A stretch of DNA of 64,000 nt, taken from Peribacillus frigoritolerans (GTDB taxonomy: Bacteria > Bacillota > Bacilli > Bacillales > DSM-1321). The position numbers and the translations under genes were made by a program. Positions 1-64,000 of the stretch are shown here, piece by piece (position 1 is the stretch's first letter; each line of letters opens with the position of its first letter). The DNA is taken from assembly GCF_001636405.1 (NCBI RefSeq), contig NZ_KV440950.1:2627712-2691711 (forward strand). Direction: 5' to 3'. The notes under the pieces are model-generated. The model made no database searches. It saw only the letters and a program-made list of their open reading frames with translations, and was not told the origin of the DNA.

Positions 1-109
1 GGTATCAATATATAAAATAACAGGCGGATCTTTTGTGATTTAGTATAAGTCTGATTCATCAACGTACCTCAATATCAATATTTGGAATTTTCAACACAAT
101 GAAAGAATT

Positions 110-140
110 ATATCACATAAGCATGTGATATTTTAAGAAT
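110..140. terminator. AT-rich perfect hairpin with T tail
   Basis: Nine-base perfect arms (110-118 and 123-131) with a 4-base loop, followed by TTT and an AT-rich tail. It may end a gene lying before the window. The low GC makes this uncertain. The rest of 1-357 holds one clear minus-strand terminator and one palindromic repeat, and I see no gene there. Confidence 0.3.
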
Positions 141-154
141 TTTTATTTGATGCA

Positions 155-181
155 AAAAAGACTTGCCGTTTAGGGCAAGTC
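155..181 (-). terminator. Rho-independent terminator, minus strand
   Basis: Arms gacttgcc (160-167) and ggcaagtc (174-181) enclose a 6-base loop. On the minus strand the stem is followed by six T residues. It is the first terminator downstream of the MscS-type gene ending at 358, with the palindromic repeat lying between them. Confidence 0.75.
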
Positions 182-252
182 TCAGTTTGTAGACAAATTC
201 GATATTTAATCAAGATTGCCTACATTTTTTTTAGGCAGTGTAAAATATGAAC

Positions 253-325
253 GTTGATTTCCACCACAGGCACTCGCTTTCCGCGGGCGTTCCCGCAGGA
301 GTCTCGAACACCCGCTCCAATCAAC
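253..325. repeat. GC-rich palindromic Bacillus-type repeat, short copy
   Basis: The ends gttgatt and aatcaac are inverted. The interior carries the CTCGCTTTCCGCGGGCG and GCAGGAGTCTCG words that recur, in either orientation, at 11609-11711 and 58134-58258. It lies between a gene end and its terminator, so it would be co-transcribed. It has no ORF of note. Confidence 0.75.
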
Positions 326-357
326 TTTGTTTAAAAATTCAGATGGAACCCCTTTTG

Positions 358-1470
358 TCAGTCACGCATGGATTCAAAATCATTCATGGCTTCCGTATCT
401 GAGTCTTTTTGAAGAATGAATGCCTGTGAAGGAATGGCAATTTGTACTCCTTCCTGTTCCAATATCTCCATTATTTTAAAGTTCACATCTTCTTTGATTG
501 ATAAATATCCTCCAAAGTCCGTGGCTTTCGTAAAGAAATATAGGTAAAGGTTGAAACCGGAATGACTGAACTCATCAAATTTAACCAAAATCGTTTCTGG
601 ATGTACTTCAGGATGATCAATAAGCATTCTTTCAATGTCTTTAATGACATTTTCCAATTTTTCTTTTGGTGTTGTGACATTAACACCCAAATGGAAGGCA
701 ATCTGTCTTTTTCCCATCTTGGACCAGTTGATGATCGGTTCATTCGAAAGAGTCGCATTTGGGACTGTAACTAAAGCTTGGGCAAAAGTCCGAACTTTAG
801 TGCTTCGGAATGTGATGTCTTCAATGGTTCCCTCCACGCTTGGAGTTTTGACCCAATCTCCTATGGTAAAAGGTTTTTCGGTGACGATGACGATACCCCC
901 GAAGAAATTGCTGACGGTATCTTTAGCGGCAAGTGCGAAAGCCAATCCACCCAAACCAAGCCCAGCAACAAATCCATCGACATTGAATCCCCATTCTTCC
1001 GCGATGATGGAGGCACCAAAAGCAATGATGATTATGTTTGTGATTTTCGTAAAGAACGGCATGACGATTTGATCGACTTCAAGTCCGAATTTACTTACTA
1101 ATTTCGGAAATAAAATGGTTAAGATCGAACTGATGTTGAAAATCGTCCAAAAGAATAAGAAGACAAAAAACGATCTGTATATTTTCGATCTGAGTTCAAC
1201 AGAAGGTGAGTCGATCGGAAAATAGTGCAGTGAAATGATAACCCCAATCAAAACGATAAGCCATCTTACCGGCTGTTCTATTGCGAGCATTAAGTTGGCG
1301 GCAAATTCAACTTTACGTTTTTCTGCAATCCGTAGAAAGAACTTGAATATATATGTAGTAAATACTTTCCGAAGCAAAAGGAAGATTAGAAAAATGCCTA
1401 TGGAAATTCCTAATTTGGTCCAGGCTTCGATTCCATCAAATTGATTGAGTGATTCAGAAACTTCTTGCAA
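358..1470 (-). CDS. MscS-family mechanosensitive ion channel
   Basis: A 370-residue membrane protein of the MscS family, whose members open under membrane tension and release solutes during osmotic downshock. Predicted membrane segments lie near residues 21-40, 67-85, 100-120, 141-158 and 166-184. The last is the glycine/alanine-rich pore helix (AGLGLGGLAFALAAKD), followed by the MscS beta domain (GDWVKTPSVEGTIEDI, then VPNATLSNEPIINWS). The start codon is TTG at 1470, chosen because GGAGGAG lies about 7 bases upstream and no better ATG exists. The length resembles B. subtilis YhdY rather than the shorter YkuT. It stands alone, divergent from the MurG-like gene. The family is certain; the exact orthologue is inferred. 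Confidence 0.93.
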   Translation of the reverse strand: MQEVSESLNQFDGIEAWTKLGISIGIFLIFLLLRKVFTTYIFKFFLRIAEKRKVEFAANLMLAIEQPVRWLIVLIGVIISLHYFPIDSPSVELRSKIYRSFFVFLFFWTIFNISSILTILFPKLVSKFGLEVDQIVMPFFTKITNIIIIAFGASIIAEEWGFNVDGFVAGLGLGGLAFALAAKDTVSNFFGGIVIVTEKPFTIGDWVKTPSVEGTIEDITFRSTKVRTFAQALVTVPNATLSNEPIINWSKMGKRQIAFHLGVNVTTPKEKLENVIKDIERMLIDHPEVHPETILVKFDEFSHSGFNLYLYFFTKATDFGGYLSIKEDVNFKIMEILEQEGVQIAIPSQAFILQKDSDTEAMNDFESMRD

Positions 1471-1671
1471 TGTATTACTCCTCCATTGTATCTTGTAGTA
1501 TTGTAGAATACTAAGATTATAATATATTCATGCTGAAAAAGGAAAAATAATCGATGATTACATACATAATGGGGGATTTCGGTTCACTGAATACTTTTTC
1601 AAGTTATTAATGGCAAGGATATATGGTAATATGGATGCAAAGTGATTTTTTAAGTTTGGAAGGTGGAAATA

Positions 1672-2751
1672 TTGACTAAGAAAATAGTATTTACCGGAGG
1701 CGGTTCTGCCGGTCATGTATCAGTTAATGCAGCAATCATCCCGGAATTTTTAAAGAATGATTGGGATGTTACTTATATTGGTTCAAAAAAAGGCATTGAA
1801 AAAAATATCATCGAAACGGAATTTCCCGAGGTCCGTTATGAAACGATTTCCGTTGGAAAATTCCGGCGTTACCTATCTGTTGAAAATATGAAAGACCCTT
1901 TCCGGGTCATAAAAGGGATTTTTGATGCACGAAAAATATTAAAAAAGACCAAGCCTGATTTCATTTTTTCTAAAGGTGGTTTCGTTTCGGTTCCAGTCGT
2001 TTTGGCAGGCAGGATGCTTAGGATTCCGATTGCCATACATGAATCGGATTATACGCCTGGTCTGGCTAATAAGATCGCGATGCCACTTGCATCGAAAATT
2101 TTCACTACCTTCCAAGAAACGGAAAAAGAACTTCCGAAAGAGAAGGCCATGTATCTTGGCGCTGTATTACGCGATGGCATTTTTACGGGAAACGCTTCTG
2201 CTGGTAAAGCATTTTGTGGATTCACGAATAACAAACCGGTGTTACTCGTTATGGGCGGAAGCCTTGGGGCCGTTAAAATCAATAATTTAATTACAGATAA
2301 CCTTGATGCCTTATTAAAGGATTATCAGATTATTCACATTTGCGGGAAGGGAAATGTGAAAACCGAATTGAAACAAAGGGGATATGCTCCTTTTGAATTC
2401 GTGCACGAAGAATTATTCGATCTTTTGGCGGCTGCCGATGTCGTTGTGTCAAGGGCTGGTTCAAATTCTATCTTTGAATTCCTTGGTTTGCAAAAGCCGA
2501 TGCTGCTTATCCCTCTAAGTGCCAATGCATCCCGGGGAGATCAAATCCTGAATGCGTCAAGTTTTGAAAAACAGGGTTTTTGTAAAGTCCTCCAAGAAGA
2601 AGAGCTGAATGATCGGATTTTTAATGCTACATTAGCGGATTTATTGAAAAGATCGGATGAATATCAAGAGAAGATGCGTCAAAAACGCCCATTCAAAACG
2701 GCAGCTGAAATGTATGAATTACTGCTTAAAGTAATGGCTGCAAAAAAATAA
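1672..2751 (+). CDS. MurG-type glycosyltransferase (second MurG paralogue)
   Basis: A 359-residue GT-B fold glycosyltransferase. MurG adds GlcNAc from UDP-GlcNAc to lipid I, making lipid II on the inner face of the membrane. Visible motifs are the N-terminal glycine loop GGGSAGH (canonical MurG has GGTGGH), the acceptor-site HESDYTPGLANK, the second glycine loop GGSLGA, and SRAGSNSIFEFL in the UDP-binding site. TTG at 1672 is preferred over GTG at 1663 because AAGGTGG sits 5 bases before it. The gene is outside the dcw cluster (no mur/fts neighbours), so this is probably an additional copy like those of the B. cereus group. Whether it makes lipid II or modifies another lipid-linked sugar cannot be told from the sequence. 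Confidence 0.9.
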   Translation: MTKKIVFTGGGSAGHVSVNAAIIPEFLKNDWDVTYIGSKKGIEKNIIETEFPEVRYETISVGKFRRYLSVENMKDPFRVIKGIFDARKILKKTKPDFIFSKGGFVSVPVVLAGRMLRIPIAIHESDYTPGLANKIAMPLASKIFTTFQETEKELPKEKAMYLGAVLRDGIFTGNASAGKAFCGFTNNKPVLLVMGGSLGAVKINNLITDNLDALLKDYQIIHICGKGNVKTELKQRGYAPFEFVHEELFDLLAAADVVVSRAGSNSIFEFLGLQKPMLLIPLSANASRGDQILNASSFEKQGFCKVLQEEELNDRIFNATLADLLKRSDEYQEKMRQKRPFKTAAEMYELLLKVMAAKK

Positions 2752-2803
2752 GTATCATTCCCCTCTATGCAGCATATCTTTTTCGAACAGAGGAGGGGGT
2801 AGA

Positions 2804-2947
2804 ATGGCTTATGAGTATTCCAAAGGATGGTTCATTCAGCAGCTAAAAGCCGCAGGGATTAGCTATCATCCAATTGAAAAAAGAAAGCTGGAGCTGTATA
2901 AGACTTATATTCTAAGGCGTTTATACGAGGATCTTCAAAAAAAATAA
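2804..2947 (+). CDS. YflJ/DUF2639-type small protein
   Basis: A 47-residue protein beginning MAYEYSKGWFIQQLK, basic and hydrophilic, with no membrane segment or signal. ATG at 2804 follows a very strong AGGAGGGGG site. The SKGWF..QLKAAGI...HP pattern and length recall the DUF2639 small proteins typified by B. subtilis YflJ, whose function is unknown. It follows the MurG-like gene by 52 bases with no terminator between them, so the two may be co-transcribed. A bidirectional terminator lies directly after it. Confidence 0.75.
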   Translation: MAYEYSKGWFIQQLKAAGISYHPIEKRKLELYKTYILRRLYEDLQKK

Positions 2948-2951
2948 TCAT

Positions 2952-2989
2952 AAAAAGAACCGCAACGCGTTGACGTTGCGGTTCTTTTT
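2952..2989. terminator. Bidirectional rho-independent terminator
   Basis: Perfect 15-base arms aaaaagaaccgcaac (2952-2966) and their complement (2975-2989) with an 8-base loop. The A-run on one side and T-run on the other suit both the + strand small gene and the - strand LrgB-type gene, which converge here. Confidence 0.9.
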
Positions 2990-3671
2990 ATAGGAAATTA
3001 CTTATAAAAGGAAAGAAACAGGAAATGAGGATACCTGCGATAGCCATTGCCGCACCTGCGACAGCCCCGGTAAATTCACTTTCCTGGGCAGCTTGAGCCG
3101 TTCCAAGTCCATGAGCGATCGTACCATAGGCGATACCACGTGCGAAGGGCATTGTAATGTTTAGTTTATCCATCATTTTTGGTGCGATCATCGTACCCAG
3201 CACCCCTGTTAAAATGACGAAGGCAGCTGAAATATTGGAATTCCCGCCATAAAGTTCCGTGATTTCAACCGCGATTGGCACTGTAATGGATTTAACCGCC
3301 AATCCTTGGAATATGAATGGTGGAAGTGAAAATGCTTTAGCGATGGCGAAGGCAATGATCAATGTGACAAGGAGACCAAAAATCATCCCGCTAATAGCCG
3401 GCATTGCATATTTAACGATTATTTTTCTGTTTTTATAAAGTGGTACGGCCAAAGCAACGGTAGCAGGTCCCAGGAAATAGGTAATGATGTCTTTTCCAGG
3501 TGAATAATCCTCGAAGTCCAAACCGCTGATCAGCAGTACGAGAATAATTGTAACCGTACTGAAAAATACGGGCGTCGTAAAAGGTGATGGGTGTTTAGCA
3601 TATATTTTCCTTCCGGTGAAATAGGCAAGGATGGTTATCAAGATGCTATATGTTGTGATGAACGCTGTCAT
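2988..3671 (-). CDS. LrgB/CidB-family membrane protein
   Basis: A 227-residue protein that is hydrophobic throughout, with about six to seven membrane segments. The LrgB family pairs with small LrgA/CidA holin-like proteins and affects murein hydrolase activity, autolysis and, in some bacteria, pyruvate transport. Family signatures include FLGPATVALAVPLYKNR, KSITVPIAVEI and IAYGTIAHGLGTAQA. ATG at 3671 is chosen because AGGAGAGG lies 9 bases upstream; a longer in-frame extension to 3734 has no such site and runs deep into the upstream gene. It overlaps the LrgA-type gene by 26 bases, so translation is probably coupled. No lytSR or cidR regulator is adjacent. Confidence 0.9.
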   Translation of the reverse strand: MTAFITTYSILITILAYFTGRKIYAKHPSPFTTPVFFSTVTIILVLLISGLDFEDYSPGKDIITYFLGPATVALAVPLYKNRKIIVKYAMPAISGMIFGLLVTLIIAFAIAKAFSLPPFIFQGLAVKSITVPIAVEITELYGGNSNISAAFVILTGVLGTMIAPKMMDKLNITMPFARGIAYGTIAHGLGTAQAAQESEFTGAVAGAAMAIAGILISCFFPFISNFL

Positions 3672-4038
3672 GCTGTTTAACCTCTCCTCTATTGGATAGC
3701 TTCTGAACGGTCCATGCTGAAACGATGAATCCAAATATCAGGCTGATACCTAAGGTAAGTGCCAAAGGCAAACCGAATTCAATGAAAAGCCATCCCATGG
3801 TCATTAAGCTGATTGAAATGGGAATGAAGAAAAAGGCTAGGTGCTTTACCAAAAATCCTGAAGTAAGTTCAATCCATTCGACTTTTATGACCTTCGTCTG
3901 TAATAAACCGAATAACAGAATCATGCCGATGACGTTGCCTGGTATAGGTAAGTGAAGTAAATTGGCTAAATAATAGCCAAGTTTGCAAATGATGAGCAGG
4001 AAGATAAGCTGCACGATAAAAGCAAATATTTTTTTCAT
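3646..4038 (-). CDS. LrgA/CidA-family holin-like protein
   Basis: A 130-residue protein with four predicted membrane segments (about 5-23, 30-48, 63-82 and 88-110) and a polar C-terminus. The family motif LPIPGNVIGMILLF is present around residues 30-43. LrgA/CidA proteins oligomerise in the membrane and act with LrgB. AAAGGAC lies 6 bases before the ATG. It is the first gene of a two-gene minus-strand operon. Confidence 0.9.
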   Translation of the reverse strand: MKKIFAFIVQLIFLLIICKLGYYLANLLHLPIPGNVIGMILLFGLLQTKVIKVEWIELTSGFLVKHLAFFFIPISISLMTMGWLFIEFGLPLALTLGISLIFGFIVSAWTVQKLSNRGEVKQHDSVHHNI

Positions 4039-4099
4039 GATTAAGTCCTTTCAATGACGCTTTGAATATATTATTGAATTGGTCAATTGTATTCATTAT

Positions 4100-4130
4100 A
4101 AAAAAATATCCCTAAAAAGAATAGGGATAT
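4100..4130 (-). terminator. Terminator of the GNAT gene
   Basis: Arms atatccct (4106-4113) and agggatat (4123-4130). On the minus strand the hairpin is followed by a T-rich run. It lies about 110 bases past the GNAT stop and before the region upstream of the LrgA-type gene. Confidence 0.6.
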
Positions 4131-4242
4131 ACAGCAATCTATGTTTAACATCCTGTGAAACTGGAAAAAGAGCTTTCCAGGTATGGAAGCTCCGGCCATT
4201 ATATGAAAGGATAAACAAAGCCATATTGAAATGTTCTTCGCT

Positions 4243-4797
4243 CTATGCTTCAAGTAACTGCTGTTCATCATCATCATGTTGTCTAAGGATATGAAAGGTG
4301 TATAAATCTTTAGGGATTTCATACAGATCGTAGATATCTCCTTCATGATTGATCTGATCATAAAGGGATTTTCTTGTTTCGTTGGCAATGACGGCATAGG
4401 GAAGCTTTTCTGCGGCTTTTATGGAGCGGATATTTTTTTTGCGAATTCGCATGAAGACCGTTTCCAAACCAAGCTCGAAAAAAAGCTCTTTGAAGAAAGC
4501 GTCTTTTGCGATGGCATTATACCCTTTTCCATGATAAGGCTTGCCAAGCCATGTGCCTAAGAAACCTGCACCATTTTCAATATCGTATAAAGAAATACAA
4601 CCGATGGGATTTTCCCATTCATCCAAGATTGTTCGTGATATGAGTTGCCCAGCATCTTCGGCTTCGATCGTTTGCTTAGTAATGAATACATATTCTTCAT
4701 ATGAATCTACCTTATGGCGCACGAAAGGGAAGACATCTGGATGCGTCATTTGTTCATAAAGAGAAAAACAATCTGTGAAATCTCTCTTTTTTAACAT
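4243..4797 (-). CDS. GNAT-family N-acetyltransferase with structured leader
   Basis: A 184-residue GCN5-related acetyltransferase of the RimJ/RimL-like branch. It should transfer acetyl from acetyl-CoA to an amine; the substrate is unknown. The acetyl-CoA loop is GKPYHGKGYNAIAK (about residues 85-98; Q/RxxGxG/A-like with HGKGYN). The pattern FMRIRKKNIRSIKAAEKL around 115-132 is typical of the C-terminal half. ATG at 4797 has GGAGGG 6 bases upstream. That site is enclosed in an elaborate set of alternative hairpins (4804-4901), so expression is probably controlled at translation. The acidic and Gln-rich tail (QHDDDEQQLLEA) is not part of the family core. It is a single-gene transcript. Confidence 0.88.
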   Translation of the reverse strand: MLKKRDFTDCFSLYEQMTHPDVFPFVRHKVDSYEEYVFITKQTIEAEDAGQLISRTILDEWENPIGCISLYDIENGAGFLGTWLGKPYHGKGYNAIAKDAFFKELFFELGLETVFMRIRKKNIRSIKAAEKLPYAVIANETRKSLYDQINHEGDIYDLYEIPKDLYTFHILRQHDDDEQQLLEA

Positions 4798-4803
4798 TTC
4801 CGT

Positions 4804-4901
4804 CCCTCCGTTTGAGGGCAGTTCTTATGCGTAGTCGCTGCCCACCCTCGAAATTTTTTAAGTCGTTCATCAAAAAATTTCGGGGTGGGAATCGAACCCA
4901 C
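4804..4901 (-). promoter_or_regulatory. Switch-like leader with tRNA T-arm-like hairpin
   Basis: Read on the minus strand toward the GNAT start: (a) a perfect T-arm-like hairpin, GTGGG-TTCGATT-CCCAC, at 4885-4901; (b) a long hairpin pairing 4883-4889 with 4841-4847 and 4872-4882 with 4849-4859 (one bulged base, 12-base loop); (c) a hairpin pairing 4838-4843 with 4816-4821; (d) a hairpin pairing 4814-4818 with 4804-4808, which covers part of the GGAGG ribosome binding site. Each helix shares bases with the next, so they exclude one another. Upstream on the same strand (4902-4937) are GGC..GCC and ACCGG..CCGGT mini-stems, but no complete cloverleaf. I do not recognise a known riboswitch class. 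The overlaps are direct observation; the switching is inference. Confidence 0.6.
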
Positions 4902-5130
4902 TAGAACCGGAAACCGGTGGCGCACCATTTGCCTTCCCTATTTTTATTGTCAGAAAGTATGCAAATCTAAAGAACCTTACGAAGGTATAATACTAAAAAA
5001 AAAACGGTTTGGGAATAGGTTTTTTGCCTTTTTTTTTCGTCAAATTTCAACTTTTTCTTGAAGGGTGAAATCTTTAGGCAAACGTCTGCATTCTTCCATG
5101 AAAAACTGATTGTTTCGCCCGTTTTTTTCT

Positions 5131-5913
5131 TTAAAATTTACCTGTAAATTGCATGAATAAAATGATTGCGCCAAGGACCCATACATAGATGGAGAATATT
5201 TTGAGTGAACGCTTTTTTAAGAATTCGATCATCCATACTACGGCTAAATAACCAAAGATTGCTGCTGACAGGGTTCCGACGAAAAGCGCAGTGAGTGGAA
5301 GCCGTTCAACTTCTCCTGTAAAAATCGGTTTCATCTGAAATACGATGCCCCCCGTAATGGCAGGAATGGAAAGCAAAAAGGAAAAATAGGCTGCAGTGGC
5401 CCTATCCAGCCTGCAGAAGAGGCCAGCTGCTATCGTTAAGCCGGAGCGCGAAAGAGCGGGCATGATGGCAGCTGCTTGGAAAGTACCGATGATCAGCGCG
5501 TCTTTAATCGAAATTTCATTAAGGGATTTGCCGCCTTTTCTTACACCGTCGGCTACCCATAAAATCAGTCCGGTCGCTAAAAATTCCCAGCCTATGGTCA
5601 CACCAGTTTTTGAAAGGCCGTCAAACCAATCACCAAGTAAAATGCCGGCAATCACGGCAGGAATCGTCCCAGCAATGAGAAGCAGAGTCATTTTGGAGAA
5701 AGGATTTTTCAAAATGGCAATTATGTCCTTCTTATAAACGACCAATAATGCCAGCAAGGTTCCGATGTGGAGCATGGTATCCAGAAAAATTCCCGCCTCG
5801 TCAAGGTGGAAAATATGCCGGCCTAAATATAAATGTCCAGTGCTTGAAATAGGTAAAAACTCAGTCAAGCCTTGAATGATCCCAAGGATGAAGGCTTGAA
5901 ATTCATTCAGCAA
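5131..5913 (-). CDS. uppP: Undecaprenyl-diphosphatase UppP (BacA family)
   Basis: A 260-residue integral membrane enzyme that dephosphorylates undecaprenyl diphosphate to the monophosphate, recycling the lipid carrier for cell wall synthesis. Overproduction of this family confers bacitracin resistance. Both signatures are present: EFLPISSTGHL at residues 18-28 and PALSRSG at 152-158. About seven membrane segments are visible. The start is TTG at 5913, with GGAGTGATG upstream. The gene is monocistronic on the minus strand and divergent from the DUF4870 gene. The 333-base gap after it (4798-5130) is described with the GNAT leader; its distal part is T-rich with no ORF. Confidence 0.95.
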   Translation of the reverse strand: MLNEFQAFILGIIQGLTEFLPISSTGHLYLGRHIFHLDEAGIFLDTMLHIGTLLALLVVYKKDIIAILKNPFSKMTLLLIAGTIPAVIAGILLGDWFDGLSKTGVTIGWEFLATGLILWVADGVRKGGKSLNEISIKDALIIGTFQAAAIMPALSRSGLTIAAGLFCRLDRATAAYFSFLLSIPAITGGIVFQMKPIFTGEVERLPLTALFVGTLSAAIFGYLAVVWMIEFLKKRSLKIFSIYVWVLGAIILFMQFTGKF

Positions 5914-6118
5914 AAAAACATCACTCCATTCTAGAAGGTATAGGACAATCCATTATTTAAACTGTATGCACAAGACGGATGAACATGTCCGGATTTTATT
6001 GTTGATATCAAGAAAAGGCAGTCCAGATTTACCTTCTTTCGAATATAATGAGAGGAAAAATGAAACTATTTTTCATTTGATTCGTAAATATTTATATGAG
6101 AAAGGAGGAGAAGACACT

Positions 6119-6439
6119 ATGCCTACTAAAGATGAAAGAGTGTTTGCTGCCCTTATTTATGTGATCAGCTTTTTTACAGCATTTATCGGTCCTTTGGTGA
6201 TTTGGTTATTGAAGAAGGACTCGTCACAATTTGTGGATTACCACGGAAGGGAATATTTGAATTTTTTCATTTCCTACACCGTGTATTCAATAGTCGCAGG
6301 GATACTCACTATAGTATTGGTTGGATTCTTGCTATTGCCGGTAATCGGGATAGCTTTAGTCGTATTCACCATCATTGCTGCTGTTAGGGCCTACGAAGGA
6401 ACGGATTATCGATTCCCGTTGATCTTCAGGATATTATAG
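6119..6439 (+). CDS. DUF4870-domain small membrane protein
   Basis: A 106-residue protein with three hydrophobic segments (about 8-28, 46-66 and 67-90) and the pattern DERVFAALIYVISFF...FVDYHGREYLNF typical of DUF4870 (Tic20-like) membrane proteins of unknown function. ATG at 6119 is preceded by AAAGGAGGAG. An in-frame extension back to 5966 lacks a ribosome site and looks unlike the family. It stands alone, followed by stacked terminators. Confidence 0.85.
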   Translation: MPTKDERVFAALIYVISFFTAFIGPLVIWLLKKDSSQFVDYHGREYLNFFISYTVYSIVAGILTIVLVGFLLLPVIGIALVVFTIIAAVRAYEGTDYRFPLIFRIL

Positions 6440-6447
6440 AATGATGT

Positions 6448-6478
6448 AAAAGGATTCCGTTCATTCGAAGTCCTTTTA
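6448..6478 (+). terminator. First terminator hairpin after DUF4870 gene
   Basis: aaaaggattccg pairs with cgaagtcctttt (one mismatch and a G-T pair), 6-base loop. Related words (aggattccgttcgat..ggag.cctt) recur at 6740 and 7019, so this hairpin is part of the repeated unit. Confidence 0.6.
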
Positions 6479-6480
6479 GA

Positions 6481-6527
6481 CTGCAGGCAAACTCGAAGTA
6501 AAGCGAGTTTGTCTGCAGTTTTTTATT
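6481..6527 (+). terminator. Second, strong terminator hairpin
   Basis: ctgcaggcaaactcg pairs with cgagtttgtctgcag, followed by six T residues. An almost identical hairpin ends dapF at 11331-11375, in both cases directly before a copy of the same GC-rich repeat. Confidence 0.85.
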
Positions 6528-7018
6528 TAAAAAACGTTCCAGTGGATTTCAGAAATCCGCTCCCTTTCCGCCGACTGCCTGCCAAGCCTCCTCGCCTAGC
6601 GGCTGCGGTGTCTCGGCTAGCCAGTAATTCGGCAGGAGTGTCGCAAATTTATTCAATCCAATAAGGAAAACAGTAAAAAGACATTAAGAAAAATCTAGTC
6701 TTGTTTTAAAATTGGATAGGACCTCATTTTGTCTACAATAGGATTCCGTTCGATGCGGAGTCCTTTGAGACTCGAGGAAAAGGGGGGTTGTCTGCAGTTT
6801 TTTATTTGAAAAACGTTCCAGTGGATTTCAGAAATCCGCTCCCTTTCCGCCGACTGCCTGCCAAGCCTCCTCGCCTAGCGGCTGCGGTGTCTCGGCTAGC
6901 CAGTAATTCGGCAGGAGTGTCGCAAATTTATTCAATCCAATAAGGAAAACAGTAAAAAGACATTAAGAAAAATCTAGTCTTGTTTTAAAATTGGATAGGA
7001 CCCCATTTTGACTGCTTT
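6512..7018. repeat. 279-bp tandem duplication of a GC-rich repeat unit
   Basis: Two nearly identical copies, about 6512-6739 and 6791-7018, offset by exactly 279 bases. Each starts tctgcagttttttattt, passes through a GC-rich core with inverted words (ttccgccgactgcctgcc versus ggctagccag..ttcggcaggagtgtcgc) and ends ..attggataggacc. The spacer between copies repeats the aggattccgttcga hairpin. A third, diverged copy lies at 11376-11560. There is no ORF. Together with the leader of the next gene this fills 6440-7236. Confidence 0.9.
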
Positions 7019-7155
7019 AGGATTCCGTTCGATACGGAGACCTTTTTTATTTGGACCGTGTTGGGAATTGTCCTTCATTAAAAAGGGAATAGATCACATT
7101 AAAGCGAATAAAGTATTATGATAACTGCTTCCCTGTACATTTAGGAAGCGGATCC

Positions 7156-7199
7156 GGGCGGATTGTGGTACTGCTAATCAATGGCCGCCCTAGAGGCGG
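7156..7199 (+). promoter_or_regulatory. Possible alternating hairpins in leader of the 264-aa gene
   Basis: gggcgg (7156-7161) with attg can pair with caat..ccgccc (7185-7190). Alternatively ccgcc (7185-7189) can pair with ggcgg (7195-7199). Both helices use the same strand. They lie 14 bases before an AAGGAG site. Chance GC-rich pairing cannot be excluded. Confidence 0.3.
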
Positions 7200-7236
7200 T
7201 AATCTTTCTTGTAAGGAGTGAGGAGCAGAGCGGGAT

Positions 7237-8031
7237 ATGAATATACGTGAATATTATCAGAAAACGAGCAATTCAAACTTTCATGCATCTTGGGTATCTC
7301 TTGTTTTGGCCGTTGTCTTTTTCATTTGCCATATTTTTGCGATGATTCCGGGCAATATATTATTGATAACTTCTCCTTTTATTTTCTTTAGCATTGCTCA
7401 ATTTGTCAGTCATCGTATATATGAAAATAGAATGAAGGAATTGCCTGAAGAACATATCGGGACGAATGCCGGGTTATTAAAAAATGAACATGTTTTATTG
7501 ACTTTTATGCCAGCACCGACTTTGCGACTGCTTCTCTTTGCGCCCGATGGGTCACTAATGGGCGAGGTACGTGATTTGAATATGAAGTGGTTCATGTGGA
7601 TGATTCCCAATTTCTTGTCGATGCTAATGGCCAAGCGATATGAACTGGTGGACCATGAGGGGCGTTTGCTGGCTAAGTACCATATCAACAGGGGGCTTTT
7701 CAACAAAATGACGATCCTGGATGATCAGGGCGGCATTATTGGATCGTATCAAGAAAATCGGTCATTCGTAAAGGTAAATGGAATGATCTATAAGGAAGAT
7801 GGTACGGAATGGATGCCAATTGAAACGCCGGGAAGTGTAAATTCTTTCGAGATTGCCACAAAAGGCGGGGAAAAGATCGCTTCATACCAAGAAGGCTGGA
7901 TGCCTTTGGAGTGGGGGAAACGATTCAAGACTAATACACCCATACTTTCTTTTTCATCGAATGTTGCTGAAATTCCTAAAATCATTGTCTTTGGGTTCTG
8001 TGCAGCCACGCTGAATCATCGTTCAAATTGA
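7237..8031 (+). CDS. Conserved-looking membrane protein of unknown function
   Basis: 264 residues. Two N-terminal hydrophobic segments (about 19-37 and 39-58) are followed by a soluble region of about 200 residues rich in beta-strand-like repeats: LLRLLLFAPDGSLMGEVRD, YELVDHEGRLLAKYHI, MTILDDQGGIIGSYQ and NGMIYKEDGTEWM. The recurring D.G.(L/I)(M/I)G.. pattern suggests a scramblase- or tubby-like barrel, but I do not recognise the family and assign no function. ATG at 7237 follows AAGGAGTGAGGAG. The leader contains possible alternating hairpins. It is probably monocistronic. Confidence 0.8.
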   Translation: MNIREYYQKTSNSNFHASWVSLVLAVVFFICHIFAMIPGNILLITSPFIFFSIAQFVSHRIYENRMKELPEEHIGTNAGLLKNEHVLLTFMPAPTLRLLLFAPDGSLMGEVRDLNMKWFMWMIPNFLSMLMAKRYELVDHEGRLLAKYHINRGLFNKMTILDDQGGIIGSYQENRSFVKVNGMIYKEDGTEWMPIETPGSVNSFEIATKGGEKIASYQEGWMPLEWGKRFKTNTPILSFSSNVAEIPKIIVFGFCAATLNHRSN

Positions 8032-8119
8032 CTACGGTTCCCCTTTAGCAAATCTTTTAAATACCTGATATAATAATAGGAGATACATAGATTAAATACA
8101 TAATAAAAAGGTGGTAAAT

Positions 8120-8692
8120 ATGAGTTTACTTAATGAGATTATGGATTATAATGAACAGTTTGTAGAAAAAGGTGAATATGTTAAGTATAGGACGGATAAG
8201 TTTCCTGAGAAACGTATGGTCATCATAAGCTGTATGGACACTCGGCTCGTTGAACTATTGCCAAAATCCTTGAATGTCAAAAATGGTGATGTCAAAATCC
8301 TGAAGACTGCCGGGGCAATCGTCTCCCACCCATTCGGAAGTGTCATGCGGAGTATCCTTGTTGCTATTTATGAGCTAAAGGCAGATGAAGTATTGGTCAT
8401 ACCTCACCATGACTGCGGGATGGCATCAGTCGATGCCGATGCTGTAATGGACAAGATGATCGAACGTGATATACCAAAGAGCACCATCGATACACTGGGA
8501 GCTGCAGGAATCGATATCCGCAGTTGGCTTCGCGGATTTGATGATGTTTATGAAAGTTGTAAGAACAGCGTCGAAGTGATTAAAGGACATCCATTGATTC
8601 CTAAAAATATTCCTGTGCATGGTCTAATCATTTCGCCTGATACAGGGAAGCTGGAATTAGTAGTAGATGGGTATTCGCAAGAACAAAAATAA
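8120..8692 (+). CDS. Beta-class carbonic anhydrase (YtiB-like)
   Basis: A 190-residue zinc enzyme that interconverts CO2 and bicarbonate. Beta-class ligands are visible: Cys38-x-Asp40-x-Arg42 (CMDTR) and the pair His96/Cys99 in PHHDCGM. The length and motif spacing fit the short Bacillus YtiB group. ATG at 8120 is preferred to GTG at 8111 because AAGGTGG lies 6 bases before it. In B. subtilis a similar gene lies near the purine permease gene ytiP/pbuO, and here the next gene is also such a permease, which supports the assignment. It ends at a clear terminator. Confidence 0.9.
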   Translation: MSLLNEIMDYNEQFVEKGEYVKYRTDKFPEKRMVIISCMDTRLVELLPKSLNVKNGDVKILKTAGAIVSHPFGSVMRSILVAIYELKADEVLVIPHHDCGMASVDADAVMDKMIERDIPKSTIDTLGAAGIDIRSWLRGFDDVYESCKNSVEVIKGHPLIPKNIPVHGLIISPDTGKLELVVDGYSQEQK

Positions 8693-8706
8693 TATATTCA
8701 TCGAGG

Positions 8707-8735
8707 CTGTCGGGAGCATTTCCGACAGTTTTTTT
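8707..8735 (+). terminator. Terminator of carbonic anhydrase gene
   Basis: ctgtcgg (8707-8713) pairs with ccgacag (8722-8728), followed by seven T residues. Confidence 0.9.
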
Positions 8736-8848
8736 CAAATTTTTATCCTTGCTATTTATTTTTATCCTTTTTTTTGTTAAAATCGCCAAGTGTAGTTTGT
8801 CACTAATACAAACGGGTGGGCGAGGGATAAATTTGATAAGGATACAAC

Positions 8849-10150
8849 ATGAAGAAATTAAACTTGGAAACGTTTTTTCATTTTTCCGACTATGGAACGA
8901 ATGGGAAACGTGAAATCCTTGCTGGAGTGGTCAGCTATTTTACGATAGTCTATATTCTCATCGTGAATTCCCTGATTTTATCGGAAGCGGGCATACCGAT
9001 TAATGCTGCAGTGATTGCCACGATTCTTTTATCTGCTTTTAGCTGTATCATGATAGGGCTTTGGGCGAATGTCCCAATCCTTCTCGTTCCAGGAATGGGC
9101 GTCAATGCCCTATTTGCTTATACCATGGTTCAAGGAATGGGTCTATCTTGGCAATCGGCTCTTGGTGCTGTGTTTATCTCGGGGGTAATTTTTGTAATCA
9201 TCGCTTTTACAAAATACTCGAAGATCATCAGTGATTCGATTCCAAGTTCGATAAAAGAAGCCATATCTGTTGGTCTTGGCTTATTCTTGATGCTGATCGG
9301 ACTTGAAAAGGGCGGGATAATCACAAGAGGTTCATCATCAATCGTCGCACTGGGAGATTTAAGCGATCCGGCGGTGTTTGCAACGGTGTTGACCTTTTTA
9401 CTGGCAATCACGCTTTTCATCAAGAATATCCCCGGTAATTTCATGATAACCATCCTGGCAGGCAGCCTCATTGCCTATTGGTTCGGGACGGTTCAACTAT
9501 CGGAAATCCATTTTTCAGGCGTAAATACAGCTTCATACGGAGATCTCTTCTTTTCATTATCGTTCTTGGAAGCGAACCGGATTGAATTCTGGATAAGTGT
9601 ATTTGCGATGACGATGGTTCTTGTTTTTGAAAATATTGGTCTTGTACACGGGCATGTAGACAGTATCAACCGCCAGGATGCCTATAAAAAGTCGCTACAG
9701 GCGACTAGTGTATCCGTTTTGTTTTCAGGTTTATTCGGTTCGAGTCCTACTGTTGCTACAGTTGAAACGGCAGCAGGAATCGCATCAGGAGGCAGGACTG
9801 GTTTTACTTCAGTGGTGACGGGCGTGCTATTCATTCTATCACTGCTATTTATACCGGTGATTAAAGTAATCCCTGATAGCGCCATTGCCCCCATCTTGAT
9901 TATCATTGGCATTTTGATGCTCGGAAATATAAAAAAGCTGGATTTCAGCGATTTAACCGAGAGCATACCTGCAATCATGATCATCACGATCATTCCTTTC
10001 ACATACAGTATTGCCGATGGAATGGCATTCGGTTTCATCCTGTACCCATTCTTGAAGCTTGTAACCGGAAAAGCGAGAGAAGTGTCAGCCCCGATGTATG
10101 TGAGTGCCGGAATGTTTATCGTCTATTTCATCATTGGTATGATCGGTTAA
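8849..10150 (+). CDS. pbuO: NCS2-family guanine/hypoxanthine permease
   Basis: A 433-residue transporter with 12-14 predicted membrane segments, of the AzgA-like branch of NCS2 (PbuG/PbuO in Bacillus), importing hypoxanthine and guanine by proton symport. Family signatures: LVPGMGVNALFAYT (about residues 76-89), VGLGLFLMLIGLEKGGI, VFENIGLVHGHV and GSSPTVATVETAAGIASGGRTG (a substrate-site helix). ATG at 8849 has AAGGAT upstream. No purine riboswitch aptamer was seen in 8736-8848, unlike pbuG of B. subtilis, and this favours PbuO. The name is based on family and neighbourhood, not on a phylogeny. Confidence 0.9.
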   Translation: MKKLNLETFFHFSDYGTNGKREILAGVVSYFTIVYILIVNSLILSEAGIPINAAVIATILLSAFSCIMIGLWANVPILLVPGMGVNALFAYTMVQGMGLSWQSALGAVFISGVIFVIIAFTKYSKIISDSIPSSIKEAISVGLGLFLMLIGLEKGGIITRGSSSIVALGDLSDPAVFATVLTFLLAITLFIKNIPGNFMITILAGSLIAYWFGTVQLSEIHFSGVNTASYGDLFFSLSFLEANRIEFWISVFAMTMVLVFENIGLVHGHVDSINRQDAYKKSLQATSVSVLFSGLFGSSPTVATVETAAGIASGGRTGFTSVVTGVLFILSLLFIPVIKVIPDSAIAPILIIIGILMLGNIKKLDFSDLTESIPAIMIITIIPFTYSIADGMAFGFILYPFLKLVTGKAREVSAPMYVSAGMFIVYFIIGMIG

Positions 10151-10157
10151 AATTCAA

Positions 10158-10202
10158 AAGAGCGGTTGGAATGAGTTAATTCTTATTCCAACCGCTCTTC
10201 TT
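10158..10202 (+). terminator. Terminator of the purine permease gene
   Basis: Perfect arms agagcggttggaat (10159-10172) and attccaaccgctct (10185-10198) with a 12-base loop and a T-rich tail. Confidence 0.9.
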
Positions 10203-10332
10203 ATTGTTTTTTTCGTCGAAAAAAATGAATTTAATGTGATTTACGCGATGACACATCCATCTTGAAAATGCTATGATATAGAATATTAAAAAAATGATAA
10301 ATGACAAGCAGCATATTAGAGGATGTGACAGG

Positions 10333-11322
10333 ATGATTATTGAAGGTTTAAAAAGCCATGGTTCAGGAAATGATTTCTTGATAATTGATGAATTGACTAC
10401 GACCCTGACGTTTACGGAAGAAGAGCGGAAAAATTTCGCGAAGGCCCTATGCAATCGGGAGAGGCTCGGAGCGGATGGTATTTTGTTCGTAATGAAAAGT
10501 GAACATGCTGATTGCCGGATGCGTGTCTTTAATGCGGATGGATCGGAAGCCTCGATGTGCGGCAACGGACTTCGCTGTGTTGCACGTTACGCGAACGATG
10601 TTCTGGGGCTAGATAAAATGATAGTGGAAACCATGAAGGCAAATTTACTAGTCGAAAAAACGGAAGATATTTATGAGGGCATTCCGACTTTCAAGGTGGA
10701 AATTTCCCCGGTAAGTTTTAATGTGAAGGATCTACCTCTTGTATTGGCTAAAGATCAGCTGCAAAACGAAACATTGCCGGAACTGCATGATACCCTGCTA
10801 TTTTCGGCATTGGCGGTTCCTAATCCACATTTGATCACACTCGTCGATAGTGATGTTTTACAAAGTGATTTGCAGGAAAAACTTTCAACAAAGGTCAATC
10901 AACCGAATGAACTTTTCCCTGATGGTGTCAATGTCAGCTTTGTGAAAGAGTTGGAACCAGGGAGCATTTATGTGCGGACATTCGAACGTGGAGTAGGCTT
11001 CACGAATGCATGTGGAACGGCGATGTCGGCTTCTAGCCTAGTAACATGCTCTGTTGGTTTAAACGCATTGGAAAGTGAAATATCTGTCTACAATAACGGC
11101 GGAAAAGTTAAATGCGTGGTCCACCATGATGTAGAAAGCCAAACGTATTCAATTGATTTAATCGGGAATGCAACCTATGAATTCAAGGTATCGATTGAAA
11201 TAGACTTAGATCAGCCTGAAAAATTTGAAATGCTTGAAAAAGAGGATTTTGAATTGGAAACAAGCTTATATGCCAAGCTGCAGGATGAAGTGCAAAGTTA
11301 TTTGAGAACAAAATTATTATGA
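10333..11322 (+). CDS. dapF: Diaminopimelate epimerase
   Basis: A 329-residue PLP-independent epimerase converting LL- to meso-diaminopimelate in the lysine and peptidoglycan pathway. Both catalytic cysteines are present: Cys76 in SMCGNGLRC and Cys227 in NACGTAMS. Substrate-site words GSGNDF and FERGVG are intact. ATG at 10333 (MIIEGLKSHG) is chosen because AGAGG lies about 10 bases upstream and the family begins there; the earlier ATG at 10294 has no ribosome site. The protein is longer than the roughly 284-residue B. subtilis DapF because of a C-terminal acidic extension after about residue 280. Confidence 0.95.
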   Translation: MIIEGLKSHGSGNDFLIIDELTTTLTFTEEERKNFAKALCNRERLGADGILFVMKSEHADCRMRVFNADGSEASMCGNGLRCVARYANDVLGLDKMIVETMKANLLVEKTEDIYEGIPTFKVEISPVSFNVKDLPLVLAKDQLQNETLPELHDTLLFSALAVPNPHLITLVDSDVLQSDLQEKLSTKVNQPNELFPDGVNVSFVKELEPGSIYVRTFERGVGFTNACGTAMSASSLVTCSVGLNALESEISVYNNGGKVKCVVHHDVESQTYSIDLIGNATYEFKVSIEIDLDQPEKFEMLEKEDFELETSLYAKLQDEVQSYLRTKLL

Positions 11323-11330
11323 AATTTTCA

Positions 11331-11375
11331 AACTGCAGGCGAACTCGAAAAAAACGAGTTTACCTGCAGTTTTCT
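11331..11375 (+). terminator. dapF terminator, same hairpin type as 6481-6527
   Basis: aactgcaggcgaactcg pairs with cgagtttacctgcagtt across an A-rich loop, followed by a T-rich tail. It leads directly into a GC-rich repeat copy. Confidence 0.85.
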
Positions 11376-11560
11376 TATTTGAAAAAAGTTGCAGTTGATT
11401 TCAGAGATCCGTTCGCTTTCCGCCGACTGTCTGCCAAGCCTCCTCGGCTAAAAGAGCCTGTGGGGTCTCGACTAGCCAGTTATTCGGCAGGAGTGTCGCA
11501 AATTTCTTCCATCCATTAAGGATTACAGGAAAAAAACTGAAGGATAAACTAGTCTTAAAT
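11376..11560. repeat. Third, diverged copy of the 6512-type repeat
   Basis: It shares, in the same order, cagttgatttcag, ctttccgccgactg, tgccaagcctcctcg, ctagccag, attcggcaggagtgtcgcaaattt and a final ttaagga..acag block with the copies at 6512-7018. Its inner stem differs (ggctaaaagagcc). Together with the two smaller repeats that follow, it fills 11323-11853. Confidence 0.85.
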
Positions 11561-11608
11561 AGGATTCGGAATAAGACGAGCCAGCAGTTTTTTCTTTTAA
11601 TACACAAA

Positions 11609-11711
11609 GTTGATAGGAACGGAAGGCGCGAGACTCCAAAAGCGAGTCCAAGGGAGACCCCACAGGCGCAAGACCGCCCGCGGAAAGCGAGTGCCCTACG
11701 TTCCAATCAAC
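11609..11711. repeat. GC-rich palindromic Bacillus-type repeat
   Basis: It starts gttgat, contains GGAAGGCGCGAGACTCC, GGGAGACCCCACAGGCGC and CCGCGGAAAGCGAGTGCC, and ends atcaac. It is the same family as 253-325 and 58134-58258. Confidence 0.8.
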
Positions 11712-11743
11712 GATCAGAATTACTAACCTTCAAAAAAATGTTC

Positions 11744-11850
11744 GAGTTAATTTCAGAAGTCCGCTCCCTAACCGCTCGACCGTCTGCAAGCTGCATCAAA
11801 GCAAAAACCGCCCGCGGAAAGCGCATTTCTAGGGAAACTTTCCATCTTAC
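11744..11850. repeat. Degenerate GC-rich repeat copy
   Basis: It begins like the 6512-type unit (gagttaatttcagaagtccgctccc) and ends like the palindromic family (accgcccgcggaaagcgcat), so it looks like a chimera or a decayed copy. It abuts the end of ligD. Confidence 0.6.
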
Positions 11851-11853
11851 CAA

Positions 11854-13698
11854 TTAGTTATTGATCTTTTTTTGTTTTAGGAACGACAATACTTCCAAAA
11901 AGGCTGGTCCATTATCCACCAGTCGGTATTCCATAAACGCACACCCGTCCCTTTTTATTCTGTTTGGTATGGTTTCAATCGTAAAGTCCTTTAACTGGAG
12001 ACTTTCGTTCACTTCCTCCCAAAACAAAGGTGTAGCCACACCAGCGAAAGAATTTCCCCGTGGGGAATAAGGAAGAATGATGGTTTTTCCTTCACTATGC
12101 TGCACAAAGTCCAAGTAAAGTCGATTATGCCGATTTATTTTCATTCTTTCCGTTGTAAAATCATTCGGGTGGGAACTTGTTAAATAATCACCGAGAAAGT
12201 CAGTGAATATGCGTGTCTCCTGATAAGTAAATGTGTCTTCAGGCAGAGGGATGTGAATCTGCAGTCCTTTGTTACCTGAGGTTTTTACAAAAGCTTTTAT
12301 CCTTAATGATTCCATCACCTTTTTTATTTCCTGTGCAGCCTTTACCGCAAAGGAGAAATATTCGATGGAAGGAGGATCCAAGTCCAGGACGATTTCGTCG
12401 GGTCTTGTTTTACCGGCTTTCTGAAATGGGGCATGAAATTCCAATGCAAGTTGATTACCAAACCAAAGTAAAGTTTCAATGTCGTTACACAGCATATACT
12501 CGATATCCTCATCCATGAACGTTTTAATAAAGTCCGGCGCATAATCAGGTTTGTTTTTTTGGAAAAATCTTTCTTTATCCAAAGTTCCATGAGGATAGCG
12601 GATCGTTGTAAGAAGCTTATCCTTCAAGAATGGTAAGAAGAAAGCTGAAACCTCCCGTAAATAATGAAGATATTCTACTTTTACCACCTGTTTACCTTCT
12701 GTTTTCCAAAGCGGTTTATCCCTGGAAGTTATTTGTACAGTCTCTGGAAATGTATATTGCCCTAGCACGAATTTCTCCCAGGTACATTCGTCGGGGGAAG
12801 TTTGTAAAAGCCACTGCGAAAACTGAGGTTCACGCAATTCATTTTCCTCATATACGTGTAAAAATTGAACTTCAATGCAAATGGATGGATGGATATAAAA
12901 AAAATGTGCGTCTTCGTCTGATGCATTTTGCTTGATCAATTGATGCAATATACTTTTATCTCTAGCACTCAGTCCATTTTTGACACTTCCGATTTTCGTT
13001 ACGGCACCTTCTTTGAATACTGCAAGGGAAACGTAGCCATTTTCTTTGTGCAATGCTGTGATGAAACAAGAAACGGTCTTCCAATTTTTCACCTTAATCC
13101 AAGATGTTGTACGTCTTCCTTCTTGCCAAGCACCCCGAATTTCCTTGGCGACAATCCCTTCGCCATCTAACAAGGTGACCTTATTCAAGGCAATATCCAA
13201 AACGTCAAAACTCTCTATTAATTGTATCAAAGCCTTATCGTTGGGATCAGGAGTAGGAAGACCGAGTTTTTCCCCCATATTCAACATCAATTCCCTTCGT
13301 TCCACCATAGGTTTATCCGCTACGTCTTTTCCGCTGATGCGAAGCAGGTCAAACGCTATAAACCGACATGGGGAAAAACGGGCATTTTCTGAAATTAAGG
13401 ATTGTTTCCCAAGGCGTCCTCGCCACTGTATTTGAAAAAAGTCCGCTTTCGCCTGATTCGTAAGCCAGACCAATTCTCCATCTAACTGAAGCGGGAGATA
13501 ATCTTCCAGGTCCAGGTCTTTGATGTAAGCTATGATTTCTGGGAATTGAGGTGATAATTCCTTTTCATTCCGACTCGAAATGCTTATGGTATCGGAGTCT
13601 ATCGTTAAAATAGCCCTAAAGCCGTCATATTTGACTTCATAACGCCAATCCTTGGAGTTGGGGGCTTCAGGGTAATAGGTAGGCAGCATCGGTTTCAT
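11854..13698 (-). CDS. ligD: ATP-dependent DNA ligase LigD (ligase-polymerase)
   Basis: A 614-residue bifunctional enzyme of bacterial non-homologous end joining. The ligase domain comes first (residues about 1-290), with catalytic Lys23 in EVKYDGFRA (KxDG), and GEGIVAKEIRG and WIKVKNW further on. The archaeo-eukaryotic primase-type polymerase domain is C-terminal (about 330-600), with the metal-binding DLDPPS near residue 437 and the KTSGNKGLQIHIPL region. There is no 3'-phosphoesterase domain, as in B. subtilis YkoU. The gene is divergent from ku with 150 bases between. In B. subtilis this pair protects germinating spores and is made in the forespore. I did not find a convincing SigG promoter by eye. 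Confidence 0.95.
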   Translation of the reverse strand: MKPMLPTYYPEAPNSKDWRYEVKYDGFRAILTIDSDTISISSRNEKELSPQFPEIIAYIKDLDLEDYLPLQLDGELVWLTNQAKADFFQIQWRGRLGKQSLISENARFSPCRFIAFDLLRISGKDVADKPMVERRELMLNMGEKLGLPTPDPNDKALIQLIESFDVLDIALNKVTLLDGEGIVAKEIRGAWQEGRRTTSWIKVKNWKTVSCFITALHKENGYVSLAVFKEGAVTKIGSVKNGLSARDKSILHQLIKQNASDEDAHFFYIHPSICIEVQFLHVYEENELREPQFSQWLLQTSPDECTWEKFVLGQYTFPETVQITSRDKPLWKTEGKQVVKVEYLHYLREVSAFFLPFLKDKLLTTIRYPHGTLDKERFFQKNKPDYAPDFIKTFMDEDIEYMLCNDIETLLWFGNQLALEFHAPFQKAGKTRPDEIVLDLDPPSIEYFSFAVKAAQEIKKVMESLRIKAFVKTSGNKGLQIHIPLPEDTFTYQETRIFTDFLGDYLTSSHPNDFTTERMKINRHNRLYLDFVQHSEGKTIILPYSPRGNSFAGVATPLFWEEVNESLQLKDFTIETIPNRIKRDGCAFMEYRLVDNGPAFLEVLSFLKQKKINN

Positions 13699-13848
13699 TT
13701 TTGTATTTACCTCCGCAAATAATTGATAACATTATTTTGCCAAAAAAACGAAGTGTTAGAGTTGGCAATTGTTTTTTCGGTTTTTTTTGAACAAAGGGGA
13801 ATAATAAAATTGTTCTTCTCATCAAAAATAAGTTATGAGGTGACGAAT

Positions 13849-14691
13849 ATGCATACGATGTGGAAGGGGAGCATATCATTCGGTTTGGTGAACATTCCGA
13901 TCAAACTTCATGCTGCAACGGAGGATAAGGATATATCTTTAAGGACGTTGCATAAGGAATGTCATACACCGATTAAATACGAGAAGGTTTGTCCAGTATG
14001 CGAGAAAGAAGTGGGGAAGGATGATATAGTCCGCGCTTTTGAGTATACAAAGGGAAAGTTTGTTGTATTGGAAGACAATGAACTAGAACAACTGAAAAAA
14101 CAAAACGAAGAAAAAGCCGTGAAAATCGTGGATTTCGTTAAAATTGAAGAAATAGATCCCATTTATTTTAACCGGAGTTATTACATGTCCCCAAATGACG
14201 GGGGGATAAAAGCTTATTCCCTTTTGAGGCAGGCCCTCAAGGAATCGAATAAGGTTGGGTTGGCAAAAATCATCATTCGCTCCAAAGAACAAATGGCGGT
14301 AATTCGAGTCGTTGATAATACCTTGGTCATGGAAACGATTCATTATCCGGATGAAGTCCGCTCCACAGCGGATGTTCCGAATATCCCTGCCTATGATACC
14401 ATTGTAAAAAAAGAAATCGATACTGCCGTATTATTGATAGATCAATTAACGACCACATTCGATCCGACGAAATACACCGATGACTATCGAACCGCGTTAC
14501 TAGAATTGATTGAATCGAAGAAAACGGGACAGACGACGGTTACAGCGAAAACAAAAGAACCAGTTTCCAACAATGTAACCGATTTAATGGAGGCATTACA
14601 AGCATCCATAGACCGTACAAAACATGATGAACCGGAAAAGAAAAAGACGACCCGAAAGAAAGCGGCACCGAAAAAAAAGAAACAAGCGTAA
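13849..14691 (+). CDS. ku: Ku-type DNA end-binding protein
   Basis: A 280-residue homodimeric ring protein that binds DNA ends and recruits LigD. It begins MHTMWKGSISFGLVNIPIKL, a classic bacterial Ku start, and contains the CHTPIKYEKVCPVCEKEV zinc-ribbon-like cysteines (C-x14-C-x2-C type) and KGKFVVLEDNELE. The C-terminus is lysine-rich (KKKTTRKKAAPKKKKQ), as in Ku proteins whose tails aid DNA binding. ATG at 13849 follows GAGGTGACGAAT; a 42-residue in-frame upstream extension is not Ku-like and is rejected. It is divergent from ligD. Confidence 0.95.
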   Translation: MHTMWKGSISFGLVNIPIKLHAATEDKDISLRTLHKECHTPIKYEKVCPVCEKEVGKDDIVRAFEYTKGKFVVLEDNELEQLKKQNEEKAVKIVDFVKIEEIDPIYFNRSYYMSPNDGGIKAYSLLRQALKESNKVGLAKIIIRSKEQMAVIRVVDNTLVMETIHYPDEVRSTADVPNIPAYDTIVKKEIDTAVLLIDQLTTTFDPTKYTDDYRTALLELIESKKTGQTTVTAKTKEPVSNNVTDLMEALQASIDRTKHDEPEKKKTTRKKAAPKKKKQA

Positions 14692-14692
14692 A

Positions 14693-14745
14693 CAGGAAGC
14701 TGAGCGGAAGACGAATGATGTCGCTCGGCTTTCTGCTTGTTTTTG
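14693..14745 (+). terminator. ku terminator
   Basis: A 14-base stem with three G-T pairs (caggaagctgagcg with cgctcggctttctg), followed by cttgttttt. Confidence 0.8.
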
Positions 14746-15162
14746 CAAGGAATCAGGCTTCTAATAAGATGAAAAGGTCTTGATAAAGAGGGGAGGAAAG
14801 TACAAATAGGTGAGTCGATCACGATGCAAGAAACTGAATGGAATTACAGGAAATTAGTGGATATTAACGAACGCAAAAAAAATTCGCTCCCTAAAGAGCG
14901 ACAATGAGGAATTCAATCGTGAAAATCAACATATAGGCGAACGGTTGTAGTTTTCGACTATATATTGTGTTTATATTCTACCATATTTAATTCTGAAATA
15001 GCAACTAAATTACTGAAACTAACCTATGAATTTTTCTGGAAATCAATGATATTTCGCCCATTAACCCCGCATATGGCTTTTTCATTTCATATACATATAA
15101 AAAGGTACTGAATAAAATGGATTTTTAGTATAATTTATACATATAGATGATATAAATTTAAT
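14746..15162. other. Gene-free gap between ku and the MOSC gene
   Basis: Apart from a short hairpin (tcgctccctaaagagcga, near 14883-14905) and an AT-rich stretch that probably holds the MOSC gene promoter (tttttagtataatttatac near 15122), I see nothing here. A 27-codon ORF near 14824 has only a weak ribosome site and is not called. Confidence 0.5.
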
Positions 15163-15831
15163 ATGAATGGAAGATGCAAAATGGAAAATGGAAAAATCAA
15201 ATCACTAAATGCGGGAAAGCCGAAACATGAAATTTTTTCGAATATCGATATCTTTTCAGCCATGGATAAACAAGCACAGGATAATTTGAAAGTGACTAAA
15301 GCTGGCATAATCGGTGATGGTATCGGTAATGTAAAGTTCCATGGAGGTCCTGATCGGGTTTTGTGCTTTTACCCATTTGAGCATTATTCATTATGGAATG
15401 AAAAATTCTCTAAAAAGCTGGGTATCCCTGCATTTGGTGAAAATTTAACTATAGCGGGGATGAGGGAAGAAACAACGTATATCGGCGATATATATCAAAT
15501 AGGCGATGTGATTGTTCAAATTAACCAAGGGAGGATACCTTGTTCGACCATTTCCCTATTCAATCAAGAACCTAAGTTTTTGGAACTCGTGCTGAAAACG
15601 AGTTTCACTGGTTATTTTGCAAGAGTACTTCAAGAAGGAACGATAAATAAACAAAATGAGATTGTGCTGATAGATCGTCAACAAGAAAAAATTTCTGTCC
15701 ATTACGCAGCAGAGGTCATCCTTCATAAACGGGATGGGCTTGAAGGTGCTAAGGCTTTACTTACACTAGACTCGTTAGCGGAAGAATGGAAACAAAAGAT
15801 TTTGAAGAGGGTTCAAGCAGCAAAAGATTGA
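15163..15831 (+). CDS. MOSC-domain protein (YflK/YiiM-like)
   Basis: A 222-residue MOSC (molybdenum cofactor sulfurase C-terminal) protein. Family features visible are FHGGPDRVLCFYPFEHY, FGENLTIAGM (the GENL motif), GDVIVQINQGRIPCSTIS with the conserved cysteine, and TGYFARVLQEG. Members such as E. coli YiiM bind molybdenum cofactor and reduce N-hydroxylated compounds; YflK is the Bacillus relative. The start could be ATG 15163 or ATG 15181. Neither has a strong ribosome site, and the later one leaves MENGKIKSLNAGKP, closer to the family start. It stands alone ahead of the S-box region. Confidence 0.85.
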   Translation: MNGRCKMENGKIKSLNAGKPKHEIFSNIDIFSAMDKQAQDNLKVTKAGIIGDGIGNVKFHGGPDRVLCFYPFEHYSLWNEKFSKKLGIPAFGENLTIAGMREETTYIGDIYQIGDVIVQINQGRIPCSTISLFNQEPKFLELVLKTSFTGYFARVLQEGTINKQNEIVLIDRQQEKISVHYAAEVILHKRDGLEGAKALLTLDSLAEEWKQKILKRVQAAKD

Positions 15832-15875
15832 ATGATTTTTGCAAAAGTGAAAAAAATGTCGATCAGGTATTGAAA

Positions 15876-15907
15876 TTGACAGACTATTAATGTAAATTAA
15901 ATATAAT
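15876..15907 (+). promoter_or_regulatory. Probable promoter of the yitJ-metH transcript
   Basis: TTGACA at 15876-15881 and TATAAT at 15902-15907. The spacer is 20 bases, longer than the usual 17, so the true -35 or -10 may be shifted by a few bases. The S-box begins about 40 bases later. Confidence 0.5.
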
Positions 15908-15944
15908 CAAATTTTGAAATCTTATGAAAATTATATAAATGGAT

Positions 15945-16042
15945 CTTATCGAGAGAGGTGGAGGGACTGGCCCGAAGAAACCTCAGCAACCAGCTTACGC
16001 AAAGGTGCTAAATCCAGCAAGCAGAGCTTGATAGATGAGGAG
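15945..16042 (+). promoter_or_regulatory. SAM (S-box) riboswitch
   Basis: The S-box core is clear: cttatcgagagaggtggaggga, then ctggcccgaagaaacctcagcaacc, then aggtgctaaatccagcaag, closing with gatagatgagg. These are the conserved segments of the class I SAM riboswitch. With SAM bound, the following terminator (16051-16080) forms and transcription stops; without SAM an antiterminator allows expression of yitJ-metH. It occupies most of the 309-base gap 15832-16140. Confidence 0.95.
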
Positions 16043-16050
16043 AATGTTTC

Positions 16051-16080
16051 AAAAACCTTCTTCTTTGAGAAGGTTTTTTT
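16051..16080 (+). terminator. S-box regulated terminator
   Basis: aaaaaccttct pairs with agaaggttttt, followed by T residues. It sits 9 bases after the aptamer and is the expression platform. Confidence 0.9.
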
Positions 16081-16140
16081 CCTTTTCTCTCATACTCATA
16101 GAATACGACAAAAACAGGATTGTTTTTGAGAGAGGGTGTA

Positions 16141-17991
16141 ATGATGAATTTTCGTAAAGAATTAAAAGAAAGAATGCTGGTTGGGGAAGGGGCAATGGGG
16201 ACCTTGCTTTACTCTAATGGCATTGATCAATGTTATGAGGAATTAAACTGCACGAACCCAGATCAAATAGAGTCCATCCATCGAGCCTATCTGGAAGCTG
16301 GTGCAGATATCCTTCAATCGAATACATACGGAGCCAATTTCAATAAATTGAAGCGGTATGGACTTGAAGATGAAGTGAGCAGAATCAATCGCCAGGGAGT
16401 CATTCTAGCTAAAAAAGCGGCAAAAGGAAAGGCATACGTCTTCGGTACCATAGGGGCACAGCGGAGCATCAGGAAATCGGATTTAAGCATGGAAGAGATA
16501 AAACGGGGTTTTCGTGAACAGCTATACAGTCTGTTGATGGAAAATCCTGATGGGATTCTCCTGGAAACATTTTATGACCTGGAAGAACTGGAAACCGTCC
16601 TGCAAATCGTTAAAAATGAAACCGGACTGCCGATTATCGCAAATGTCTCGATGCATGAACTGGGTAATCTTCAAAATGGAATCCATTTAAATGAAGCCTT
16701 TCAAAAACTCGAGCAATTAGGTGCCGATGTGGTTGGTGTGAATTGCCGCCTCGGACCACATCATATGATTCGGGCCTTGGAAGAAGTGAGTTTGCCAAAG
16801 CAAGCATCGATTGCCATTTACCCTAACGCCAGCCTGCCGGATTATGTCGATGGGAGGCTCGTTTATAAAGCTGTACCGGAATATTTCGGTTCTAGTGCCC
16901 TGGAACTTCGAGAGCAAGGCGCCGCGATCATAGGAGGGTGCTGTGGAACGACTCCACTGCATATTCAAGCTGTAAAGCATGCAATTGGAAGTTTGGCTCC
17001 CGTGAAAGAGAAATTCACGAAATCCCGTGAAATAGAAGTAATTGAGGTGAACGATAGGGAATTGGAACCTCCCCTTTACGAAAAGGCCAAAACGGAACGG
17101 ACGATTCTTGTTGAGCTTGATCCACCGAAAAAGCTAGGGATAGAGAGCTTCATGACTGGTGCTGAGGTTTTGAAAAAAGCAGGGGTCGATTCCATTACAT
17201 TAGCGGATAATTCACTTGCCTCACCAAGGATATCGAATGATGCACTTGCTAATTTACTGAAGAACCAATTGAATATAAATCCGATGGTGCATATAACATG
17301 CCGTGATCGAAATTTGATTGGCCTGCAGTCACATTTAATGGGTCTGCAGACGGTAGGGCTGAACGAAATATTGATCATCACCGGAGACCCTTCAAAAATT
17401 GGGGACTTCCCGGGTGCCACTTCGGTTTATGATTTATCTTCCTTTGACCTGATAAGCATGGTCAAACAATTTAATGAAGGTCTTTCCTATTCCGGTCAAA
17501 GTTTGGGTCAACGGGCAAATTTTAAAATTGCGGCAGCTTTTAATCCCAATGTGAAATATCTGGATAAAGCCGTACTGAGAATGGAAAAGAAGATTGCCTG
17601 CGGTGCTCAATCCTTTTTGACACAGCCAATTTATTCCGTAGAGCAAATCGAAGAAGTATATGAAGCGACAAAACATCTAGAAACCCCGATTTTCATCGGT
17701 ATCATGCCCTTAACAAGCACCCGGAACGCCGAATTCATCCATAATGAGATCCCAGGCATCAAATTGCCTGATAATGTTAGAAGGGCCATGGCTCTAGCGG
17801 GGGATGACCCTGTAAAGTCAAGGATTGAAGGGGTGAATATCGCGCGGGAATTGGTGGACGCGGCTAGGGAAAAATTCAAGGGCATATATTTAATCACTCC
17901 TTTCCTTCGCTATGAAATGACGGCGGAACTAACGAAATATATTAGAAAAGTCGATAGTAAACAGACATCAGAGGTGGCAGTACATGAATAA
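16141..17991 (+). CDS. yitJ: Homocysteine S-methyltransferase / methylenetetrahydrofolate reductase fusion
   Basis: A 616-residue two-domain protein. Residues about 1-300 form a zinc-dependent homocysteine methyltransferase barrel with ligands Cys202 (VGVNCRLG) and Cys267-Cys268 (GGCCGTT). Residues about 318-600 form a 5,10-methylenetetrahydrofolate reductase, with [11 protein letters not shown] at its start, HITCRDRN and IGDFPGA. The reductase makes 5-methyl-THF for methionine synthesis; the methyltransferase half likely uses another methyl donor. ATG at 16141 follows GAGGGTG; ATG at 16144 is equally possible. It is the first gene behind the S-box and overlaps metH by 8 bases. Confidence 0.95.
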
Positions 17992-20900
17992 AAAAGCGAT
18001 TCAAGATCAGTTAAATTCTAAGATTCTCCTACTTGATGGGGCGATGGGAACGATGCTTCAAGCGGAGAATTTGACAGCAGACGATTTTGGCGGGGAACAA
18101 TTCGAGGGCTGCAATGAATATTTATCACTGACGCAACCGGAAATCATCCAATCCATTCATGAAAAATATTTAGCAGCGGGCGCAGATATCATAGAAACAA
18201 ATACCTTTGGAGCGACCAGCATCGTCCTTGAGGAATACCAAATAAGTACGATTGCCTACAAGCTAAATAAAATTTCAGCTGAGCTTGCCGTTAAAGCTTG
18301 TGAAAAGTATTCCAATGATGAATGGCCAAGATATGTAGCTGGCTCGATGGGCCCGACTACAAAAACGCTTTCCGTAACGGGCGGAACGACTTTTGATGTT
18401 TTAACAGATTCTTATGAAGAGCAGGCACTGGGTCTCTTGGATGGCGGGGTAGACTTGCTGTTGGTGGAAACCTGTCAGGATATGCTTAATGTCAAGGCTG
18501 CCTTTTCTGGAATCAAAGCAGCATTCGCTAAAACGGGAAAAGATGTGCCTGTCATCATATCAGGAACAATCGAACCGATGGGCACGACACTTGCCGGCCA
18601 GTCCATAGAAGCTTTTTATTTATCGGTTGAACATATGAAGCCCGTAGCTGTCGGCCTTAATTGTGCAACAGGGCCGGAATTCATGATTGACCATATCAGG
18701 ACACTTGCAGATATATCAAATAGCGCCATCAGCTGTTATCCGAATGCCGGGCTCCCTGATGAAGAAGGCCACTATCATGAATCACCTACATCCCTGGCAG
18801 AGAAAATGAAGCAATTTGCCGAAAAGGGATGGGTCAATATCATTGGCGGATGTTGTGGCACGACACCAGAACATATTAAAGAACTTTCCAGGGTACTCGA
18901 AGGCATGAAGCCCCGTACGATTATGGAAGCTGCCCATGGTCATGCCGTATCAGGGATAGAGCCGCTAATTTATGATGATTCAATGCGTCCTTTATTCGTA
19001 GGGGAGAGAACGAATGTTATCGGTTCCCGAAAATTCAAGGAGCTGATACGTGGAAAGCATTACGAGCCAGCTGCCGAGATTGCACGTAACCAGGTAAAGA
19101 AAGGTGCCCATGTCATTGATATCTGTCTTGCCGATCCTGATGGGGATGAGCTTGGCGACATGAAGGAATTTGTAGAAGAGGTCGTCAAAAAAGTGAAAGT
19201 CCCATTGGTCATCGACACTACGGATGAAGTCGTACTTGAACAAGCATTAAAACATTCACAAGGAAAATCGATCATAAATTCCATAAACCTTGAAGATGGT
19301 GAAGAGCGCTTTGAAAAAATAGTACCCTTAGTCCATCAATATGGTGCAGCCGTTGTCGTAGGAACCATTGATGAAATTGGGATGGCCGTCGATGCTGAAC
19401 GGAAATTGGAAGTGGCTACGCGGTCTGTGGATTTGCTCGTCAATAAGTACGGTCTAAACAAAAATGACATCATTTTTGATCCGCTGGTATTTCCTGTAGG
19501 CACCGGGGATGAACAATATATTGGATCTGCATTGGAGACGGTGAATGGAATAAAGGCGATTAAAGAAAAGTTTCCGGAATGCCTAACGATACTTGGAATT
19601 TCCAACGTTTCTTTCGGTCTGCCGGCGAGGGGAAGGGAAATATTAAATGCCGTTTTCCTTTACCATTGTACAAAAGCGGGTCTCGATTATGCTATCGTGA
19701 ATACAGAAAAACTTGAACGTTTCGCCTTGATACCGGAAGAGGAAGTGAAATTGGCGGAGGCACTCCTGTTTGAGACTTCAACTGAAACTTTAGCGATTTT
19801 CACCGAATTTTATCGTGGAAAAAAAGCGGAGAAGAAGGATAATGGTGTGATCCTGCCATTGGACGAACGTCTTGGTAACTATATTATCGAAGGAACGAAA
19901 GAAGGATTGATTGATGATTTAAATGAAGCGATAGAGCGTGGTGATACCCCATTGGAAATCATCAATGGACCATTGATGGATGGGATGAGTGAAGTGGGGC
20001 GGCTGTTCAATGACAACCAACTTATTGTCGCAGAGGTGCTTCAGAGTGCTGAAGCGATGAAGGCGGCTGTAGCTCACCTTGAACCACTTATGGAAAACTC
20101 TGAAGATAGTGCTAAGAAAGGGAAAATCCTGTTGGCGACCGTCAAGGGAGATGTGCATGATATCGGGAAAAACCTAGTGGATATCATCCTTTCCAATAAC
20201 GGCTATGAAGTCATTGATTTGGGAATAAAGGTCGCACCGCAACAAATCATTGAAGAGGTTCGAAAACATGAGCCAACCATCATTGGCCTATCTGGGTTAC
20301 TTGTCAAATCTGCACAGCAAATGGTTTTAACCGCGCAGGATTTAAGGCAAGCGGGAATAGATACCCCAATTTTAGTTGGAGGGGCAGCATTATCCCGTAA
20401 ATTCACCGATTTTAAAATTTCACCTGAATATGAAGGGCCGGTTTTATATTCCAAAGATGCGATGGATGGTTTGGCGGTAACGAATATTTTACATGACGCC
20501 GACAAAAAAGTGGTGTACTTGGAAGAGTTGATCGAGAAACGAGAAAGATCGAAAGCGAATGCCGCCATTGCTGCCACATTGGAAAAACCTGTTCGTAAGC
20601 AGTCCACAGCGGCTCCTTTAAGCGATGTTCCTGTTCAAACACCGCGTGACATTAAACGACACGTCCTGAAAAACTATCCATTGGATGTCGTCCAGCCATA
20701 TATAAATAGGCAAATGCTGATTGGTCATCATTTGGGGTTAAAAGGCAAAGTTACCGAATTGCTTAAGCAAGGGAATGAAAAAGCAGTGCAGCTCAATGAT
20801 CTCGTTGACGAATTGATCGAATTCCTAAAGACGGAACCGGATTACGGTTTGAATGCAGTTTATCAATTTTTCCCTGCTCAAAGCGAAGGAGATAAGCTAT

Positions 20901-21433
20901 TTATATATAACCCGGACAATCATCATGAGGTTTTGGAAACTTTCGACTTCCCCCGGCAAGATACGAATCCGCATCTTTGTTTAGCGGACTTCGCAAAACC
21001 GATTTCCTCCGGGCAAATGGATTATGTTGGTTTCTTCCTGGTCACTGCCGGAAAAGGAATCAGAAAATGGGCAGAAAAACTGAAGCTTGAAGGTGATTTC
21101 TTGAAAAATCATGCCCTTCAATCACTTGCTCTTGAAACAGCTGAAGGGTTCGCGGAAAGAATTCATCAATTAATGCGGGATGATTTAGGTATAAGCGATC
21201 CGATTGATATGTCCATGAAAGAGCGGTTTGCAGCTAAGTACACCGGGCAAAGGTTTTCATTTGGTTATCCTGCTTGTCCTAATCTGGAAGACCAGGAGAA
21301 GCTATTCCGCCTGTTGCAACCTCAAGATATCGGCGTGGAATTGACTGAAGGATGCATGATGGAACCAGAGGCTTCCGTTTCAGCCATTGTTTTTGCACAT
21401 CCTGAAGCTCGTTACTTTAATGTCGATCGATAA
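17984..21433 (+). CDS. metH: Cobalamin-dependent methionine synthase
   Basis: A 1149-residue four-module enzyme transferring methyl from 5-methyl-THF to homocysteine via cobalamin. Module order: homocysteine domain (about 1-310; [23 protein letters not shown]), pterin domain (about 330-600; [23 protein letters not shown]), cobalamin domain (about 630-870; DVHDIGKN with axial His725), and C-terminal SAM-binding reactivation domain (about 900-1149; [15 protein letters not shown]). GAGGTGG lies 6 bases before the ATG. Translation is probably coupled to yitJ, which supplies its substrate 5-methyl-THF. B. subtilis has no metH and uses B12-independent MetE instead, so this genome follows the pattern of B12-using Bacillaceae. 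Confidence 0.97.
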
Positions 21434-21445
21434 CTTCATTTAATA

Positions 21446-21477
21446 AAGGCAGCGGTATTTTTTACCGCTGCCTTATT
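21446..21477 (+). terminator. yitJ-metH operon terminator
   Basis: Perfect arms aaggcagcggta (21446-21457) and taccgctgcctt (21463-21474). The T-tail is short, so efficiency is uncertain. Confidence 0.7.
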
Positions 21478-21537
21478 GCGCATGAAACCCCTTAACTGGT
21501 ACACCTTAATGGTCAAAAGGAAGGGGATACAGCACCT

Positions 21538-22305
21538 ATGAAGAAGATGCTAAAATTAATTCTTGCCATGGCGAGTTCTCTCATTATTATTTTGTCTGAT
21601 GTGGATGTGCAAAACATTCAAGTACATGCAGTGGTTCCTGAAGAGATGACACCGTTGCTAAAAAGTAAGGCGAATCAGAAAATCGCCTATTTGACCTTCG
21701 ATGACGGACCATCCTTGAATACCATGGAGATATTGAATATTTTGGACCGCTATCATGTTAAGGCCACATTTTTCGTTAAGGGTAACGAAGAACCATACGC
21801 AAAGAGATGTTATCAGGAAATGATATCCCGCGGTCATTCGATCGCCCTTCATTCTTATACACATGATTATTCCATCGTTTATCGGTCGACTGAGAGTTTC
21901 TTTCAAGATTTGAATAGGCTTGAAACCATGCTGCAAGAGGAGTATGGAATAAAAAGCCGTATTGTGCGCCTTCCTGGCGGCTCGAATAATCGGCTGCGGC
22001 ATCAGGCGTCAACGAAACCAATCATCAATGGAATCCTTCAGCAACTAAAGGAAAAAGGGTATATTTATTTTGATTGGTCCATTGATTCGACAGATGGCTT
22101 CAGTCCGTCAATAAGTGAACAACAAATCATTTCTGCTGTACAAAAAGGGACGAAAAATCAAAAGCATGTTAATATCTTATTGCATGATATCAATAGTATG
22201 AAAAATACAGTGAAAGCGTTGCCCGATATAATTGAATTCCTTAAAAAAGAAGGATATACCTTTGATACTATTGATGAGACTACGCCGAAAATGCAATTTA
22301 ATTGA
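21538..22305 (+). CDS. Secreted polysaccharide deacetylase (NodB domain)
   Basis: 255 residues with an N-terminal signal-like segment (MKKMLKLILAMASSLIIILS). The NodB motifs are present: TFDDGPS (Asp55 catalytic base, Asp56 metal ligand), HSYTH (His105, His109 metal ligands), RLPGG (motif 3), DWSIDSTDG and ILLHD (motif 5). The family removes acetyl groups from N-acetylated cell wall sugars such as peptidoglycan GlcNAc or MurNAc outside the membrane. The overall layout resembles Bacillus peptidoglycan GlcNAc deacetylases, but the substrate is not determined. It is probably transcribed alone; the next gene follows 74 bases later without a terminator. Confidence 0.9.
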   Translation: MKKMLKLILAMASSLIIILSDVDVQNIQVHAVVPEEMTPLLKSKANQKIAYLTFDDGPSLNTMEILNILDRYHVKATFFVKGNEEPYAKRCYQEMISRGHSIALHSYTHDYSIVYRSTESFFQDLNRLETMLQEEYGIKSRIVRLPGGSNNRLRHQASTKPIINGILQQLKEKGYIYFDWSIDSTDGFSPSISEQQIISAVQKGTKNQKHVNILLHDINSMKNTVKALPDIIEFLKKEGYTFDTIDETTPKMQFN

Positions 22306-22379
22306 TGAACACATTGTTTAACTATAGTAAATTAAGGTATAGGATATTGAGATTACATGCGAAAGGATTTATCGTCTCT

Positions 22380-23150
22380 ATGATGCCATCATTGTTTTTA
22401 TCACATGGAACACCGCTATTAGCTTTGGAAAAGAATAGCTATACTCTTTTTTTGAAGGAGTATATGCAAACTATGAAGAAACCTGCTGCCATCGTCATTT
22501 TGTCAGCACATTGGGAAAATGAAGATCAAATGATTTCTGCAGTGGGGAAGCATGAAGTCATTTACGATTTTGCTGGATTTCCTGAAGAAATATTTCAAAT
22601 AACTTATCCTGCGAGGGGATGCCTGGAGCTGTCAGATCGAATTTTAACCTTATTGTCCAGGATAGATGTATTGGGGGAACTTGATGAAAGGCGCCCCCTG
22701 GATCATGGGGCATGGGGGCTTTTGCATATCATGTACCCAGAAGCTGATATCCCGACCGTATCTATGTCCATTAGTCCTTCGCTGCCATTGGACAAGCAGT
22801 ATGAAATTGGGAAAGCATTGAGGGAATTAAAGGAAAATAATGTCCTGATCATAGGAAGCGGTGGAATTGTCCATAATTTCACACATATTCAGGAAGATAT
22901 GCATGTTGCAGAGGGATGGGCAATCGAGTTTGAGAACTGGGTCGAAGAAAAAATCATGAAATGGGATTTGCAATCTTTGTTCAATTATGAAAATATCGCC
23001 CCTTACAGTACAGAGGCTGTGCCTTCCAAAGAGCATTTCATTCCATTGGTCATCGCAATGGGCTCAGGGGATGACAATAAAAAAGCGGCTCTTCTGCACA
23101 GAAGCTTTCAATATGGCAATCTAAGTTTAACAGCTTGGAAGTTTGAGTGA
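22380..23150 (+). CDS. Class III extradiol dioxygenase-like protein (DODA/YgiD type)
   Basis: A 256-residue protein of the LigB superfamily. It begins MMPSLFLSHGTPLLALE, with the conserved iron/zinc-ligand histidine in SHGTP, followed by ILSAHWE (second ligand His), LDHGAWG and GSGGIVHNF (third region). E. coli YgiD and plant DODA cleave 4,5-positions of DOPA-type catechols; the bacterial substrate is usually unknown. ATG at 22380 is chosen because AAAGGAT lies upstream and the family starts here; a 26-residue upstream extension overlaps the previous gene and is not family-like. Confidence 0.88.
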   Translation: MMPSLFLSHGTPLLALEKNSYTLFLKEYMQTMKKPAAIVILSAHWENEDQMISAVGKHEVIYDFAGFPEEIFQITYPARGCLELSDRILTLLSRIDVLGELDERRPLDHGAWGLLHIMYPEADIPTVSMSISPSLPLDKQYEIGKALRELKENNVLIIGSGGIVHNFTHIQEDMHVAEGWAIEFENWVEEKIMKWDLQSLFNYENIAPYSTEAVPSKEHFIPLVIAMGSGDDNKKAALLHRSFQYGNLSLTAWKFE

Positions 23151-23524
23151 GGTGAAAGGGTTTTCAAACTAGTTAAATTTACCTGAAAAATAATCATTAT
23201 ACAAAAATACAAAAATCTTTTTTTAGCGAAAAAAAGACTTAAATGAGCAAAAAAGACAGTTAAAAGCGATTTTTGACGAATTAAGCAGAAATATAGTTGA
23301 AAAAAGGTTGTATAAAGTGGTTTAACCTTTGGATATTTCGACAAAAACATGTTAATATAACATCTGAAAACGTTTTATCCTTTAAAATTTTATTATTCAA
23401 TAACCAAAGTTATTTATTATATATCTTATATATATCATATATTTGGGGAAAATTAGAAGAAAGAAATTGGGGATGGATAAAACGGAATGAAAAAAATTAT
23501 GAGAAAAATTTGGGGGTTTACAAA
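23151..23524 (+). other. odhAB upstream region with cre-like site
   Basis: An AT-rich gap with no gene. TGAAAACGTTTTAT at 23365-23378 is close to the CcpA cre consensus (WTGNAANCGNWNNCW), failing at the first W and the conserved C. Control of odhAB by carbon catabolite repression is known in B. subtilis. An in-frame extension of odhA through this region (from 23297) has no family similarity and is rejected. Confidence 0.45.
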
Positions 23525-26377
23525 ATGACCATCAATGATTCTAAGGTATTAGACCACTGGAAAGCTTTTTCGGGTCCAAACCTTGGGTATGTCATGGAGC
23601 AATACGATTTATTTCTAGCCAACCCGGAAGAAGTGGATCCGGAACTGAAAAACTTTTTTGAAGTAGCAGGTCCTCCTTCATTCGATGTATCGGCAGAAAC
23701 AACGACTGTAAGTGCATCAACTGTACAAACTGGAGAAGTTCTTCCAATGAAGAAAATTATGTCTGCAGTGAAGTTAGCTGAAAATATCCGTGCATACGGG
23801 CATCTTGCTGCAAATATTTATCCTTTAAAAGAAGAAGCTCTGGACACTGAACAAATTCACTTTGAAAAATATGGCTTGACTGCAGATGATTTAAGGAAAA
23901 TACCGGCTGACTTTATTTGTCCGGAATCACCTGAAGACGTGAAAGACGGATACGAAGCCGTACAATACCTAAAACAACTCTATACAAAAACGATAGCCTT
24001 TGAATTTCATCATGTTAATGACTTGGATGAAAAGCAATGGCTTACTGATATGGTCGAATCTGGAAACATGTTCCCGGAAGTGGGAAAAGAGAAAAGAGAA
24101 CTATTACTTAAACGATTGAATGAAGTTGAAGGTTTCGAGAAATTCCTTCACCGCACATATGTAGGGCAAAAACGTTTCTCAATTGAAGGACTGGATGCTA
24201 TGGTTCCGATTTTAGATGAAATGATTTCACAAACTGTCCAAAACGGAACGGGTAATGTGAATATTGCCATGGCTCACCGTGGACGCTTGAATGTGCTTGC
24301 ACATGTATTAGGAAAGCCTTATGAGGTCATTTTCTCTGAATTCCAACATTCACCGAATAAAGATTTGGTTCCTTCCGAAGGTTCGACAGGCATTAACAAT
24401 GGATGGACAGGTGATGTTAAATACCATTTAGGTCTGGATAAACAGATTACTAAAGCTAATATACAAAAAGCAAGGATTACACTTGCAAATAACCCAAGTC
24501 ACTTGGAAGTAGTCGGTCCAATCGTGGAAGGGTATTCTCGTGCGGCTCAAGAAGACCGTACAGAAAAAGGATTCCCGGTGCAAGACATTTCCAAATCTCT
24601 TGCAATCCTGATTCATGGTGATGCTGCATTCCCAGGTGAAGGAATTGTACCTGAAACGTTTAACTTAAGCCGTTTACGCGGTTATCAAGTTGGCGGCGCA
24701 ATCCATATCATCGCCAATAACATGATCGGTTTTACAACGGAAAGTGAAGATTCACGTTCAACCTTATATGCTAGTGATTTGGCAAAAGGCTTTGAAGTGC
24801 CGATCGTGCATGTAAATGCAGATGATCCAGAAGCATGTATGGCTGCTGTGAACCTTGCTAACCTATATCGTGAAAAATACAACAAGGATTTCTTGATCGA
24901 CCTGATCGGTTACAGACGTTTCGGCCATAACGAAATGGATGAGCCATTGGTGACTCAACCTGAAATGTATGCATTAATCCATAAGCATCCAACCGTAAAA
25001 GAGCTTTATGGGAAAAAACTTATTGAATCAGGCGAGTTCACTGAAGCTGAAGTTAAAGCGATTGCTGAGCAAGTGGATACAAGGCTTGCAGATGCATATG
25101 CGAAAATTTCCGGAAATAAACCGGAAGCTTCCAAAGAGTGTAATCCTCCTGGGATTATTGAAAAAGGACTTCCAGCCATTGAAACGGCAGTTCCGAAACA
25201 AGAACTTGTTACAATTAACGAAGAGCTTGTTAAGTGGCCGGAAGGATTCACCCCTAATAAAAAATTAGGAAAGATCTTATCACGTCGCTTGGATTCCTTT
25301 GGTCCTGACGGAAAAATCGATTGGGCACATGCCGAGACATTGGCTTTTGCATCGATTTTAAGTGACGGCACGCCAATCCGTTTGACTGGACAAGATTCAG
25401 AGCGTGGAACATTCGCACAACGTAATATCATGTTACATGATAGTGTTAATGGAAAAACATATTCACCACTTCACACACTTGAAACTGCAAAAGCTTCATT
25501 CGCTGTTCATAACAGCCCGCTTACGGAAACGGCAGTTCTGGCTTATGAATATGGTTATAATGTTTTTGCACCTGAGACACTTGTATTATGGGAAGGCCAA
25601 TTCGGTGACTTCGCTAATACAGCACAAGTAATCTTTGACCAATTCATCGCTGCTGGCCGTGCAAAATGGGGTCAAAAATCAGGTCTTGTCATGCTGCTTC
25701 CACACGGTTATGAAGGACAAGGGCCAGAGCACTCAAGTGCACGATTGGAACGCTTCCTTCAATTAGCAGCTGAAAACAACTGGACAGTTGCTAACTTAAG
25801 TTCGGCAGCTCAATACTTCCATATCCTTAGAAGACAAGCTAAGATTTTGGATCAAGAACAAGTACGTCCGCTTGTCATCATGACACCGAAGAGTATGCTT
25901 CGTAATCAGGTGATGGCTTCTACAACAGAAGAATTCAGTGAAGGCGCGTTTGAATCATTCGTAGAAACCAAAGCTTTGGGCAAAAAACCTAAATCGGTTG
26001 AACGCATTGTTTTTGCAACAGGTAAATTGGCGGTTGAACTTCGTGAAAAAGCGGCAACTGAAAAAAATACAGATTGGTTGCAAATCATCAGTATCGAAGA
26101 AATTTATCCATTCCCATTCACTGGAGTTCAAGAAGCCCTGAAAAAATATACAAATCTTAAAGAAATCTTCTGGGCTCAAGAAGAACCTAAAAACATGGGT
26201 GCTTGGACATTTGTTGAACCTCGCCTAAATGCAGCGGCTCCTGGCAATCTTTCAGTAACATATATAGGAAGGAAGCGCAGATCAAGCCCGGCTGAGGGAG
26301 ATCCACTTGTCCATAAAAATGAACAACAACGGATTATGACTCAAGCAATTACACGCAATAATGAGGGGGAGAAATAA
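23525..26377 (+). CDS. odhA: 2-oxoglutarate dehydrogenase E1 component
   Basis: A 950-residue thiamine diphosphate enzyme that decarboxylates 2-oxoglutarate and passes succinyl to the lipoyl group of E2 in the TCA cycle. Recognised segments: [17 protein letters not shown] at the N-terminus, [35 protein letters not shown] (ThDP/Mg region, ending in IIANNMIGF), [13 protein letters not shown] and, in the C-terminal half, [24 protein letters not shown]. The length matches B. subtilis OdhA (about 944). ATG at 23525 has GGGGG about 8 bases upstream. A single base separates it from odhB, so the two form an operon; the E3 gene is elsewhere. Confidence 0.97.
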
Positions 26378-26378
26378 A

Positions 26379-27656
26379 ATGGCTGAAGTAAAAGTACCTG
26401 AATTAGCAGAATCAATTTCTGAAGGATCTATTGCGCAATGGTTAAAACAACCCGGTGATCACGTTGAAAAGGGAGAATATGTCCTTGAACTTGAAACGGA
26501 TAAAGTGAACGTTGAAATCATTTCAGATTATACTGGTACACTTTCTGAACATTTAGCAGAAGAAGGCGATACTGTCCAAGTCGGACAGGCTATCGCCATC
26601 GTTGATGAAAATGGATCAGCTGCAGCAGCTCCAAAAGCGGAAGCTCCTAAGGTTGAAGAAGCTAAAGCAGAACCAGTTAAGGCTGAACAAGCGGCTCCTG
26701 CTAAAGAGGCTCCTAAATCAGAAGCGAAAGAATCATCATCCACTCAACAAGTTATTGCATCACCAGCTGCAAGGAAATTGGCTCGTGAAAAAGGAATTGA
26801 CTTGACTCAAGTGCCTGTAGCAGATCCACTAGGTCGTGTACGTGTACAAGACGTAGAAGCAGCAAGTAATGCACCTGCAGCTCCTGCAGCACCTGCGGCA
26901 GCTCCAAAACAAGCTCCTGCAGCTAAACAAGCAGCAGCTCCTGTTGAAGTGAATGATGACCGCATTGAAGTGGTTAAGATGACACGCCGTCGTCAAACCA
27001 TTGCCAAACGTCTGGTTCAAGTACAATCAGAAGCAGCCATGCTTACAACTTTTAACGAAGTCGATCTTTCTGCAGTCATGGAATTGCGTAACCGCCATAA
27101 GGATTCTTTCGTGAAAACAAATGATGTTAAACTTGGTTTCATGTCATTCTTCACTAAAGCGGTCATTGGCGCATTGAAAAAATATCCGTTATTGAATGCT
27201 GAAATCCAAGGCGACCATATCCTGAAAAAGAACTTTTATGATATCGGTGTAGCAGTATCCACTGATGAAGGTCTTGTCGTTCCGGTTGTAAGGGATGCTG
27301 ACCGCAAAAGCTTTGCTGAAATCGAGAAGAACATTTCGGATTTAGCTGTTAAAGCGCGTAACAACAAACTGGGACTTTCGGATTTATCAGGTGGTACTTT
27401 TACCATCACTAACGGAGGGACTTTCGGTTCCCTATTATCAACACCAATCTTGAATGCCCCTCAAGTTGGGATCTTGGGCATGCATACAATCAAGACTCGT
27501 CCAATCGCTGTTGGAGACCAAATCGAAAACAGACCAATGATGTACCTTGCATTATCTTATGATCACCGTATCGTAGACGGAAAAGAAGCTGTTGGTTTCT
27601 TGGTGGCCATCAAAGATATGCTTGAAGATCCAGAACAACTTTTACTTCAAGGCTAA
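26379..27656 (+). CDS. odhB: Dihydrolipoyllysine succinyltransferase (2-oxoglutarate dehydrogenase E2)
   Basis: A 425-residue E2 core protein. Domains: lipoyl domain 1-77 with lipoylated Lys42 in ETDKVNV; an Ala/Glu/Lys-rich linker (about 80-122); peripheral subunit-binding domain (about 125-162; [16 protein letters not shown]); a second Ala/Pro linker (about 167-190); and a catalytic domain with SYDHRIVDG (His396). It transfers succinyl from lipoate to CoA. The ribosome site GGGGGAG overlaps the odhA end. Terminated at 27669-27702. Confidence 0.97.
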
Positions 27657-27668
27657 TAAAATAATACT

Positions 27669-27702
27669 ACCCCCCTGTCATCTTGACATGGGGGTTTTTT
27701 TT
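27669..27702 (+). terminator. odhAB terminator
   Basis: The stem ccccc-c-tgtca with tgaca-t-ggggg, 3-base loop, is followed by eight T residues. Confidence 0.9.
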
Positions 27703-27861
27703 GTTGAACAAGAAAGGATATTTTCATAGAAAAAAAGATAACTAATAAAAATGAATGTTTTTGAATGTATTTTTGGATGAATTTGATTATTTTTAAACGT
27801 TTATGATTGATTATTCCTTCGTTTTCATATATGATGATGATATTAAAGTGAGGTGGGCGAA

Positions 27862-28614
27862 TTGTTGACAACTGAAAGGCACCAGTTCATCTTATCGATC
27901 CTTAAAGAACAAGGGACGGTAAAGCTGCAGGAGCTTGTAGATCAGTTACAAGCCTCGGAGTCGACCATTCGGAGAGATTTAGTGCAACTCGAAGAAATGA
28001 AGCTCTTGAAACGCGTGCATGGCGGGGCCTCTTTACTGCAAAGGAAAGGCCTTGAGCCAACAACTATGGAAAAGCAATACAAAGCAAGAGCTGAAAAACA
28101 ACTTATAGCAAAGCTGGCGGCTTCTTTCATAGAGAAAAATGATTGTATATATCTTGATGCAGGCACGACAACTGCCGAAATGATTCCTTATTTAAAAGAT
28201 AAAAATATAACGGTGCTGACAAATGGTCTTATGCATATTCCAAAACTCATCGAATTGGAAATCAAAACAGTGTTAGTTGGCGGAACGATAAAGTTTTCGA
28301 CAAATGCAATTATAGGAAGTAATGCTGTACAGTTTTTGAATGAATACCGTTTTGATAAATGTTTCTTGGGAATGAACGGCATCCATCAAGAATTGGGTTT
28401 CACAACACCCGACCCTGAGGAAGCCCTGCTGAAGAAGATGGCATTACGTCTCTCTAACGAGACCTACGTGCTTGCTGACAGTTCAAAACTTAATGAAGCT
28501 ACTTTCGCCAAGGTGGCAGATGTAAGCGATGCCATTATCCTTACTGACAGCAATGATAAAGAGGCTGTTGCTCACCTTCAAAAAAATCCAAAGGTAAAGG
28601 TCGTGACCATTTAA
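27862..28614 (+). CDS. fruR: DeoR-family fructose operon repressor
   Basis: A 250-residue DeoR-type regulator. A helix-turn-helix lies at about residues 6-57 (SESTIRRDLVQLEEMKLLKRVHGGA, quoted here only by its key words ASESTIRRDL and KRVHGGA), and a sugar-phosphate-sensing domain follows (DAGTTTAEM, GGTIKFSTNAIIG). It should repress the fruRKA operon until fructose 1-phosphate accumulates. TTG at 27862 is preferred to GTG 27853 because AGGTGGG would overlap the GTG start and is spaced 4-5 bases from the TTG, and because relatives begin MLT.ERHQ. Its stop overlaps the fruK start by one base. Confidence 0.92.
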   Translation: MLTTERHQFILSILKEQGTVKLQELVDQLQASESTIRRDLVQLEEMKLLKRVHGGASLLQRKGLEPTTMEKQYKARAEKQLIAKLAASFIEKNDCIYLDAGTTTAEMIPYLKDKNITVLTNGLMHIPKLIELEIKTVLVGGTIKFSTNAIIGSNAVQFLNEYRFDKCFLGMNGIHQELGFTTPDPEEALLKKMALRLSNETYVLADSSKLNEATFAKVADVSDAIILTDSNDKEAVAHLQKNPKVKVVTI

Positions 28615-29534
28615 TGATTTATACAGTGACACTTAATCCATCCATCGATTACCTGGTCGAAGTGGAGAGCTTTCAAATGGGCAAGGTGAATCGAACCAGT
28701 TATGATGCAAAATTTCCTGGAGGGAAAGGGATCAATGTTTCCCGTGTGCTAAAAAGGCTGGGAAATAGTACAACAGCGTTAGGATTCATCGGTGGACAAA
28801 CAGGTGAATTTGTAAAAAGGTTTTTAAGACAGGAAGAGATTTTCACGGACTTTACAGAAATAGCTGGAGATACAAGAATTAACATTAAATTGAAAACAGG
28901 GCTTGAGACCGAAATAAATAGCCAAGGGCCAGTCATTTCAAAAGGGAATTATCAACAATTATTTAGTCAGATTGAACAGTTGAACAATAATGATATCCTC
29001 ATTTTGTCAGGAAGCATCCCTCCAAGCGTTCCTTCGGATGTATACGAAGCCATGGCAAGGTCTTGTACCCTTAATGGCATTAAAGTGGTGGTGGATACGA
29101 GTGGCAAGGAATTGCTGAATGTCCTTCCACACCGGCCATTTTTAATAAAGCCCAATCATCATGAACTGGGTGAGCTTTTTTCCACCGAAATAAGTACCAT
29201 TGATGATGCTAGGGAATATGGCGCTAAATTGGTTGAAGCAGGAGCACAAAACGTTATTGTCTCAATGGCGGGACAGGGTGCCGTGCTTTGCTCGGGTGGA
29301 GAATCATATTCAGCAAATGTTCCAAAAGGGAACGTCATCAACTCAGTGGGTGCCGGTGATTCCATGGTCGCAGGTTTCATCGGGACATATGAAAGGACAG
29401 GGGATATTCTATCCGCTTTTCGCTTCAGTCTTGCTGCAGGAAGTGCTACAGCCTTTTCATCCGATCTCGGTACATTGGATAAAATTGAAGAGTTATTACC
29501 GCAAATTGCTATCAATCAACTAACAGGAGGCTGA
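28614..29534 (+). CDS. fruK: 1-phosphofructokinase
   Basis: A 306-residue PfkB-family kinase phosphorylating fructose 1-phosphate to fructose 1,6-bisphosphate. It begins IYTVTLNPSIDYLVEV (the 1-PFK hallmark), has the GGKGINVSRVLKRLG substrate loop, and NSVGAGDSMVAGF near residue 243, whose Asp is the catalytic base. It is translationally coupled to fruR through a one-base overlap, and fruA follows 4 bases after its stop. Confidence 0.95.
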   Translation: MIYTVTLNPSIDYLVEVESFQMGKVNRTSYDAKFPGGKGINVSRVLKRLGNSTTALGFIGGQTGEFVKRFLRQEEIFTDFTEIAGDTRINIKLKTGLETEINSQGPVISKGNYQQLFSQIEQLNNNDILILSGSIPPSVPSDVYEAMARSCTLNGIKVVVDTSGKELLNVLPHRPFLIKPNHHELGELFSTEISTIDDAREYGAKLVEAGAQNVIVSMAGQGAVLCSGGESYSANVPKGNVINSVGAGDSMVAGFIGTYERTGDILSAFRFSLAAGSATAFSSDLGTLDKIEELLPQIAINQLTGG

Positions 29535-29538
29535 CTCT

Positions 29539-31431
29539 ATGAAAATTACAGACTTGTTAAAATTGGATACAATCATAATCAATCTGCAAAGTATTACAAA
29601 GCAAGCAGTCATTGATGAACTATCAGGAAAGTTAGCCGAGGCAGACAGGTTAAATGATGTGGATGGTTTCAAAGCTGCCATCTTAAAACGTGAAGAGCAA
29701 AGCACAACCGGGATTGGTGAAGGGATAGCCATACCGCATGCAAAAACAAATGCTGTAAAGATACCTGCCATCTGTTTCGGGAAATCGGTCAGTGGTGTAG
29801 ATTATGAATCGCTTGATGGACAGCCGGCCCATTTGTTCTTTATGATTGCAGCCAGTGAAGGAGCGAATGCAGATCACTTGGAAACTCTTTCCCGGCTTTC
29901 TTCGTTACTGATGGATGATAAATTCAGGGCCCGATTGATTTCTGCTTCTTCTGGTGAGGAAGTGTTGGAGGTAATCAATCAAAAAGAAATGGAAGCTTAC
30001 GAAGAAGAAAGTGAAGAGCAGCAATCGAGTAATGGCGCCAGCGGTAACGATAAAGGAGGTAAAATCCTTGCCGTTACAGCTTGTCCAACAGGAATTGCCC
30101 ATACTTATATGGCTGCCGATGCGTTAAAGGCCAAAGCGAAGGAAATGGGAATCGATTTCAAAGTGGAAACAAATGGTTCCACAGGAATCAAAAATGGTTT
30201 AACCGCCGCAGAAATTGATGAGGCGGATGCCATTATCGTTGCGGCTGATAAGCAGGTGGAAATGGACCGTTTTAATGGGAAACATGTCATTATTGTCCCT
30301 GTTGCCCATGGGATCCGGAAGACCGAAGAACTGTTAACCAGAGCCGTGAATCAGGATGCACCTGTTTACAAAGGAACTGGAAAGGATAAAAATGATGAAG
30401 GTGATTCAGCTAAAGGAGGATTGGGGATTTACAAGCACTTAATGAATGGCGTAAGTAATATGCTTCCATTTGTCGTCGGGGGCGGAATCTTGATTGCGCT
30501 TTCTTTCTTTTTTGGAATCGAGGCAGCCGATCCGGCAAATCCGGATTATAATCCCATTGCCAAAGCATTAAGTGATATTGGCGGGGGAAATGGAGCCTTC
30601 TTCTTACTTGTCCCAATACTCGCAGGATTCATTGCTTCAAGTATAGCCGACCGTCCAGGTTTTGCCCCTGGTATGGTAGGGGGATTATTGGCAGCACAGG
30701 CTAATGCCGGTTTTCTTGGCGGACTGATCGCCGGTTTCCTTGCAGGTTATGTCGTCTTACTATTAAGAAAATTGTTTTCCAAGTTACCGCAAACACTTGA
30801 TGGCATTAAACCGGTTTTACTCTATCCTGTATTCGGGATGTTAATTACAGGGTTTATCATGATATTTCTCGTAAATGAACCAGTAACTGCAATTAACACG
30901 GGCCTGACCAATTGGCTGCAGGGCTTATCCGGCACGAACGCAATATTCCTCGGCTTGATTCTTGGGGGCATGATGGCTGTGGATATGGGTGGCCCCTTAA
31001 ATAAAGCGGCATTCACTTTTGGGATTGCAGCCATTGAAGCATCAAGTTTCGGACCCCATGCTGCAGTTATGGCTGGTGGAATGGTTCCTCCTCTTGGAAT
31101 CGCACTTGCAACTACATTCTTTAAAAGTAAATTCAGTGAAATGGAAAGGAAATCCGGCTTCACTAATTACTTCATGGGTGCTTCGTTCATTACAGAGGGA
31201 GCCATTCCTTTTGCGGCAGCGGATCCATTGCGGGTTATTGTCAGCAGTGTTATTGGGTCAGCGACGGCAGGAGCGCTTTCAATGGCTTTTAGTGTAACAT
31301 TGCCAGCGCCGCATGGGGGTATATTCGTCATCCCCCTTGTCAACCATCCTTTCCGCTATTTGCTGGCGATTTTAATAGGAGCCCTCATTACCGCTTTAAT
31401 ATTGGGAATCTGGAAAAAGAAACAAAAATAA
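29539..31431 (+). CDS. fruA: PTS fructose transporter subunit IIABC
   Basis: A 630-residue fused phosphotransferase permease that imports fructose as fructose 1-phosphate. Domain order: IIA (about 1-145) with phospho-His67 in GEGIAIPHAKT; a Glu/Ser/Asn-rich linker (about 150-172); IIB (about 174-270) with phospho-Cys182 in VTACPTGIAHTY; IIC (about 290-630) with eight to ten membrane segments, including GGGNGAFFLLVPILAGFIASSI. It is the last gene of fruRKA, ended by the terminator shared with the convergent VOC gene. Confidence 0.97.
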   Translation: MKITDLLKLDTIIINLQSITKQAVIDELSGKLAEADRLNDVDGFKAAILKREEQSTTGIGEGIAIPHAKTNAVKIPAICFGKSVSGVDYESLDGQPAHLFFMIAASEGANADHLETLSRLSSLLMDDKFRARLISASSGEEVLEVINQKEMEAYEEESEEQQSSNGASGNDKGGKILAVTACPTGIAHTYMAADALKAKAKEMGIDFKVETNGSTGIKNGLTAAEIDEADAIIVAADKQVEMDRFNGKHVIIVPVAHGIRKTEELLTRAVNQDAPVYKGTGKDKNDEGDSAKGGLGIYKHLMNGVSNMLPFVVGGGILIALSFFFGIEAADPANPDYNPIAKALSDIGGGNGAFFLLVPILAGFIASSIADRPGFAPGMVGGLLAAQANAGFLGGLIAGFLAGYVVLLLRKLFSKLPQTLDGIKPVLLYPVFGMLITGFIMIFLVNEPVTAINTGLTNWLQGLSGTNAIFLGLILGGMMAVDMGGPLNKAAFTFGIAAIEASSFGPHAAVMAGGMVPPLGIALATTFFKSKFSEMERKSGFTNYFMGASFITEGAIPFAAADPLRVIVSSVIGSATAGALSMAFSVTLPAPHGGIFVIPLVNHPFRYLLAILIGALITALILGIWKKKQK

Positions 31432-31439
31432 ATATACGA

Positions 31440-31475
31440 CAAAAGCGGGTCCGAGATAAATGGACCCGCTTTTTA
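31440..31475. terminator. Bidirectional terminator between fruA and VOC gene
   Basis: aaaagcgggtcc pairs with ggacccgctttt, with A-run and T-run on opposite sides. It suits both converging genes. Confidence 0.9.
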
Positions 31476-31844
31476 TTATTTCCATTCCAATATTTCGATC
31501 CGGTTGCCGAAGGGATCGGATAAATATATACGGTTCGCACCGGGAAACCTCCCATCTTCTGTAAAATAAATATGCTTAGTCATTAAATGTTGTTTAAATT
31601 CGTTGAGGTTTTCAACTTCAAGTGCTGGATGCGCTTTTCTTGCGGGAATGAAATGATCCTCCGTTCCGACATGAATCTTGATCGATCCCGATTCGAACCA
31701 TAACCCGCCATTGGAACTTAATGACAGAGGCTTTTTCACTTCCCGGAACATTAGTATCTCAGTGAAAAACTTCCTTGATTGGTCCTCGGTATTTTTAGGA
31801 GATGCTAATTGGTAATGGTCGATTGACTTAAAAATGAAGTTCAT
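31476..31844 (-). CDS. VOC-superfamily (glyoxalase-like) protein
   Basis: A 122-residue protein with paired beta-alpha-beta-beta-beta modules of the vicinal oxygen chelate fold. Metal-site positions are visible as IDHYQLASP (His10), HPALEVEN (His about 72) and NRIEILE (Glu near the end, DPFGNRIEI). The family includes glyoxalases, dioxygenases and fosfomycin- or bleomycin-resistance proteins; no substrate can be named. ATG at 31844 follows AGGAGGAG. A single gene. Confidence 0.85.
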   Translation of the reverse strand: MNFIFKSIDHYQLASPKNTEDQSRKFFTEILMFREVKKPLSLSSNGGLWFESGSIKIHVGTEDHFIPARKAHPALEVENLNEFKQHLMTKHIYFTEDGRFPGANRIYLSDPFGNRIEILEWK

Positions 31845-32030
31845 CTTACAACTCCTCCTAATTCCTTATATATCCAATTTTAAAATAAAAAGATCAATAA
31901 GGATAGATTATTTTTTTAATTGACATCGATAAGATTTTCTTATGTTTTAGTCGTGAATGGTTTAAGAAAGCATGAATTTTTATGTTTAAGGGTAAAGGAG
32001 TATTAAAATGAATAAAAGGAGTGAATGTAC

Positions 32031-32435
32031 ATGCTGAAGAAAAATACCTTAAAAACGGCGAAAAGGGATGATATGATTGATGTTACGACAGAAGTACAGG
32101 CATTCATCAAGGAAAAGGGGATTCAAGAGGGGGTAGCTCTTATATATTGTCCACATACGACTGCAGGGATCACGATCAATGAAAATGCTGACCCCGATGT
32201 CAAAAAGGATATATTAAGAAGACTGGATGAGCAATACTCATGGAATCATACATTGGATTTACATATGGAAGGAAACACGGCTGCCCACTTGAAATCAAGT
32301 ACGGTTGGTTCTTCACAACAGGTGATCATCCATAAAGGGAGCTTAGTCCTTGGTACTTGGCAGGGTGTGTATTTTTGTGAATTCGATGGTCCCAGAGAAA
32401 GGCAATATTTTATTAAATTATGTGTCGACCTGTAA
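32031..32435 (+). CDS. YjbQ/UPF0047-family protein
   Basis: A 134-residue protein of the secondary thiamine-phosphate synthase-like (YjbQ, UPF0047) family. Signatures are [38 protein letters not shown] and [15 protein letters not shown], containing the conserved histidines and glutamate of the active site. Relatives can make thiamine phosphate weakly; their true role is not settled. ATG at 32031 is chosen over ATG 32025 because GGAG lies 9 bases before it. The GNAT gene follows 15 bases later, so the two are probably co-transcribed. Confidence 0.88.
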
Positions 32436-32450
32436 AATGGAAGGTACAGC

Positions 32451-33050
32451 ATGGATGAAGTGGGAGGAAGCCGATTGGACGATGTTCGGATTGAAGGTAG
32501 CAAAGTCATATTGAGGAATGTAAAACAAGTCGATTTAAAACGTTTATGGAGCCTGAAATATGGCGAAGCCGATCCAGAATGGAAAAAGTGGGATGCACCT
32601 TATCTCCCTCTTGAACTCATTGATTTCCATACGTTTATCGATAAAGAAACGCAGCATAAAACCTATGATGAAAAAATCGGGGCTTACTCCGAGCTATTAA
32701 TGGAAAAAGACGATCAAATTATAGGATCTGTTGTGTATTACTGGGAACATGAACCTTCACGCTGGCTTGAAATCGGAATTACTATTTTTGATCCCCAGTA
32801 TTGGAATGGCGGTCATGGGACAGAAGCATTAATGATGTTCAGTGGGTATTTATTCGAAAACCTGGAGATTGAGCGGGTTGGACTTACAACTTGGTCAGGT
32901 AATGAACGTATGATCGCAGTTGGGAAAAAGGTAGGAATGCAAGTAGAGGGAAGAATGAGAAAATGCCGCTATCATGATGGTTATTATTATGATTCAATCA
33001 GAATGGGAATGCTGCGGGAAGAGTGGGAATCATTAAAATTTCAAAGGTAA
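32451..33050 (+). CDS. GNAT-family acetyltransferase (RimJ/RimL-like)
   Basis: A 199-residue acetyl-CoA dependent N-acetyltransferase. The sequence QYWNGGHGTEALMM (about 116-129) is the acetyl-CoA loop, VGLTTWSGNERMIAVGKKVGMQVEGRMRK (key words TWSGNERM and KKVGM) is the conserved C-terminal region, and RMGML the last strand. The substrate is unknown. GGAAGG precedes the ATG. It follows the YjbQ gene closely. Confidence 0.88.
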   Translation: MDEVGGSRLDDVRIEGSKVILRNVKQVDLKRLWSLKYGEADPEWKKWDAPYLPLELIDFHTFIDKETQHKTYDEKIGAYSELLMEKDDQIIGSVVYYWEHEPSRWLEIGITIFDPQYWNGGHGTEALMMFSGYLFENLEIERVGLTTWSGNERMIAVGKKVGMQVEGRMRKCRYHDGYYYDSIRMGMLREEWESLKFQR

Positions 33051-33156
33051 ATTGAAACGTGAAAATATTTCCTGCATTTCCTTGGAAAAAATTTAGCACT
33101 GTTTTCTCTCATATGGTCTGTTATCCTAGGAAGGTGCTTAACGAGGAGGTAACAGG

Positions 33157-33756
33157 ATGAAATTATCAGTATTAATATCCGTGATAATGACTCTAAGTGT
33201 CATCGTACTTGGTATAGCTTTTCCTAAGGGAACGACAAGTAAAGCTTCTGATGGGGCAACTAAACATGTCATTAAACAAGGTGAATCGATTTGGGATATT
33301 GCAAAGCAGCACGGTGTTCCGATCGGTAAGTTAAAAGAAGTCAATCATAACGTAAATAATGTTGCCGAACCTGGTAAAACATTGATTATTCCGCATGTAA
33401 TGAATGATAAAGATAAAGAATTATTAGCAAGGCTTGTGCATGCAGAAGCCAAAGGGGAACCATACAGAGGAAAGGTCGAGGTGGCGGGAGTTGTTTTGAA
33501 TCGCCTTGATAGCAATGAATTCCCTGATACGGTCCGGGAAGTGATTTATCAAAAAAACCAATTCTCGCCTGTTGGTGATGGCAGTATTAACAAACCGGCA
33601 GGAAATGATGCCAAGAGAGCTGTCAATGAAGCATTGGCTATTCATGGCTACACAAATGATGCCTTGTATTTTTGGAATCCTAGTATTTCGGACAGCGAAT
33701 GGATGAAACAATTAGAAGTAATAAAAATTATCGGCGGACACCATTTTGCCATCTAA
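33157..33756 (+). CDS. LysM-containing cell wall hydrolase (YkvT/SleB-like)
   Basis: A 199-residue secreted protein: signal segment about 1-24, one LysM peptidoglycan-binding domain (about 36-80; HVIKQGESIWDIAKQHGV, ending PGKTLIIP), and a Hydrolase_2 domain (about 88-199; LARLVHAEAKGEPYRGKVEVAGVVLNR). The LVHAEA glutamate is the expected catalytic residue of SleB/CwlJ-type cortex-lytic enzymes. The LysM instead of a PG_binding_1 domain and the length recall B. subtilis YkvT. ATG at 33157 follows GAGGAGGTAACAGG. It suggests a spore- or wall-related role. Confidence 0.88.
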   Translation: MKLSVLISVIMTLSVIVLGIAFPKGTTSKASDGATKHVIKQGESIWDIAKQHGVPIGKLKEVNHNVNNVAEPGKTLIIPHVMNDKDKELLARLVHAEAKGEPYRGKVEVAGVVLNRLDSNEFPDTVREVIYQKNQFSPVGDGSINKPAGNDAKRAVNEALAIHGYTNDALYFWNPSISDSEWMKQLEVIKIIGGHHFAI

Positions 33757-33766
33757 ACTGCATCTC

Positions 33767-33806
33767 AAGAACCGGCTTTCCAAATGGGGAGCCGGTTCTT
33801 TTATTT
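33767..33806. terminator. Terminator between YkvT-like gene and ArsR-type gene
   Basis: aagaaccggct pairs with agccggttctt, followed by tttatttt. It can serve both converging genes. Confidence 0.88.
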
Positions 33807-33815
33807 TAGAATGGT

Positions 33816-34403
33816 TTAACCGATATCAGCCCACATTTCGGGGGGATTCAGTTCATAAATGCTGTTTTCGCGGTACATGATGCTTCCGATAATGAGTTCA
33901 CGTCTTATCGTTGCGTAATCATCATGGAAAGACTGGATGAATTCATTCAGTTCTTTTTCTGGATATTTACGTCCCTTTTCCAGAAGGCTTCCAATATGAT
34001 GAAGTACGATCATTTTCTTTTTTCTCTGTGCTGGTATGGTTTTTAGGCGACCATCTGGCGTAAAAAAGTTTTCAAGGATTTTTTTATGTTCTAAAATCAG
34101 CTTTTGATTATCCATTTTATTGGAGTCCCCCTTAGTTGAAACCATTTTAGGCAATGCTGACGAATAATGCTTCAGGACATCTTCATTCAAAAAATAATAG
34201 ACCGTATTTTTTTCCCTCCGATCCTTCACTAAATTAATGTCTTTCAATTTCGTTAAATGGTGTGAGATGGTCGGAGCCGTCAATTTTAGTAAACCTGCAA
34301 GTGCCTGGCCGTGTTTTGGACCGTTTGCCAGGATGGATATTATCCTGATCCTTGTCACATCACCAATCGTCTTGTGGAAAGCGACCAATTTTTCTAATTG
34401 CAC
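33816..34403 (-). CDS. ArsR-type HTH regulator with C-terminal DUF2087
   Basis: 195 residues. An N-terminal winged helix of the ArsR type (about 10-75; IGDVTRIRIISILANG, LTAPTISHHLTKLKDINLV) has no obvious metal-binding cysteine pair, so it is probably not a metal sensor. The C-terminal half (about 105-185; FFTPDGRLKTIPAQRKKK, YPEKELNEFI) matches DUF2087. It starts 18 bases from a cluster of TCTAATTAGAT-type repeats, so it is probably autoregulated, and it is divergent from the hemolysin-III gene, which it may also control. Confidence 0.85.
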   Translation of the reverse strand: MQLEKLVAFHKTIGDVTRIRIISILANGPKHGQALAGLLKLTAPTISHHLTKLKDINLVKDRREKNTVYYFLNEDVLKHYSSALPKMVSTKGDSNKMDNQKLILEHKKILENFFTPDGRLKTIPAQRKKKMIVLHHIGSLLEKGRKYPEKELNEFIQSFHDDYATIRRELIIGSIMYRENSIYELNPPEMWADIG

Positions 34404-34420
34404 TTTATCCCCCCCTTATC

Positions 34421-34457
34421 ATTAGATTAACATCTAATTAGATAATAATCTAATTAG
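34421..34457. promoter_or_regulatory. Operator repeats of the ArsR-type regulator
   Basis: attagat-taac-atctaat (34421-34438) overlaps the 12-base palindrome atctaattagat (34432-34443), and a second atctaattag lies at 34448-34457, 16 bases downstream. Such stacked palindromes upstream of an ArsR gene are typical operator sites. Confidence 0.7.
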
Positions 34458-34564
34458 TGGCAGTTAATCAAGTTACTATTCACTTTTCTATATTGCTTGG
34501 AAGATCTGATGTATACTTTAGGGGAATACCAAAAAAAATTAATCCGGAATTAAGGAGCTGTAAC

Positions 34565-35209
34565 ATGGCCAATACTCATGTTTATACAAGAAAAGAAGAA
34601 GTGGTCAATGCGATAACCCACGGTGTCGGCGTTTTGTTGAGCATTGCCGCACTTGTGTTTTTAATCATATTCTCAGCCCAAACAGGATCGCCTTGGAATG
34701 TAGTCATTTCGGTCATATATGGTGTTTCCATGCTTCTTTTATACGTTTCTTCCACTTTAGTGCATAGTTTTCCAGAAGGTAAAACAAAGGATATTTTTGA
34801 AATCTTTGATCACTCAGCCATATATATATTCATTGCAGGAACATACACGCCCATCATGCTTCTTGTGATCAAAGGGTCACTGGGCTGGACCCTGCTAGGT
34901 ATCATTTGGGGAGTTGCAATCATTGGCGTCGTCTTCAAAGCTTTCTATGTGAAGAAATTCCTCTTTCTTTCGACGATTCTTTATATTGCCATGGGGTGGA
35001 TGATCGTTATCGTTTGGGGACCCCTTACAGCTACGATGCCTGCAGCGGGTATCCAGCTACTGACTGCAGGGGGATTGCTTTATACGTTTGGAGCCATCTT
35101 TTATGTTTGGCGCGGTTTTCCGTTCCATCACGCGGTTTGGCATGTATTCGTGCTTGGGGGAACTGCCACACACTTTTTTGCGGTATTGTTTTATATCCTT
35201 CCACAATGA
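34565..35209 (+). CDS. yplQ: Hemolysin III / PAQR-family membrane protein
   Basis: A 214-residue protein with seven membrane segments. Family motifs: EEVVNAITHGVGVLLS (N-terminal E..N..TH), SSTLVHSF, FDHSAIYIFIAGTYTP and FPFHHAVWHVFVLGG, whose histidines and serine/aspartate form the putative zinc-hydrolase centre of the CREST superfamily. Function in Bacillus is unknown (B. subtilis YplQ). ATG at 34565 follows AAGGAG; an extension to 34457 has no site and runs through the operator region. Confidence 0.9.
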   Translation: MANTHVYTRKEEVVNAITHGVGVLLSIAALVFLIIFSAQTGSPWNVVISVIYGVSMLLLYVSSTLVHSFPEGKTKDIFEIFDHSAIYIFIAGTYTPIMLLVIKGSLGWTLLGIIWGVAIIGVVFKAFYVKKFLFLSTILYIAMGWMIVIVWGPLTATMPAAGIQLLTAGGLLYTFGAIFYVWRGFPFHHAVWHVFVLGGTATHFFAVLFYILPQ

Positions 35210-35309
35210 TCCCTTGATCGATTTGATGTATTTGAGAGAGTGGTTGAGGTTTTAAATGACCCCGATCAGGAAATAATTAAGGTATACAAACTAAAGGAGG
35301 AAAAAACTA

Positions 35310-35795
35310 ATGGGAAGATCAATCAAAATATTATCAGTGCCGTTTGCCGCTATGCTTGTTTTAGCTGGATGCGGCGAAGAAAACGATGAAGTGAAAAACC
35401 CGCCGGTTCAGGAAAATGAAAATCAAGCGGAAAATAATCCTGAAACAGGTACGGATAATAATGAAAAACTGCCTTTCACATATAAGGATTTTCAATTAGA
35501 AGTGGATTATACCGGCAATGATAACGAATACGAAGCTGAATATGATACAATGGGAGCTCAAACAGAAGCTTCAATCGAGGACAAGCTTAACAAACACGAA
35601 GTTCACGGTGATGAAGCAATGAAAGAGTTGACCCCGATTCTAGAAAAATTGACATTCACTAAAGATTCAACAGATGAGGAAGTCATTCAAGAAGTGACAA
35701 AAGCTTTTAATTTGAAGGATGACTATCAAGAATTTGATTTAGAGGTCGTTTTCGAAGATGGTACGAAAAAAGAATATAAAGTGAATAATAAGTAA
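35310..35795 (+). CDS. Lipoprotein with YusW-like domain
   Basis: A 161-residue lipoprotein: signal peptide with lipobox LVLAGC (Cys21 lipidated), a Glu/Asn/Pro-rich spacer (about 22-52), then a compact domain (about 55-161; YKDFQLEVDY, EASIEDKL, FDLEVVFEDGTKKEYKV) resembling the YusW-like domain of B. subtilis. Function unknown; located outside the membrane. AAAGGAGG precedes the ATG. A single gene. Confidence 0.82.
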   Translation: MGRSIKILSVPFAAMLVLAGCGEENDEVKNPPVQENENQAENNPETGTDNNEKLPFTYKDFQLEVDYTGNDNEYEAEYDTMGAQTEASIEDKLNKHEVHGDEAMKELTPILEKLTFTKDSTDEEVIQEVTKAFNLKDDYQEFDLEVVFEDGTKKEYKVNNK

Positions 35796-35852
35796 CTAAA
35801 ATAAGTTACTATACGTTACTATATTCTACATATTCATATGTGCCGACAATAG

Positions 35853-35881
35853 TTGTCAAATTACTGTTCCTATAGTAAAAT
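35853..35881 (+). promoter_or_regulatory. SigA-type promoter of a possible small RNA
   Basis: TTGTCA (35853-35858), exactly 17 bases, TAAAAT (35876-35881). No ORF with a ribosome site follows before the terminator at 35961-35997. Confidence 0.55.
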
Positions 35882-35886
35882 GATTA

Positions 35887-35997
35887 CGGTTAGCAAAGGG
35901 GATAATATACATTTGCTATTCATATTCGGACTTATGGGGATAGGACCGCAATAAACACTTGCAAAAAAGATTCTTTTTTAAGAGTCTTTTTTTTTGC
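35887..35997 (+). ncRNA. Candidate small RNA between the YusW-like and bioY genes
   Basis: About 110 bases from a consensus promoter to a strong terminator (gcaaaaaagattc with its complement and nine T residues, 35961-35997). The transcript could fold gcaaa..tttgc (around 35893-35916) and cgg..ccg (around 35926-35950) and carries purine-rich ggggata words twice. I do not recognise a known family. It could instead be a leader for an unrecognised short peptide. Confidence 0.4.
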
Positions 35998-36023
35998 AGT
36001 GATCTGGAAGTTGAATATATAAG

Positions 36024-36060
36024 AAAAGAGAGGATACCACAAGCGGTATCCTCTCTTTCA
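36024..36060. terminator. bioY terminator (bidirectional stem)
   Basis: Perfect 14-base arms aaagagaggatacc (36025-36038) and ggtatcctctcttt (36045-36058). Confidence 0.88.
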
Positions 36061-36068
36061 TATACCCA

Positions 36069-36641
36069 TCATTGGGAAATTGATGCATTTTTTTTAGGCA
36101 GCATATTAGCCGATGCTAACCTTGAACGGATCGTGATGCCAAGCCAAGATGCAAGGAATGCCTTTAAAACGCCTACAATTATAAATGGTGCAAAACCGCT
36201 GGCGAATGCCACTGGCCAAGATAATGAACTCATATATTTTAACCAAACCGTACCGATTACCAAAGTAATTATCATCCCGATTGTATTTGCAACAAAAGCC
36301 ATTGCTACGGAGAAACGGGTTTTTTCCAATATCAGACCCGTTATATATACTGTCGGGATATAGGATAATAAATAACCGCCAGTCGGACCGAATATCTTTG
36401 CTAATCCCCCAGACATTTCAGCGAAAACCGGAACTCCCGCTGCCCCTATGAACAAGTATAACAAAACGGAAGAGGTTCCATAACGTGAACCCAGTATCGT
36501 TGCTGCCAGTCCAACAGCTAGAGTCTGTCCTGTAATCGGAACTAAGGGCAGTGGAATTGTAATTTGGGCAAGTATTCCTATAAGTGCTGCAAATAATGCT
36601 GTAACCATCATCATTCTTAATTTCTCATGACGCTCCTTCAT
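36069..36641 (-). CDS. bioY: Biotin transporter substrate-binding protein BioY
   Basis: A 190-residue S-component with six membrane segments that captures biotin alone or with an ECF energizing module. Family words: LGRYGTSSVLLYLFIGAAGVPVFA (key LGSRYG and GAAGVPVFA), GGLAKIFGPTGGYLLSY and GTVWLKY. ATG at 36641 has AGGAGG 9 bases upstream; the in-frame extension to 36776 covers the operator and is rejected. A BirA-like box lies 15 bases upstream of the start, so biotin repression is expected. Confidence 0.93.
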   Translation of the reverse strand: MKERHEKLRMMMVTALFAALIGILAQITIPLPLVPITGQTLAVGLAATILGSRYGTSSVLLYLFIGAAGVPVFAEMSGGLAKIFGPTGGYLLSYIPTVYITGLILEKTRFSVAMAFVANTIGMIITLVIGTVWLKYMSSLSWPVAFASGFAPFIIVGVLKAFLASWLGITIRSRLASANMLPKKNASISQ

Positions 36642-36655
36642 CGTGTTTCCTCCTA

Positions 36656-36686
36656 ATGTAAACCTGGTTATGTAACGAGTTAACAT
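36656..36686 (-). promoter_or_regulatory. BirA-type biotin operator
   Basis: On the minus strand, ATGTTAAC, 15 bases, then GTTTACAT: inverted arms matching at seven of eight positions. This fits the TTGTTAAC/GTTTACAA style of Gram-positive BirA boxes. It lies between the likely -10 region (TTATAT near 36687-36692) and the ribosome site, well placed to block transcription. Confidence 0.75.
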
Positions 36687-36804
36687 ATAAAGAATTTTAA
36701 TATGATAAGTAAACACTGTCAATGGTATTATGCATTTTATTTCAATAATGGTCTTAGAGAATACAGGGTTTTTCAAGGGTGAAATTCAAAACTTGGAAAA
36801 TAAA

Positions 36805-36831
36805 TGAAACTTTTTGAATGCATCAATCGTA
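36805..36831 (+). promoter_or_regulatory. SigW-type promoter
   Basis: TGAAAC (36805-36810), 17 bases, CGTA (36828-36831). This matches the ECF sigma factor SigW consensus and precedes nfeD-floT, whose B. subtilis counterpart (yuaF-floT-yuaI) belongs to the SigW regulon. Confidence 0.85.
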
Positions 36832-36956
36832 TGAATGGTAAGCGAAGTAAATGGAGGGGATTATAACCATAAGATTATTAATGTTGGTAAAACGCTTATC
36901 CTAGGCCATTAAAGTAGTATGCGGCTTGGAAAAATCGAATTTAAAGGATGAAAGAG

Positions 36957-37475
36957 ATGGAGTTAGTTGGAGTTCCATTAGAAACAGTCTATTTATATGG
37001 ATTAATTATATTCGGGGGGTTAACATTCTTATTTATCTTGTTTAATGATATATTTTCTGGCCTTGAATTACCGGATATATTTAATCCTACGCTCATTTTT
37101 TGCTTTTTGACCGTGTTTTTTGCGAGTGGTTTTTTACTTGAATCGCTTTCAGGACTTAATGCTGGATTATGTGCCGGCATTTCCCTCATCATTTCATTTA
37201 CCATCGTCACTTTACTGAATGTATTTGTTTTGATTCCCATCTCATCAGCGGAAGAAAGTTTGACATTTCATGATAATGACCTGAGAGGAAGGGTCGGCAG
37301 GGTTCTCACATCAATCCCCGTTGACGGGTTTGGGGAAGTCCTGATAGAAAGTATCAGTGGAAGCATCGCCAAAACTGCGGCCAGCTATAAGAATGAAGGA
37401 ATTGTTTCGGATACAAAGGTCTTGATCATCGAAGTTAAAAATGGGGTTATCTATGTTATGCCCCACCAGGATTAA
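36957..37475 (+). CDS. NfeD-family membrane protein (YuaF-like)
   Basis: 172 residues with three membrane segments (about 12-29, 44-62 and 66-90) followed by a C-terminal OB-fold domain (about 105-172; LRGRVGRVLTSIPVDGFGEVLIE). NfeD proteins partner with flotillin/SPFH proteins in membrane microdomains. ATG at 36957 has AAAGGA 8 bases upstream and is preferred to ATG 36948, which overlaps that site. It is the first gene of the SigW-type operon with floT. Confidence 0.9.
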   Translation: MELVGVPLETVYLYGLIIFGGLTFLFILFNDIFSGLELPDIFNPTLIFCFLTVFFASGFLLESLSGLNAGLCAGISLIISFTIVTLLNVFVLIPISSAEESLTFHDNDLRGRVGRVLTSIPVDGFGEVLIESISGSIAKTAASYKNEGIVSDTKVLIIEVKNGVIYVMPHQD

Positions 37476-37495
37476 AAAAGTGTAGGAGGTAAGGT

Positions 37496-39028
37496 ATGTT
37501 TGATTTGATTTGGATAGTTGTCGCCATAGTTGCAGTTTTATTTATCGCACTTATTGCTGTCTTTGTTACGAAATATCGCACGGCTGGTCCTGATGAGGCA
37601 TTGATCGTGACCGGAAGCTATTTAGGAAGTAAAAATGTTCACATTGACGAATCAGGAAATAAAATTAAAATCGTCCGCGGCGGGGGTGCTTTCGTTCTCC
37701 CGGTGTTCCAGCAAGCGGAACCACTAAGCTTATTGTCAAGCAAGCTTGAGGTCTCCACTCCCGAAGTATATACAGAACAGGGAGTTCCGGTCATGGCAGA
37801 TGGTGTATCGATCATCAAGATTGGCGGTTCAATCACCGATATAGCCACAGCTGCTGAGCAATTCCTTGGTAAATCGAAAGATGACCGTGAACAGGAAGCG
37901 CGGGAAGTATTGGAAGGGCATCTTCGTTCCATCCTTGGTTCGATGACCGTCGAGGAAATTTATAAAAACCGTGAAAAGTTTTCCCAGGAAGTACAGAGGG
38001 TTGCCTCGCAGGACTTAGCTAAAATGGGACTCATTATCGTATCGTTCACGATTAAAGATGTTCGGGATAAAAATGGATATCTTGAGTCGCTCGGAAAGCC
38101 AAGGATTGCCCAGGTGAAGAGGGATGCCGATATAGCTACCGCCGATGCAGAGAAAGAAACGCGAATCAAGCGAGCCGAAGCTTCGAAGGAAGCGCAGCGT
38201 GCCGAACTTGAAAGGGCAACCGAAATAGCCGAAGCCGAAAAAATCAACAAGCTAAAGGTTGCTGAATTCCGGCGTGAACAGGATATTGCCAAGGCACGGG
38301 CTGACCAAGCTTACGATCTTGAAACGGCCAGATCTAAACAGGATGTAACCGAACAGGAAATGCAAATCAGGATCATCGAACGGCAGAAGCAAATTGAGCT
38401 GGAGGAAAAAGAAATCCTTCGCCGTGAAAAGCAATATGATTCAGAAGTGAAGAAAAAGGCCGATGCCGACCGTTATGCGGTAGAGCAGGCAGCCTCCGCC
38501 AACAAGATGAAACAGATTACAGAAGCGGATGCCGATAAGTATAAAATTGAAGCCATGGCAAAAGCGGAAGCGGAACGCGTTCGCATGGACGGTCTTGCTA
38601 AAGCGGACGCCCAAAGGGCACAAGGTACGACAGAAGCGGAAATCATCCGTTTAAAAGGGGTAGCAGAAGCAGAAGCCAAGCAGAAGATAGCTGAAGCATT
38701 TGAACAGTTCGGGCAAGCCGCCGTAATGGACATGATTTTGAAAATGCTGCCGGAATATGCAAAACAAGTGGCAAGCCCGCTTAGTAATATCGACAAGATC
38801 ACTGTAGTGGACACAGGTGGTAGCGGTGCGAATGGCGGGGCTAATAAAGTGACTGGGTATGCAACGGATTTAATGGCATCCTTGCAGGAGTCATTAAAAG
38901 CATCTTCGGGAATTGATGTCAAAGACCTGCTTGAGAATTTCTCAGGAAAACGAAATTTACCATTCGCCACCATCAGCCAGGAGAATGTCGAAGCGAGCAT
39001 GAATATGGCAGCAAGCAAGGAAGAGTAA
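37496..39028 (+). CDS. floT: Flotillin-like scaffold protein
   Basis: A 510-residue SPFH-domain protein: N-terminal membrane hairpin (about 4-24), SPFH/PHB domain (about 40-215; PDEALIVTGSYLGSK, AAEQFLGKS), and a long Ala/Glu/Lys-rich coiled coil (about 215-400) with repeated EA.AEKE.RIKRAEA heptads, then a C-terminal region rich in Gly/Ser. Flotillins organise functional membrane microdomains and fluidity. AGGAGG precedes the ATG. It pairs with NfeD and has the SigW-type promoter. B. subtilis has a third gene, yuaI; here a terminator follows instead. Confidence 0.95.
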   Translation: MFDLIWIVVAIVAVLFIALIAVFVTKYRTAGPDEALIVTGSYLGSKNVHIDESGNKIKIVRGGGAFVLPVFQQAEPLSLLSSKLEVSTPEVYTEQGVPVMADGVSIIKIGGSITDIATAAEQFLGKSKDDREQEAREVLEGHLRSILGSMTVEEIYKNREKFSQEVQRVASQDLAKMGLIIVSFTIKDVRDKNGYLESLGKPRIAQVKRDADIATADAEKETRIKRAEASKEAQRAELERATEIAEAEKINKLKVAEFRREQDIAKARADQAYDLETARSKQDVTEQEMQIRIIERQKQIELEEKEILRREKQYDSEVKKKADADRYAVEQAASANKMKQITEADADKYKIEAMAKAEAERVRMDGLAKADAQRAQGTTEAEIIRLKGVAEAEAKQKIAEAFEQFGQAAVMDMILKMLPEYAKQVASPLSNIDKITVVDTGGSGANGGANKVTGYATDLMASLQESLKASSGIDVKDLLENFSGKRNLPFATISQENVEASMNMAASKEE

Positions 39029-39048
39029 CGGTGAAGAATAAAATGAAG

Positions 39049-39082
39049 AAAGGTAAGAGCACAATTTGCTCTTACCTTTTTT
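39049..39082 (+). terminator. nfeD-floT operon terminator
   Basis: aaaggtaagagc pairs with gctcttaccttt, followed by T residues. Confidence 0.9.
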
Positions 39083-39773
39083 GAATAGGAGAATATTTTA
39101 TTTCCTATACAAAATGGACAAAAAGAAAGTTTAATTCTTATTATGATAGGGCTATTTATGAAGCACCTATAGTTAGTGGAAAAGTGAGATTTCACCCTAG
39201 TCAAAAGTCGGTTTCTGTTTGCGAAGAAATCATTGCAACTCATTCTAATGAAGGTGAAAGGGTCAACAGGACAAGCAGCTAAAAATCTAAAGCGGAACTT
39301 CATTGATTTCGAATTAGATAATTCCTATTTAAAAAAAGTTTCGAAAGCCTTGCATAATGAAACCGTAAGCTAAATAGGTTTTTGCTTTATACCTCCTGAA
39401 GACACGGGGTACCCATCTTATATTATGTTTGTATTTCTCATTTTTATCTTTGGTTCATTCACAGTTAGAACATGGCTATGTTACTTGCGACTTAGAAAGC
39501 GTTATGATTTAATTTGTAACCTAAAATTTCCAAAAACAGCCCGCACTTTAAAGTTTGTGCTGTTTTTGGATTTCTATCTATCTATTGATTGTTGAAATTA
39601 TTCCTGTGAAGTAGTATTGGAGAGGTACACTGATAATATGGAATATTTACAGTGGGAATGATATTGGAGTTGGATAAGCATGTATGTTTTATTACATATT
39701 TCATATAGGATTTTCACTAGACTTAGAGCTTAGTAATGGTGAAAAAAGCACAAGGCGCTGGCCGATAAAAAGA
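39083..39773. other. Gene-poor gap between floT and the aminopeptidase
   Basis: No convincing gene. A short open frame around 39190-39373 (ending KALHNETVS) lacks a ribosome site and may be decayed coding sequence. A strong hairpin, ccaaaaaca..tgtttttgg with inner gcac/gtgc (39530-39569), is followed by a T-poor tail and may be a terminator of lost transcription. Base composition is AT-rich. Confidence 0.45.
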
Positions 39774-39806
39774 AGAGAGCATCTGTAAACTACACAGATG
39801 CCCTCC
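39774..39806 (-). terminator. Aminopeptidase gene terminator
   Basis: gagagcatctgt pairs with acagatgccctc (one mismatch); on the minus strand it is followed by ttctttttatc. Confidence 0.75.
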
Positions 39807-39848
39807 TGATTTTCTCCAAGATCCATTATTAATCTCACAATGAAGTAT

Positions 39849-41237
39849 TTAATCTACCGGACGGTCATCAAAATCATAGTCTACCGTACCAGGAGCTACA
39901 CGTGCATTTGTTAATGCCGGAGTTTCCGGACGGGCAATTTGATACACACTAGCACCGACAATTTCAGCTGCTTGCTGCAATTTTTCTTTCGATATCTTAT
40001 CCAGTGTATCAGTAGGCTGGTGATACCAAGGCTCTACAGGGGAATGGATAAACAAGGCGGATGGAATGCCAAGCTCATGGAATGGTTGGTGGTCACTCCT
40101 GCCCAGCTGTCCATAAGGAATCGCAACATCCATCGTTCTGGCCCCTGCTGAGGAACCCAGGTCCGTCACAAGGTTTTTCATTCCATCAATGGTATACATA
40201 ATCAAACCACCTGCAGGATTATCCTCGCCAGCATCACGTCCGCCTATCATATCCATTTGGAAGTGAGCCACCATGCGGTCTACATCCTCTTTGGGAAGGG
40301 AATCAGCATAGAAGGATGATCCAACGAGCCCTCTTTCCTCAGATCCGAACGTGAGGAAGCGAATTTCAGTGTCAATTGGGGTTTTGGCCATGATCCTTGC
40401 CAGTTCCAGCACAGCTGATACACCAGAAGCATCATCGTTTGCACCAGGGCCGCCCGGGACAGAATCATGATGGGCTCCAACAGTCACGATTTGACCATTA
40501 TCCTTATTGGCTTTTGGTTTTAGGGAAGCGATGACATTGTAGGATGTCTTTTCGATTCTTTCAGCTTTTCCCACTTCCAGAGTTGACGTGATTTGTTTAG
40601 TTTTAAGCTGTTCGACCAACTCTAACCCTTGGGCTTGGGTAATGGCTACAGCAGGTATATTTTGCCCCGCTGATACTTGTCCGAAATTATTTCCTGATGG
40701 TGAGTTGTTGTACATTAAAACGCCAACCGCTCCTTTATTTAGGACATTCTGAACCTTTTCAACAAAGGCAATGTCCCCACGTTCAACTAGTGCAATTTTC
40801 CCAGATACATTTTCTCCAACTTCCTCTGGCTTTGCTTTTCCAACATTAACAAGTTCGGCCGTTACCTTTCCGCTGATACTGCCGCTAAGGGCACGCGGTG
40901 TTCCTCCTAAATCACTGTCACCAATTTTCACTTTTACATTTTGCACCGTATCATAGATGGGAAAAGGCTGAACCTTTGTTTCGAAACCAAGACTCTTAAA
41001 CTGACTTTCTATGTATTTGACTGCACGGAGCTCCCCTTCTGTACCAGCAGCTCTCGGTTGCTCTGATAGATAGGCAATCGTATTATACATATTGTCCGCA
41101 CTAATTTTTTTGATAACTTTGTTATCAAAAGCTGTGTCAGACTGGGCATTTATTGCTCCGCTAGTTTGTGCAAATACTGTACCGGTTGATAGAACCATAC
41201 CCGCAGCTAATAGTACTGTTAGTGATTTTCTATACAT
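39849..41237 (-). CDS. Secreted M28-family aminopeptidase with PA domain (YwaD-like)
   Basis: A 462-residue zinc peptidase: signal peptide (about 1-23, cut near VFAQT), PA domain insert (about 125-225; GKIALVERGDIAFVEKVQN, GAVGVLMYNN), and an M28 catalytic domain (about 230-445). Zinc and catalytic residues are visible in VGAHHDSVPGGPGANDDASG, GSEERGLVGS, HFQMDMIG and EPWYHQPTDT. It should release N-terminal residues, or Leu-type substrates, outside the cell. AAGGAGGG precedes the ATG. A single gene resembling B. subtilis YwaD. Confidence 0.93.
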   Translation of the reverse strand: MYRKSLTVLLAAGMVLSTGTVFAQTSGAINAQSDTAFDNKVIKKISADNMYNTIAYLSEQPRAAGTEGELRAVKYIESQFKSLGFETKVQPFPIYDTVQNVKVKIGDSDLGGTPRALSGSISGKVTAELVNVGKAKPEEVGENVSGKIALVERGDIAFVEKVQNVLNKGAVGVLMYNNSPSGNNFGQVSAGQNIPAVAITQAQGLELVEQLKTKQITSTLEVGKAERIEKTSYNVIASLKPKANKDNGQIVTVGAHHDSVPGGPGANDDASGVSAVLELARIMAKTPIDTEIRFLTFGSEERGLVGSSFYADSLPKEDVDRMVAHFQMDMIGGRDAGEDNPAGGLIMYTIDGMKNLVTDLGSSAGARTMDVAIPYGQLGRSDHQPFHELGIPSALFIHSPVEPWYHQPTDTLDKISKEKLQQAAEIVGASVYQIARPETPALTNARVAPGTVDYDFDDRPVD

Positions 41238-41888
41238 ATAATCCCTCCTTATTCATAATCTTCCTAATTATGTATTTAACTGAATAGTTTGTAAATGAGT
41301 CATTAGTCTTTAAATTCCGAATATCAATCGGTTTCTGACACCCGCTCTCCCTTAAGATTATGCCGCAAAGAAAAAGTGATACTTCTTCATGAAGAATCGC
41401 ATCATGTATTGAAGCCATCAATATATTGTAGTGTAAAAAAATGATCAAACATTCAAATCTATCAACCTCATTTTAACCTAACTTTTGAAAAGCAATACCG
41501 TTTAGTCCAAATCACGATTTGAAAAAGATAGGTAATCCAATTCTTTCTGGACTAGAAAATCTATGAATGGTCTTGGAATGACTTCGGATAAATCATGTAA
41601 GAAATCAGCCCGTTTTGTCGATAAGGGAGTCTGCCGACAAAACGGGGATATTATACGTTATGTATTTCTATTCTAAAAGTCGATTCACTTAATATTTTTT
41701 TTATTATTGATTTTACCATTCCCTAAAATATTCTAATGTTCAAACTTTCACAAATTGTTCACAACAATAATGAAAACGCTTACCGTTTTCGTTATATAAT
41801 ATACATATCCTAATTGATTTCATAGTATTGCACCAATTATCATACAATTTTAAATAAATAATTGAATAGACAGAAAGGAGATAATCAG
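41238..41888. other. Gap upstream of the aminopeptidase and the 60-residue protein
   Basis: No gene seen. It holds the aminopeptidase leader, a striking 12-base perfect inverted repeat (41609-41646, listed separately), and an AT-rich stretch with probable promoter elements for the next + strand gene (cgttatataatatacat near 41790-41806). Confidence 0.5.
41609..41646. repeat. Perfect 12-base inverted repeat
   Basis: cccgttttgtcg (41609-41620) and cgacaaaacggg (41635-41646), 14-base loop. There is no T-run on either side, so it is not a standard terminator. It could be an operator, a mobile-element scar or an RNA structure. Confidence 0.6.
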
Positions 41889-42071
41889 ATGATCTTGAAA
41901 TCATTGAAAAAAAAGGGCATAACGACCATCATTTATTATAAAGAAGGAGTATTAAAAACATGTAAGGGTCAATTGCATAAACTTAACCTTAATGAACAAA
42001 CCCTTTCCTTAAAGGATGAAAATCAAAAGATTTTCTCTATTCGTTTATCTCGTATTATGGAAATATATTAA
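41889..42071 (+). CDS. Small YolD-like protein
   Basis: A 60-residue, basic, soluble protein: MILKSLKKKGITTIIYYKEG then LKTCKGQLHKLNLNEQTLSLKD and IRLSRIMEIY. The beta-rich I-YY-dG-l-t--G-i--id---- -l-l-d pattern is like the C-terminal part of YolD-like proteins, but the match is from memory and weak. AAAGGAG lies 9 bases before the ATG at 41889; an earlier ATG at 41862 has none. Function unknown. Confidence 0.7.
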   Translation: MILKSLKKKGITTIIYYKEGVLKTCKGQLHKLNLNEQTLSLKDENQKIFSIRLSRIMEIY

Positions 42072-42116
42072 TTTAATTGCTTTCAATTAACATATTACAA
42101 TATATTTATTAATCCC

Positions 42117-42149
42117 GAATCTTTAGTATATTACTAAAGGTTCTTTTTT
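42117..42149 (+). terminator. Terminator of the small YolD-like gene
   Basis: ctttagta pairs with tactaaag across a 3-base loop, flanked by gaat/gttc, followed by six T residues. Confidence 0.8.
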
Positions 42150-42714
42150 CATATCTGGAAAGCTGGTCAGTTTAACATTCCTGAAGTTAGTAATTTTACA
42201 GTTTTGAATGGGGCACCTCATTTCAGGATTGATAAATATAGTTTTTATACTGTATAGATGGCAGTATCCTTCGTGTGGAATTCCTTGGTGTTCGAAAGAA
42301 AGGCTGGGGCGATTAACTATGGAATGTATGGAGTGATTACATAAAAAAAATATTTATAAGAGATAATTTTAGGGTTTGTTTCCCCAGGAAATAATCGTCT
42401 TTAATGTCAAGTTTTCTATAATTGCCTAAATCAAACCCAATTTACTTCAAAAGAGCGGAGTAGTTGGGTTTCTTTATTATTTAATTCCAATCACTAATCT
42501 AGTTCGTACAGCATCAGTAATAATAATTTTGAGATTACGTACGTTCAATATAAGTAAAAAAAAGTCTAATTGCTTCCATTGAAGAAATGGGACTCTCCTA
42601 TTAATTAACTATCAAAGAATCGTTAAAATTAACGATACGGCCAAGACGCTTAATTGTTTCATTAAACTTTAAAGTGGTAAATAGATAGTATCAAACTAGC
42701 AGGGAGGTATTAAA
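42150..42714 (+). other. Gap with one terminator and no gene
   Basis: All frames are broken by stops. A terminator-like stem, aaacccaatttacttc with ggagtagttgggttt (42433-42471) plus a T-rich tail, implies a decayed or non-coding transcript ending here. The last 60 bases hold the leader of the next gene. Confidence 0.5.
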
Positions 42715-43344
42715 ATGAGAGTTCTGGTAATAGGAACAGAGGACATGACCGGAGAGCACGTTGTAAAACAGCTGGCAGACAGGCACCATAGCCCGGTAGC
42801 ACTGGTGGGAGCAGAAAATAAAGTAGAGGAAATGGTTAAACTTGGAGCGGGAGATGTAGTTTCTTTGGAAAGTAGGGATTTTTCCAGTGCTTTTTCGGGC
42901 TGTGAAGCAGTAATCTACCTGAGTAGCGCCAGTCCTCGGACTGGGGAGGGCAAACCAATACTGGTTGACCATCAGACAGTAATAGACTCAGTTGAGGCCG
43001 CTAAGAAACATGGGGTGAAGCGCTTTGTTCTGATGAACACCATGCGAGCAAAAGAAATGGAGAGCTTAGATTCTGGTACAAACGATGTCAAGTACCACTC
43101 AGAAGAGCTATTAAGACAGGAAAAGCTTACATATACCGTTATACGGACAAGTATGCCTGTGGATAAGCCGGGAATAGGTAAAGTTGAAGCTGGACCATCA
43201 ATTGTGCATGACAAAGGCGAGATACCAAAAGAGGATATTGCTTCTGTATTGGTCAAAGCGCTGGATACTGAAGAAGTATTTAATAAAACGTTCCATGTTA
43301 CTTCTGGAGAAATTCTGATTGATGAAGCACTCCAAAGATTATAG
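42715..43344 (+). CDS. NAD(P)-binding epimerase-like protein (atypical SDR)
   Basis: A 209-residue Rossmann protein of the NmrA/YhfK/YwnB-like atypical SDR group. The nucleotide loop is VLVIGTEDMTGEHVV (canonical GxxGxxG altered to GTEDMTG). CEAVIYLSSASPR and RFVLMNTMRAKE are typical second and third strand ends. The catalytic YxxxK is not evident, as in other atypical members. GGGAGG precedes the ATG. Function unknown. The next gene follows 47 bases later without a terminator. Confidence 0.85.
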   Translation: MRVLVIGTEDMTGEHVVKQLADRHHSPVALVGAENKVEEMVKLGAGDVVSLESRDFSSAFSGCEAVIYLSSASPRTGEGKPILVDHQTVIDSVEAAKKHGVKRFVLMNTMRAKEMESLDSGTNDVKYHSEELLRQEKLTYTVIRTSMPVDKPGIGKVEAGPSIVHDKGEIPKEDIASVLVKALDTEEVFNKTFHVTSGEILIDEALQRL

Positions 43345-43391
43345 ATTACTCGAGTAACGTGCACAAAAAATAAGAAGCAAAGGGTGATAAA

Positions 43392-45008
43392 ATGTCCAAG
43401 TTGAAAAATTACCTTCCTACAGTTTTAAAAGGATCTGCCGTTTTAGGGACAGTTGCGGCCGCAGCGTACTTTTACCGAAAGGATGATACACAAAAACAAC
43501 ATTCAATCCTGAGGAATTTCCCCCTAATCGGCAGAATTAGATACATGACAGAGCAAATAGGACCTGAACTTAGGCAGTATTTATTTGAAAATAATAATGA
43601 AGGCACCCCTTTCTCAAGAAAGGAATTCGAGGATGTTGTAAAAGCAGGAAAATATAAGGAGCGTTTAATCGGATTTGGGTCGGAACGTGACTTCAATGAG
43701 GCTGGATACTATATTCGAAATAGTATGTTTCCCAATCTCCGGGAAGAATTGAGAATAGATAATAGCCAAAAAATCAATACAAAGGTATATGAAGTAGATG
43801 AGGAAGGTCTATTGACCAGAAAGGAGAAGCGGGAAGATAGACAAATAGAACCGTACTTTTTACGAGACGAGGATGCAGTCATAATCGGAGGGGAAACATG
43901 CCGGAATCCCTTTAAATTAAAGGGGCTCGTAGGACAATCTGCAATGAGCTACGGGGCACTCGGTGAGAATGCCATCACTGCACTGTCGAGAGGATTAGGG
44001 CTTGCAGGAGGAACATGGATGAATACTGGTGAAGGTGGTCTTTCCAAATATCATCTCTCCGGAAATCCCGACATCATGATGCAAATCGGTCCGGGACTGT
44101 TTGGAGTAAGGACACCAGGTGGGGAGTTCTTCTGGGAAGAATTCAAGAAGAAAAGTGAAATCGAGCAAGTAAAGGCATTTGAAATTAAGCTGGCACAAGG
44201 TGCCAAAATCAGAGGTGGGCATATTGAAGGACAAAAGGTAACAGAAGAAATTGCCCAAATCCGCCTGGTAGAACCTGGCCAAACGATCAATAGCCCTAAC
44301 CGGTTCTATGAATTCAGGAATTTTAATGAATTGTTCGAATTTGTGGAAAGAATGAGGGATGTAGGCGGAAAGCCGATCGGTATCAAAATTGTTGTGGGGG
44401 ATCTTGATGCACTTGAGGAAATGACGAAAACCATGAGAGATACAGGTAAAGGGCCGGATTTTATCACGGTGGATGGCGGAGAAGGCGGAACTGGGGCAAC
44501 CTATCAGGAGCTTGCAGATGCAGTCGGACTCCCAATTATGTCAGCCTTGCCACTTGTAGATGAGATGTTAAAAAAATATGGTGTACGTAACAGGGTCAAG
44601 CTGATTGCATCAGGCAAATTGACTTCTCCAGATAAAGTGGCGGTCGCTTTAGCGATGGGGGCAGATTTAGTCAATATAGCCCGCGGTTTTATGATTAGCG
44701 TTGGCTGCATCATGGCTGAAATCTGCCATACAAACCATTGCCCTGCCGGAGTAGCCACAACTGATTCAAAATTGCAGGAAGGTCTGGTTATTGAGGAAAA
44801 ACAATACCGAGTCGCCAATTATGTAATTTCCCTCCGCGAGGGGCTATTTAACCTTGCAGCTGCCGCAGGTATAGATACTCCGACCAAATTTGAACGAAAA
44901 CACATCGTTCACAAGGATGAATGGGGAAGAGTTTCTCCTGTCCGGGACATCACTCTCACTCCCGAAAAAGTGGAGAAGTTAAGAAATAAGGAAAAAGTGG
45001 AGAAATAG
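43392..45008 (+). CDS. FMN-binding glutamate synthase-like protein (YerD-like)
   Basis: A 538-residue protein with an N-terminal membrane anchor (about 11-27) and a glutamate synthase central/FMN domain (about 150-500): GQSAMSYGALGENAITALSRG, TGEGGLSKYH, GAKIRGGHIEGQKVTEEIA, and ITVDGGEGGTGATYQELADAVGLP (key words VDGGEGGTGAT). The cysteines in GCIMAEICHTNHCPAGVATTD mirror the Fe-S region of glutamate synthase. There is no glutaminase domain, so it probably uses another ammonia donor or is an oxidoreductase of unknown substrate. It resembles B. subtilis YerD. Confidence 0.9.
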   Translation: MSKLKNYLPTVLKGSAVLGTVAAAAYFYRKDDTQKQHSILRNFPLIGRIRYMTEQIGPELRQYLFENNNEGTPFSRKEFEDVVKAGKYKERLIGFGSERDFNEAGYYIRNSMFPNLREELRIDNSQKINTKVYEVDEEGLLTRKEKREDRQIEPYFLRDEDAVIIGGETCRNPFKLKGLVGQSAMSYGALGENAITALSRGLGLAGGTWMNTGEGGLSKYHLSGNPDIMMQIGPGLFGVRTPGGEFFWEEFKKKSEIEQVKAFEIKLAQGAKIRGGHIEGQKVTEEIAQIRLVEPGQTINSPNRFYEFRNFNELFEFVERMRDVGGKPIGIKIVVGDLDALEEMTKTMRDTGKGPDFITVDGGEGGTGATYQELADAVGLPIMSALPLVDEMLKKYGVRNRVKLIASGKLTSPDKVAVALAMGADLVNIARGFMISVGCIMAEICHTNHCPAGVATTDSKLQEGLVIEEKQYRVANYVISLREGLFNLAAAAGIDTPTKFERKHIVHKDEWGRVSPVRDITLTPEKVEKLRNKEKVEK

Positions 45009-45059
45009 CTTGGCGGGATTTTTAATTTTATTATATAGAAGAAACTCGTCAAAAAGGTA

Positions 45060-45090
45060 AGCCTTTGCTCAATGCAGCAAAGGCTATTTA
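45060..45090 (+). terminator. Terminator of the YerD-like gene, target of the intron
   Basis: Perfect 10-base arms agcctttgct (45060-45069) and agcaaaggct (45076-45085), 6-base loop, then ATTTA. The expected T-run is cut short because the group II intron fragment begins at 45092. Confidence 0.75.
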
Positions 45091-45091
45091 A

Positions 45092-45404
45092 GTGCGTCCG
45101 GCATTGGTGCAATCTATATCTCTCGAATCATGAAGGCAGTAGTAATGATTAGCTTAACGGAAGGGTGTCTGGAGTGACCCAGAATCTGAAGGAAGCGAGC
45201 GGCAATCCTCCAGTCCGAGGAGCAGGAACTTAATACAAGGTTAGTTAACATTGGATGAGCCTGCTTGACAAGATAAAGTCCGTACTGCCTAAAGTGTTGC
45301 AGAGTAAATTAAGCGGATAGATGGAGAGGAAGATTACCTCAGTTGGCGACTTACTTAGCGATGAGTAGCTGGAACAGTCTGAAGTCAGCAGAGGTCATAG
45401 TACC
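45092..45404 (+). mobile_element. Truncated class C group II intron (5' ribozyme half)
   Basis: It starts GTGCGTCCGGCATTGGTGCA, the 5' end of bacterial class C group II introns, and continues with the domain I words ATGAAGGCAGTAGTAA, ACGGAAGGGTGTCTGG, GAATCTGAAGGAAGCG, GAGGAGCAGGAACTT, AAAGTCC..ACTGCC and CAGAGTAAAT, ending AAGTCAGCAGAGGTCATAGTACC, which borders domain IV. The order and wording follow the Oceanobacillus iheyensis class C intron. The reverse transcriptase ORF and domains V-VI are absent from 45405-45591, so it cannot splice or move by itself. Class C introns insert just past terminator hairpins, as here. Confidence 0.88.
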
Positions 45405-45591
45405 ATACCAACTCCAGATGGAATGGGAACACGCATTGCTGCCTGTCCGAATGTTTTCTTTAGTATCATAAAAAGTCCGGACCAGAGTATAGGCGCGATT
45501 TAAGAATTTCATATAGACTGTCATGTGGGTGATTGGAAAAAGAATTCGGGTGTTTTAATAATGTGATTAAATGATTTCTCCATCACACTTT

Positions 45592-46461
45592 TCACTCCCT
45601 GTTCCTATATGATAAATATTCTAAAAATCTCTTGGACGCAAGGGAAAGTGATTTTTGCTCTCTCATTGCAATACCTATTGTTCTAAAAGCAGGAACTTCA
45701 AGCTCTTTTGCTATAATTTTGTGAGGAATACGCTGTAAAATCAATTCTGGTAATATACTGATTCCTAGCCCGTTTTCCACCATAGACATAATTGCGTAGT
45801 CATCCCATGTTGTAAAATTAACTTGCGGTGAAATATGGTGCTTCTCAAAAATTTCAGAGATTTCTGCTTTTGCGCCCTTTTCCAATAGCATAAACGGACT
45901 GTTCAGTAAGTCGTTGATTGGAAACTTTTCGCAATTAGCAAGGGGATGATTTTGAGGAATCACTACCAGCAAACGGTCTTGCTCCAAAAAGGTAGTTTCA
46001 AGCTCTGTTTTTGACGGCAGCCGCACAAATCCGAAGTCAACACGTCCATTTAGAATCCAGCTTTCAATTTCTGTATAATCACCAAGCAGAAGTTCAAAAT
46101 CTATCTTTGGATAATCTTTCTTGAAAATTCTAATAATGTTAGGGAGCCAATGGGTGGCTACGCTGGAAAATGTCCCAATACGAATCATTCCAGACTGCAT
46201 ATCGTGTAAGTCTTCGATCTGCGTCATTAAGATTTCATGCTCATTACAGATTCGCTTTAATTGGGGCAGTAACTTTAAGCCATCCGAGGTTAAACTAATA
46301 CCGGCACGTCCTCTTTCGAAAAGGAAAACCCCCCATTCCGTTTCTAAATCGTTTATCATACGGCTGATCCCAGACTGTGTATAATCCAATGCTTCGGCAG
46401 CTTTTGTAAAGCTACCAAATTCTGCTGCTTTTACAAATGCCATATATTTTTGGATATTCAT
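45592..46461 (-). CDS. LysR-family transcriptional regulator
   Basis: 289 residues: an N-terminal winged helix (about 1-60; FVKAAEFGSFTKAAEALDYTQSGISRMINDLE) followed by a LysR substrate domain (about 88-289; IRIGTFSSVATHWLPNIIRIF, key words IGTFSSVATHWLP). AGGAG lies before the ATG. It is divergent from a decayed EamA permease (46599-46896), so it probably once controlled that exporter; its effector is unknown. Confidence 0.9.
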   Translation of the reverse strand: MNIQKYMAFVKAAEFGSFTKAAEALDYTQSGISRMINDLETEWGVFLFERGRAGISLTSDGLKLLPQLKRICNEHEILMTQIEDLHDMQSGMIRIGTFSSVATHWLPNIIRIFKKDYPKIDFELLLGDYTEIESWILNGRVDFGFVRLPSKTELETTFLEQDRLLVVIPQNHPLANCEKFPINDLLNSPFMLLEKGAKAEISEIFEKHHISPQVNFTTWDDYAIMSMVENGLGISILPELILQRIPHKIIAKELEVPAFRTIGIAMREQKSLSLASKRFLEYLSYRNRE

Positions 46462-46598
46462 ATCTCTTTCTCCTATCCATCCGATTTAATCATGAACATC
46501 ATGAGAAACATTCGTTTTTGTAATGCATGTGAATATGATATGTTATTGCTATTAGAAATTCAAGTTAGGAAAGGAAAAGGTAAGGATGTTTTTTATGA

Positions 46599-46896
46599 GT
46601 GAAAAGTGAATATTTCAAATATATAGCCGCAATGCTCCTGTTTGGCTCCAACGGAATTGTTGCAGGTTACATTTTAATTGAACAGCAACAAAATATTTTT
46701 TTACGGACTCTGATATGGAGCATTTTTCTCATTTGAATATTTGCACTGTCTAAGCAGAGTTTTGGAAAAACAAATCACGCTTTTGTATTTAGTGATTTTC
46801 GGCGTAGCGATGGGTGTAAGCAGGATATTTTTGCTTCATACATGCTCACAAATCGGTGTAGGTATTGTCACCCTGCATATTATTGAAGTCCTGTGA
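46599..46896 (+). pseudogene. Decayed EamA/DMT-type permease fragment
   Basis: From GTG 46599 the frame reads YIAAMLLFGSNGIVAGYIL, then shifts by one near 46725 into SFEYLHCLSRVLEKQ and LVIFGVAMGVSRIFLL, ending at a stop at 46894-46896. This is the first third of a ten-helix EamA permease. The remaining two thirds are missing. Divergent LysR and intact EamA neighbour suggest a duplicated or replaced exporter. Confidence 0.8.
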
Positions 46897-46920
46897 TCGC
46901 TTTTATTAAAAACAGGTTAA

Positions 46921-46953
46921 GAATCTGCGAAATATAAGTTGTTTCGCAGATTC
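46921..46953 (+). promoter_or_regulatory. Perfect hairpin beside the EamA gene ribosome site
   Basis: gaatctgcgaaa (46921-46932) and tttcgcagattc (46942-46953), 9-base loop, end directly at GAAGGAG. It may affect translation or mark the junction where the preceding pseudogene was deleted. Confidence 0.55.
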
Positions 46954-46966
46954 GAAGGAGTAAACG

Positions 46967-47860
46967 ATGAAATCTAAAATTCAATTTATATTATCAATGA
47001 TTATTTTCGGTACAATTGGTTTAGTTGTTCGATACATTGATCTATCTTCGAGCGAAAGAGCTTTAGTAAGCAGTTTCATAGGATGCTTATTTTTACTGTT
47101 AATATTCTTCATTAGTAAGAAGAAAATATCATGGAATTTAGTTAAATCTAATGCTTTATTTTTGATTCTTTCAGGTATTGCATTGGGAGGGAATTGGATC
47201 TTTCTTTATCAATCCTACGATCATACAACACTTGCCAACGCAACGCTAGGTTATTACTTTGCACCTGTGTTTGTGATGATTCTTTCTCCCTTTGTACTTA
47301 GGGAACAATTATCCATTAAAAAAATTGTGTGCATCGTTGTAGCGGTCATTGGTATGTTAATGATTGTAGGAGAAGGCGTGAGTGCATCGAGATCAGATGA
47401 TATTATTGGAATTTCCTTTGGATTAATCGCAGCTGCATTTTATGCTGCGTTATTGCTTTTAAATAAATTTATTAAAGATATGGGAAAGTTAGAGCTGACC
47501 ATCATTCAGCTTGGAACAACCACATTACTTCTAATGCCATATGTTTTCCTTACTGAAGGCTTCGGTATTTTTGAAGTATCAAGTTCTTCCATTCCTTTTA
47601 TTTTAATTTTAGGGATCATCAATACAGGGATTGGTTTTTGGTTATTTTTCTCTGGTATGGAAAAATTAAAAGCGCAGAGTATAGCTATGCTAAGTTATGT
47701 AGATCCATTTGTAGCTATATTGATTTCTGCAATTATCTTGCAAGAACAAATGACAATAGTTCAAATGCTGGGTGGTATATTACTATTAGGCTCTACATTT
47801 GTTAGTGAAATAAGATCAGTTAACTTTTCAAAACAATTAATGAAAACACCAGCTGAATAA
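46967..47860 (+). CDS. EamA/DMT-superfamily transporter
   Basis: A 297-residue protein with ten predicted membrane segments in two EamA halves (about 5-137 and 148-285). Each half ends in the conserved PxxxxxxxxxxLxE-like pattern (FAPVFVMILSPFVLREQLS and DPFVAILISAIILQEQMT). Substrates of such exporters include amino acids and other metabolites; none can be named. GAAGGAG lies 6 bases before the ATG. A single gene with its own terminator. Confidence 0.9.
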   Translation: MKSKIQFILSMIIFGTIGLVVRYIDLSSSERALVSSFIGCLFLLLIFFISKKKISWNLVKSNALFLILSGIALGGNWIFLYQSYDHTTLANATLGYYFAPVFVMILSPFVLREQLSIKKIVCIVVAVIGMLMIVGEGVSASRSDDIIGISFGLIAAAFYAALLLLNKFIKDMGKLELTIIQLGTTTLLLMPYVFLTEGFGIFEVSSSSIPFILILGIINTGIGFWLFFSGMEKLKAQSIAMLSYVDPFVAILISAIILQEQMTIVQMLGGILLLGSTFVSEIRSVNFSKQLMKTPAE

Positions 47861-47947
47861 CGTTAAGTACAGTGTGAAGCATTCGTTTCCCTCTGTTTTA
47901 TCTTAAGCATACTATTCTCTTAGAAGAAGAATGATTAGTGTAGAAGG

Positions 47948-47974
47948 GTAGGATAAATTTATCCTACTTTTTTT
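47948..47974 (+). terminator. EamA gene terminator
   Basis: The 20-base palindrome gtaggataaatttatcctac (47948-47967) is followed by seven T residues. Confidence 0.9.
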
Positions 47975-47979
47975 GTTTT

Positions 47980-48565
47980 AGCGATTCTAAGCTTAATAAT
48001 AGCCATTATGTAAATGCAGAAGAACTTCTCATATATAAACCGTCAGATTGGTGGCAAGATGTATTAAACGGTTACCAGTTGTTGAAGGATGAAGGTTTTA
48101 AAAAAAAAGCTGTGATTGGTCTTTCTCTTGGAGGTGTGTTTGCATTAAAAGTTGGTCAAGAGTTGAAGATAAATGGTGATGTGACAATGTCAGTGCCAAT
48201 ATATAGGGAAGATACTTTTTTACAAAAGCGTGTCTTTCACTATGCAAAAGGATACAAACAACTTGAAGGGGAAAATGAAGAACAAATAAATTTAGGTAAC
48301 ATCTTCAAAATATATCTATCTATTCATTAGTTGAGGTCCAACAGCTAATTGATATAACAATGATAAATTAGCACTTTTAACGTCACCAATTCGTATATTA
48401 TATGGCGAATTAGCTGAACCATTGTATAAAGAGAGTGCAGGGGTAATTTTCCAATCAATGAAGGGGTATCCGAACTCTAAACATTTAATGACATTAGGCA
48501 CGGACATTAACGACGTGAACAGAGATATTCTAACATTCTTAAATGATTTAACTTGGGTGTTTTAA
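47980..48565 (+). pseudogene. Decayed Est30-like carboxylesterase
   Basis: One frame (to a stop at 48330) carries SDWWQDVLNGYQLLKDEG and the nucleophile elbow GLSLGGVFALKVG. A shifted frame after 48330 continues with IRILYGELAEPLYKESA, the catalytic-His-like SKHLMTLGTD and NRDILTFLNDLTW, the order seen in Est30-type thermostable carboxylesterases. The first about 60 residues, including the start, are missing, and the acid-residue loop is altered. A short 83-residue ORF inside (48079) is part of this remnant, not a gene. The rest of the gap up to 48801 shows nothing. Confidence 0.8.
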
Positions 48566-48801
48566 AGAATCTTCAACTATCTAGTGCGAGCTATGGCTTC
48601 CAATGGATTCAATCTACTAAAGAAAAAATCATTTCAAATCTTCTAATTAGAATCTGACAAAAAGACATCAAAAAAGGGATGGAACATTGATAACTCATTG
48701 TGTCCCGGCCTTTTCTTTCCTTTTAAAGTGCCCGATTCTTGACATTGTTATAAGAAATGGCCATGTAACAATTAAAATGGACCCTCAATGAATGCTTCAT
48801 C

Positions 48802-50289
48802 CTAAAAATATGGTGTATGGGGTGTTTCACTTATCTTTTTGGATGAAATCATAGCATGAAGTATATTACATAGTGTTGTAATTCCATGGGTTAATAATTC
48901 CTCATTTATATAAGAGTAACTAATCCGCAAATGATTATTTTCTTGCCCGGACGTGAAACATGCTGTTCCCGGTAAAAATGAAATCTGTTGTTTTTTTGCT
49001 TCTGATAAAAGAAAGTGACTATCTATCCATGATGGTAAACTGATCCATAAATTTAATCCTCCCTCTGGTATCGTCCAAGATACACCCTCAGGAGAAAGAC
49101 TTGTAAGTAAATCAAGAACTAAATCTCTTCGAATTTTTAGAGCCGTCCGCAACTTCTTTGTGTGGTCTATCATTCTTTTAGAGTTAATTAAGGGAAGAAT
49201 TGCCTTTTGTGTGAGTAAAGGACTTCCTAAATCAGCATTTGCCTTTGCTGCTAATAAACGGTTGAAAATGGAGCCAGAAGCTGTTAATATTCCTATTCTA
49301 CAACTAGGTGCAATAGTTTTGCTTAATCCTCTCAAATAAATCACATTCCCGAACTGATCCATACTTTTAAGGGTGACAGGTGGTTTTTTTTCAAAATAAA
49401 TCTCGCTGCATGGATCGTCCTCTACAATAATACAATGGATGCTCCTGGCTATATCAAGTAACTGCTTACGTCGTTTTAGAGACATAACAACACCTGTTGG
49501 ATTATGAAATGTAGGAATCGTAAAAATAACTTTTGGTTTGTTTTTTTCACACACATTTTGGAGGATATCTATTCGCATACCATCTTTATCAACAGGCACC
49601 GTTAGTATGGTAGCACCTCTTCCACGAAAAATATCAATTGCCCCTGGGTAGGTAGGTGCTTCCATTATCACTACATCCCCAGGTCCAACAAATGTACGAG
49701 CAATAAGATCTATACTTTGTTGTAGACCACTTGTAACTAAGATGTTTTCTGGTGTAGAGAGAACCCCTGATCTTTTTAAATACGTAGACATTTCACTCCG
49801 TAGTTGACTATCACCTTGAACATTTCCATATATAGACAATAACTCTGGGTTTTCTGAAAGAACCTGTTGAACCTCATGCACGAAATATCTATTTGGAAGA
49901 AGTTTAGGATCTATCATTGATGATGAAAGATGAACTTTTTGAGGGGCCATATGATAACGAGCAAACTGGGATCTGGGTAAATAATCTTGAAGCGATAATT
50001 GCCAATCATATGAAGGAATTGCTTCTTTTTCTCGCTTTTTCTCTTTTATTTTTGTTTTTACAAAAGTACCTTTTCCTTGGATAGAATTAACAAAACCATC
50101 TTGTTCTAATTGCTTGTACGCCTTGACAGCTGTAACCAAACTTACTTCCAGTTGTTTGGAAAGGTTGCGTACAGAAGGCAACTTCAATCCTTCTTCCAAA
50201 AGTCCTGAACGGATACGGTCAACAATGGATTGATATATTTGTTTAGATAATGATACTCCTATATTTCTTTGAATATCAATTTGCACCAT
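48802..50289 (-). CDS. MocR-type regulator (GntR HTH fused to aminotransferase fold)
   Basis: 495 residues: a GntR-type winged helix (about 8-75; LSKQIYQSIVDRIRSGLL, LPSVRNLSKQLEVS), a linker rich in Lys/Glu (about 80-100), and a fold-type I aminotransferase domain (about 115-480). The PLP lysine is in YLRGLSKTIAPSCRIG, and VTSGLQQSIDLI and IPTFHNPTGVVMS are present. MocR proteins sense PLP-linked amino compounds and control adjacent genes. It is divergent from the branched-chain aminotransferase gene, with AGTGTTATA repeats between. The start is at ATG 50289 near AGGGGGA. Confidence 0.92.
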   Translation of the reverse strand: MVQIDIQRNIGVSLSKQIYQSIVDRIRSGLLEEGLKLPSVRNLSKQLEVSLVTAVKAYKQLEQDGFVNSIQGKGTFVKTKIKEKKREKEAIPSYDWQLSLQDYLPRSQFARYHMAPQKVHLSSSMIDPKLLPNRYFVHEVQQVLSENPELLSIYGNVQGDSQLRSEMSTYLKRSGVLSTPENILVTSGLQQSIDLIARTFVGPGDVVIMEAPTYPGAIDIFRGRGATILTVPVDKDGMRIDILQNVCEKNKPKVIFTIPTFHNPTGVVMSLKRRKQLLDIARSIHCIIVEDDPCSEIYFEKKPPVTLKSMDQFGNVIYLRGLSKTIAPSCRIGILTASGSIFNRLLAAKANADLGSPLLTQKAILPLINSKRMIDHTKKLRTALKIRRDLVLDLLTSLSPEGVSWTIPEGGLNLWISLPSWIDSHFLLSEAKKQQISFLPGTACFTSGQENNHLRISYSYINEELLTHGITTLCNILHAMISSKKISETPHTPYF

Positions 50290-50300
50290 AAATCCCCCTA

Positions 50301-50494
50301 AGTGTTATACATCTGTTTAGTGTTATAGTTTCATTTCATATAGTAGCTGATAATAAAATTTTAACACTTGAATGAATTTTAATCATGCTATTCTTATATA
50401 AGATGAAAAAATGTGATAAGTGAATCTTAATCCGGAAATTTCCATGGATGAAAATACAACGGTTAAGTGTTATAGAAATGTGTTGAGTGTTATA
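50301..50494. promoter_or_regulatory. Paired AGTGTTATA direct repeats (MocR operators)
   Basis: Exact copies of AGTGTTATA at 50301-50309, 50319-50327, 50466-50474 and 50486-50494: two pairs with internal periods of 18 and 20 bases, one pair near each gene. Partial matches (aacactt near 50365, cacttatag near 50516) add to the cluster. Direct repeats are the usual binding pattern of MocR/GabR-type regulators. Confidence 0.8.
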
Positions 50495-50563
50495 TATACG
50501 TTAAAGTAATATAGCACTTATAGTTGAACATAGCATTACACTTAGAGGGGATTGGCGTAAAAA

Positions 50564-51589
50564 ATGGAAAAGATACATTCAGGTTGGGAAAACATGGGAT
50601 TTTCTTATAGAAAGACAAATAAACGATATGTTGCTAATTTTAAGGATGGAAAATGGGAAGAGGGAGTGCTAACAGAGGATCAAACCATCATTTTAAACGA
50701 ATGTGCGGGTGTGCTTCAGTATGCTCAGACTTGCTTTGAAGGGATGAAAGCATATACAACAAAAGACGGAAATATTGTTATTTTTCGACCAGAACTAAAT
50801 GCGCAGCGTTTAGAAAATTCTGCGGAGAGGATACATATGGCTCCATTTCCAAAAGATCGGTTTGTAGATGCCGTTATTCAGACAGTAAAAGCAAATGCTG
50901 CATACGTACCGCCATATGGCTCTGGTGGTTCATTATACATTCGTCCTTATCTGTTTGGAACCGACCCAGTTATCGGAGTTAAACCTGCTGAAGAATTTCA
51001 GTTCAGAATATTCACTACACCGGTTGGTCCTTATTTTAAGAATGGACCAAAGCCCCTTACCCTTTGTGTTAGTGATTTTGATCGTGCTGCTCCATATGGA
51101 ACCGGAAATGCTAAGTTAGGACTTAACTATGCCATGAGTCTTCACGCTCTCGTAACAGCAAAGGAAAATGGATTTGATGAAAATATGTATTTGGATTCTG
51201 CAACTAGGACGAAAGTAGAAGAAACAAACGGAGCCAATTTTATATTTGTTACAAAGGATAATAAACTTATTACACCGAAATCAGAAACCATTCTTCCTTC
51301 CATTACTCGTCGTTCACTGATGGTCATTGCGAAGGATTACCTTGGACTTGAAGTAGAGGAAAGAGAAGTATACTTTGAGGAAGTAAAAGATTTTGCAGAA
51401 TGTGGTTTGTGTGGAACAGCGGCCGTAATTTCACCTGTAGGTAAAATAAATGATCATGTAAATGAAATATGCTTCCCCAGTGGTATGACAGAAATGGGAC
51501 CAATAACTAAAAAGTTATACGATACATTTACCGGGATTCTGTTAGGTCGCAACAAAGCCCCTGAAGGCTGGATTAAGGTAATTGAATAA
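50564..51589 (+). CDS. Branched-chain amino acid aminotransferase
   Basis: A 341-residue fold-type IV PLP aminotransferase. Signatures: QTCFEGMKAYTTKDG, FRPELNAQRLENSAERI, SLYIRPYLFGTDP, the PLP lysine in GTGNAKLGLNYA (about residue 188), VEETNGANFIFV and CGLCGTAAVISPVG. It transfers amino groups between leucine/isoleucine/valine and 2-oxoglutarate. It resembles Bacillus IlvE/IlvK. It is divergent from the MocR gene and followed 29 bases later by an EamA exporter, so this may be a specialised copy for making or disposing of a branched-chain compound rather than the main biosynthetic IlvE. Confidence 0.93.
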   Translation: MEKIHSGWENMGFSYRKTNKRYVANFKDGKWEEGVLTEDQTIILNECAGVLQYAQTCFEGMKAYTTKDGNIVIFRPELNAQRLENSAERIHMAPFPKDRFVDAVIQTVKANAAYVPPYGSGGSLYIRPYLFGTDPVIGVKPAEEFQFRIFTTPVGPYFKNGPKPLTLCVSDFDRAAPYGTGNAKLGLNYAMSLHALVTAKENGFDENMYLDSATRTKVEETNGANFIFVTKDNKLITPKSETILPSITRRSLMVIAKDYLGLEVEEREVYFEEVKDFAECGLCGTAAVISPVGKINDHVNEICFPSGMTEMGPITKKLYDTFTGILLGRNKAPEGWIKVIE

Positions 51590-51618
51590 TCTAATCCACA
51601 GTGAAAGGAGGAGAACTT

Positions 51619-52557
51619 GTGAATCAAAAACGATTATTACTAACCTACGGTTTAGTATTTTTTGTCACGGCTATTTGGGGGCTTAATATTGTTATTATTA
51701 AAGTATTGGTGGAAGGTTTACCTCTACAAACAATGACGGCATTTCGAATTATGATGGCTGGGATTACGGCATTAATCATAATCGTTCTTGGAAAATCATT
51801 TCGTCGTTTATCGAAAAGGGAATGGATTTATACACTACTCGGAATGTTATTTGGTGTAATTCTACATCACTTACTTATAGCAGTAGGCCTAACAATGATT
51901 AATGCTTCGAATGCTTCTTTAATTCTTGCATTGGTACCACTTACAACAGCAATACTTGCCTTCCTCTTTTTAGGTGAACAATTAACAAAATTGCGAATGA
52001 TTGGTTTTATTCTTGCATTAACTGGCGTCTTTTTTATTCAGGGCGGTTCATTTAGTAATATGCAATTATCTCAAGGAGAATTGATTTTATTTATTGCTAT
52101 GTTTGTCCAAGCCATTAGTTTTATTTTCGTAAAAAAGGCAACAGCAACACTTGATTCAAAACAGGTAACAACAATAATGTACCTAGTAGGCTCAATTGGT
52201 TTGTTGATCATTAGTTTTATAACTGAACCTGGAGGAGTCAGTGAAATGACTTCAGCCTCTTTATTTATTTACTTCTTATTTATCGTATCAGGGATAGTGG
52301 CAACAGGGGTAGGGTATATAGTTTTTAACGCAGCTATTCAGCAGATAGGAGCAGGACAAACAGCCATATTTAATAACTTTGTTCCTTTTTTTGGTCTTGT
52401 ATTCTCCGCACTTTTCTTAAATGAAACCATTACAGCTTCACAATTGATTGGATTTGTGTTTATTATAGCTGGTGTTCTATTTGGCACAGGTTATATTGAA
52501 AAACTAAGGGATAAAAAGCATAAACGGATTAATCATACTAATAAGAGTGTGGGATAA
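51619..52557 (+). CDS. EamA/DMT-superfamily transporter
   Basis: 312 residues, ten predicted membrane segments, two EamA halves (about 6-140 and 150-285), ending in a basic tail (RDKKHKRINH). GTG at 51619 follows AAAGGAGG by 7 bases; an earlier GTG at 51601 would itself lie before that site and is rejected. Co-transcribed with the aminotransferase, so it may export a related amino acid or keto acid (inference). Confidence 0.9.
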   Translation: MNQKRLLLTYGLVFFVTAIWGLNIVIIKVLVEGLPLQTMTAFRIMMAGITALIIIVLGKSFRRLSKREWIYTLLGMLFGVILHHLLIAVGLTMINASNASLILALVPLTTAILAFLFLGEQLTKLRMIGFILALTGVFFIQGGSFSNMQLSQGELILFIAMFVQAISFIFVKKATATLDSKQVTTIMYLVGSIGLLIISFITEPGGVSEMTSASLFIYFLFIVSGIVATGVGYIVFNAAIQQIGAGQTAIFNNFVPFFGLVFSALFLNETITASQLIGFVFIIAGVLFGTGYIEKLRDKKHKRINHTNKSVG

Positions 52558-52588
52558 ACTAACAGATTCCGTTGTTAAGTAATAAAAT

Positions 52589-52627
52589 CGCTTATGAAGT
52601 CGCAAAAGATTTCACAGGCGTTTTTTA
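52589..52627 (+). terminator. Terminator of the aminotransferase-EamA operon
   Basis: cgcttatgaa pairs with ttcacaggcg (one mismatch, one G-T pair), followed by six T residues. Confidence 0.75.
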
Positions 52628-52915
52628 TTGTTATATAAATATTTTGGTTAAAATATAAGTTATTTTAGCATGAATATTTTAGAGGATAAAAGTTATTCTA
52701 TATCTGAAGTACCTCTTGTAATTGCCTCTATTACCATAATTAAGTGTTTTTCTTTGGGTTTTGAGGTGAAAAGAAGATATTGTGTAGCTTTCCCAATCAC
52801 CAATACTAACCACCAAATTATTTTGGGTTCACTCTTCCATAACTCATATCCAATACTCCAGGAAACTAGAAACACCCAAACAACTTCACCAAATTTCATA
52901 AATATAGATTAATAG
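52628..52915. other. Gap with no supported gene
   Basis: Two overlapping ORFs of 80 (+) and 68 (-) codons exist near 52670-52912, but neither has a ribosome site. The minus one reads as membrane-like (VWVFLVSWSIGYELW), and so could be a remnant of a small membrane protein. Not called. Confidence 0.4.
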
Positions 52916-52958
52916 AAATGAAGCAGGCTCATCAAATGAAGCTGCTTCATTTTTTTTA
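52916..52958 (+). terminator. Strong terminator before the glucitol operon
   Basis: aatgaagcag (52917-52926) pairs with ctgcttcatt (52942-52951), followed by T residues. It isolates the glucitol operon from upstream transcription. Confidence 0.85.
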
Positions 52959-52974
52959 TTGGAGTCCAAAACTA

Positions 52975-53099
52975 GCACAAATGACATAATTTTTTTAAAA
53001 TTTGCACTTGTGGCAGTTTTTTGTTGACGTAGCTATTTTTGAAAGCGTATACTAAACTCAATAAAGAAGCACAAATGATTATGTCTGCACAAATGTGCA
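52975..53099 (+). promoter_or_regulatory. Glucitol operon promoter with SorC-type operators and cre site
   Basis: The promoter is TTGACG (53024-53029), 18 bases, TATACT (53048-53053). A full match to the CcpA cre consensus, TTGAAAGCGTATACT (53039-53053), covers the -10 box. GCACAAATGA occurs at 52975-52984 and 53069-53078; the palindrome TGCACAAATGTGCA lies at 53086-53099, and TTTGCAC (inverted) at 53001-53007. These repeats are the likely binding sites of the SorC-type regulator encoded next. Confidence 0.8.
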
Positions 53100-53122
53100 T
53101 ATCGAAAAGGGTGTGGAACTAA

Positions 53123-54097
53123 ATGGATAAAAGGGAAGAAAAGAGACTCTTAGTTAAAATTGCGCAAATGTACTATGAAGAAGATATGACACAAGGTGCC
53201 ATTTCAAAAGAATTAGGTATATACCGAACATCCGTCAGCAGACTTTTAAAAAAAGCAAGGGAAGATGGTGTAGTTAAAATTATTGTCAGCAGCGATATTG
53301 ATGGAGCTTTTGAATTGGAACGTCAATTGGAAAAGTTGTTTGGCTTAAAAGAGGTAATTATCGTTCCTGAAAAAAGAGACAGTACCGAACTGGATAAAAA
53401 GAAAGTGGTAGCGATGGCCGCGGCTGAATTACTAAAACGGATTATTAAAGACGGCGATGTCGTAGGCTGTGCTTGGGGAAGCACAATGGCCAGTCTGATC
53501 GGTGAATTTACCAACGCCGGAAAAAAAGACGCTCACTTTGTCCCTTTAGTAGGCGGGCCTGGACCTATGGATACGAAGCATCACGTCAATAGAATTGTTT
53601 ATAATATTGCAGAAGATTTTGGAGGAACTTCTTATTTTATTGATGCAGCGGCAGTAGTGGAAAAAAAAGAGACAAAGGATGACATTGTTCAATCTCACTA
53701 CTTCACTAAAATAACGGAGCTTTGGGACAACTTAACTATTGCAGTAGTAGGGATTGGGAACCCAAACCAATCATCTAATTTAGTCTGGGCTGGCTTTTGC
53801 GGCAATCGGGAAATTGAAGATTTAAATCAACAAGGTGCAATAGGTGAAGTCTGCTCACGCTTTTATGATATAGATGGAAACCTGATTCAATCTGACTTAG
53901 CTGATCGAACAATAGCCATTGAGCTGGAAAAGCTGAAAGAGATTCCATACTCAATTGGTATTGCAGAGTCTGTTGAAAAAGCTCCTTCCATTATTGGGGG
54001 ATTAAGAGGAGGATACATTAACACTCTGATCACCACTGAGGAAACGGCAAATGCAATCATTGAAATTATAGAGGAAAAAGGAACTTCCTTAACTTAA
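53123..54097 (+). CDS. SorC-family sugar-binding transcriptional regulator of glucitol genes
   Basis: 324 residues: an N-terminal helix-turn-helix (about 14-50; YYEEDMTQGAISKELGIYRTSVSRLL, key words QGAISKELGI and TSVSRLL) and a SorC/DeoR-like sugar-phosphate domain (about 58-320; GDVVGCAWGSTMA, VPLVGGPGPMD, GGLRGGYINTLITTEETA). It should sense glucitol 6-phosphate or a similar phosphosugar. First gene of the operon, so likely autoregulated via the repeats at 52975-53099. Family firm; effector inferred from the operon. Confidence 0.9.
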   Translation: MDKREEKRLLVKIAQMYYEEDMTQGAISKELGIYRTSVSRLLKKAREDGVVKIIVSSDIDGAFELERQLEKLFGLKEVIIVPEKRDSTELDKKKVVAMAAAELLKRIIKDGDVVGCAWGSTMASLIGEFTNAGKKDAHFVPLVGGPGPMDTKHHVNRIVYNIAEDFGGTSYFIDAAAVVEKKETKDDIVQSHYFTKITELWDNLTIAVVGIGNPNQSSNLVWAGFCGNREIEDLNQQGAIGEVCSRFYDIDGNLIQSDLADRTIAIELEKLKEIPYSIGIAESVEKAPSIIGGLRGGYINTLITTEETANAIIEIIEEKGTSLT

Positions 54098-54173
54098 GAA
54101 GTATGGATTAAATATCTGATTGTAAGCAGAAACAAAATGTAAGAATCAGTTCATATGAAAAGAGGAAATCAAA

Positions 54174-54605
54174 ATGCTATGGTATGTCATCGTATTAATT
54201 GGTTTTTCTTGGCTCCTTCAAAGCATTTTGGGATTTTTGCAAATCAAGCATTTCAATAAAAAGTATGCAGATTTGAGAAAGCTTGGAAGGGTCGCGATTG
54301 GGAAAAAAACGGGACTTTTTCAATCAGGCACTGTCGTAATGTTTGCAATTGACCGAAAAAACAACATTTTGAAAGCCGCCAAAATGCAGGGAGTGACCGT
54401 GCTTTCAAGAGTAAGGAACTTAAAAGGATTTGAAGGGAAAAATCTTTTACACCTCTGTGAAGAGGATTTTAATAAAGTAAATAAGTTAACAAAATTAGCC
54501 ATTGAGGATGCACTGAACAGCTATCATATAATCTCTAAAGGAGGTGAATTGAAGGTTAAGAAAGGCTGGATTGATTTACTGTTATCAAAAAATAGAAATT
54601 ATTGA
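54174..54605 (+). CDS. gutM: Glucitol operon activator GutM-like
   Basis: A 143-residue protein with an N-terminal membrane segment (about 1-18), then FNKKYADLRKLGRVAIGKKTGLFQSGTVVMFAID (key words LGRVAIGKKTG and GTVVMFAID), typical of GutM/SrlM. In E. coli SrlM activates the glucitol operon. AGAGGAAA precedes the ATG. It sits between the SorC-type regulator and the IIC gene, the usual place. Confidence 0.9.
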   Translation: MLWYVIVLIGFSWLLQSILGFLQIKHFNKKYADLRKLGRVAIGKKTGLFQSGTVVMFAIDRKNNILKAAKMQGVTVLSRVRNLKGFEGKNLLHLCEEDFNKVNKLTKLAIEDALNSYHIISKGGELKVKKGWIDLLLSKNRNY

Positions 54606-54615
54606 GGTGAATTGA

Positions 54616-55161
54616 ATGGATTGGCTTACAAATGCAGCAGATGGCTTTATGAATTTATTTAGAGCAGGTGCCGAAACTTTTGTCGATTTAGTAACAGGTA
54701 TTGTTCCACTTCTTATCATGCTTTTAGTTGCAATGAATGCCCTTATACGGTTGGTTGGAGAAGAAAGAGTGGAACGGATCGCGAAGAAATCGAGTAAGAA
54801 CCCACTTACAAGATATTTTGTTCTTCCGGTAATTGGAACGTTCGCTTTGGCAAATCCAATGACATTATCACTTGGGAAATTTTTGCCGGAAAAATTCAAA
54901 CCAAGCTATTATGCTGCTGCTTCTTATTCCTGCCACACTCATAACGGACTTTTTCCACACGTTAATCCAGGAGAGCTGTTCGTATTCTTGGGAATTGCTG
55001 CAGGAATTACAACACTGGGATTTGAAACAACAGAACTAGCCCTTCGTTACTTCTTGGTGGGGATTTTCACAAACTTTTTAAGAGGCTGGGTAACAGATTT
55101 AACAACTTATTATGTATCTAAGCAGCAAGGCATTAAATTGAAGGAAACAGTGGGTCTCTAA
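54616..55161 (+). CDS. srlA: PTS glucitol/sorbitol transporter subunit IIC
   Basis: A 181-residue membrane protein (EIIC2 of the Gut family). Segments about 18-40 and 58-85, and the conserved [25 protein letters not shown] (key words [11 protein letters not shown] and [10 protein letters not shown]) identify the family. It forms the sugar channel together with the membrane domain of SrlE. GAGGTGAATTG precedes the ATG; it lies 10 bases after gutM. Confidence 0.93.
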
Positions 55162-55174
55162 GGAGGGGAAAGGA

Positions 55175-56200
55175 ATGACGCAAACGGTTACGAAGTACAA
55201 GTCAATTATCGTCAATGCAGGGCAAGGCGGCTTTGGCGGGCCATTAGTGATTTCACCGACAGAAGAAAAAAATAAAGTGGTTTATGTAACGGGCGGAACA
55301 AGACCCGATATTGCAGACACCATTGCAGATTTAACAGGCTGTGAATTAGTCGACGGATTTAAAACGAGTGTACCAGAGAATGAAATGGCGTGTGTCATCA
55401 TTGATTGTGGCGGAACGCTCCGATGTGGCTTATACCCCAAAAAAAGAATCATGACGATCAATATCATGCCTACTGGACAAAGTGGCCCGTTAGCAATGCA
55501 CATTACCGAGGACATTTACGTTTCTGGAGTAAAGCCTCAAAACATTGAATTGTATGAAGGTGCTGCAACACCTCCAACATCCAATGTGAACAATGCTAAC
55601 GGACAAATTGAAAAAACAATTTCTAAACCTAAGTATAACGCAGATGAAAAAATTAGTGAACAAAGAAAGCCTAAAGGCGTCATAGCACGCATTGGGATGG
55701 CGATGGGTTCCATCGTCAATGTCTTTTATCAGGCTGGCCGTGACACGATAGATACTATCATTAAAACCATTTTACCGTTTATGGCTTTCGTGGCCATGTT
55801 AATCGGGGTGATTAAAGCATCTGGAATTGGGGATGTGTTCGCACACTACTTATCACCATTTGCAGGATCTTTGCCGGGCTTGCTCTTAATCTCTTTAATT
55901 TGCTCATTCCCATTATTATCACCATTCTTGGGACCGGGAGCTGTTATTTCACAGGTCATTGGGACATTAATTGGAGTGGAAATTGGAAAAGGAAATATCC
56001 CTCCGCACCTTGCATTGCCAGCTCTTTTCGCGATTAACTCACAGGCTGGAGCTGATTTTGTTCCAGTTGGGCTAGGTTTAGCAGAGGCAGAAGTGGAAAC
56101 CATTGAAGTTGGAGTTCCTTCCGTATTGTACGGACGTTTTTTAACCGGAGCACCAACCGTTTTTATTGCTTGGCTCGCAAGCTTCGGTATGTATGAATAA
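55175..56200 (+). CDS. srlE: PTS glucitol/sorbitol transporter subunit IIBC
   Basis: A 341-residue protein: IIB domain (about 1-130; [34 protein letters not shown]) with the probable phospho-cysteine in DCGGTLRCG, a Asn/Lys-rich linker (about 135-170), and the IIC1 membrane domain (about 180-341; [50 protein letters not shown]). It phosphorylates glucitol during uptake. AGGGGAAAGG precedes the ATG. Co-operonic with srlA (14-base gap). Confidence 0.94.
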
Positions 56201-56256
56201 TTACTAGAATAAATTCTGAATGAATGATGTAAAGCAAAGAATTGGAGGAGTTTCTT

Positions 56257-56622
56257 GTGCAGACAGTTTATCAAACTAAAATTAACCAACTTGGTCCATC
56301 TGTCCCTGATTTTCTTGGAGAAAAAATGTTCATTCTATTCGGAGCTGATGCTCCAAGTGAATTAGCGGATTATTGCCTATTAATTGATGTTAATGAAATT
56401 AATGGAGAAATCGAAAAGGGTGACATTCTCGTCTTAGGCAATCAGCAATATACCATTACCTCTGTAGGTGACGTGGTAAAAAAGAATTTAGGATCACTTG
56501 GACATATCACGTTAAAATTCAATGGTTCTGAAACGGCAGAATTACCTGGCACTATACATCTTGAAGAAAGAGATATTCAAATGCCGCAAGCAGGGACAAC
56601 TCTTCAAATCTTGAAAAAATAA
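56257..56622 (+). CDS. srlB: PTS glucitol/sorbitol transporter subunit IIA
   Basis: A 121-residue cytoplasmic IIA protein: MQTVYQTKINQLGPSV, FILFGADAPSELADYCLLID, GDILVLGNQQYTITSVGD, KNLGSLGHITLKFNG (with the likely phospho-His). It passes phosphate from HPr to SrlE. GTG at 56257 is chosen because GGAGGAG lies 6 bases upstream; the TTG at 56242 would place that site inside the coding region. Confidence 0.92.
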   Translation: MQTVYQTKINQLGPSVPDFLGEKMFILFGADAPSELADYCLLIDVNEINGEIEKGDILVLGNQQYTITSVGDVVKKNLGSLGHITLKFNGSETAELPGTIHLEERDIQMPQAGTTLQILKK

Positions 56623-56650
56623 GCTCACCAAAGATTTATATAGAATAATT

Positions 56651-56693
56651 GAATGCAAGAAGAGGGAAGTTCCCTCACCGGAAAATTGCATTC
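56651..56693 (+). promoter_or_regulatory. Intra-operon hairpin between srlB and srlD
   Basis: Outer arms gaatgcaa and ttgcattc enclose an inner stem gaggga-agt-tccctc. No T-run follows, so it is more likely an RNA processing or stabilising structure than a full terminator; it could lower or shift expression of srlD. Confidence 0.5.
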
Positions 56694-56761
56694 GTAAGAG
56701 TTAAAACAGCTAAATTAAATTTTACCTATTATTCTCGATATATATAAAGGGAGGAAAAAGA

Positions 56762-57562
56762 ATGAATGAATCATGGCCTCAATTAGAAAATAAAGTGGCA
56801 ATTGTTACGGGTGGTGCCTCTGGAATTGGCTCAAAAATTACAGCACATTTAATAAAGAACGGTACAAAGGTAATAGTATCCGATCTAAATGTAAAAACTG
56901 GCGAACAAACTGATGGAACGTATCATATCCAATGCGACGTAACCAATAAAGATAGCGTTGAACATATGGTCACCAAAGCCACTGAATTATTTGGAACTAT
57001 AGATATTTTAGTTAATAATGCTGGTGTAAACTTACCGCGTTTACTTGTCGATTTCCGTGGCGAAAAGCCAGAGTATGAGTTAAGTGAAAAGGATTTTGAT
57101 TTCATGGTTGCCGTCAATCAAAAAGGACCTTACCTTTGTGCACAGGCAGTTGCGAGAGTAATGGTGAAAAATAATAAAGGTGTAATCATTAATATTTCTT
57201 CAGAAGCAGGTTTGGAAGGATCTTCTGGACAAAGTGTTTATTCAGCAACAAAAGGTGCCGTCAATGGCTTTACCCGTTCTTGGGCAAAAGAACTGGGGAA
57301 GTTCAACATCCGCGTTGTGGGTGTTGCGCCAGGAATTAATGAGCAAACAGGTTTAACAACAGATGCTTATAATGAAGCATTAGCTTACACGCGTGGAGTA
57401 ACAGTAGAAGGCCTTGGATCTGACTACAGCAAAACAATACCACTTGGACGACCTGGAAAATTGGATGAAATTGGTGAATTAGTCACTTATCTAGCTTCAG
57501 ACCGTTCTAGTTATATTACAGGTACAACCGTTAATATTTCAGGTGGAAAATCCCGAGGATAA
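56762..57562 (+). CDS. srlD: Sorbitol-6-phosphate 2-dehydrogenase (SDR family)
   Basis: A 266-residue short-chain dehydrogenase oxidising glucitol 6-phosphate to fructose 6-phosphate with NAD. The cofactor loop is TGGASGIG (residues 16-23). The catalytic set is Ser146/147 (NISSEAG), Tyr160 and Lys164 (YSATK), with NNAG at 85-88. The name rests on the family plus position at the end of the glucitol PTS operon. GGAGG precedes the ATG. The fructose 6-phosphate enters glycolysis directly. Confidence 0.9.
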   Translation: MNESWPQLENKVAIVTGGASGIGSKITAHLIKNGTKVIVSDLNVKTGEQTDGTYHIQCDVTNKDSVEHMVTKATELFGTIDILVNNAGVNLPRLLVDFRGEKPEYELSEKDFDFMVAVNQKGPYLCAQAVARVMVKNNKGVIINISSEAGLEGSSGQSVYSATKGAVNGFTRSWAKELGKFNIRVVGVAPGINEQTGLTTDAYNEALAYTRGVTVEGLGSDYSKTIPLGRPGKLDEIGELVTYLASDRSSYITGTTVNISGGKSRG

Positions 57563-57578
57563 ATATAATGGCATCAAT

Positions 57579-57619
57579 CATCCTCGTTTTCCTCCAAATT
57601 ATGGATGAAAACGAGGATG
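57579..57619 (+). terminator. Hairpin after srlD
   Basis: catcctcgtttt pairs with aaaacgaggatg, 17-base loop; only a weak T tail, so a stronger terminator follows at 57664. Confidence 0.6.
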
Positions 57620-57663
57620 AATGTTGGTTTTAGTAAGTCTTTAATAACAAGGTGCGTTCGAAT

Positions 57664-57704
57664 AAAAAGGTTGGCCAGTTTATTTTACTGGTTGCCCTTT
57701 TTTT
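57664..57704 (+). terminator. Glucitol operon terminator
   Basis: aaaaggttggccag pairs with ctggttgccctttt (one mismatch, G-T pairs), followed by T residues. Confidence 0.8.
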
Positions 57705-58020
57705 AATAGAACCTATTAAATTAGTAGCCAAGGTAAAGTGTAAGTGTGCGTGTAACATGACCCCGTGAACTATACCCGTTGATTTGGATGGGGCAAAAGG
57801 AGAGAGCCGAATCAGGCATTTCAAGATTAATCTTAACCGTAGGGGGAAGTTGCTTTACGACTTTAAGAATATAAGTATATGGATGTTTCCCGCAAGCTTC
57901 CAATAGGTGACTGGCAGGAAGTCATCCGATCGGCAGGACAGAAAGTGGGCTGGAAAGTATTTAATCGATTTTTATTTCAGAATAGAATAAAGTTTAAATA
58001 GTTGAATGTTACTGTTTCAA
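57705..58020. other. Unassigned stretch, possibly decayed coding DNA
   Basis: No intact gene. The + strand frame ending at 58001 reads MDVSRKLPIGDWQEVIRSAG then QKVGWKVFNRFLF before its stop. It has the look of a protein C-terminus, but stops interrupt it upstream. The minus strand has a 60-codon open frame (57721-57903) without a ribosome site. I recognise neither. Confidence 0.35.
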
Positions 58021-58040
58021 ACACAGGGGTCATGAATAAA

Positions 58041-58086
58041 AATAAACAACCAAGGGCGAAACCTAATTGGTTGTTTATTTTTTATT
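58041..58086 (+). terminator. Strong isolated hairpin terminator
   Basis: Perfect arms aataaacaacca (58041-58052) and tggttgtttatt (58068-58079), then T residues. It ends whatever transcript crosses the unassigned stretch. Confidence 0.75.
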
Positions 58087-58133
58087 TTGGCTCTTTTCGT
58101 AAAGATTGTTGTTTTTAAAACGAAACTATTTAA

Positions 58134-58258
58134 GGTTGATTGGAGCGGAAGTGCGAGACTCCTGCGGGAGCAGCGGGACAGGTGAGACCCCCAGGCGATT
58201 ACGCCGAGGAGGCTCACCGCCCGCCCCGCGGAAAGCGAGCATCTGGTGGAAATCAACC
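58134..58258. repeat. GC-rich palindromic Bacillus-type repeat, full copy
   Basis: Ends ggttgatt (58134-58141) and aatcaacc (58251-58258) are perfectly inverted. The interior holds GGAGCGGAAGTGCGAGACTCC, CAGGTGAGACCCCCAGGCG and CCGAGGAGGCTCACCGCCCG followed by CCCCGCGGAAAGCGAGC. It is the most complete member of the family also seen at 253-325 and 11609-11711. Confidence 0.85.
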
Positions 58259-58371
58259 ACAACTCACTACCTGGTATATAGCAAACAAGGTATGCGAAAA
58301 TAGCCTTTATTTTTTAGTAGCTTCCTTGGCCGATATAACCTTTTGTACAAACTTTCTGTCATTTTTGCATC

Positions 58372-59010
58372 CTATTCTGTCCAAGGTGAATGCAAAATAC
58401 ATTCACAGAAATTTTTATTTTTATATTCCGGTCTAAAATATTCAATAATATCTTCCTTCATATTGCCAAAAGTAGTTTCTGGCTTATGCTTAAAGCCCTC
58501 ATAAAACGCTGGAATAATATCCTTTTTGAAATTGTTACGTGGGTAGGCTTTTATAATTTCTTCACGCAAGTAGACAGGGAATTGTTCAAAGCCATCTCCC
58601 ATCACATCTAAACCAACACCCGAAAAGAGTAGTGCCACTTCAGCTTCTTTATGTTCTGCAACGCCAGGTGTCGTATGTAATGCAATAGCATCCCATACAA
58701 GACAAATCGACTCATCTGGAATTTGATACTGCTGTAAAAAGCTCCTCGCAGCATTTGCACCGTCTACTTCAAATCGTAAATCTGGACTGCTGAACTTTTT
58801 TGTTAAACCTAAATCATGGAATAATGAACTAACATATAGCAACTCTAAATCATGATTCTGCTTCGTTTTCTTTCCGTTGACTGCACCAAATAAAAATACA
58901 CGATTTGAATGATTCCACAACAAGTCGTCCCCATGCTCGCGTAAAAGATCTGCTGCTTCTTTAGCCAATTGAGAATCTGGAATTTTAATACCTGCTACTT
59001 CTTGAAACAT
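58372..59010 (-). CDS. HD-domain hydrolase (cyanamide hydratase-like)
   Basis: A 212-residue HD-superfamily protein. Metal-binding residues: WNHSNRVFLF (His33), SSLFHDLGL (HD at about 63-64), and IALHTTPGVAEHKEAEVALL (His about 111). The layout SNRVFLFG..FHDLGL..LHTTPG resembles fungal cyanamide hydratases and bacterial DDI-like HD proteins; the true substrate is unknown. AAAGGGGA precedes the ATG. It is divergent from nothing and parallel to the LysR gene upstream of it. Confidence 0.88.
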   Translation of the reverse strand: MFQEVAGIKIPDSQLAKEAADLLREHGDDLLWNHSNRVFLFGAVNGKKTKQNHDLELLYVSSLFHDLGLTKKFSSPDLRFEVDGANAARSFLQQYQIPDESICLVWDAIALHTTPGVAEHKEAEVALLFSGVGLDVMGDGFEQFPVYLREEIIKAYPRNNFKKDIIPAFYEGFKHKPETTFGNMKEDIIEYFRPEYKNKNFCECILHSPWTE

Positions 59011-59114
59011 AACTGAAAATCCCCTTTACAATTTGATTATGAACTTGTTTTCATTGTAAAGAGGAATTTATCATTTATCTATCCATTCATTTCTATGATA
59101 ATAATAGATAAAAA

Positions 59115-60008
59115 CTATAATATAGAACTTTTTAAAGAGGCTATCTCATCTTTTTCTGTATGAAAACGCAGCCTTTCGATTTCACATAATAATAACTTAA
59201 TATACTTACGTGCCGCATAATTGATAAAACGATTCTTTTTCATCACGAGATAGACAGATCTAGTCAAAGTTGGTTTTTCAATACGTTGGAAAAATAAATC
59301 CTCTGTATCATAAAATTCATATAATGTACGCGAAACAAAACTGCGGCCAACCCCATTTCGAACGAGCTTCAAGATAGATTCAATGCTAGACGTTTCGACG
59401 ATGGGTTCTAACTGCCTGCCAACCTCAAGACTCGTTTTATCAAGTATTTTTCTGCATTGATGGATATTTGGAAATAAAATAAGCGGACTGTCTAAAACAT
59501 CGGAAAATGAAGCCTTCTGCTCTCCAGCACTTTGATTACTAATCAGGTAAAATTCTTCATCATACAACTTCGTCACCATTAACATATCATCACGATTGAA
59601 TTCAAAACCAATACCAAAATCTGCTTGATTCTCTAAAACAGCCTTTTCCACTTGATCAGTACTTTGAACAAACACTTTTATGTTTGGATATAATTGGTTG
59701 AATTTAATGCACAAGGTGGATACCAAATCAGTTATTTCTCCTGGTAACACGGCAATTTTCAATTCCCCGATTTCTACTTTTGTAAGTGCTCTAATTTGAG
59801 AAGATATACTTTGTAAGGAATTTTGAATATTCAATGCTTCTTGTTGTACGATTTCCCCCACCTTAGTAAGTTCAATCTTCTTACCAATACGGTTGAATAG
59901 TGCATAGCCCACATCTTGTTCAAGCATTTTAATTTGATGGCTTAAAGTTGGTTGCGAAATTCCTAATTTTTCAGCTGCTTTTGTAAAATGCAATTCTTTA
60001 CTGACCAT
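59115..60008 (-). CDS. LysR-family transcriptional regulator
   Basis: 297 residues from ATG 60008: winged helix (KAAEKLGISQPTLSHQIKMLE), then a LysR effector domain (about 80-285; IGELKIAVLPGEITDLVS). The family usually has about ten residues before this point. The preceding in-frame codons encode IEIRHLEYFL, a perfect LysR N-terminus, but contain no ATG, GTG or TTG start with a site. An ATC at 60036-60038 lies 10 bases after AAAGGA, so translation may begin there. It may control the adjacent HD gene 104 bases downstream (same strand). Confidence 0.88.
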   Translation of the reverse strand: MVSKELHFTKAAEKLGISQPTLSHQIKMLEQDVGYALFNRIGKKIELTKVGEIVQQEALNIQNSLQSISSQIRALTKVEIGELKIAVLPGEITDLVSTLCIKFNQLYPNIKVFVQSTDQVEKAVLENQADFGIGFEFNRDDMLMVTKLYDEEFYLISNQSAGEQKASFSDVLDSPLILFPNIHQCRKILDKTSLEVGRQLEPIVETSSIESILKLVRNGVGRSFVSRTLYEFYDTEDLFFQRIEKPTLTRSVYLVMKKNRFINYAARKYIKLLLCEIERLRFHTEKDEIASLKSSIL

Positions 60009-60038
60009 TAAGAAATATTCTAAATGTCTTATTTCGAT

Positions 60039-60345
60039 ACTATTTCAATCCTTTCTAATGAAAATAATTAAATCTGTATGCTTCCAATAAAATAATCTAG
60101 TTATTACTTTATTTGAAGGGATTATTCCATAATTTGGCCTGATTGCTGGATAAAATTATAAAATACCATTAGGCTATCTGTTATTTTGGTTCATAAATAC
60201 CTTACTATGATTTGGATAACGGGCCTGGTTAAACAGAAATCATGTCTAATTACTGATTAAAATTGAAGTCGTAATTAATTCACTAAATGTAAGTTTATAT
60301 ACTCAAAATAAAAGGTCAACATTATATGAAAATTGTAATCACTAT
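60039..60345. other. AT-rich intergenic stretch
   Basis: It holds the LysR gene leader (ribosome site at 60049-60054, minus strand) and AT-rich DNA. I see no gene, repeat or terminator. Confidence 0.5.
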
Positions 60346-60398
60346 TGACATGTAAAATTAATAATAATTGTACCTTTTTAGATGTCAGTTTAGATAAT
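60346..60398 (+). promoter_or_regulatory. MocR-type promoter/operator block, copy 1
   Basis: TGACATGTA (60346-60354), TTGTACC (60368-60374), ATGTCA (60382-60387) and GATAAT (60393-60398). All four words recur at 62697-62749 with identical spacings. TTGTAC and GATAAT are separated by 19 bases, a spacing typical of activator-dependent promoters. TGACAT and ATGTCA are inverted around TTGTACC. Confidence 0.75.
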
Positions 60399-60472
60399 AG
60401 AATATTTCCTATAATACTTAAAATTTGAGATAGTCGAAAATTGAAAAGACTTTATCAAGGAGGAGCTAAATC

Positions 60473-61084
60473 ATGTATATACCTAAACATTTTCAACTCA
60501 AGGATGAAGAAATAATTTATGATTTTATTGAAAAGTACAGCTTTGCCACTTTATTTTCTCAACACAATGGGGAACCATACGCCACCCATCTTCCACTCAC
60601 ATTAAATAAAGGTGAAAGTTCATTATATGGTCATTTTGCCCGTCCAAACGAACAATGGAAGGATATAGAATACCAAAAAGTTCTTGCGGTTTTCCAAGGT
60701 CCTCACTCTTATATATCTCCTTCTTGGTATGAAACAACGATGGCAGTTCCTACTTGGAATTATGTCTCCATACATATATATGGAAAGATGGAGATTGTCG
60801 AAGATCAAAAAGTGATATTCGATTCCCTGAATGATATGGTAAAAAAATATGAAAGTCCAGATAGCCCATACAATTTACTTGATGTGGATTCCAGATTTAT
60901 CGAAGGAATGAGTAAAGGGATTGTAGCATTTAAAATAAAAATCACAAAAATTGAAGCGAAAGCTAAATTAAGTCAAAATCACCCTGTGGAACGGCAAGAA
61001 TTAATTATTAAGAATCTAGAAAACACTTCTCAACAAGATAATATACAAGTAGCGTCTCTTATGAAGAAGAATCTACAAAAATAA
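60473..61084 (+). CDS. PaiB-like FMN-binding protein
   Basis: A 203-residue protein of the PaiB family (FMN-binding split barrel; annotated as negative transcriptional regulators in Bacillus). Signatures: MYIPKHFQLKDEE, FATLFSQHNGEPYATHLPL, LYGHFARPNEQW, FQGPHSYISPSWY, VPTWNYVSIHIYG and KAKLSQNHP. B. subtilis paiB lies beside paiA and affects protease and sporulation genes; here no paiA is present, and a second PaiB-like gene lies at 62811. AAGGAGGAG precedes the ATG. Confidence 0.92.
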   Translation: MYIPKHFQLKDEEIIYDFIEKYSFATLFSQHNGEPYATHLPLTLNKGESSLYGHFARPNEQWKDIEYQKVLAVFQGPHSYISPSWYETTMAVPTWNYVSIHIYGKMEIVEDQKVIFDSLNDMVKKYESPDSPYNLLDVDSRFIEGMSKGIVAFKIKITKIEAKAKLSQNHPVERQELIIKNLENTSQQDNIQVASLMKKNLQK

Positions 61085-61135
61085 AAGTTATTCGACTTGT
61101 CTTGTTCAACAGATGTGGTAGATTTGTTAAAAAAT

Positions 61136-61172
61136 TAAGCCTAATTTCAGATGGAAATTAGGCTTAGTTTTT
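61136..61172. terminator. Terminator between PaiB-like gene and MocR gene
   Basis: taagcctaatttc (61136-61148) pairs with gaaattaggctta (61154-61166), followed by gttttt. Suited to the + strand gene; also reads as a stem for the converging MocR gene. Confidence 0.88.
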
Positions 61173-61298
61173 GATCTACTGCTGCCACTTAATTTCATCG
61201 CAATTAATAATTAAGGGACCTATGAAGATTATTTATCGGTGCTGCACCAAACATTCAAATAAAACAGCTACAATTCATTCTTTCAAAGAATGGTGGAG

Positions 61299-62684
61299 TT
61301 ATTCTTTGAACCATGCCTTCTTTAAGAGTTTCACACCCACATCGATTTCATTGGAAGAAAGATTACTGAAACCTAGTTTAACCATTGGTCCGTCGGTGTT
61401 ATTTTTAATGAAGTAGAGGGACGTAGGATACACAGTAACTCCATGTGAGGAAGCTTGTTGAATTAACCATTCTTCTGTTTGCTTCAGATGTACTTTGACT
61501 AATACGTACAAACCAGATTGTTCACCAATAATGGATATATTTTGACCGAATTGCTCTTTTAAAGCGGATACTAAGTGCTGCATTTTTCTTTTATAAACAA
61601 GGCGCATGCGTTTAATATGTCTACTCCATTCTCCCTCTTCCATAAATTTAGCCATTGTAAGCTGGCTAAGCAGGGAGGTAGTAGCTTCAAAATGAAGAAA
61701 CTGATTTTTATAACGATTTAAAAGTGGCTGTGGCAAGACCATATAACTTAAACGAATTCCTGGAAGAAAGGACTTCGAGAAATTCCCTAAATAAATGACA
61801 CTTGCCGAATCAATGGAGGCAAGAGCAGGGAATGGTTTTTGTGTATAGCGAAATTCACTATCATAATCGTCTTCGATAATATATCCACGCATCTTGTTAA
61901 CCCAATGAATAATCATTTGCCGTTGTTGAATAGACATGCTTACTCCAATTGGACTTTGATGGGAAGGGGTTACATAGATTAATCGTGATTTCATTTGTTC
62001 TAATTTTGAAAGTTCAGCACCTGTTTCATAAACCGGCAAAGTTTCAAACATAAAACGATGGAATTGAAAAGCTTCCCTGGCACCGTCGTAACCAGGGTCT
62101 TCAACTATAATACTCTGGAATTCATCCTTCAGTATATGTCCCAGGTATACAAGCATTTGTTGGGTACTGCTTCCGATAATAATTGCATTTGCATTTGTTT
62201 TCACTCCGCGTGATTGGAATAAATATGAAGAGATTTGTTCGCGCAGGCATTCTTCCCCAAATGGTTCCCCGTATCGAAAGCTATCCTGTAATGTTAATAC
62301 TTGATTAGCCATTCTCCTCCAAATTTTCAGTGGGAAATGTGTTTGATCAACGGCATCTGCCCTGAAATTAACTTCCGGAGGTCTCTTGGACCCAGTCTGC
62401 TTTTTATCATAAGAGATTAAGGGTTCCTGAAATATACGGGGTTCTAACTCGTTTGCAAAATAACCTTTTCTGCCCTCTCCACGAATATACCCTTCAGCAA
62501 CAAGTTGTTCATATGCCAGTAAAGTTGTATTGCGGCTTACATGTAAGGAATCTGCAAGTTGCCGAATGGAGGGTAATTGCTCATTCGCCGAAATGTCTCC
62601 TTGTTCTATATATGATTTGAACTTCTCATAGATTTGTTTGTATTTTGGGGCGCTATCATTGAACGTAAAAATGGTATTATTCAT
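61299..62684 (-). CDS. MocR/PdxR-type regulator (GntR HTH fused to aminotransferase fold)
   Basis: 461 residues: GntR winged helix (about 8-72; KYKQIYEKFKSYIEQGDI, LPSIRQLADSLHVSRNTTLLAYEQL, key words RQLADSLHVSRNT), a linker, and a type I aminotransferase domain (about 100-455) with the PLP lysine in YLGNFSKSFLPGIRLSY, IIEDDYDSEFRY and VTPSHQSPIGVSMS. ATG 62684 is chosen because GAGGG lies 7 bases upstream; ATG 62702 lacks a site. Copy 2 of the shared promoter block begins 13 bases from this start, so it likely regulates itself and both PaiB-like genes. Confidence 0.92.
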   Translation of the reverse strand: MNNTIFTFNDSAPKYKQIYEKFKSYIEQGDISANEQLPSIRQLADSLHVSRNTTLLAYEQLVAEGYIRGEGRKGYFANELEPRIFQEPLISYDKKQTGSKRPPEVNFRADAVDQTHFPLKIWRRMANQVLTLQDSFRYGEPFGEECLREQISSYLFQSRGVKTNANAIIIGSSTQQMLVYLGHILKDEFQSIIVEDPGYDGAREAFQFHRFMFETLPVYETGAELSKLEQMKSRLIYVTPSHQSPIGVSMSIQQRQMIIHWVNKMRGYIIEDDYDSEFRYTQKPFPALASIDSASVIYLGNFSKSFLPGIRLSYMVLPQPLLNRYKNQFLHFEATTSLLSQLTMAKFMEEGEWSRHIKRMRLVYKRKMQHLVSALKEQFGQNISIIGEQSGLYVLVKVHLKQTEEWLIQQASSHGVTVYPTSLYFIKNNTDGPMVKLGFSNLSSNEIDVGVKLLKKAWFKE

Positions 62685-62696
62685 TTGCATTCCCTC

Positions 62697-62749
62697 TGAC
62701 ATGTATATTTGTTTAATATTGTACCTTTTTTCATGTCAACTTGTATAAT
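62697..62749. promoter_or_regulatory. MocR-type promoter/operator block, copy 2
   Basis: TGACATGTA (62697-62705), TTGTACC (62719-62725), ATGTCA (62733-62738) and TATAAT (62744-62749), spaced 22, 14 and 11 bases apart exactly as in copy 1. It lies in the divergent region between the MocR gene and the second PaiB-like gene. Confidence 0.8.
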
Positions 62750-62810
62750 AATATTTTTTTATCGGATATTTATTTTAAAAATTCAAATACAAGTTGAAAG
62801 GAAGATTATT

Positions 62811-63434
62811 GTGTACATTCCTAAGCAATATCGTATGAAAAATGAAGAAGCAGTTCAAATTATGAAGTCTAACCCGTTTGCCTTATTGATTACTATTAAT
62901 GAACATCGTCCCTTGGCTACTCATATTCCTTTGGAAATTCGCGAAGATGAAGGGAAAATCTATGCAACTGGGCATATTGCATACGGAAACATGCAGAAAA
63001 AGACTTTAGACAATAATAGTGATGTGTTACTGATTTTTCAAGGGCAGCACGCTTACATTTCATCAAGTTGGTATCAGTGCGAAGAGGTTCCAACATGGGA
63101 TTATCTAGCTGTACATGCGTATGGATCAGCGCGTTTAATCACTGAAGACGAGCTGATTTCCTCCTTGGATACTATGCTTAATCATTATGAGGGTCACCGA
63201 GAAAATGGCCGGACCTGGGAAACGTTTGATCCAGAGTTGCTTAAGAGTGAAATGAAAGGAATAGTGGGCTTTGAAATTGAAATCACATCTATTCAAGCTG
63301 CAGCCAAAATGAGTCAAAATCGCAATGACACCGATTACAAAGCGATTATTACAGAGCTTGAAAAATCAAATGAACATGGGGAAATTCAGGTTGCACAATG
63401 GATGCGAGATCAAAGGAAAGGGTCAATTGAATGA
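62811..63434 (+). CDS. PaiB-like FMN-binding protein, second copy
   Basis: A 207-residue protein, PaiB family: MYIPKQYRMKNEEAVQIMK, FALLITINEHRPLATHIPL, FQGQHAYISSSWY, VPTWDYLAVHAYG and AAKMSQNRND. It is clearly homologous to the 60473 protein but diverged. GTG at 62811 follows AAAGGAAG. It is transcribed divergently from the MocR gene and is the nearer target of copy 2 of the promoter block. Confidence 0.92.
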   Translation: MYIPKQYRMKNEEAVQIMKSNPFALLITINEHRPLATHIPLEIREDEGKIYATGHIAYGNMQKKTLDNNSDVLLIFQGQHAYISSSWYQCEEVPTWDYLAVHAYGSARLITEDELISSLDTMLNHYEGHRENGRTWETFDPELLKSEMKGIVGFEIEITSIQAAAKMSQNRNDTDYKAIITELEKSNEHGEIQVAQWMRDQRKGSIE

Positions 63435-63579
63435 TTGGCATATTACTAGGGTTTGCTATGGCACCCCTAAAAGCAAAAATGGTGTTTATCATTTAGGTAA
63501 GTCAAAACCATTCCTTACAGACAAAAGCTCATTATAAAACAGTTGGAACATATTCCTTTTCTAAATGAGCAACAAATCG

Positions 63580-63630
63580 CCTCCTTGATGAAAACGAACA
63601 AGTGTAATCTTGCTTTCACCATCAAGGAGG
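63580..63630 (+). promoter_or_regulatory. Long-arm hairpin upstream of the LysE gene
   Basis: cctccttgatg (63580-63590) pairs perfectly with catcaaggagg (63620-63630); the loop contains a smaller acaag/cttgc stem. No T-run follows. It ends 44 bases before the LysE start and may be a leader structure. Just before it, at 63431, a 21-codon ORF (MIGILLGFAMAPLKAK) overlaps the PaiB stop but has no ribosome site of its own and looks like a remnant. Confidence 0.45.
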
Positions 63631-63674
63631 AGCCCAATAAATCTTGTGCCAAAATACAATAAGGAGTTGCTTTT

Positions 63675-64000
63675 ATGGAGTTTTCTAATATTTGGCTATT
63701 TGTAATTGCTGCTGCTACATTGTTAATAATACCTGGACCGGCTGTGTTGTATATTATGGCAAGAAGTATAGACCAAGGGAAGAAAGCGGGCATAGTATCA
63801 GTTCTTGGTGTATCACTTGGCGGTTCTGTTCACGTTTTAGCTGGAGCGATTGGAGTTTCAGCGATCCTTATGACATCAGCAACAGCCTTTAATATCGTTA
63901 AATACTTGGGTGCTGCTTATCTTATCTATCTGGGGTGCAGGACTTTATTTTCTACATCTGATCGAACGACTTCAGAAATTCCAACAGCCCCTAGCAAAAA
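63675..64000 (+). CDS. LysE/RhtB-family amino acid exporter, cut by the window end
   Basis: The first 108 residues of a LysE-type exporter. MEFSNIWLFVIAAATLLIIPGPAVLYIMARSI (key words IPGPAVLYIMARS) is the family hallmark, followed by GKKAGIVSVLGVSLGG and VKYLGAAYLIYLGCRTLF. Three membrane segments are seen of six expected. AAGGAG precedes the ATG at 63675. No stop codon before 64000. Such proteins export amino acids like lysine, threonine or homoserine lactone. Confidence 0.9.
   Translation, partial: MEFSNIWLFVIAAATLLIIPGPAVLYIMARSIDQGKKAGIVSVLGVSLGGSVHVLAGAIGVSAILMTSATAFNIVKYLGAAYLIYLGCRTLFSTSDRTTSEIPTAPSK

Follow-up and report, generated by a model that had tools for sequence, protein, structure and literature searches.

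The locus and its overlapping hairpins

The window (the whole 64,000-nucleotide stretch of Peribacillus frigoritolerans DNA that was analysed) carries on its minus strand a gene for a GNAT N-acetyltransferase, preceded by a structured leader that is present in a single copy in its own genome. The features of the locus, in the order in which the minus strand is read, are as follows.

4987..5015 (-): weak candidate promoter, TTCCCA, 17 nt, TATTAT, with the tRNA-like domain lying about 50 nt downstream
4936..4938 (-): GGG, 5' strand of the acceptor-like stem P1, with its pairing partner at 4882-4884
4919..4933 (-): D-arm-like hairpin GGC-AAATGGTGC-GCC, with GG at the positions of tRNA G18 G19
4906..4918 (-): hairpin at the position of the anticodon arm, ACCGG-TTT-CCGGT, of a length that differs among leaders
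4885..4901 (-): T-arm GTGGG-TTCGATT-CCCAC (from the sequence and alignment A3)
4882..4884 (-): CCC, whose alternative partners are GGG 4936-4938 in the tRNA-like fold and the long hairpin's 3' arm (from the sequence and P1-forced folding)
4841..4889 (-): long competing hairpin CCCACCCCGAAATTTTTT ... AAAAAATTTCGAGGGTGGG (from minimum-energy folds)
4816..4843 (-): anti-anti-Shine-Dalgarno helix GGGCAG ... CTGCCC, the third hairpin of the preliminary description (from co-evolution)
4804..4818 (-): Shine-Dalgarno hairpin CCCTC-AAACG-GAGGG of the OFF state (from the sequence and weak co-evolution)
4243..4797 (-): GNAT N-acetyltransferase of 184 aa, the presumed regulated gene

The preliminary description of this DNA had claimed four overlapping hairpins, and a direct reading of the minus strand finds all four, with the bases shared between successive hairpins exactly as it had described. 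Specifically, the arms of the long hairpin (4889-4872 and 4859-4841) pair with one bulged A, the third helix joins GGGCAG (4843-4838) to CTGCCC (4821-4816), and the fourth joins CCCTC (4818-4814) to the GAGGG of the GGAGGG site (4809-4804), 5' of the GNAT ATG at 4797. For the 102-nt segment 4901-4800, the calculated folding energy is -44.6 kcal/mol, with a z of -6.1 (none of 200 dinucleotide shuffles as stable), and the fold of the 181-nt leader 4960-4780 has a z of -5.0 (again none of 200 shuffles as stable). The long hairpin and the Shine-Dalgarno (SD) hairpin are formed in the minimum-energy folds of both, from which the T-arm is absent, and this makes the T-arm the less stable alternative in a calculation that leaves tertiary contacts out.

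In a consensus scan, the candidate promoter has 9 of 12 consensus matches (shuffles, mean 0.4). The pattern TA[TC]NAT was found no more than 60 nt upstream in 71 of 138 leaders, at scattered distances, against 48.9 expected from shuffles, which weakly suggests a conserved promoter upstream of the leader. Downstream of the GNAT gene and on the same strand, the window holds an LrgA and LrgB pair (2988-4038, minus strand); further away lie a SAM riboswitch (S box; 15943-16041, plus strand, 88.3 bits) and two adjacent Group II intron domains, D1-D4-3 and D1-D4-1 (45168-45428, plus strand).

A tRNA-like domain around the T-arm

The T-arm belongs to a compact tRNA-like domain at window positions 4882-4938 (minus strand), completed by the stretch 4938-4902 on its 5' side, which the preliminary description had overlooked. 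The domain consists of a 3-bp acceptor-like stem, a D-arm whose loop contains GG, a variable hairpin at the anticodon position, and a canonical T-arm, and its conserved core reads GGG-AA-GGC-AAATGGTGC-GCC-(hairpin)-TCTA-GTGGG-TTCGATT-CCCAC-CCC, with TCTA as the short variable region and with AA at the junction (AAA in a few leaders). Across 61 distinct sequences, the GG of the D-loop, the TTC of the T-loop, and A58 are invariant, and position 57 has G in 60 of them, the exception carrying A. The elbow sequences of tRNA (T-loop UUCRAUU and D-loop GG) are therefore present in the leader, and conservation extends beyond the elbow to the unpaired A6 A7, A11 A12, and T47 A48. As a full tRNA the domain fails, since its acceptor-like stem has 3 bp and not 7, it has no CCA, and the loop at the anticodon position is variable and not of 7 nt.

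The leader T-arm is one mismatch away from that of 6 of the 7 distinct tRNA-His genes and 6 of the 9 distinct tRNA-Gly(UCC) genes read, and it differs at 3 bases from the T-arm of the window genome's own tRNA-Gly(UCC). The best tRNA alignment score of the window leader was 33, which none of 100 shuffles reached (highest, 28). The alignment ranks tRNA-His ahead of tRNA-Gly (26.0 vs 24.7), while a covariance model built from 22 leader cores (R1) has a real tRNA-Gly gene as its best non-leader match in 9 of 9 genomes, with the anticodon UCC in 8 and CCC in one. The alignment thus favours tRNA-His slightly and the covariance model tRNA-Gly, and the two methods do not agree on the tRNA most resembled.

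Other programs support the tRNA-like identity in part. ARAGORN called no tRNA in the window; at its default setting it called one in 3 of 169 leaders and at its pseudogene setting in 23 of 169, against none of 169 shuffled leaders at either setting. Its loosest setting gave 242 calls in leaders and 138 in shuffled leaders and is, given the calls in the latter, uninformative. The Rfam tRNA model (RF00005) covered one leader, L321, end to end (model 1-71) at 25.5 bits, below its cut-off of 29; in the same locus, a Bacillaceae-1 RNA (L321:92-158, plus strand, 51.1 bits) lies about 440 nt before the leader. The tRNA-Sec model reached 27.8 bits in another leader (L204; cut-off 47), and in the tmRNA model (RF00023; cut-off 47) only positions 347-363, its T-arm part, match, with 12.8 bits in the window region and 15.5 in the leader loci. 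A search of all of Rfam at E up to 2 placed a match of the tRNA clan over the leader in 3 of 14 leader loci, all below the cut-off, and no family of Rfam 15, yjdF included, reached its cut-off on the leaders tested. In the window, no gathering-level Rfam match lies at the leader, and the tmRNA T-arm part is the sole tRNA-type match in the region.

The leader is conserved and attached to one GNAT gene

A 201-base query matched 52 of 61 genomes, its own genome counted, and beyond the genus the matching was limited to query bases 44-156 (approximately window 4947-4835). An exact pattern scan of one genome per species (84,980 species) returned at least 119 loci, which are conserved by construction at the patterned bases; among the loci listed are Salinibacillus, Oceanobacillus, Priestia, Rossellomorea, Anoxybacillus, Geobacillus, Halobacillus, Neobacillus, and Peribacillus. 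Priestia megaterium is one species in which the leader is present. R1 found 59 loci, of which 58 cores were read (L181, with a short flank, was left out); 57 have the GNAT gene next by pattern, and the remaining core (L290) lies 66 bases before a GNAT match. The same GNAT gene comes next in 167 of 169 loci, a set that counts some genomes twice and whose 160 leaders with a found start reduce to 139 distinct sequences; the other two loci (L074 and L131) end inside the GNAT gene. This bears out the earlier proposal that the leader belongs to the GNAT gene.

The co-occurrence of leader and gene was also followed by genome. Within the window's order, 309 of 397 genomes have an R1 match at E up to 1e-4 (5 of them weakly) and 308 of 397 have the GNAT gene; by recount, 304 of 397 have both, 4 have the GNAT gene alone, and 5 have a weak R1 match alone. 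The upstream DNA of the four GNAT-only genomes (G036, G107, G264, and G184) has no core when read by eye. The five weak matches have E values of 5e-5 to 8e-5; that of G004 is a tRNA-Gly gene, and the other four are presumed to be tRNAs. Leader and GNAT gene are jointly absent from two genomes of the window's own genus (G004 and G014). An R1 match was found in 34 of 398 genomes of the class (E up to 1e-7) and in 4 of 348 of the phylum, all of them within the window's order or one further family (f49), in which 48 of 200 genomes, from 7 of 19 genera, match R1 at E up to 1e-6; in searches of more than 40 genomes, such as these, stricter filters apply and weak matches are lost.

Among the leader-negative genomes of family f49, 15 of 20 have a GNAT match (one weak and partial), and the 12 upstream regions read hold other sequences, with one marginal R1 match (L349, E 1.1) of half-decayed look and a retained fragment, GTTCT.TGGGTTTGAAT, in L346 and L353. 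The leader has thus been lost or reshaped there, and the GNAT gene can dispense with it. Several f49 genomes without the standard leader (L346, L353, L344, L352, L355, and L359) have other long leaders, located within about 230 nt of the GNAT start on its upstream side, which share words such as ACGTCTAGTTC and GTTCGAAATG and may be remodelled descendants. In four other leaders (L046, L063, L119, and L130, two of them from Gottfriedia), an insertion of about 100 nt lies inside the long hairpin, both arms of which are kept.

An origin from mobile DNA was considered as well. The exact leader pattern gave no match in viral contigs, and among 72,556 plasmid records the GNAT gene matched two, of which one is a replicon of 690 kb and the second shows a partial match of 38%. 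On these two results, a phage or plasmid origin was rejected.

Compensatory changes in the tRNA-like stems

When the 61 distinct sequences are aligned to the model, 98.5% of the cells pair, a figure to be read with the fact that the 73-sequence alignment was fitted to the model and hence leans towards the structure. Changes on both sides occur in 6 of 16 pairs (mean of 2.5 in shuffles, none of 500 reaching 6; no more than 3 in slid structures), and the number of cells with double changes is 32 (shuffled mean 4.5; slid structures at most 8). The stem at the anticodon position, the only one to covary in a first set of 22 sequences, has two-sided changes in 4 of its 5 pairs in alignment A3. The T-stem is paired in 100% of cells and has two covarying pairs, with G-C replaced by A-U at 51-63 in 11 and U-A replaced by C-G at 50-64 in 2 of the 61 distinct sequences; since the 11 A-U sequences all come from f49, they represent few evolutionary events. 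P1 is paired in 96.2% of cells in A3 with no compensatory change, and the D stem in 99.5%, with only one-sided G-U variants and one unpaired cell. Neither of these two stems has a double change in either set, and the case for them is built on invariance and on analogy with tRNA. In three divergent leaders (L336-L338), P1 as drawn is broken, and inspection by eye allows a longer stem in a shifted position (AUUUUAG/CUGAAAU).

The lack of covariation in homologous leaders that the preliminary description had set against its own reading was thus not seen, the anticodon-position stem and the T-stem both covarying. Comparison among leaders in this way establishes the tRNA-like domain, through two of its four stems, together with its attachment to the GNAT gene.

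Mutually exclusive helices and the ribosome site

The proposed mutual exclusion of the helices holds, as read from the bases they share. Two partners are available to the strand GAGGGTGGG that follows the long hairpin, CCCACCC on its 5' side and the CCCTC region on its 3' side; CCCTC in turn has the SD site as an alternative partner. The pairing of GGG (4938-4936) with CCC (4884-4882) is the most direct competitor of the long hairpin.

Permutation tests on 43 dereplicated leaders were used to examine whether these strands evolve together. In the anti-anti-SD helix, each strand pairs better with its own partner than with those of other leaders (-17.4 vs -14.6 kcal/mol; z -8.0, with none of 2000 permutations doing as well), and the helix is rebuilt with other letters, by eye, in L280 (GGACAG/CTGTCC) and in L336-L338 (GATGA/TCATC); its co-evolution is likewise established by comparison. 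The pairing of the SD with the CCCTC strand shows weak specificity (29 of 2000 permutations did as well), the control pairing of GAGGGTGGG with the SD did not reach significance (167 of 2000), and the pairing of GAGGGTGGG with the T-arm strand, at the base of the long hairpin, holds no covariation information (1693 of 2000). Among the four hairpins first described, the T-arm and the third helix therefore covary, the fourth does so weakly, and the base strands of the long hairpin give no signal.

The consequence for the ribosome site was calculated by folding 138 leaders. When the tRNA-like pairs were forced, the mean openness of the SD rose from 0.275 to 0.521; of the 138 leaders, 89 gained more than 0.1 and 49 did not, and a decrease was seen in 4. 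Forcing P1 alone had the same outcome as forcing the whole tRNA-like fold (89 of 138 up), whereas forcing the T-arm alone raised the openness in 41 of 138 and lowered it in 5, and with the D and anticodon stems the corresponding numbers were 20 and 2. The leader of the window itself showed a small rise, from 0.20 to 0.36. In this model, which has no tertiary terms and strongly favours the OFF state, the mean cost of adopting the tRNA-like fold is 9.6 kcal/mol. The earlier claim that formation of the tRNA-like side favours a free ribosome site is thus supported by the folding, while its choice of the T-arm alone as the main trigger is not, and the acceptor-like GGG/CCC stem is predicted to have that role.

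Between the SD and the start codon, 24 of 137 leaders have a run of at least 5 T. Such a run was found in 2 of 232 control genes, which were strong-SD genes taken from the same loci, and is absent from the window's own leader. Where the run follows the SD hairpin, as in some genera, that hairpin could additionally act as a transcription terminator.

The GNAT gene product

The GNAT protein belongs to the Pfam family Acetyltransf_3 (E 1.8e-13; 51.8 bits, cut-off 25.4) and has no NCBIfam match. Its AlphaFold model is confident (pLDDT 92.8), and the nearest folds among the best 50 Foldseek matches are FdhC, SpeG, and RimJ/RimL-type enzymes at 12-22% identity, the FdhC and SpeG matches having a probability of 1.00. 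In the search with the family profile, the best relative of solved structure is MccE (E 1.5e-6), and SpeG is also present. Assignment of a substrate from structure was rejected, the matches being too distant. The proteins are acidic (mean pI 5.4, range 4.3 to 7.8, 97 orthologs).

Operon context gave no substrate either, as none of the neighbour families is found at half or more of the 97 loci, which have flanks of differing lengths. The commonest neighbour family lies upstream of the GNAT gene on the same strand in 46 of 97 loci. The one member of it that was scanned is an amidohydrolase gene (L032:2957-4069, plus strand).

A proposed ON switch and its alternatives

Taken together, we consider it likely, on the comparative and folding evidence, that the tRNA-like domain is a cis-regulatory leader, an ON switch that controls a RimJ/RimL-type GNAT acetyltransferase and most likely works in outline like the tRNA-like yjdF riboswitch. 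By default, the CCC and part of the 3' strand of the T-arm would pair with the downstream GAGGGTGGG to form the long hairpin, leaving the CCCTC strand free to pair with the SD site, so that translation would be off; in some genera, the T-run after the SD hairpin could also end transcription. Upon a signal, the tRNA-like domain would fold through the GGG/CCC stem, the D-arm, the T-arm, and a D-loop/T-loop elbow, the base of the long hairpin would be lost, and the freed GAGGGTGGG would pair with the CCCTC strand and release the ribosome site. The elbow contact, the ON direction, and the signal are what we infer from this arrangement. For the signal, our preferred guess is a toxic small molecule of amine-like character, which would stabilise the tRNA-like fold and would itself be acetylated by the GNAT, forming a detoxification circuit.

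A doubtful but possible alternative is that the leader senses a protein or the ribosome by tRNA mimicry, with a tRNA-handling factor binding the mRNA elbow, capturing the tRNA-like fold, and setting the gene by its own load of tRNA. Candidate binders are RNase P, the tRNA-handling factors TruB or TrmFO, the ribosome, and the GNAT itself. The invariance of the D-loop GG and the T-loop TTC.A in the 61 distinct sequences is what an elbow reader would demand, and the closeness of the T-arm, within one base, to 6 of 7 tRNA-His and 6 of 9 tRNA-Gly(UCC) genes points the same way. The ribosome, RNase P, T-boxes, and several proteins are described as elbow binders in PMC4810234, and the tRNA-like yjdF domain is reported to bind the ribosome in PMC9142559. 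However, the 3-bp acceptor-like stem and the lack of a free 3' end make readers of the acceptor end unlikely, the conservation of the unpaired A6 A7, A11 A12, and T47 A48 goes beyond what the elbow explains, and the acidity of the GNAT argues against its binding its own leader RNA. A fuller form of this idea, in which real tRNAs and the mRNA domain would compete for a factor that reads the elbow, be it RNase P, an enzyme that modifies T-arms, or the ribosome, and the GNAT would be made when that factor is freed, so that the leader would be a sensor of the translation machinery, we regard as unlikely.

Polyamines stabilise tRNA folding, and the switch might instead be opened by polyamines or magnesium as tRNA-stabilising cations, with the GNAT acetylating polyamines. 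Such a reading draws on the presence of SpeG spermidine acetyltransferases both in the profile search and among the nearest folds, with a query-based TM of about 0.62-0.72, but SpeG identity is only 12-15%, FdhC, MccE, and RimJ/RimL-type enzymes score equally, and conservation as strict as this is hardly to be expected of a general cation sensor; we hold it to be improbable.

We give next to no credence to a decayed tRNA or tRNA-derived insertion that merely happens to lie upstream of the GNAT gene: the sequence does resemble tRNA-His and tRNA-Gly, but it is near-invariant over many families with the same downstream gene, is single copy, shows compensatory changes, and is absent jointly with the GNAT gene from G004 and G014. 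A decayed tRNA without a link to the GNAT start, which the preliminary description had raised against itself, was looked for and not seen, and a mobile insertion was rejected on the same grounds of single copy, constant downstream gene, and compensatory change. By sequence comparison, the element is a conserved mRNA leader and not a decayed tRNA.

Comparison with known RNAs

The proposed ON switch invites comparison with several known systems. T-boxes are also tRNA-related switching leaders of Firmicutes mRNAs, but they bind tRNA, whereas the leader resembles it; the T-box model, which we take to be part of the Rfam library searched, matched neither in the window at the gathering score nor in the region at E up to 5. 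The leader is like tRNA-His and tRNA-Gly(UCC) in that the D-arm, the anticodon-arm position, the short variable region, and the T-arm follow one another in the same order; it differs from them in its 3-bp acceptor-like stem, the missing CCA and 7-nt anticodon loop, an A in place of U at position 8, and its embedding in an mRNA.

Within the open-access literature searched, including PMC11109978, PMC8632094, PMC6429828, and PMC2864571, which were searched by term, no tRNA-like leader before GNAT genes was found. The bacterial leaders of PMC9788692, some of which precede GNAT genes with amine-acting enzymes according to that paper, are an unrelated RNA; its main text does not contain the word tRNA, and no guanidine class is among the Rfam matches of the present leader.

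A relative in design is the yjdF (azaaromatic) riboswitch (RF01764), the sole riboswitch class described as tRNA-like among the papers found (PMC9142559). The preliminary description had known of no riboswitch class with such an arrangement, and in this respect a related class does exist, although the leader itself stands outside RF01764. According to PMC9142559, yjdF is an mRNA leader with a tRNA-like fold related to tRNA-Lys and with equivalents of the D- and T-loops; upon ligand binding, the bound state outcompetes the pairing of the ribosome site and releases it, and acetyl transferases are mentioned among the genes controlled. The leader is not a member of this family by sequence, since the test fails in both directions: RF01764 has no match in the leader region (E up to 5) or in 14 leader loci (E up to 2), and R1 does not match two true yjdF loci. 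RF01764 itself occurs in 2 of 81 relatives, on contigs other than those of their leaders. The two also differ in build, the junction of the leader being AA in contrast to the extended purine-rich J1/2 that holds the yjdF ligand, its downstream gene being a GNAT and not yjdF, and its expression platform being a relay of three exclusive helices. Both of its loops keep the canonical tRNA sequence, whereas the yjdF crystal structure (PMC10987639) places the helices as in tRNA with no direct loop-loop contact.

The leader is kept before one enzyme gene by hundreds of species of the window's order. If the proposed switch is true, it would offer a handle on the substrate of a widely conserved GNAT, as the molecule that folds the leader may be what the enzyme handles. 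It would also be a second, sequence-distinct tRNA-like leader with T- and D-loop sequences more canonical than those of yjdF, and a rare reuse of the tRNA shape for gene control, in which tRNA would have been recruited as a regulatory element more than once.
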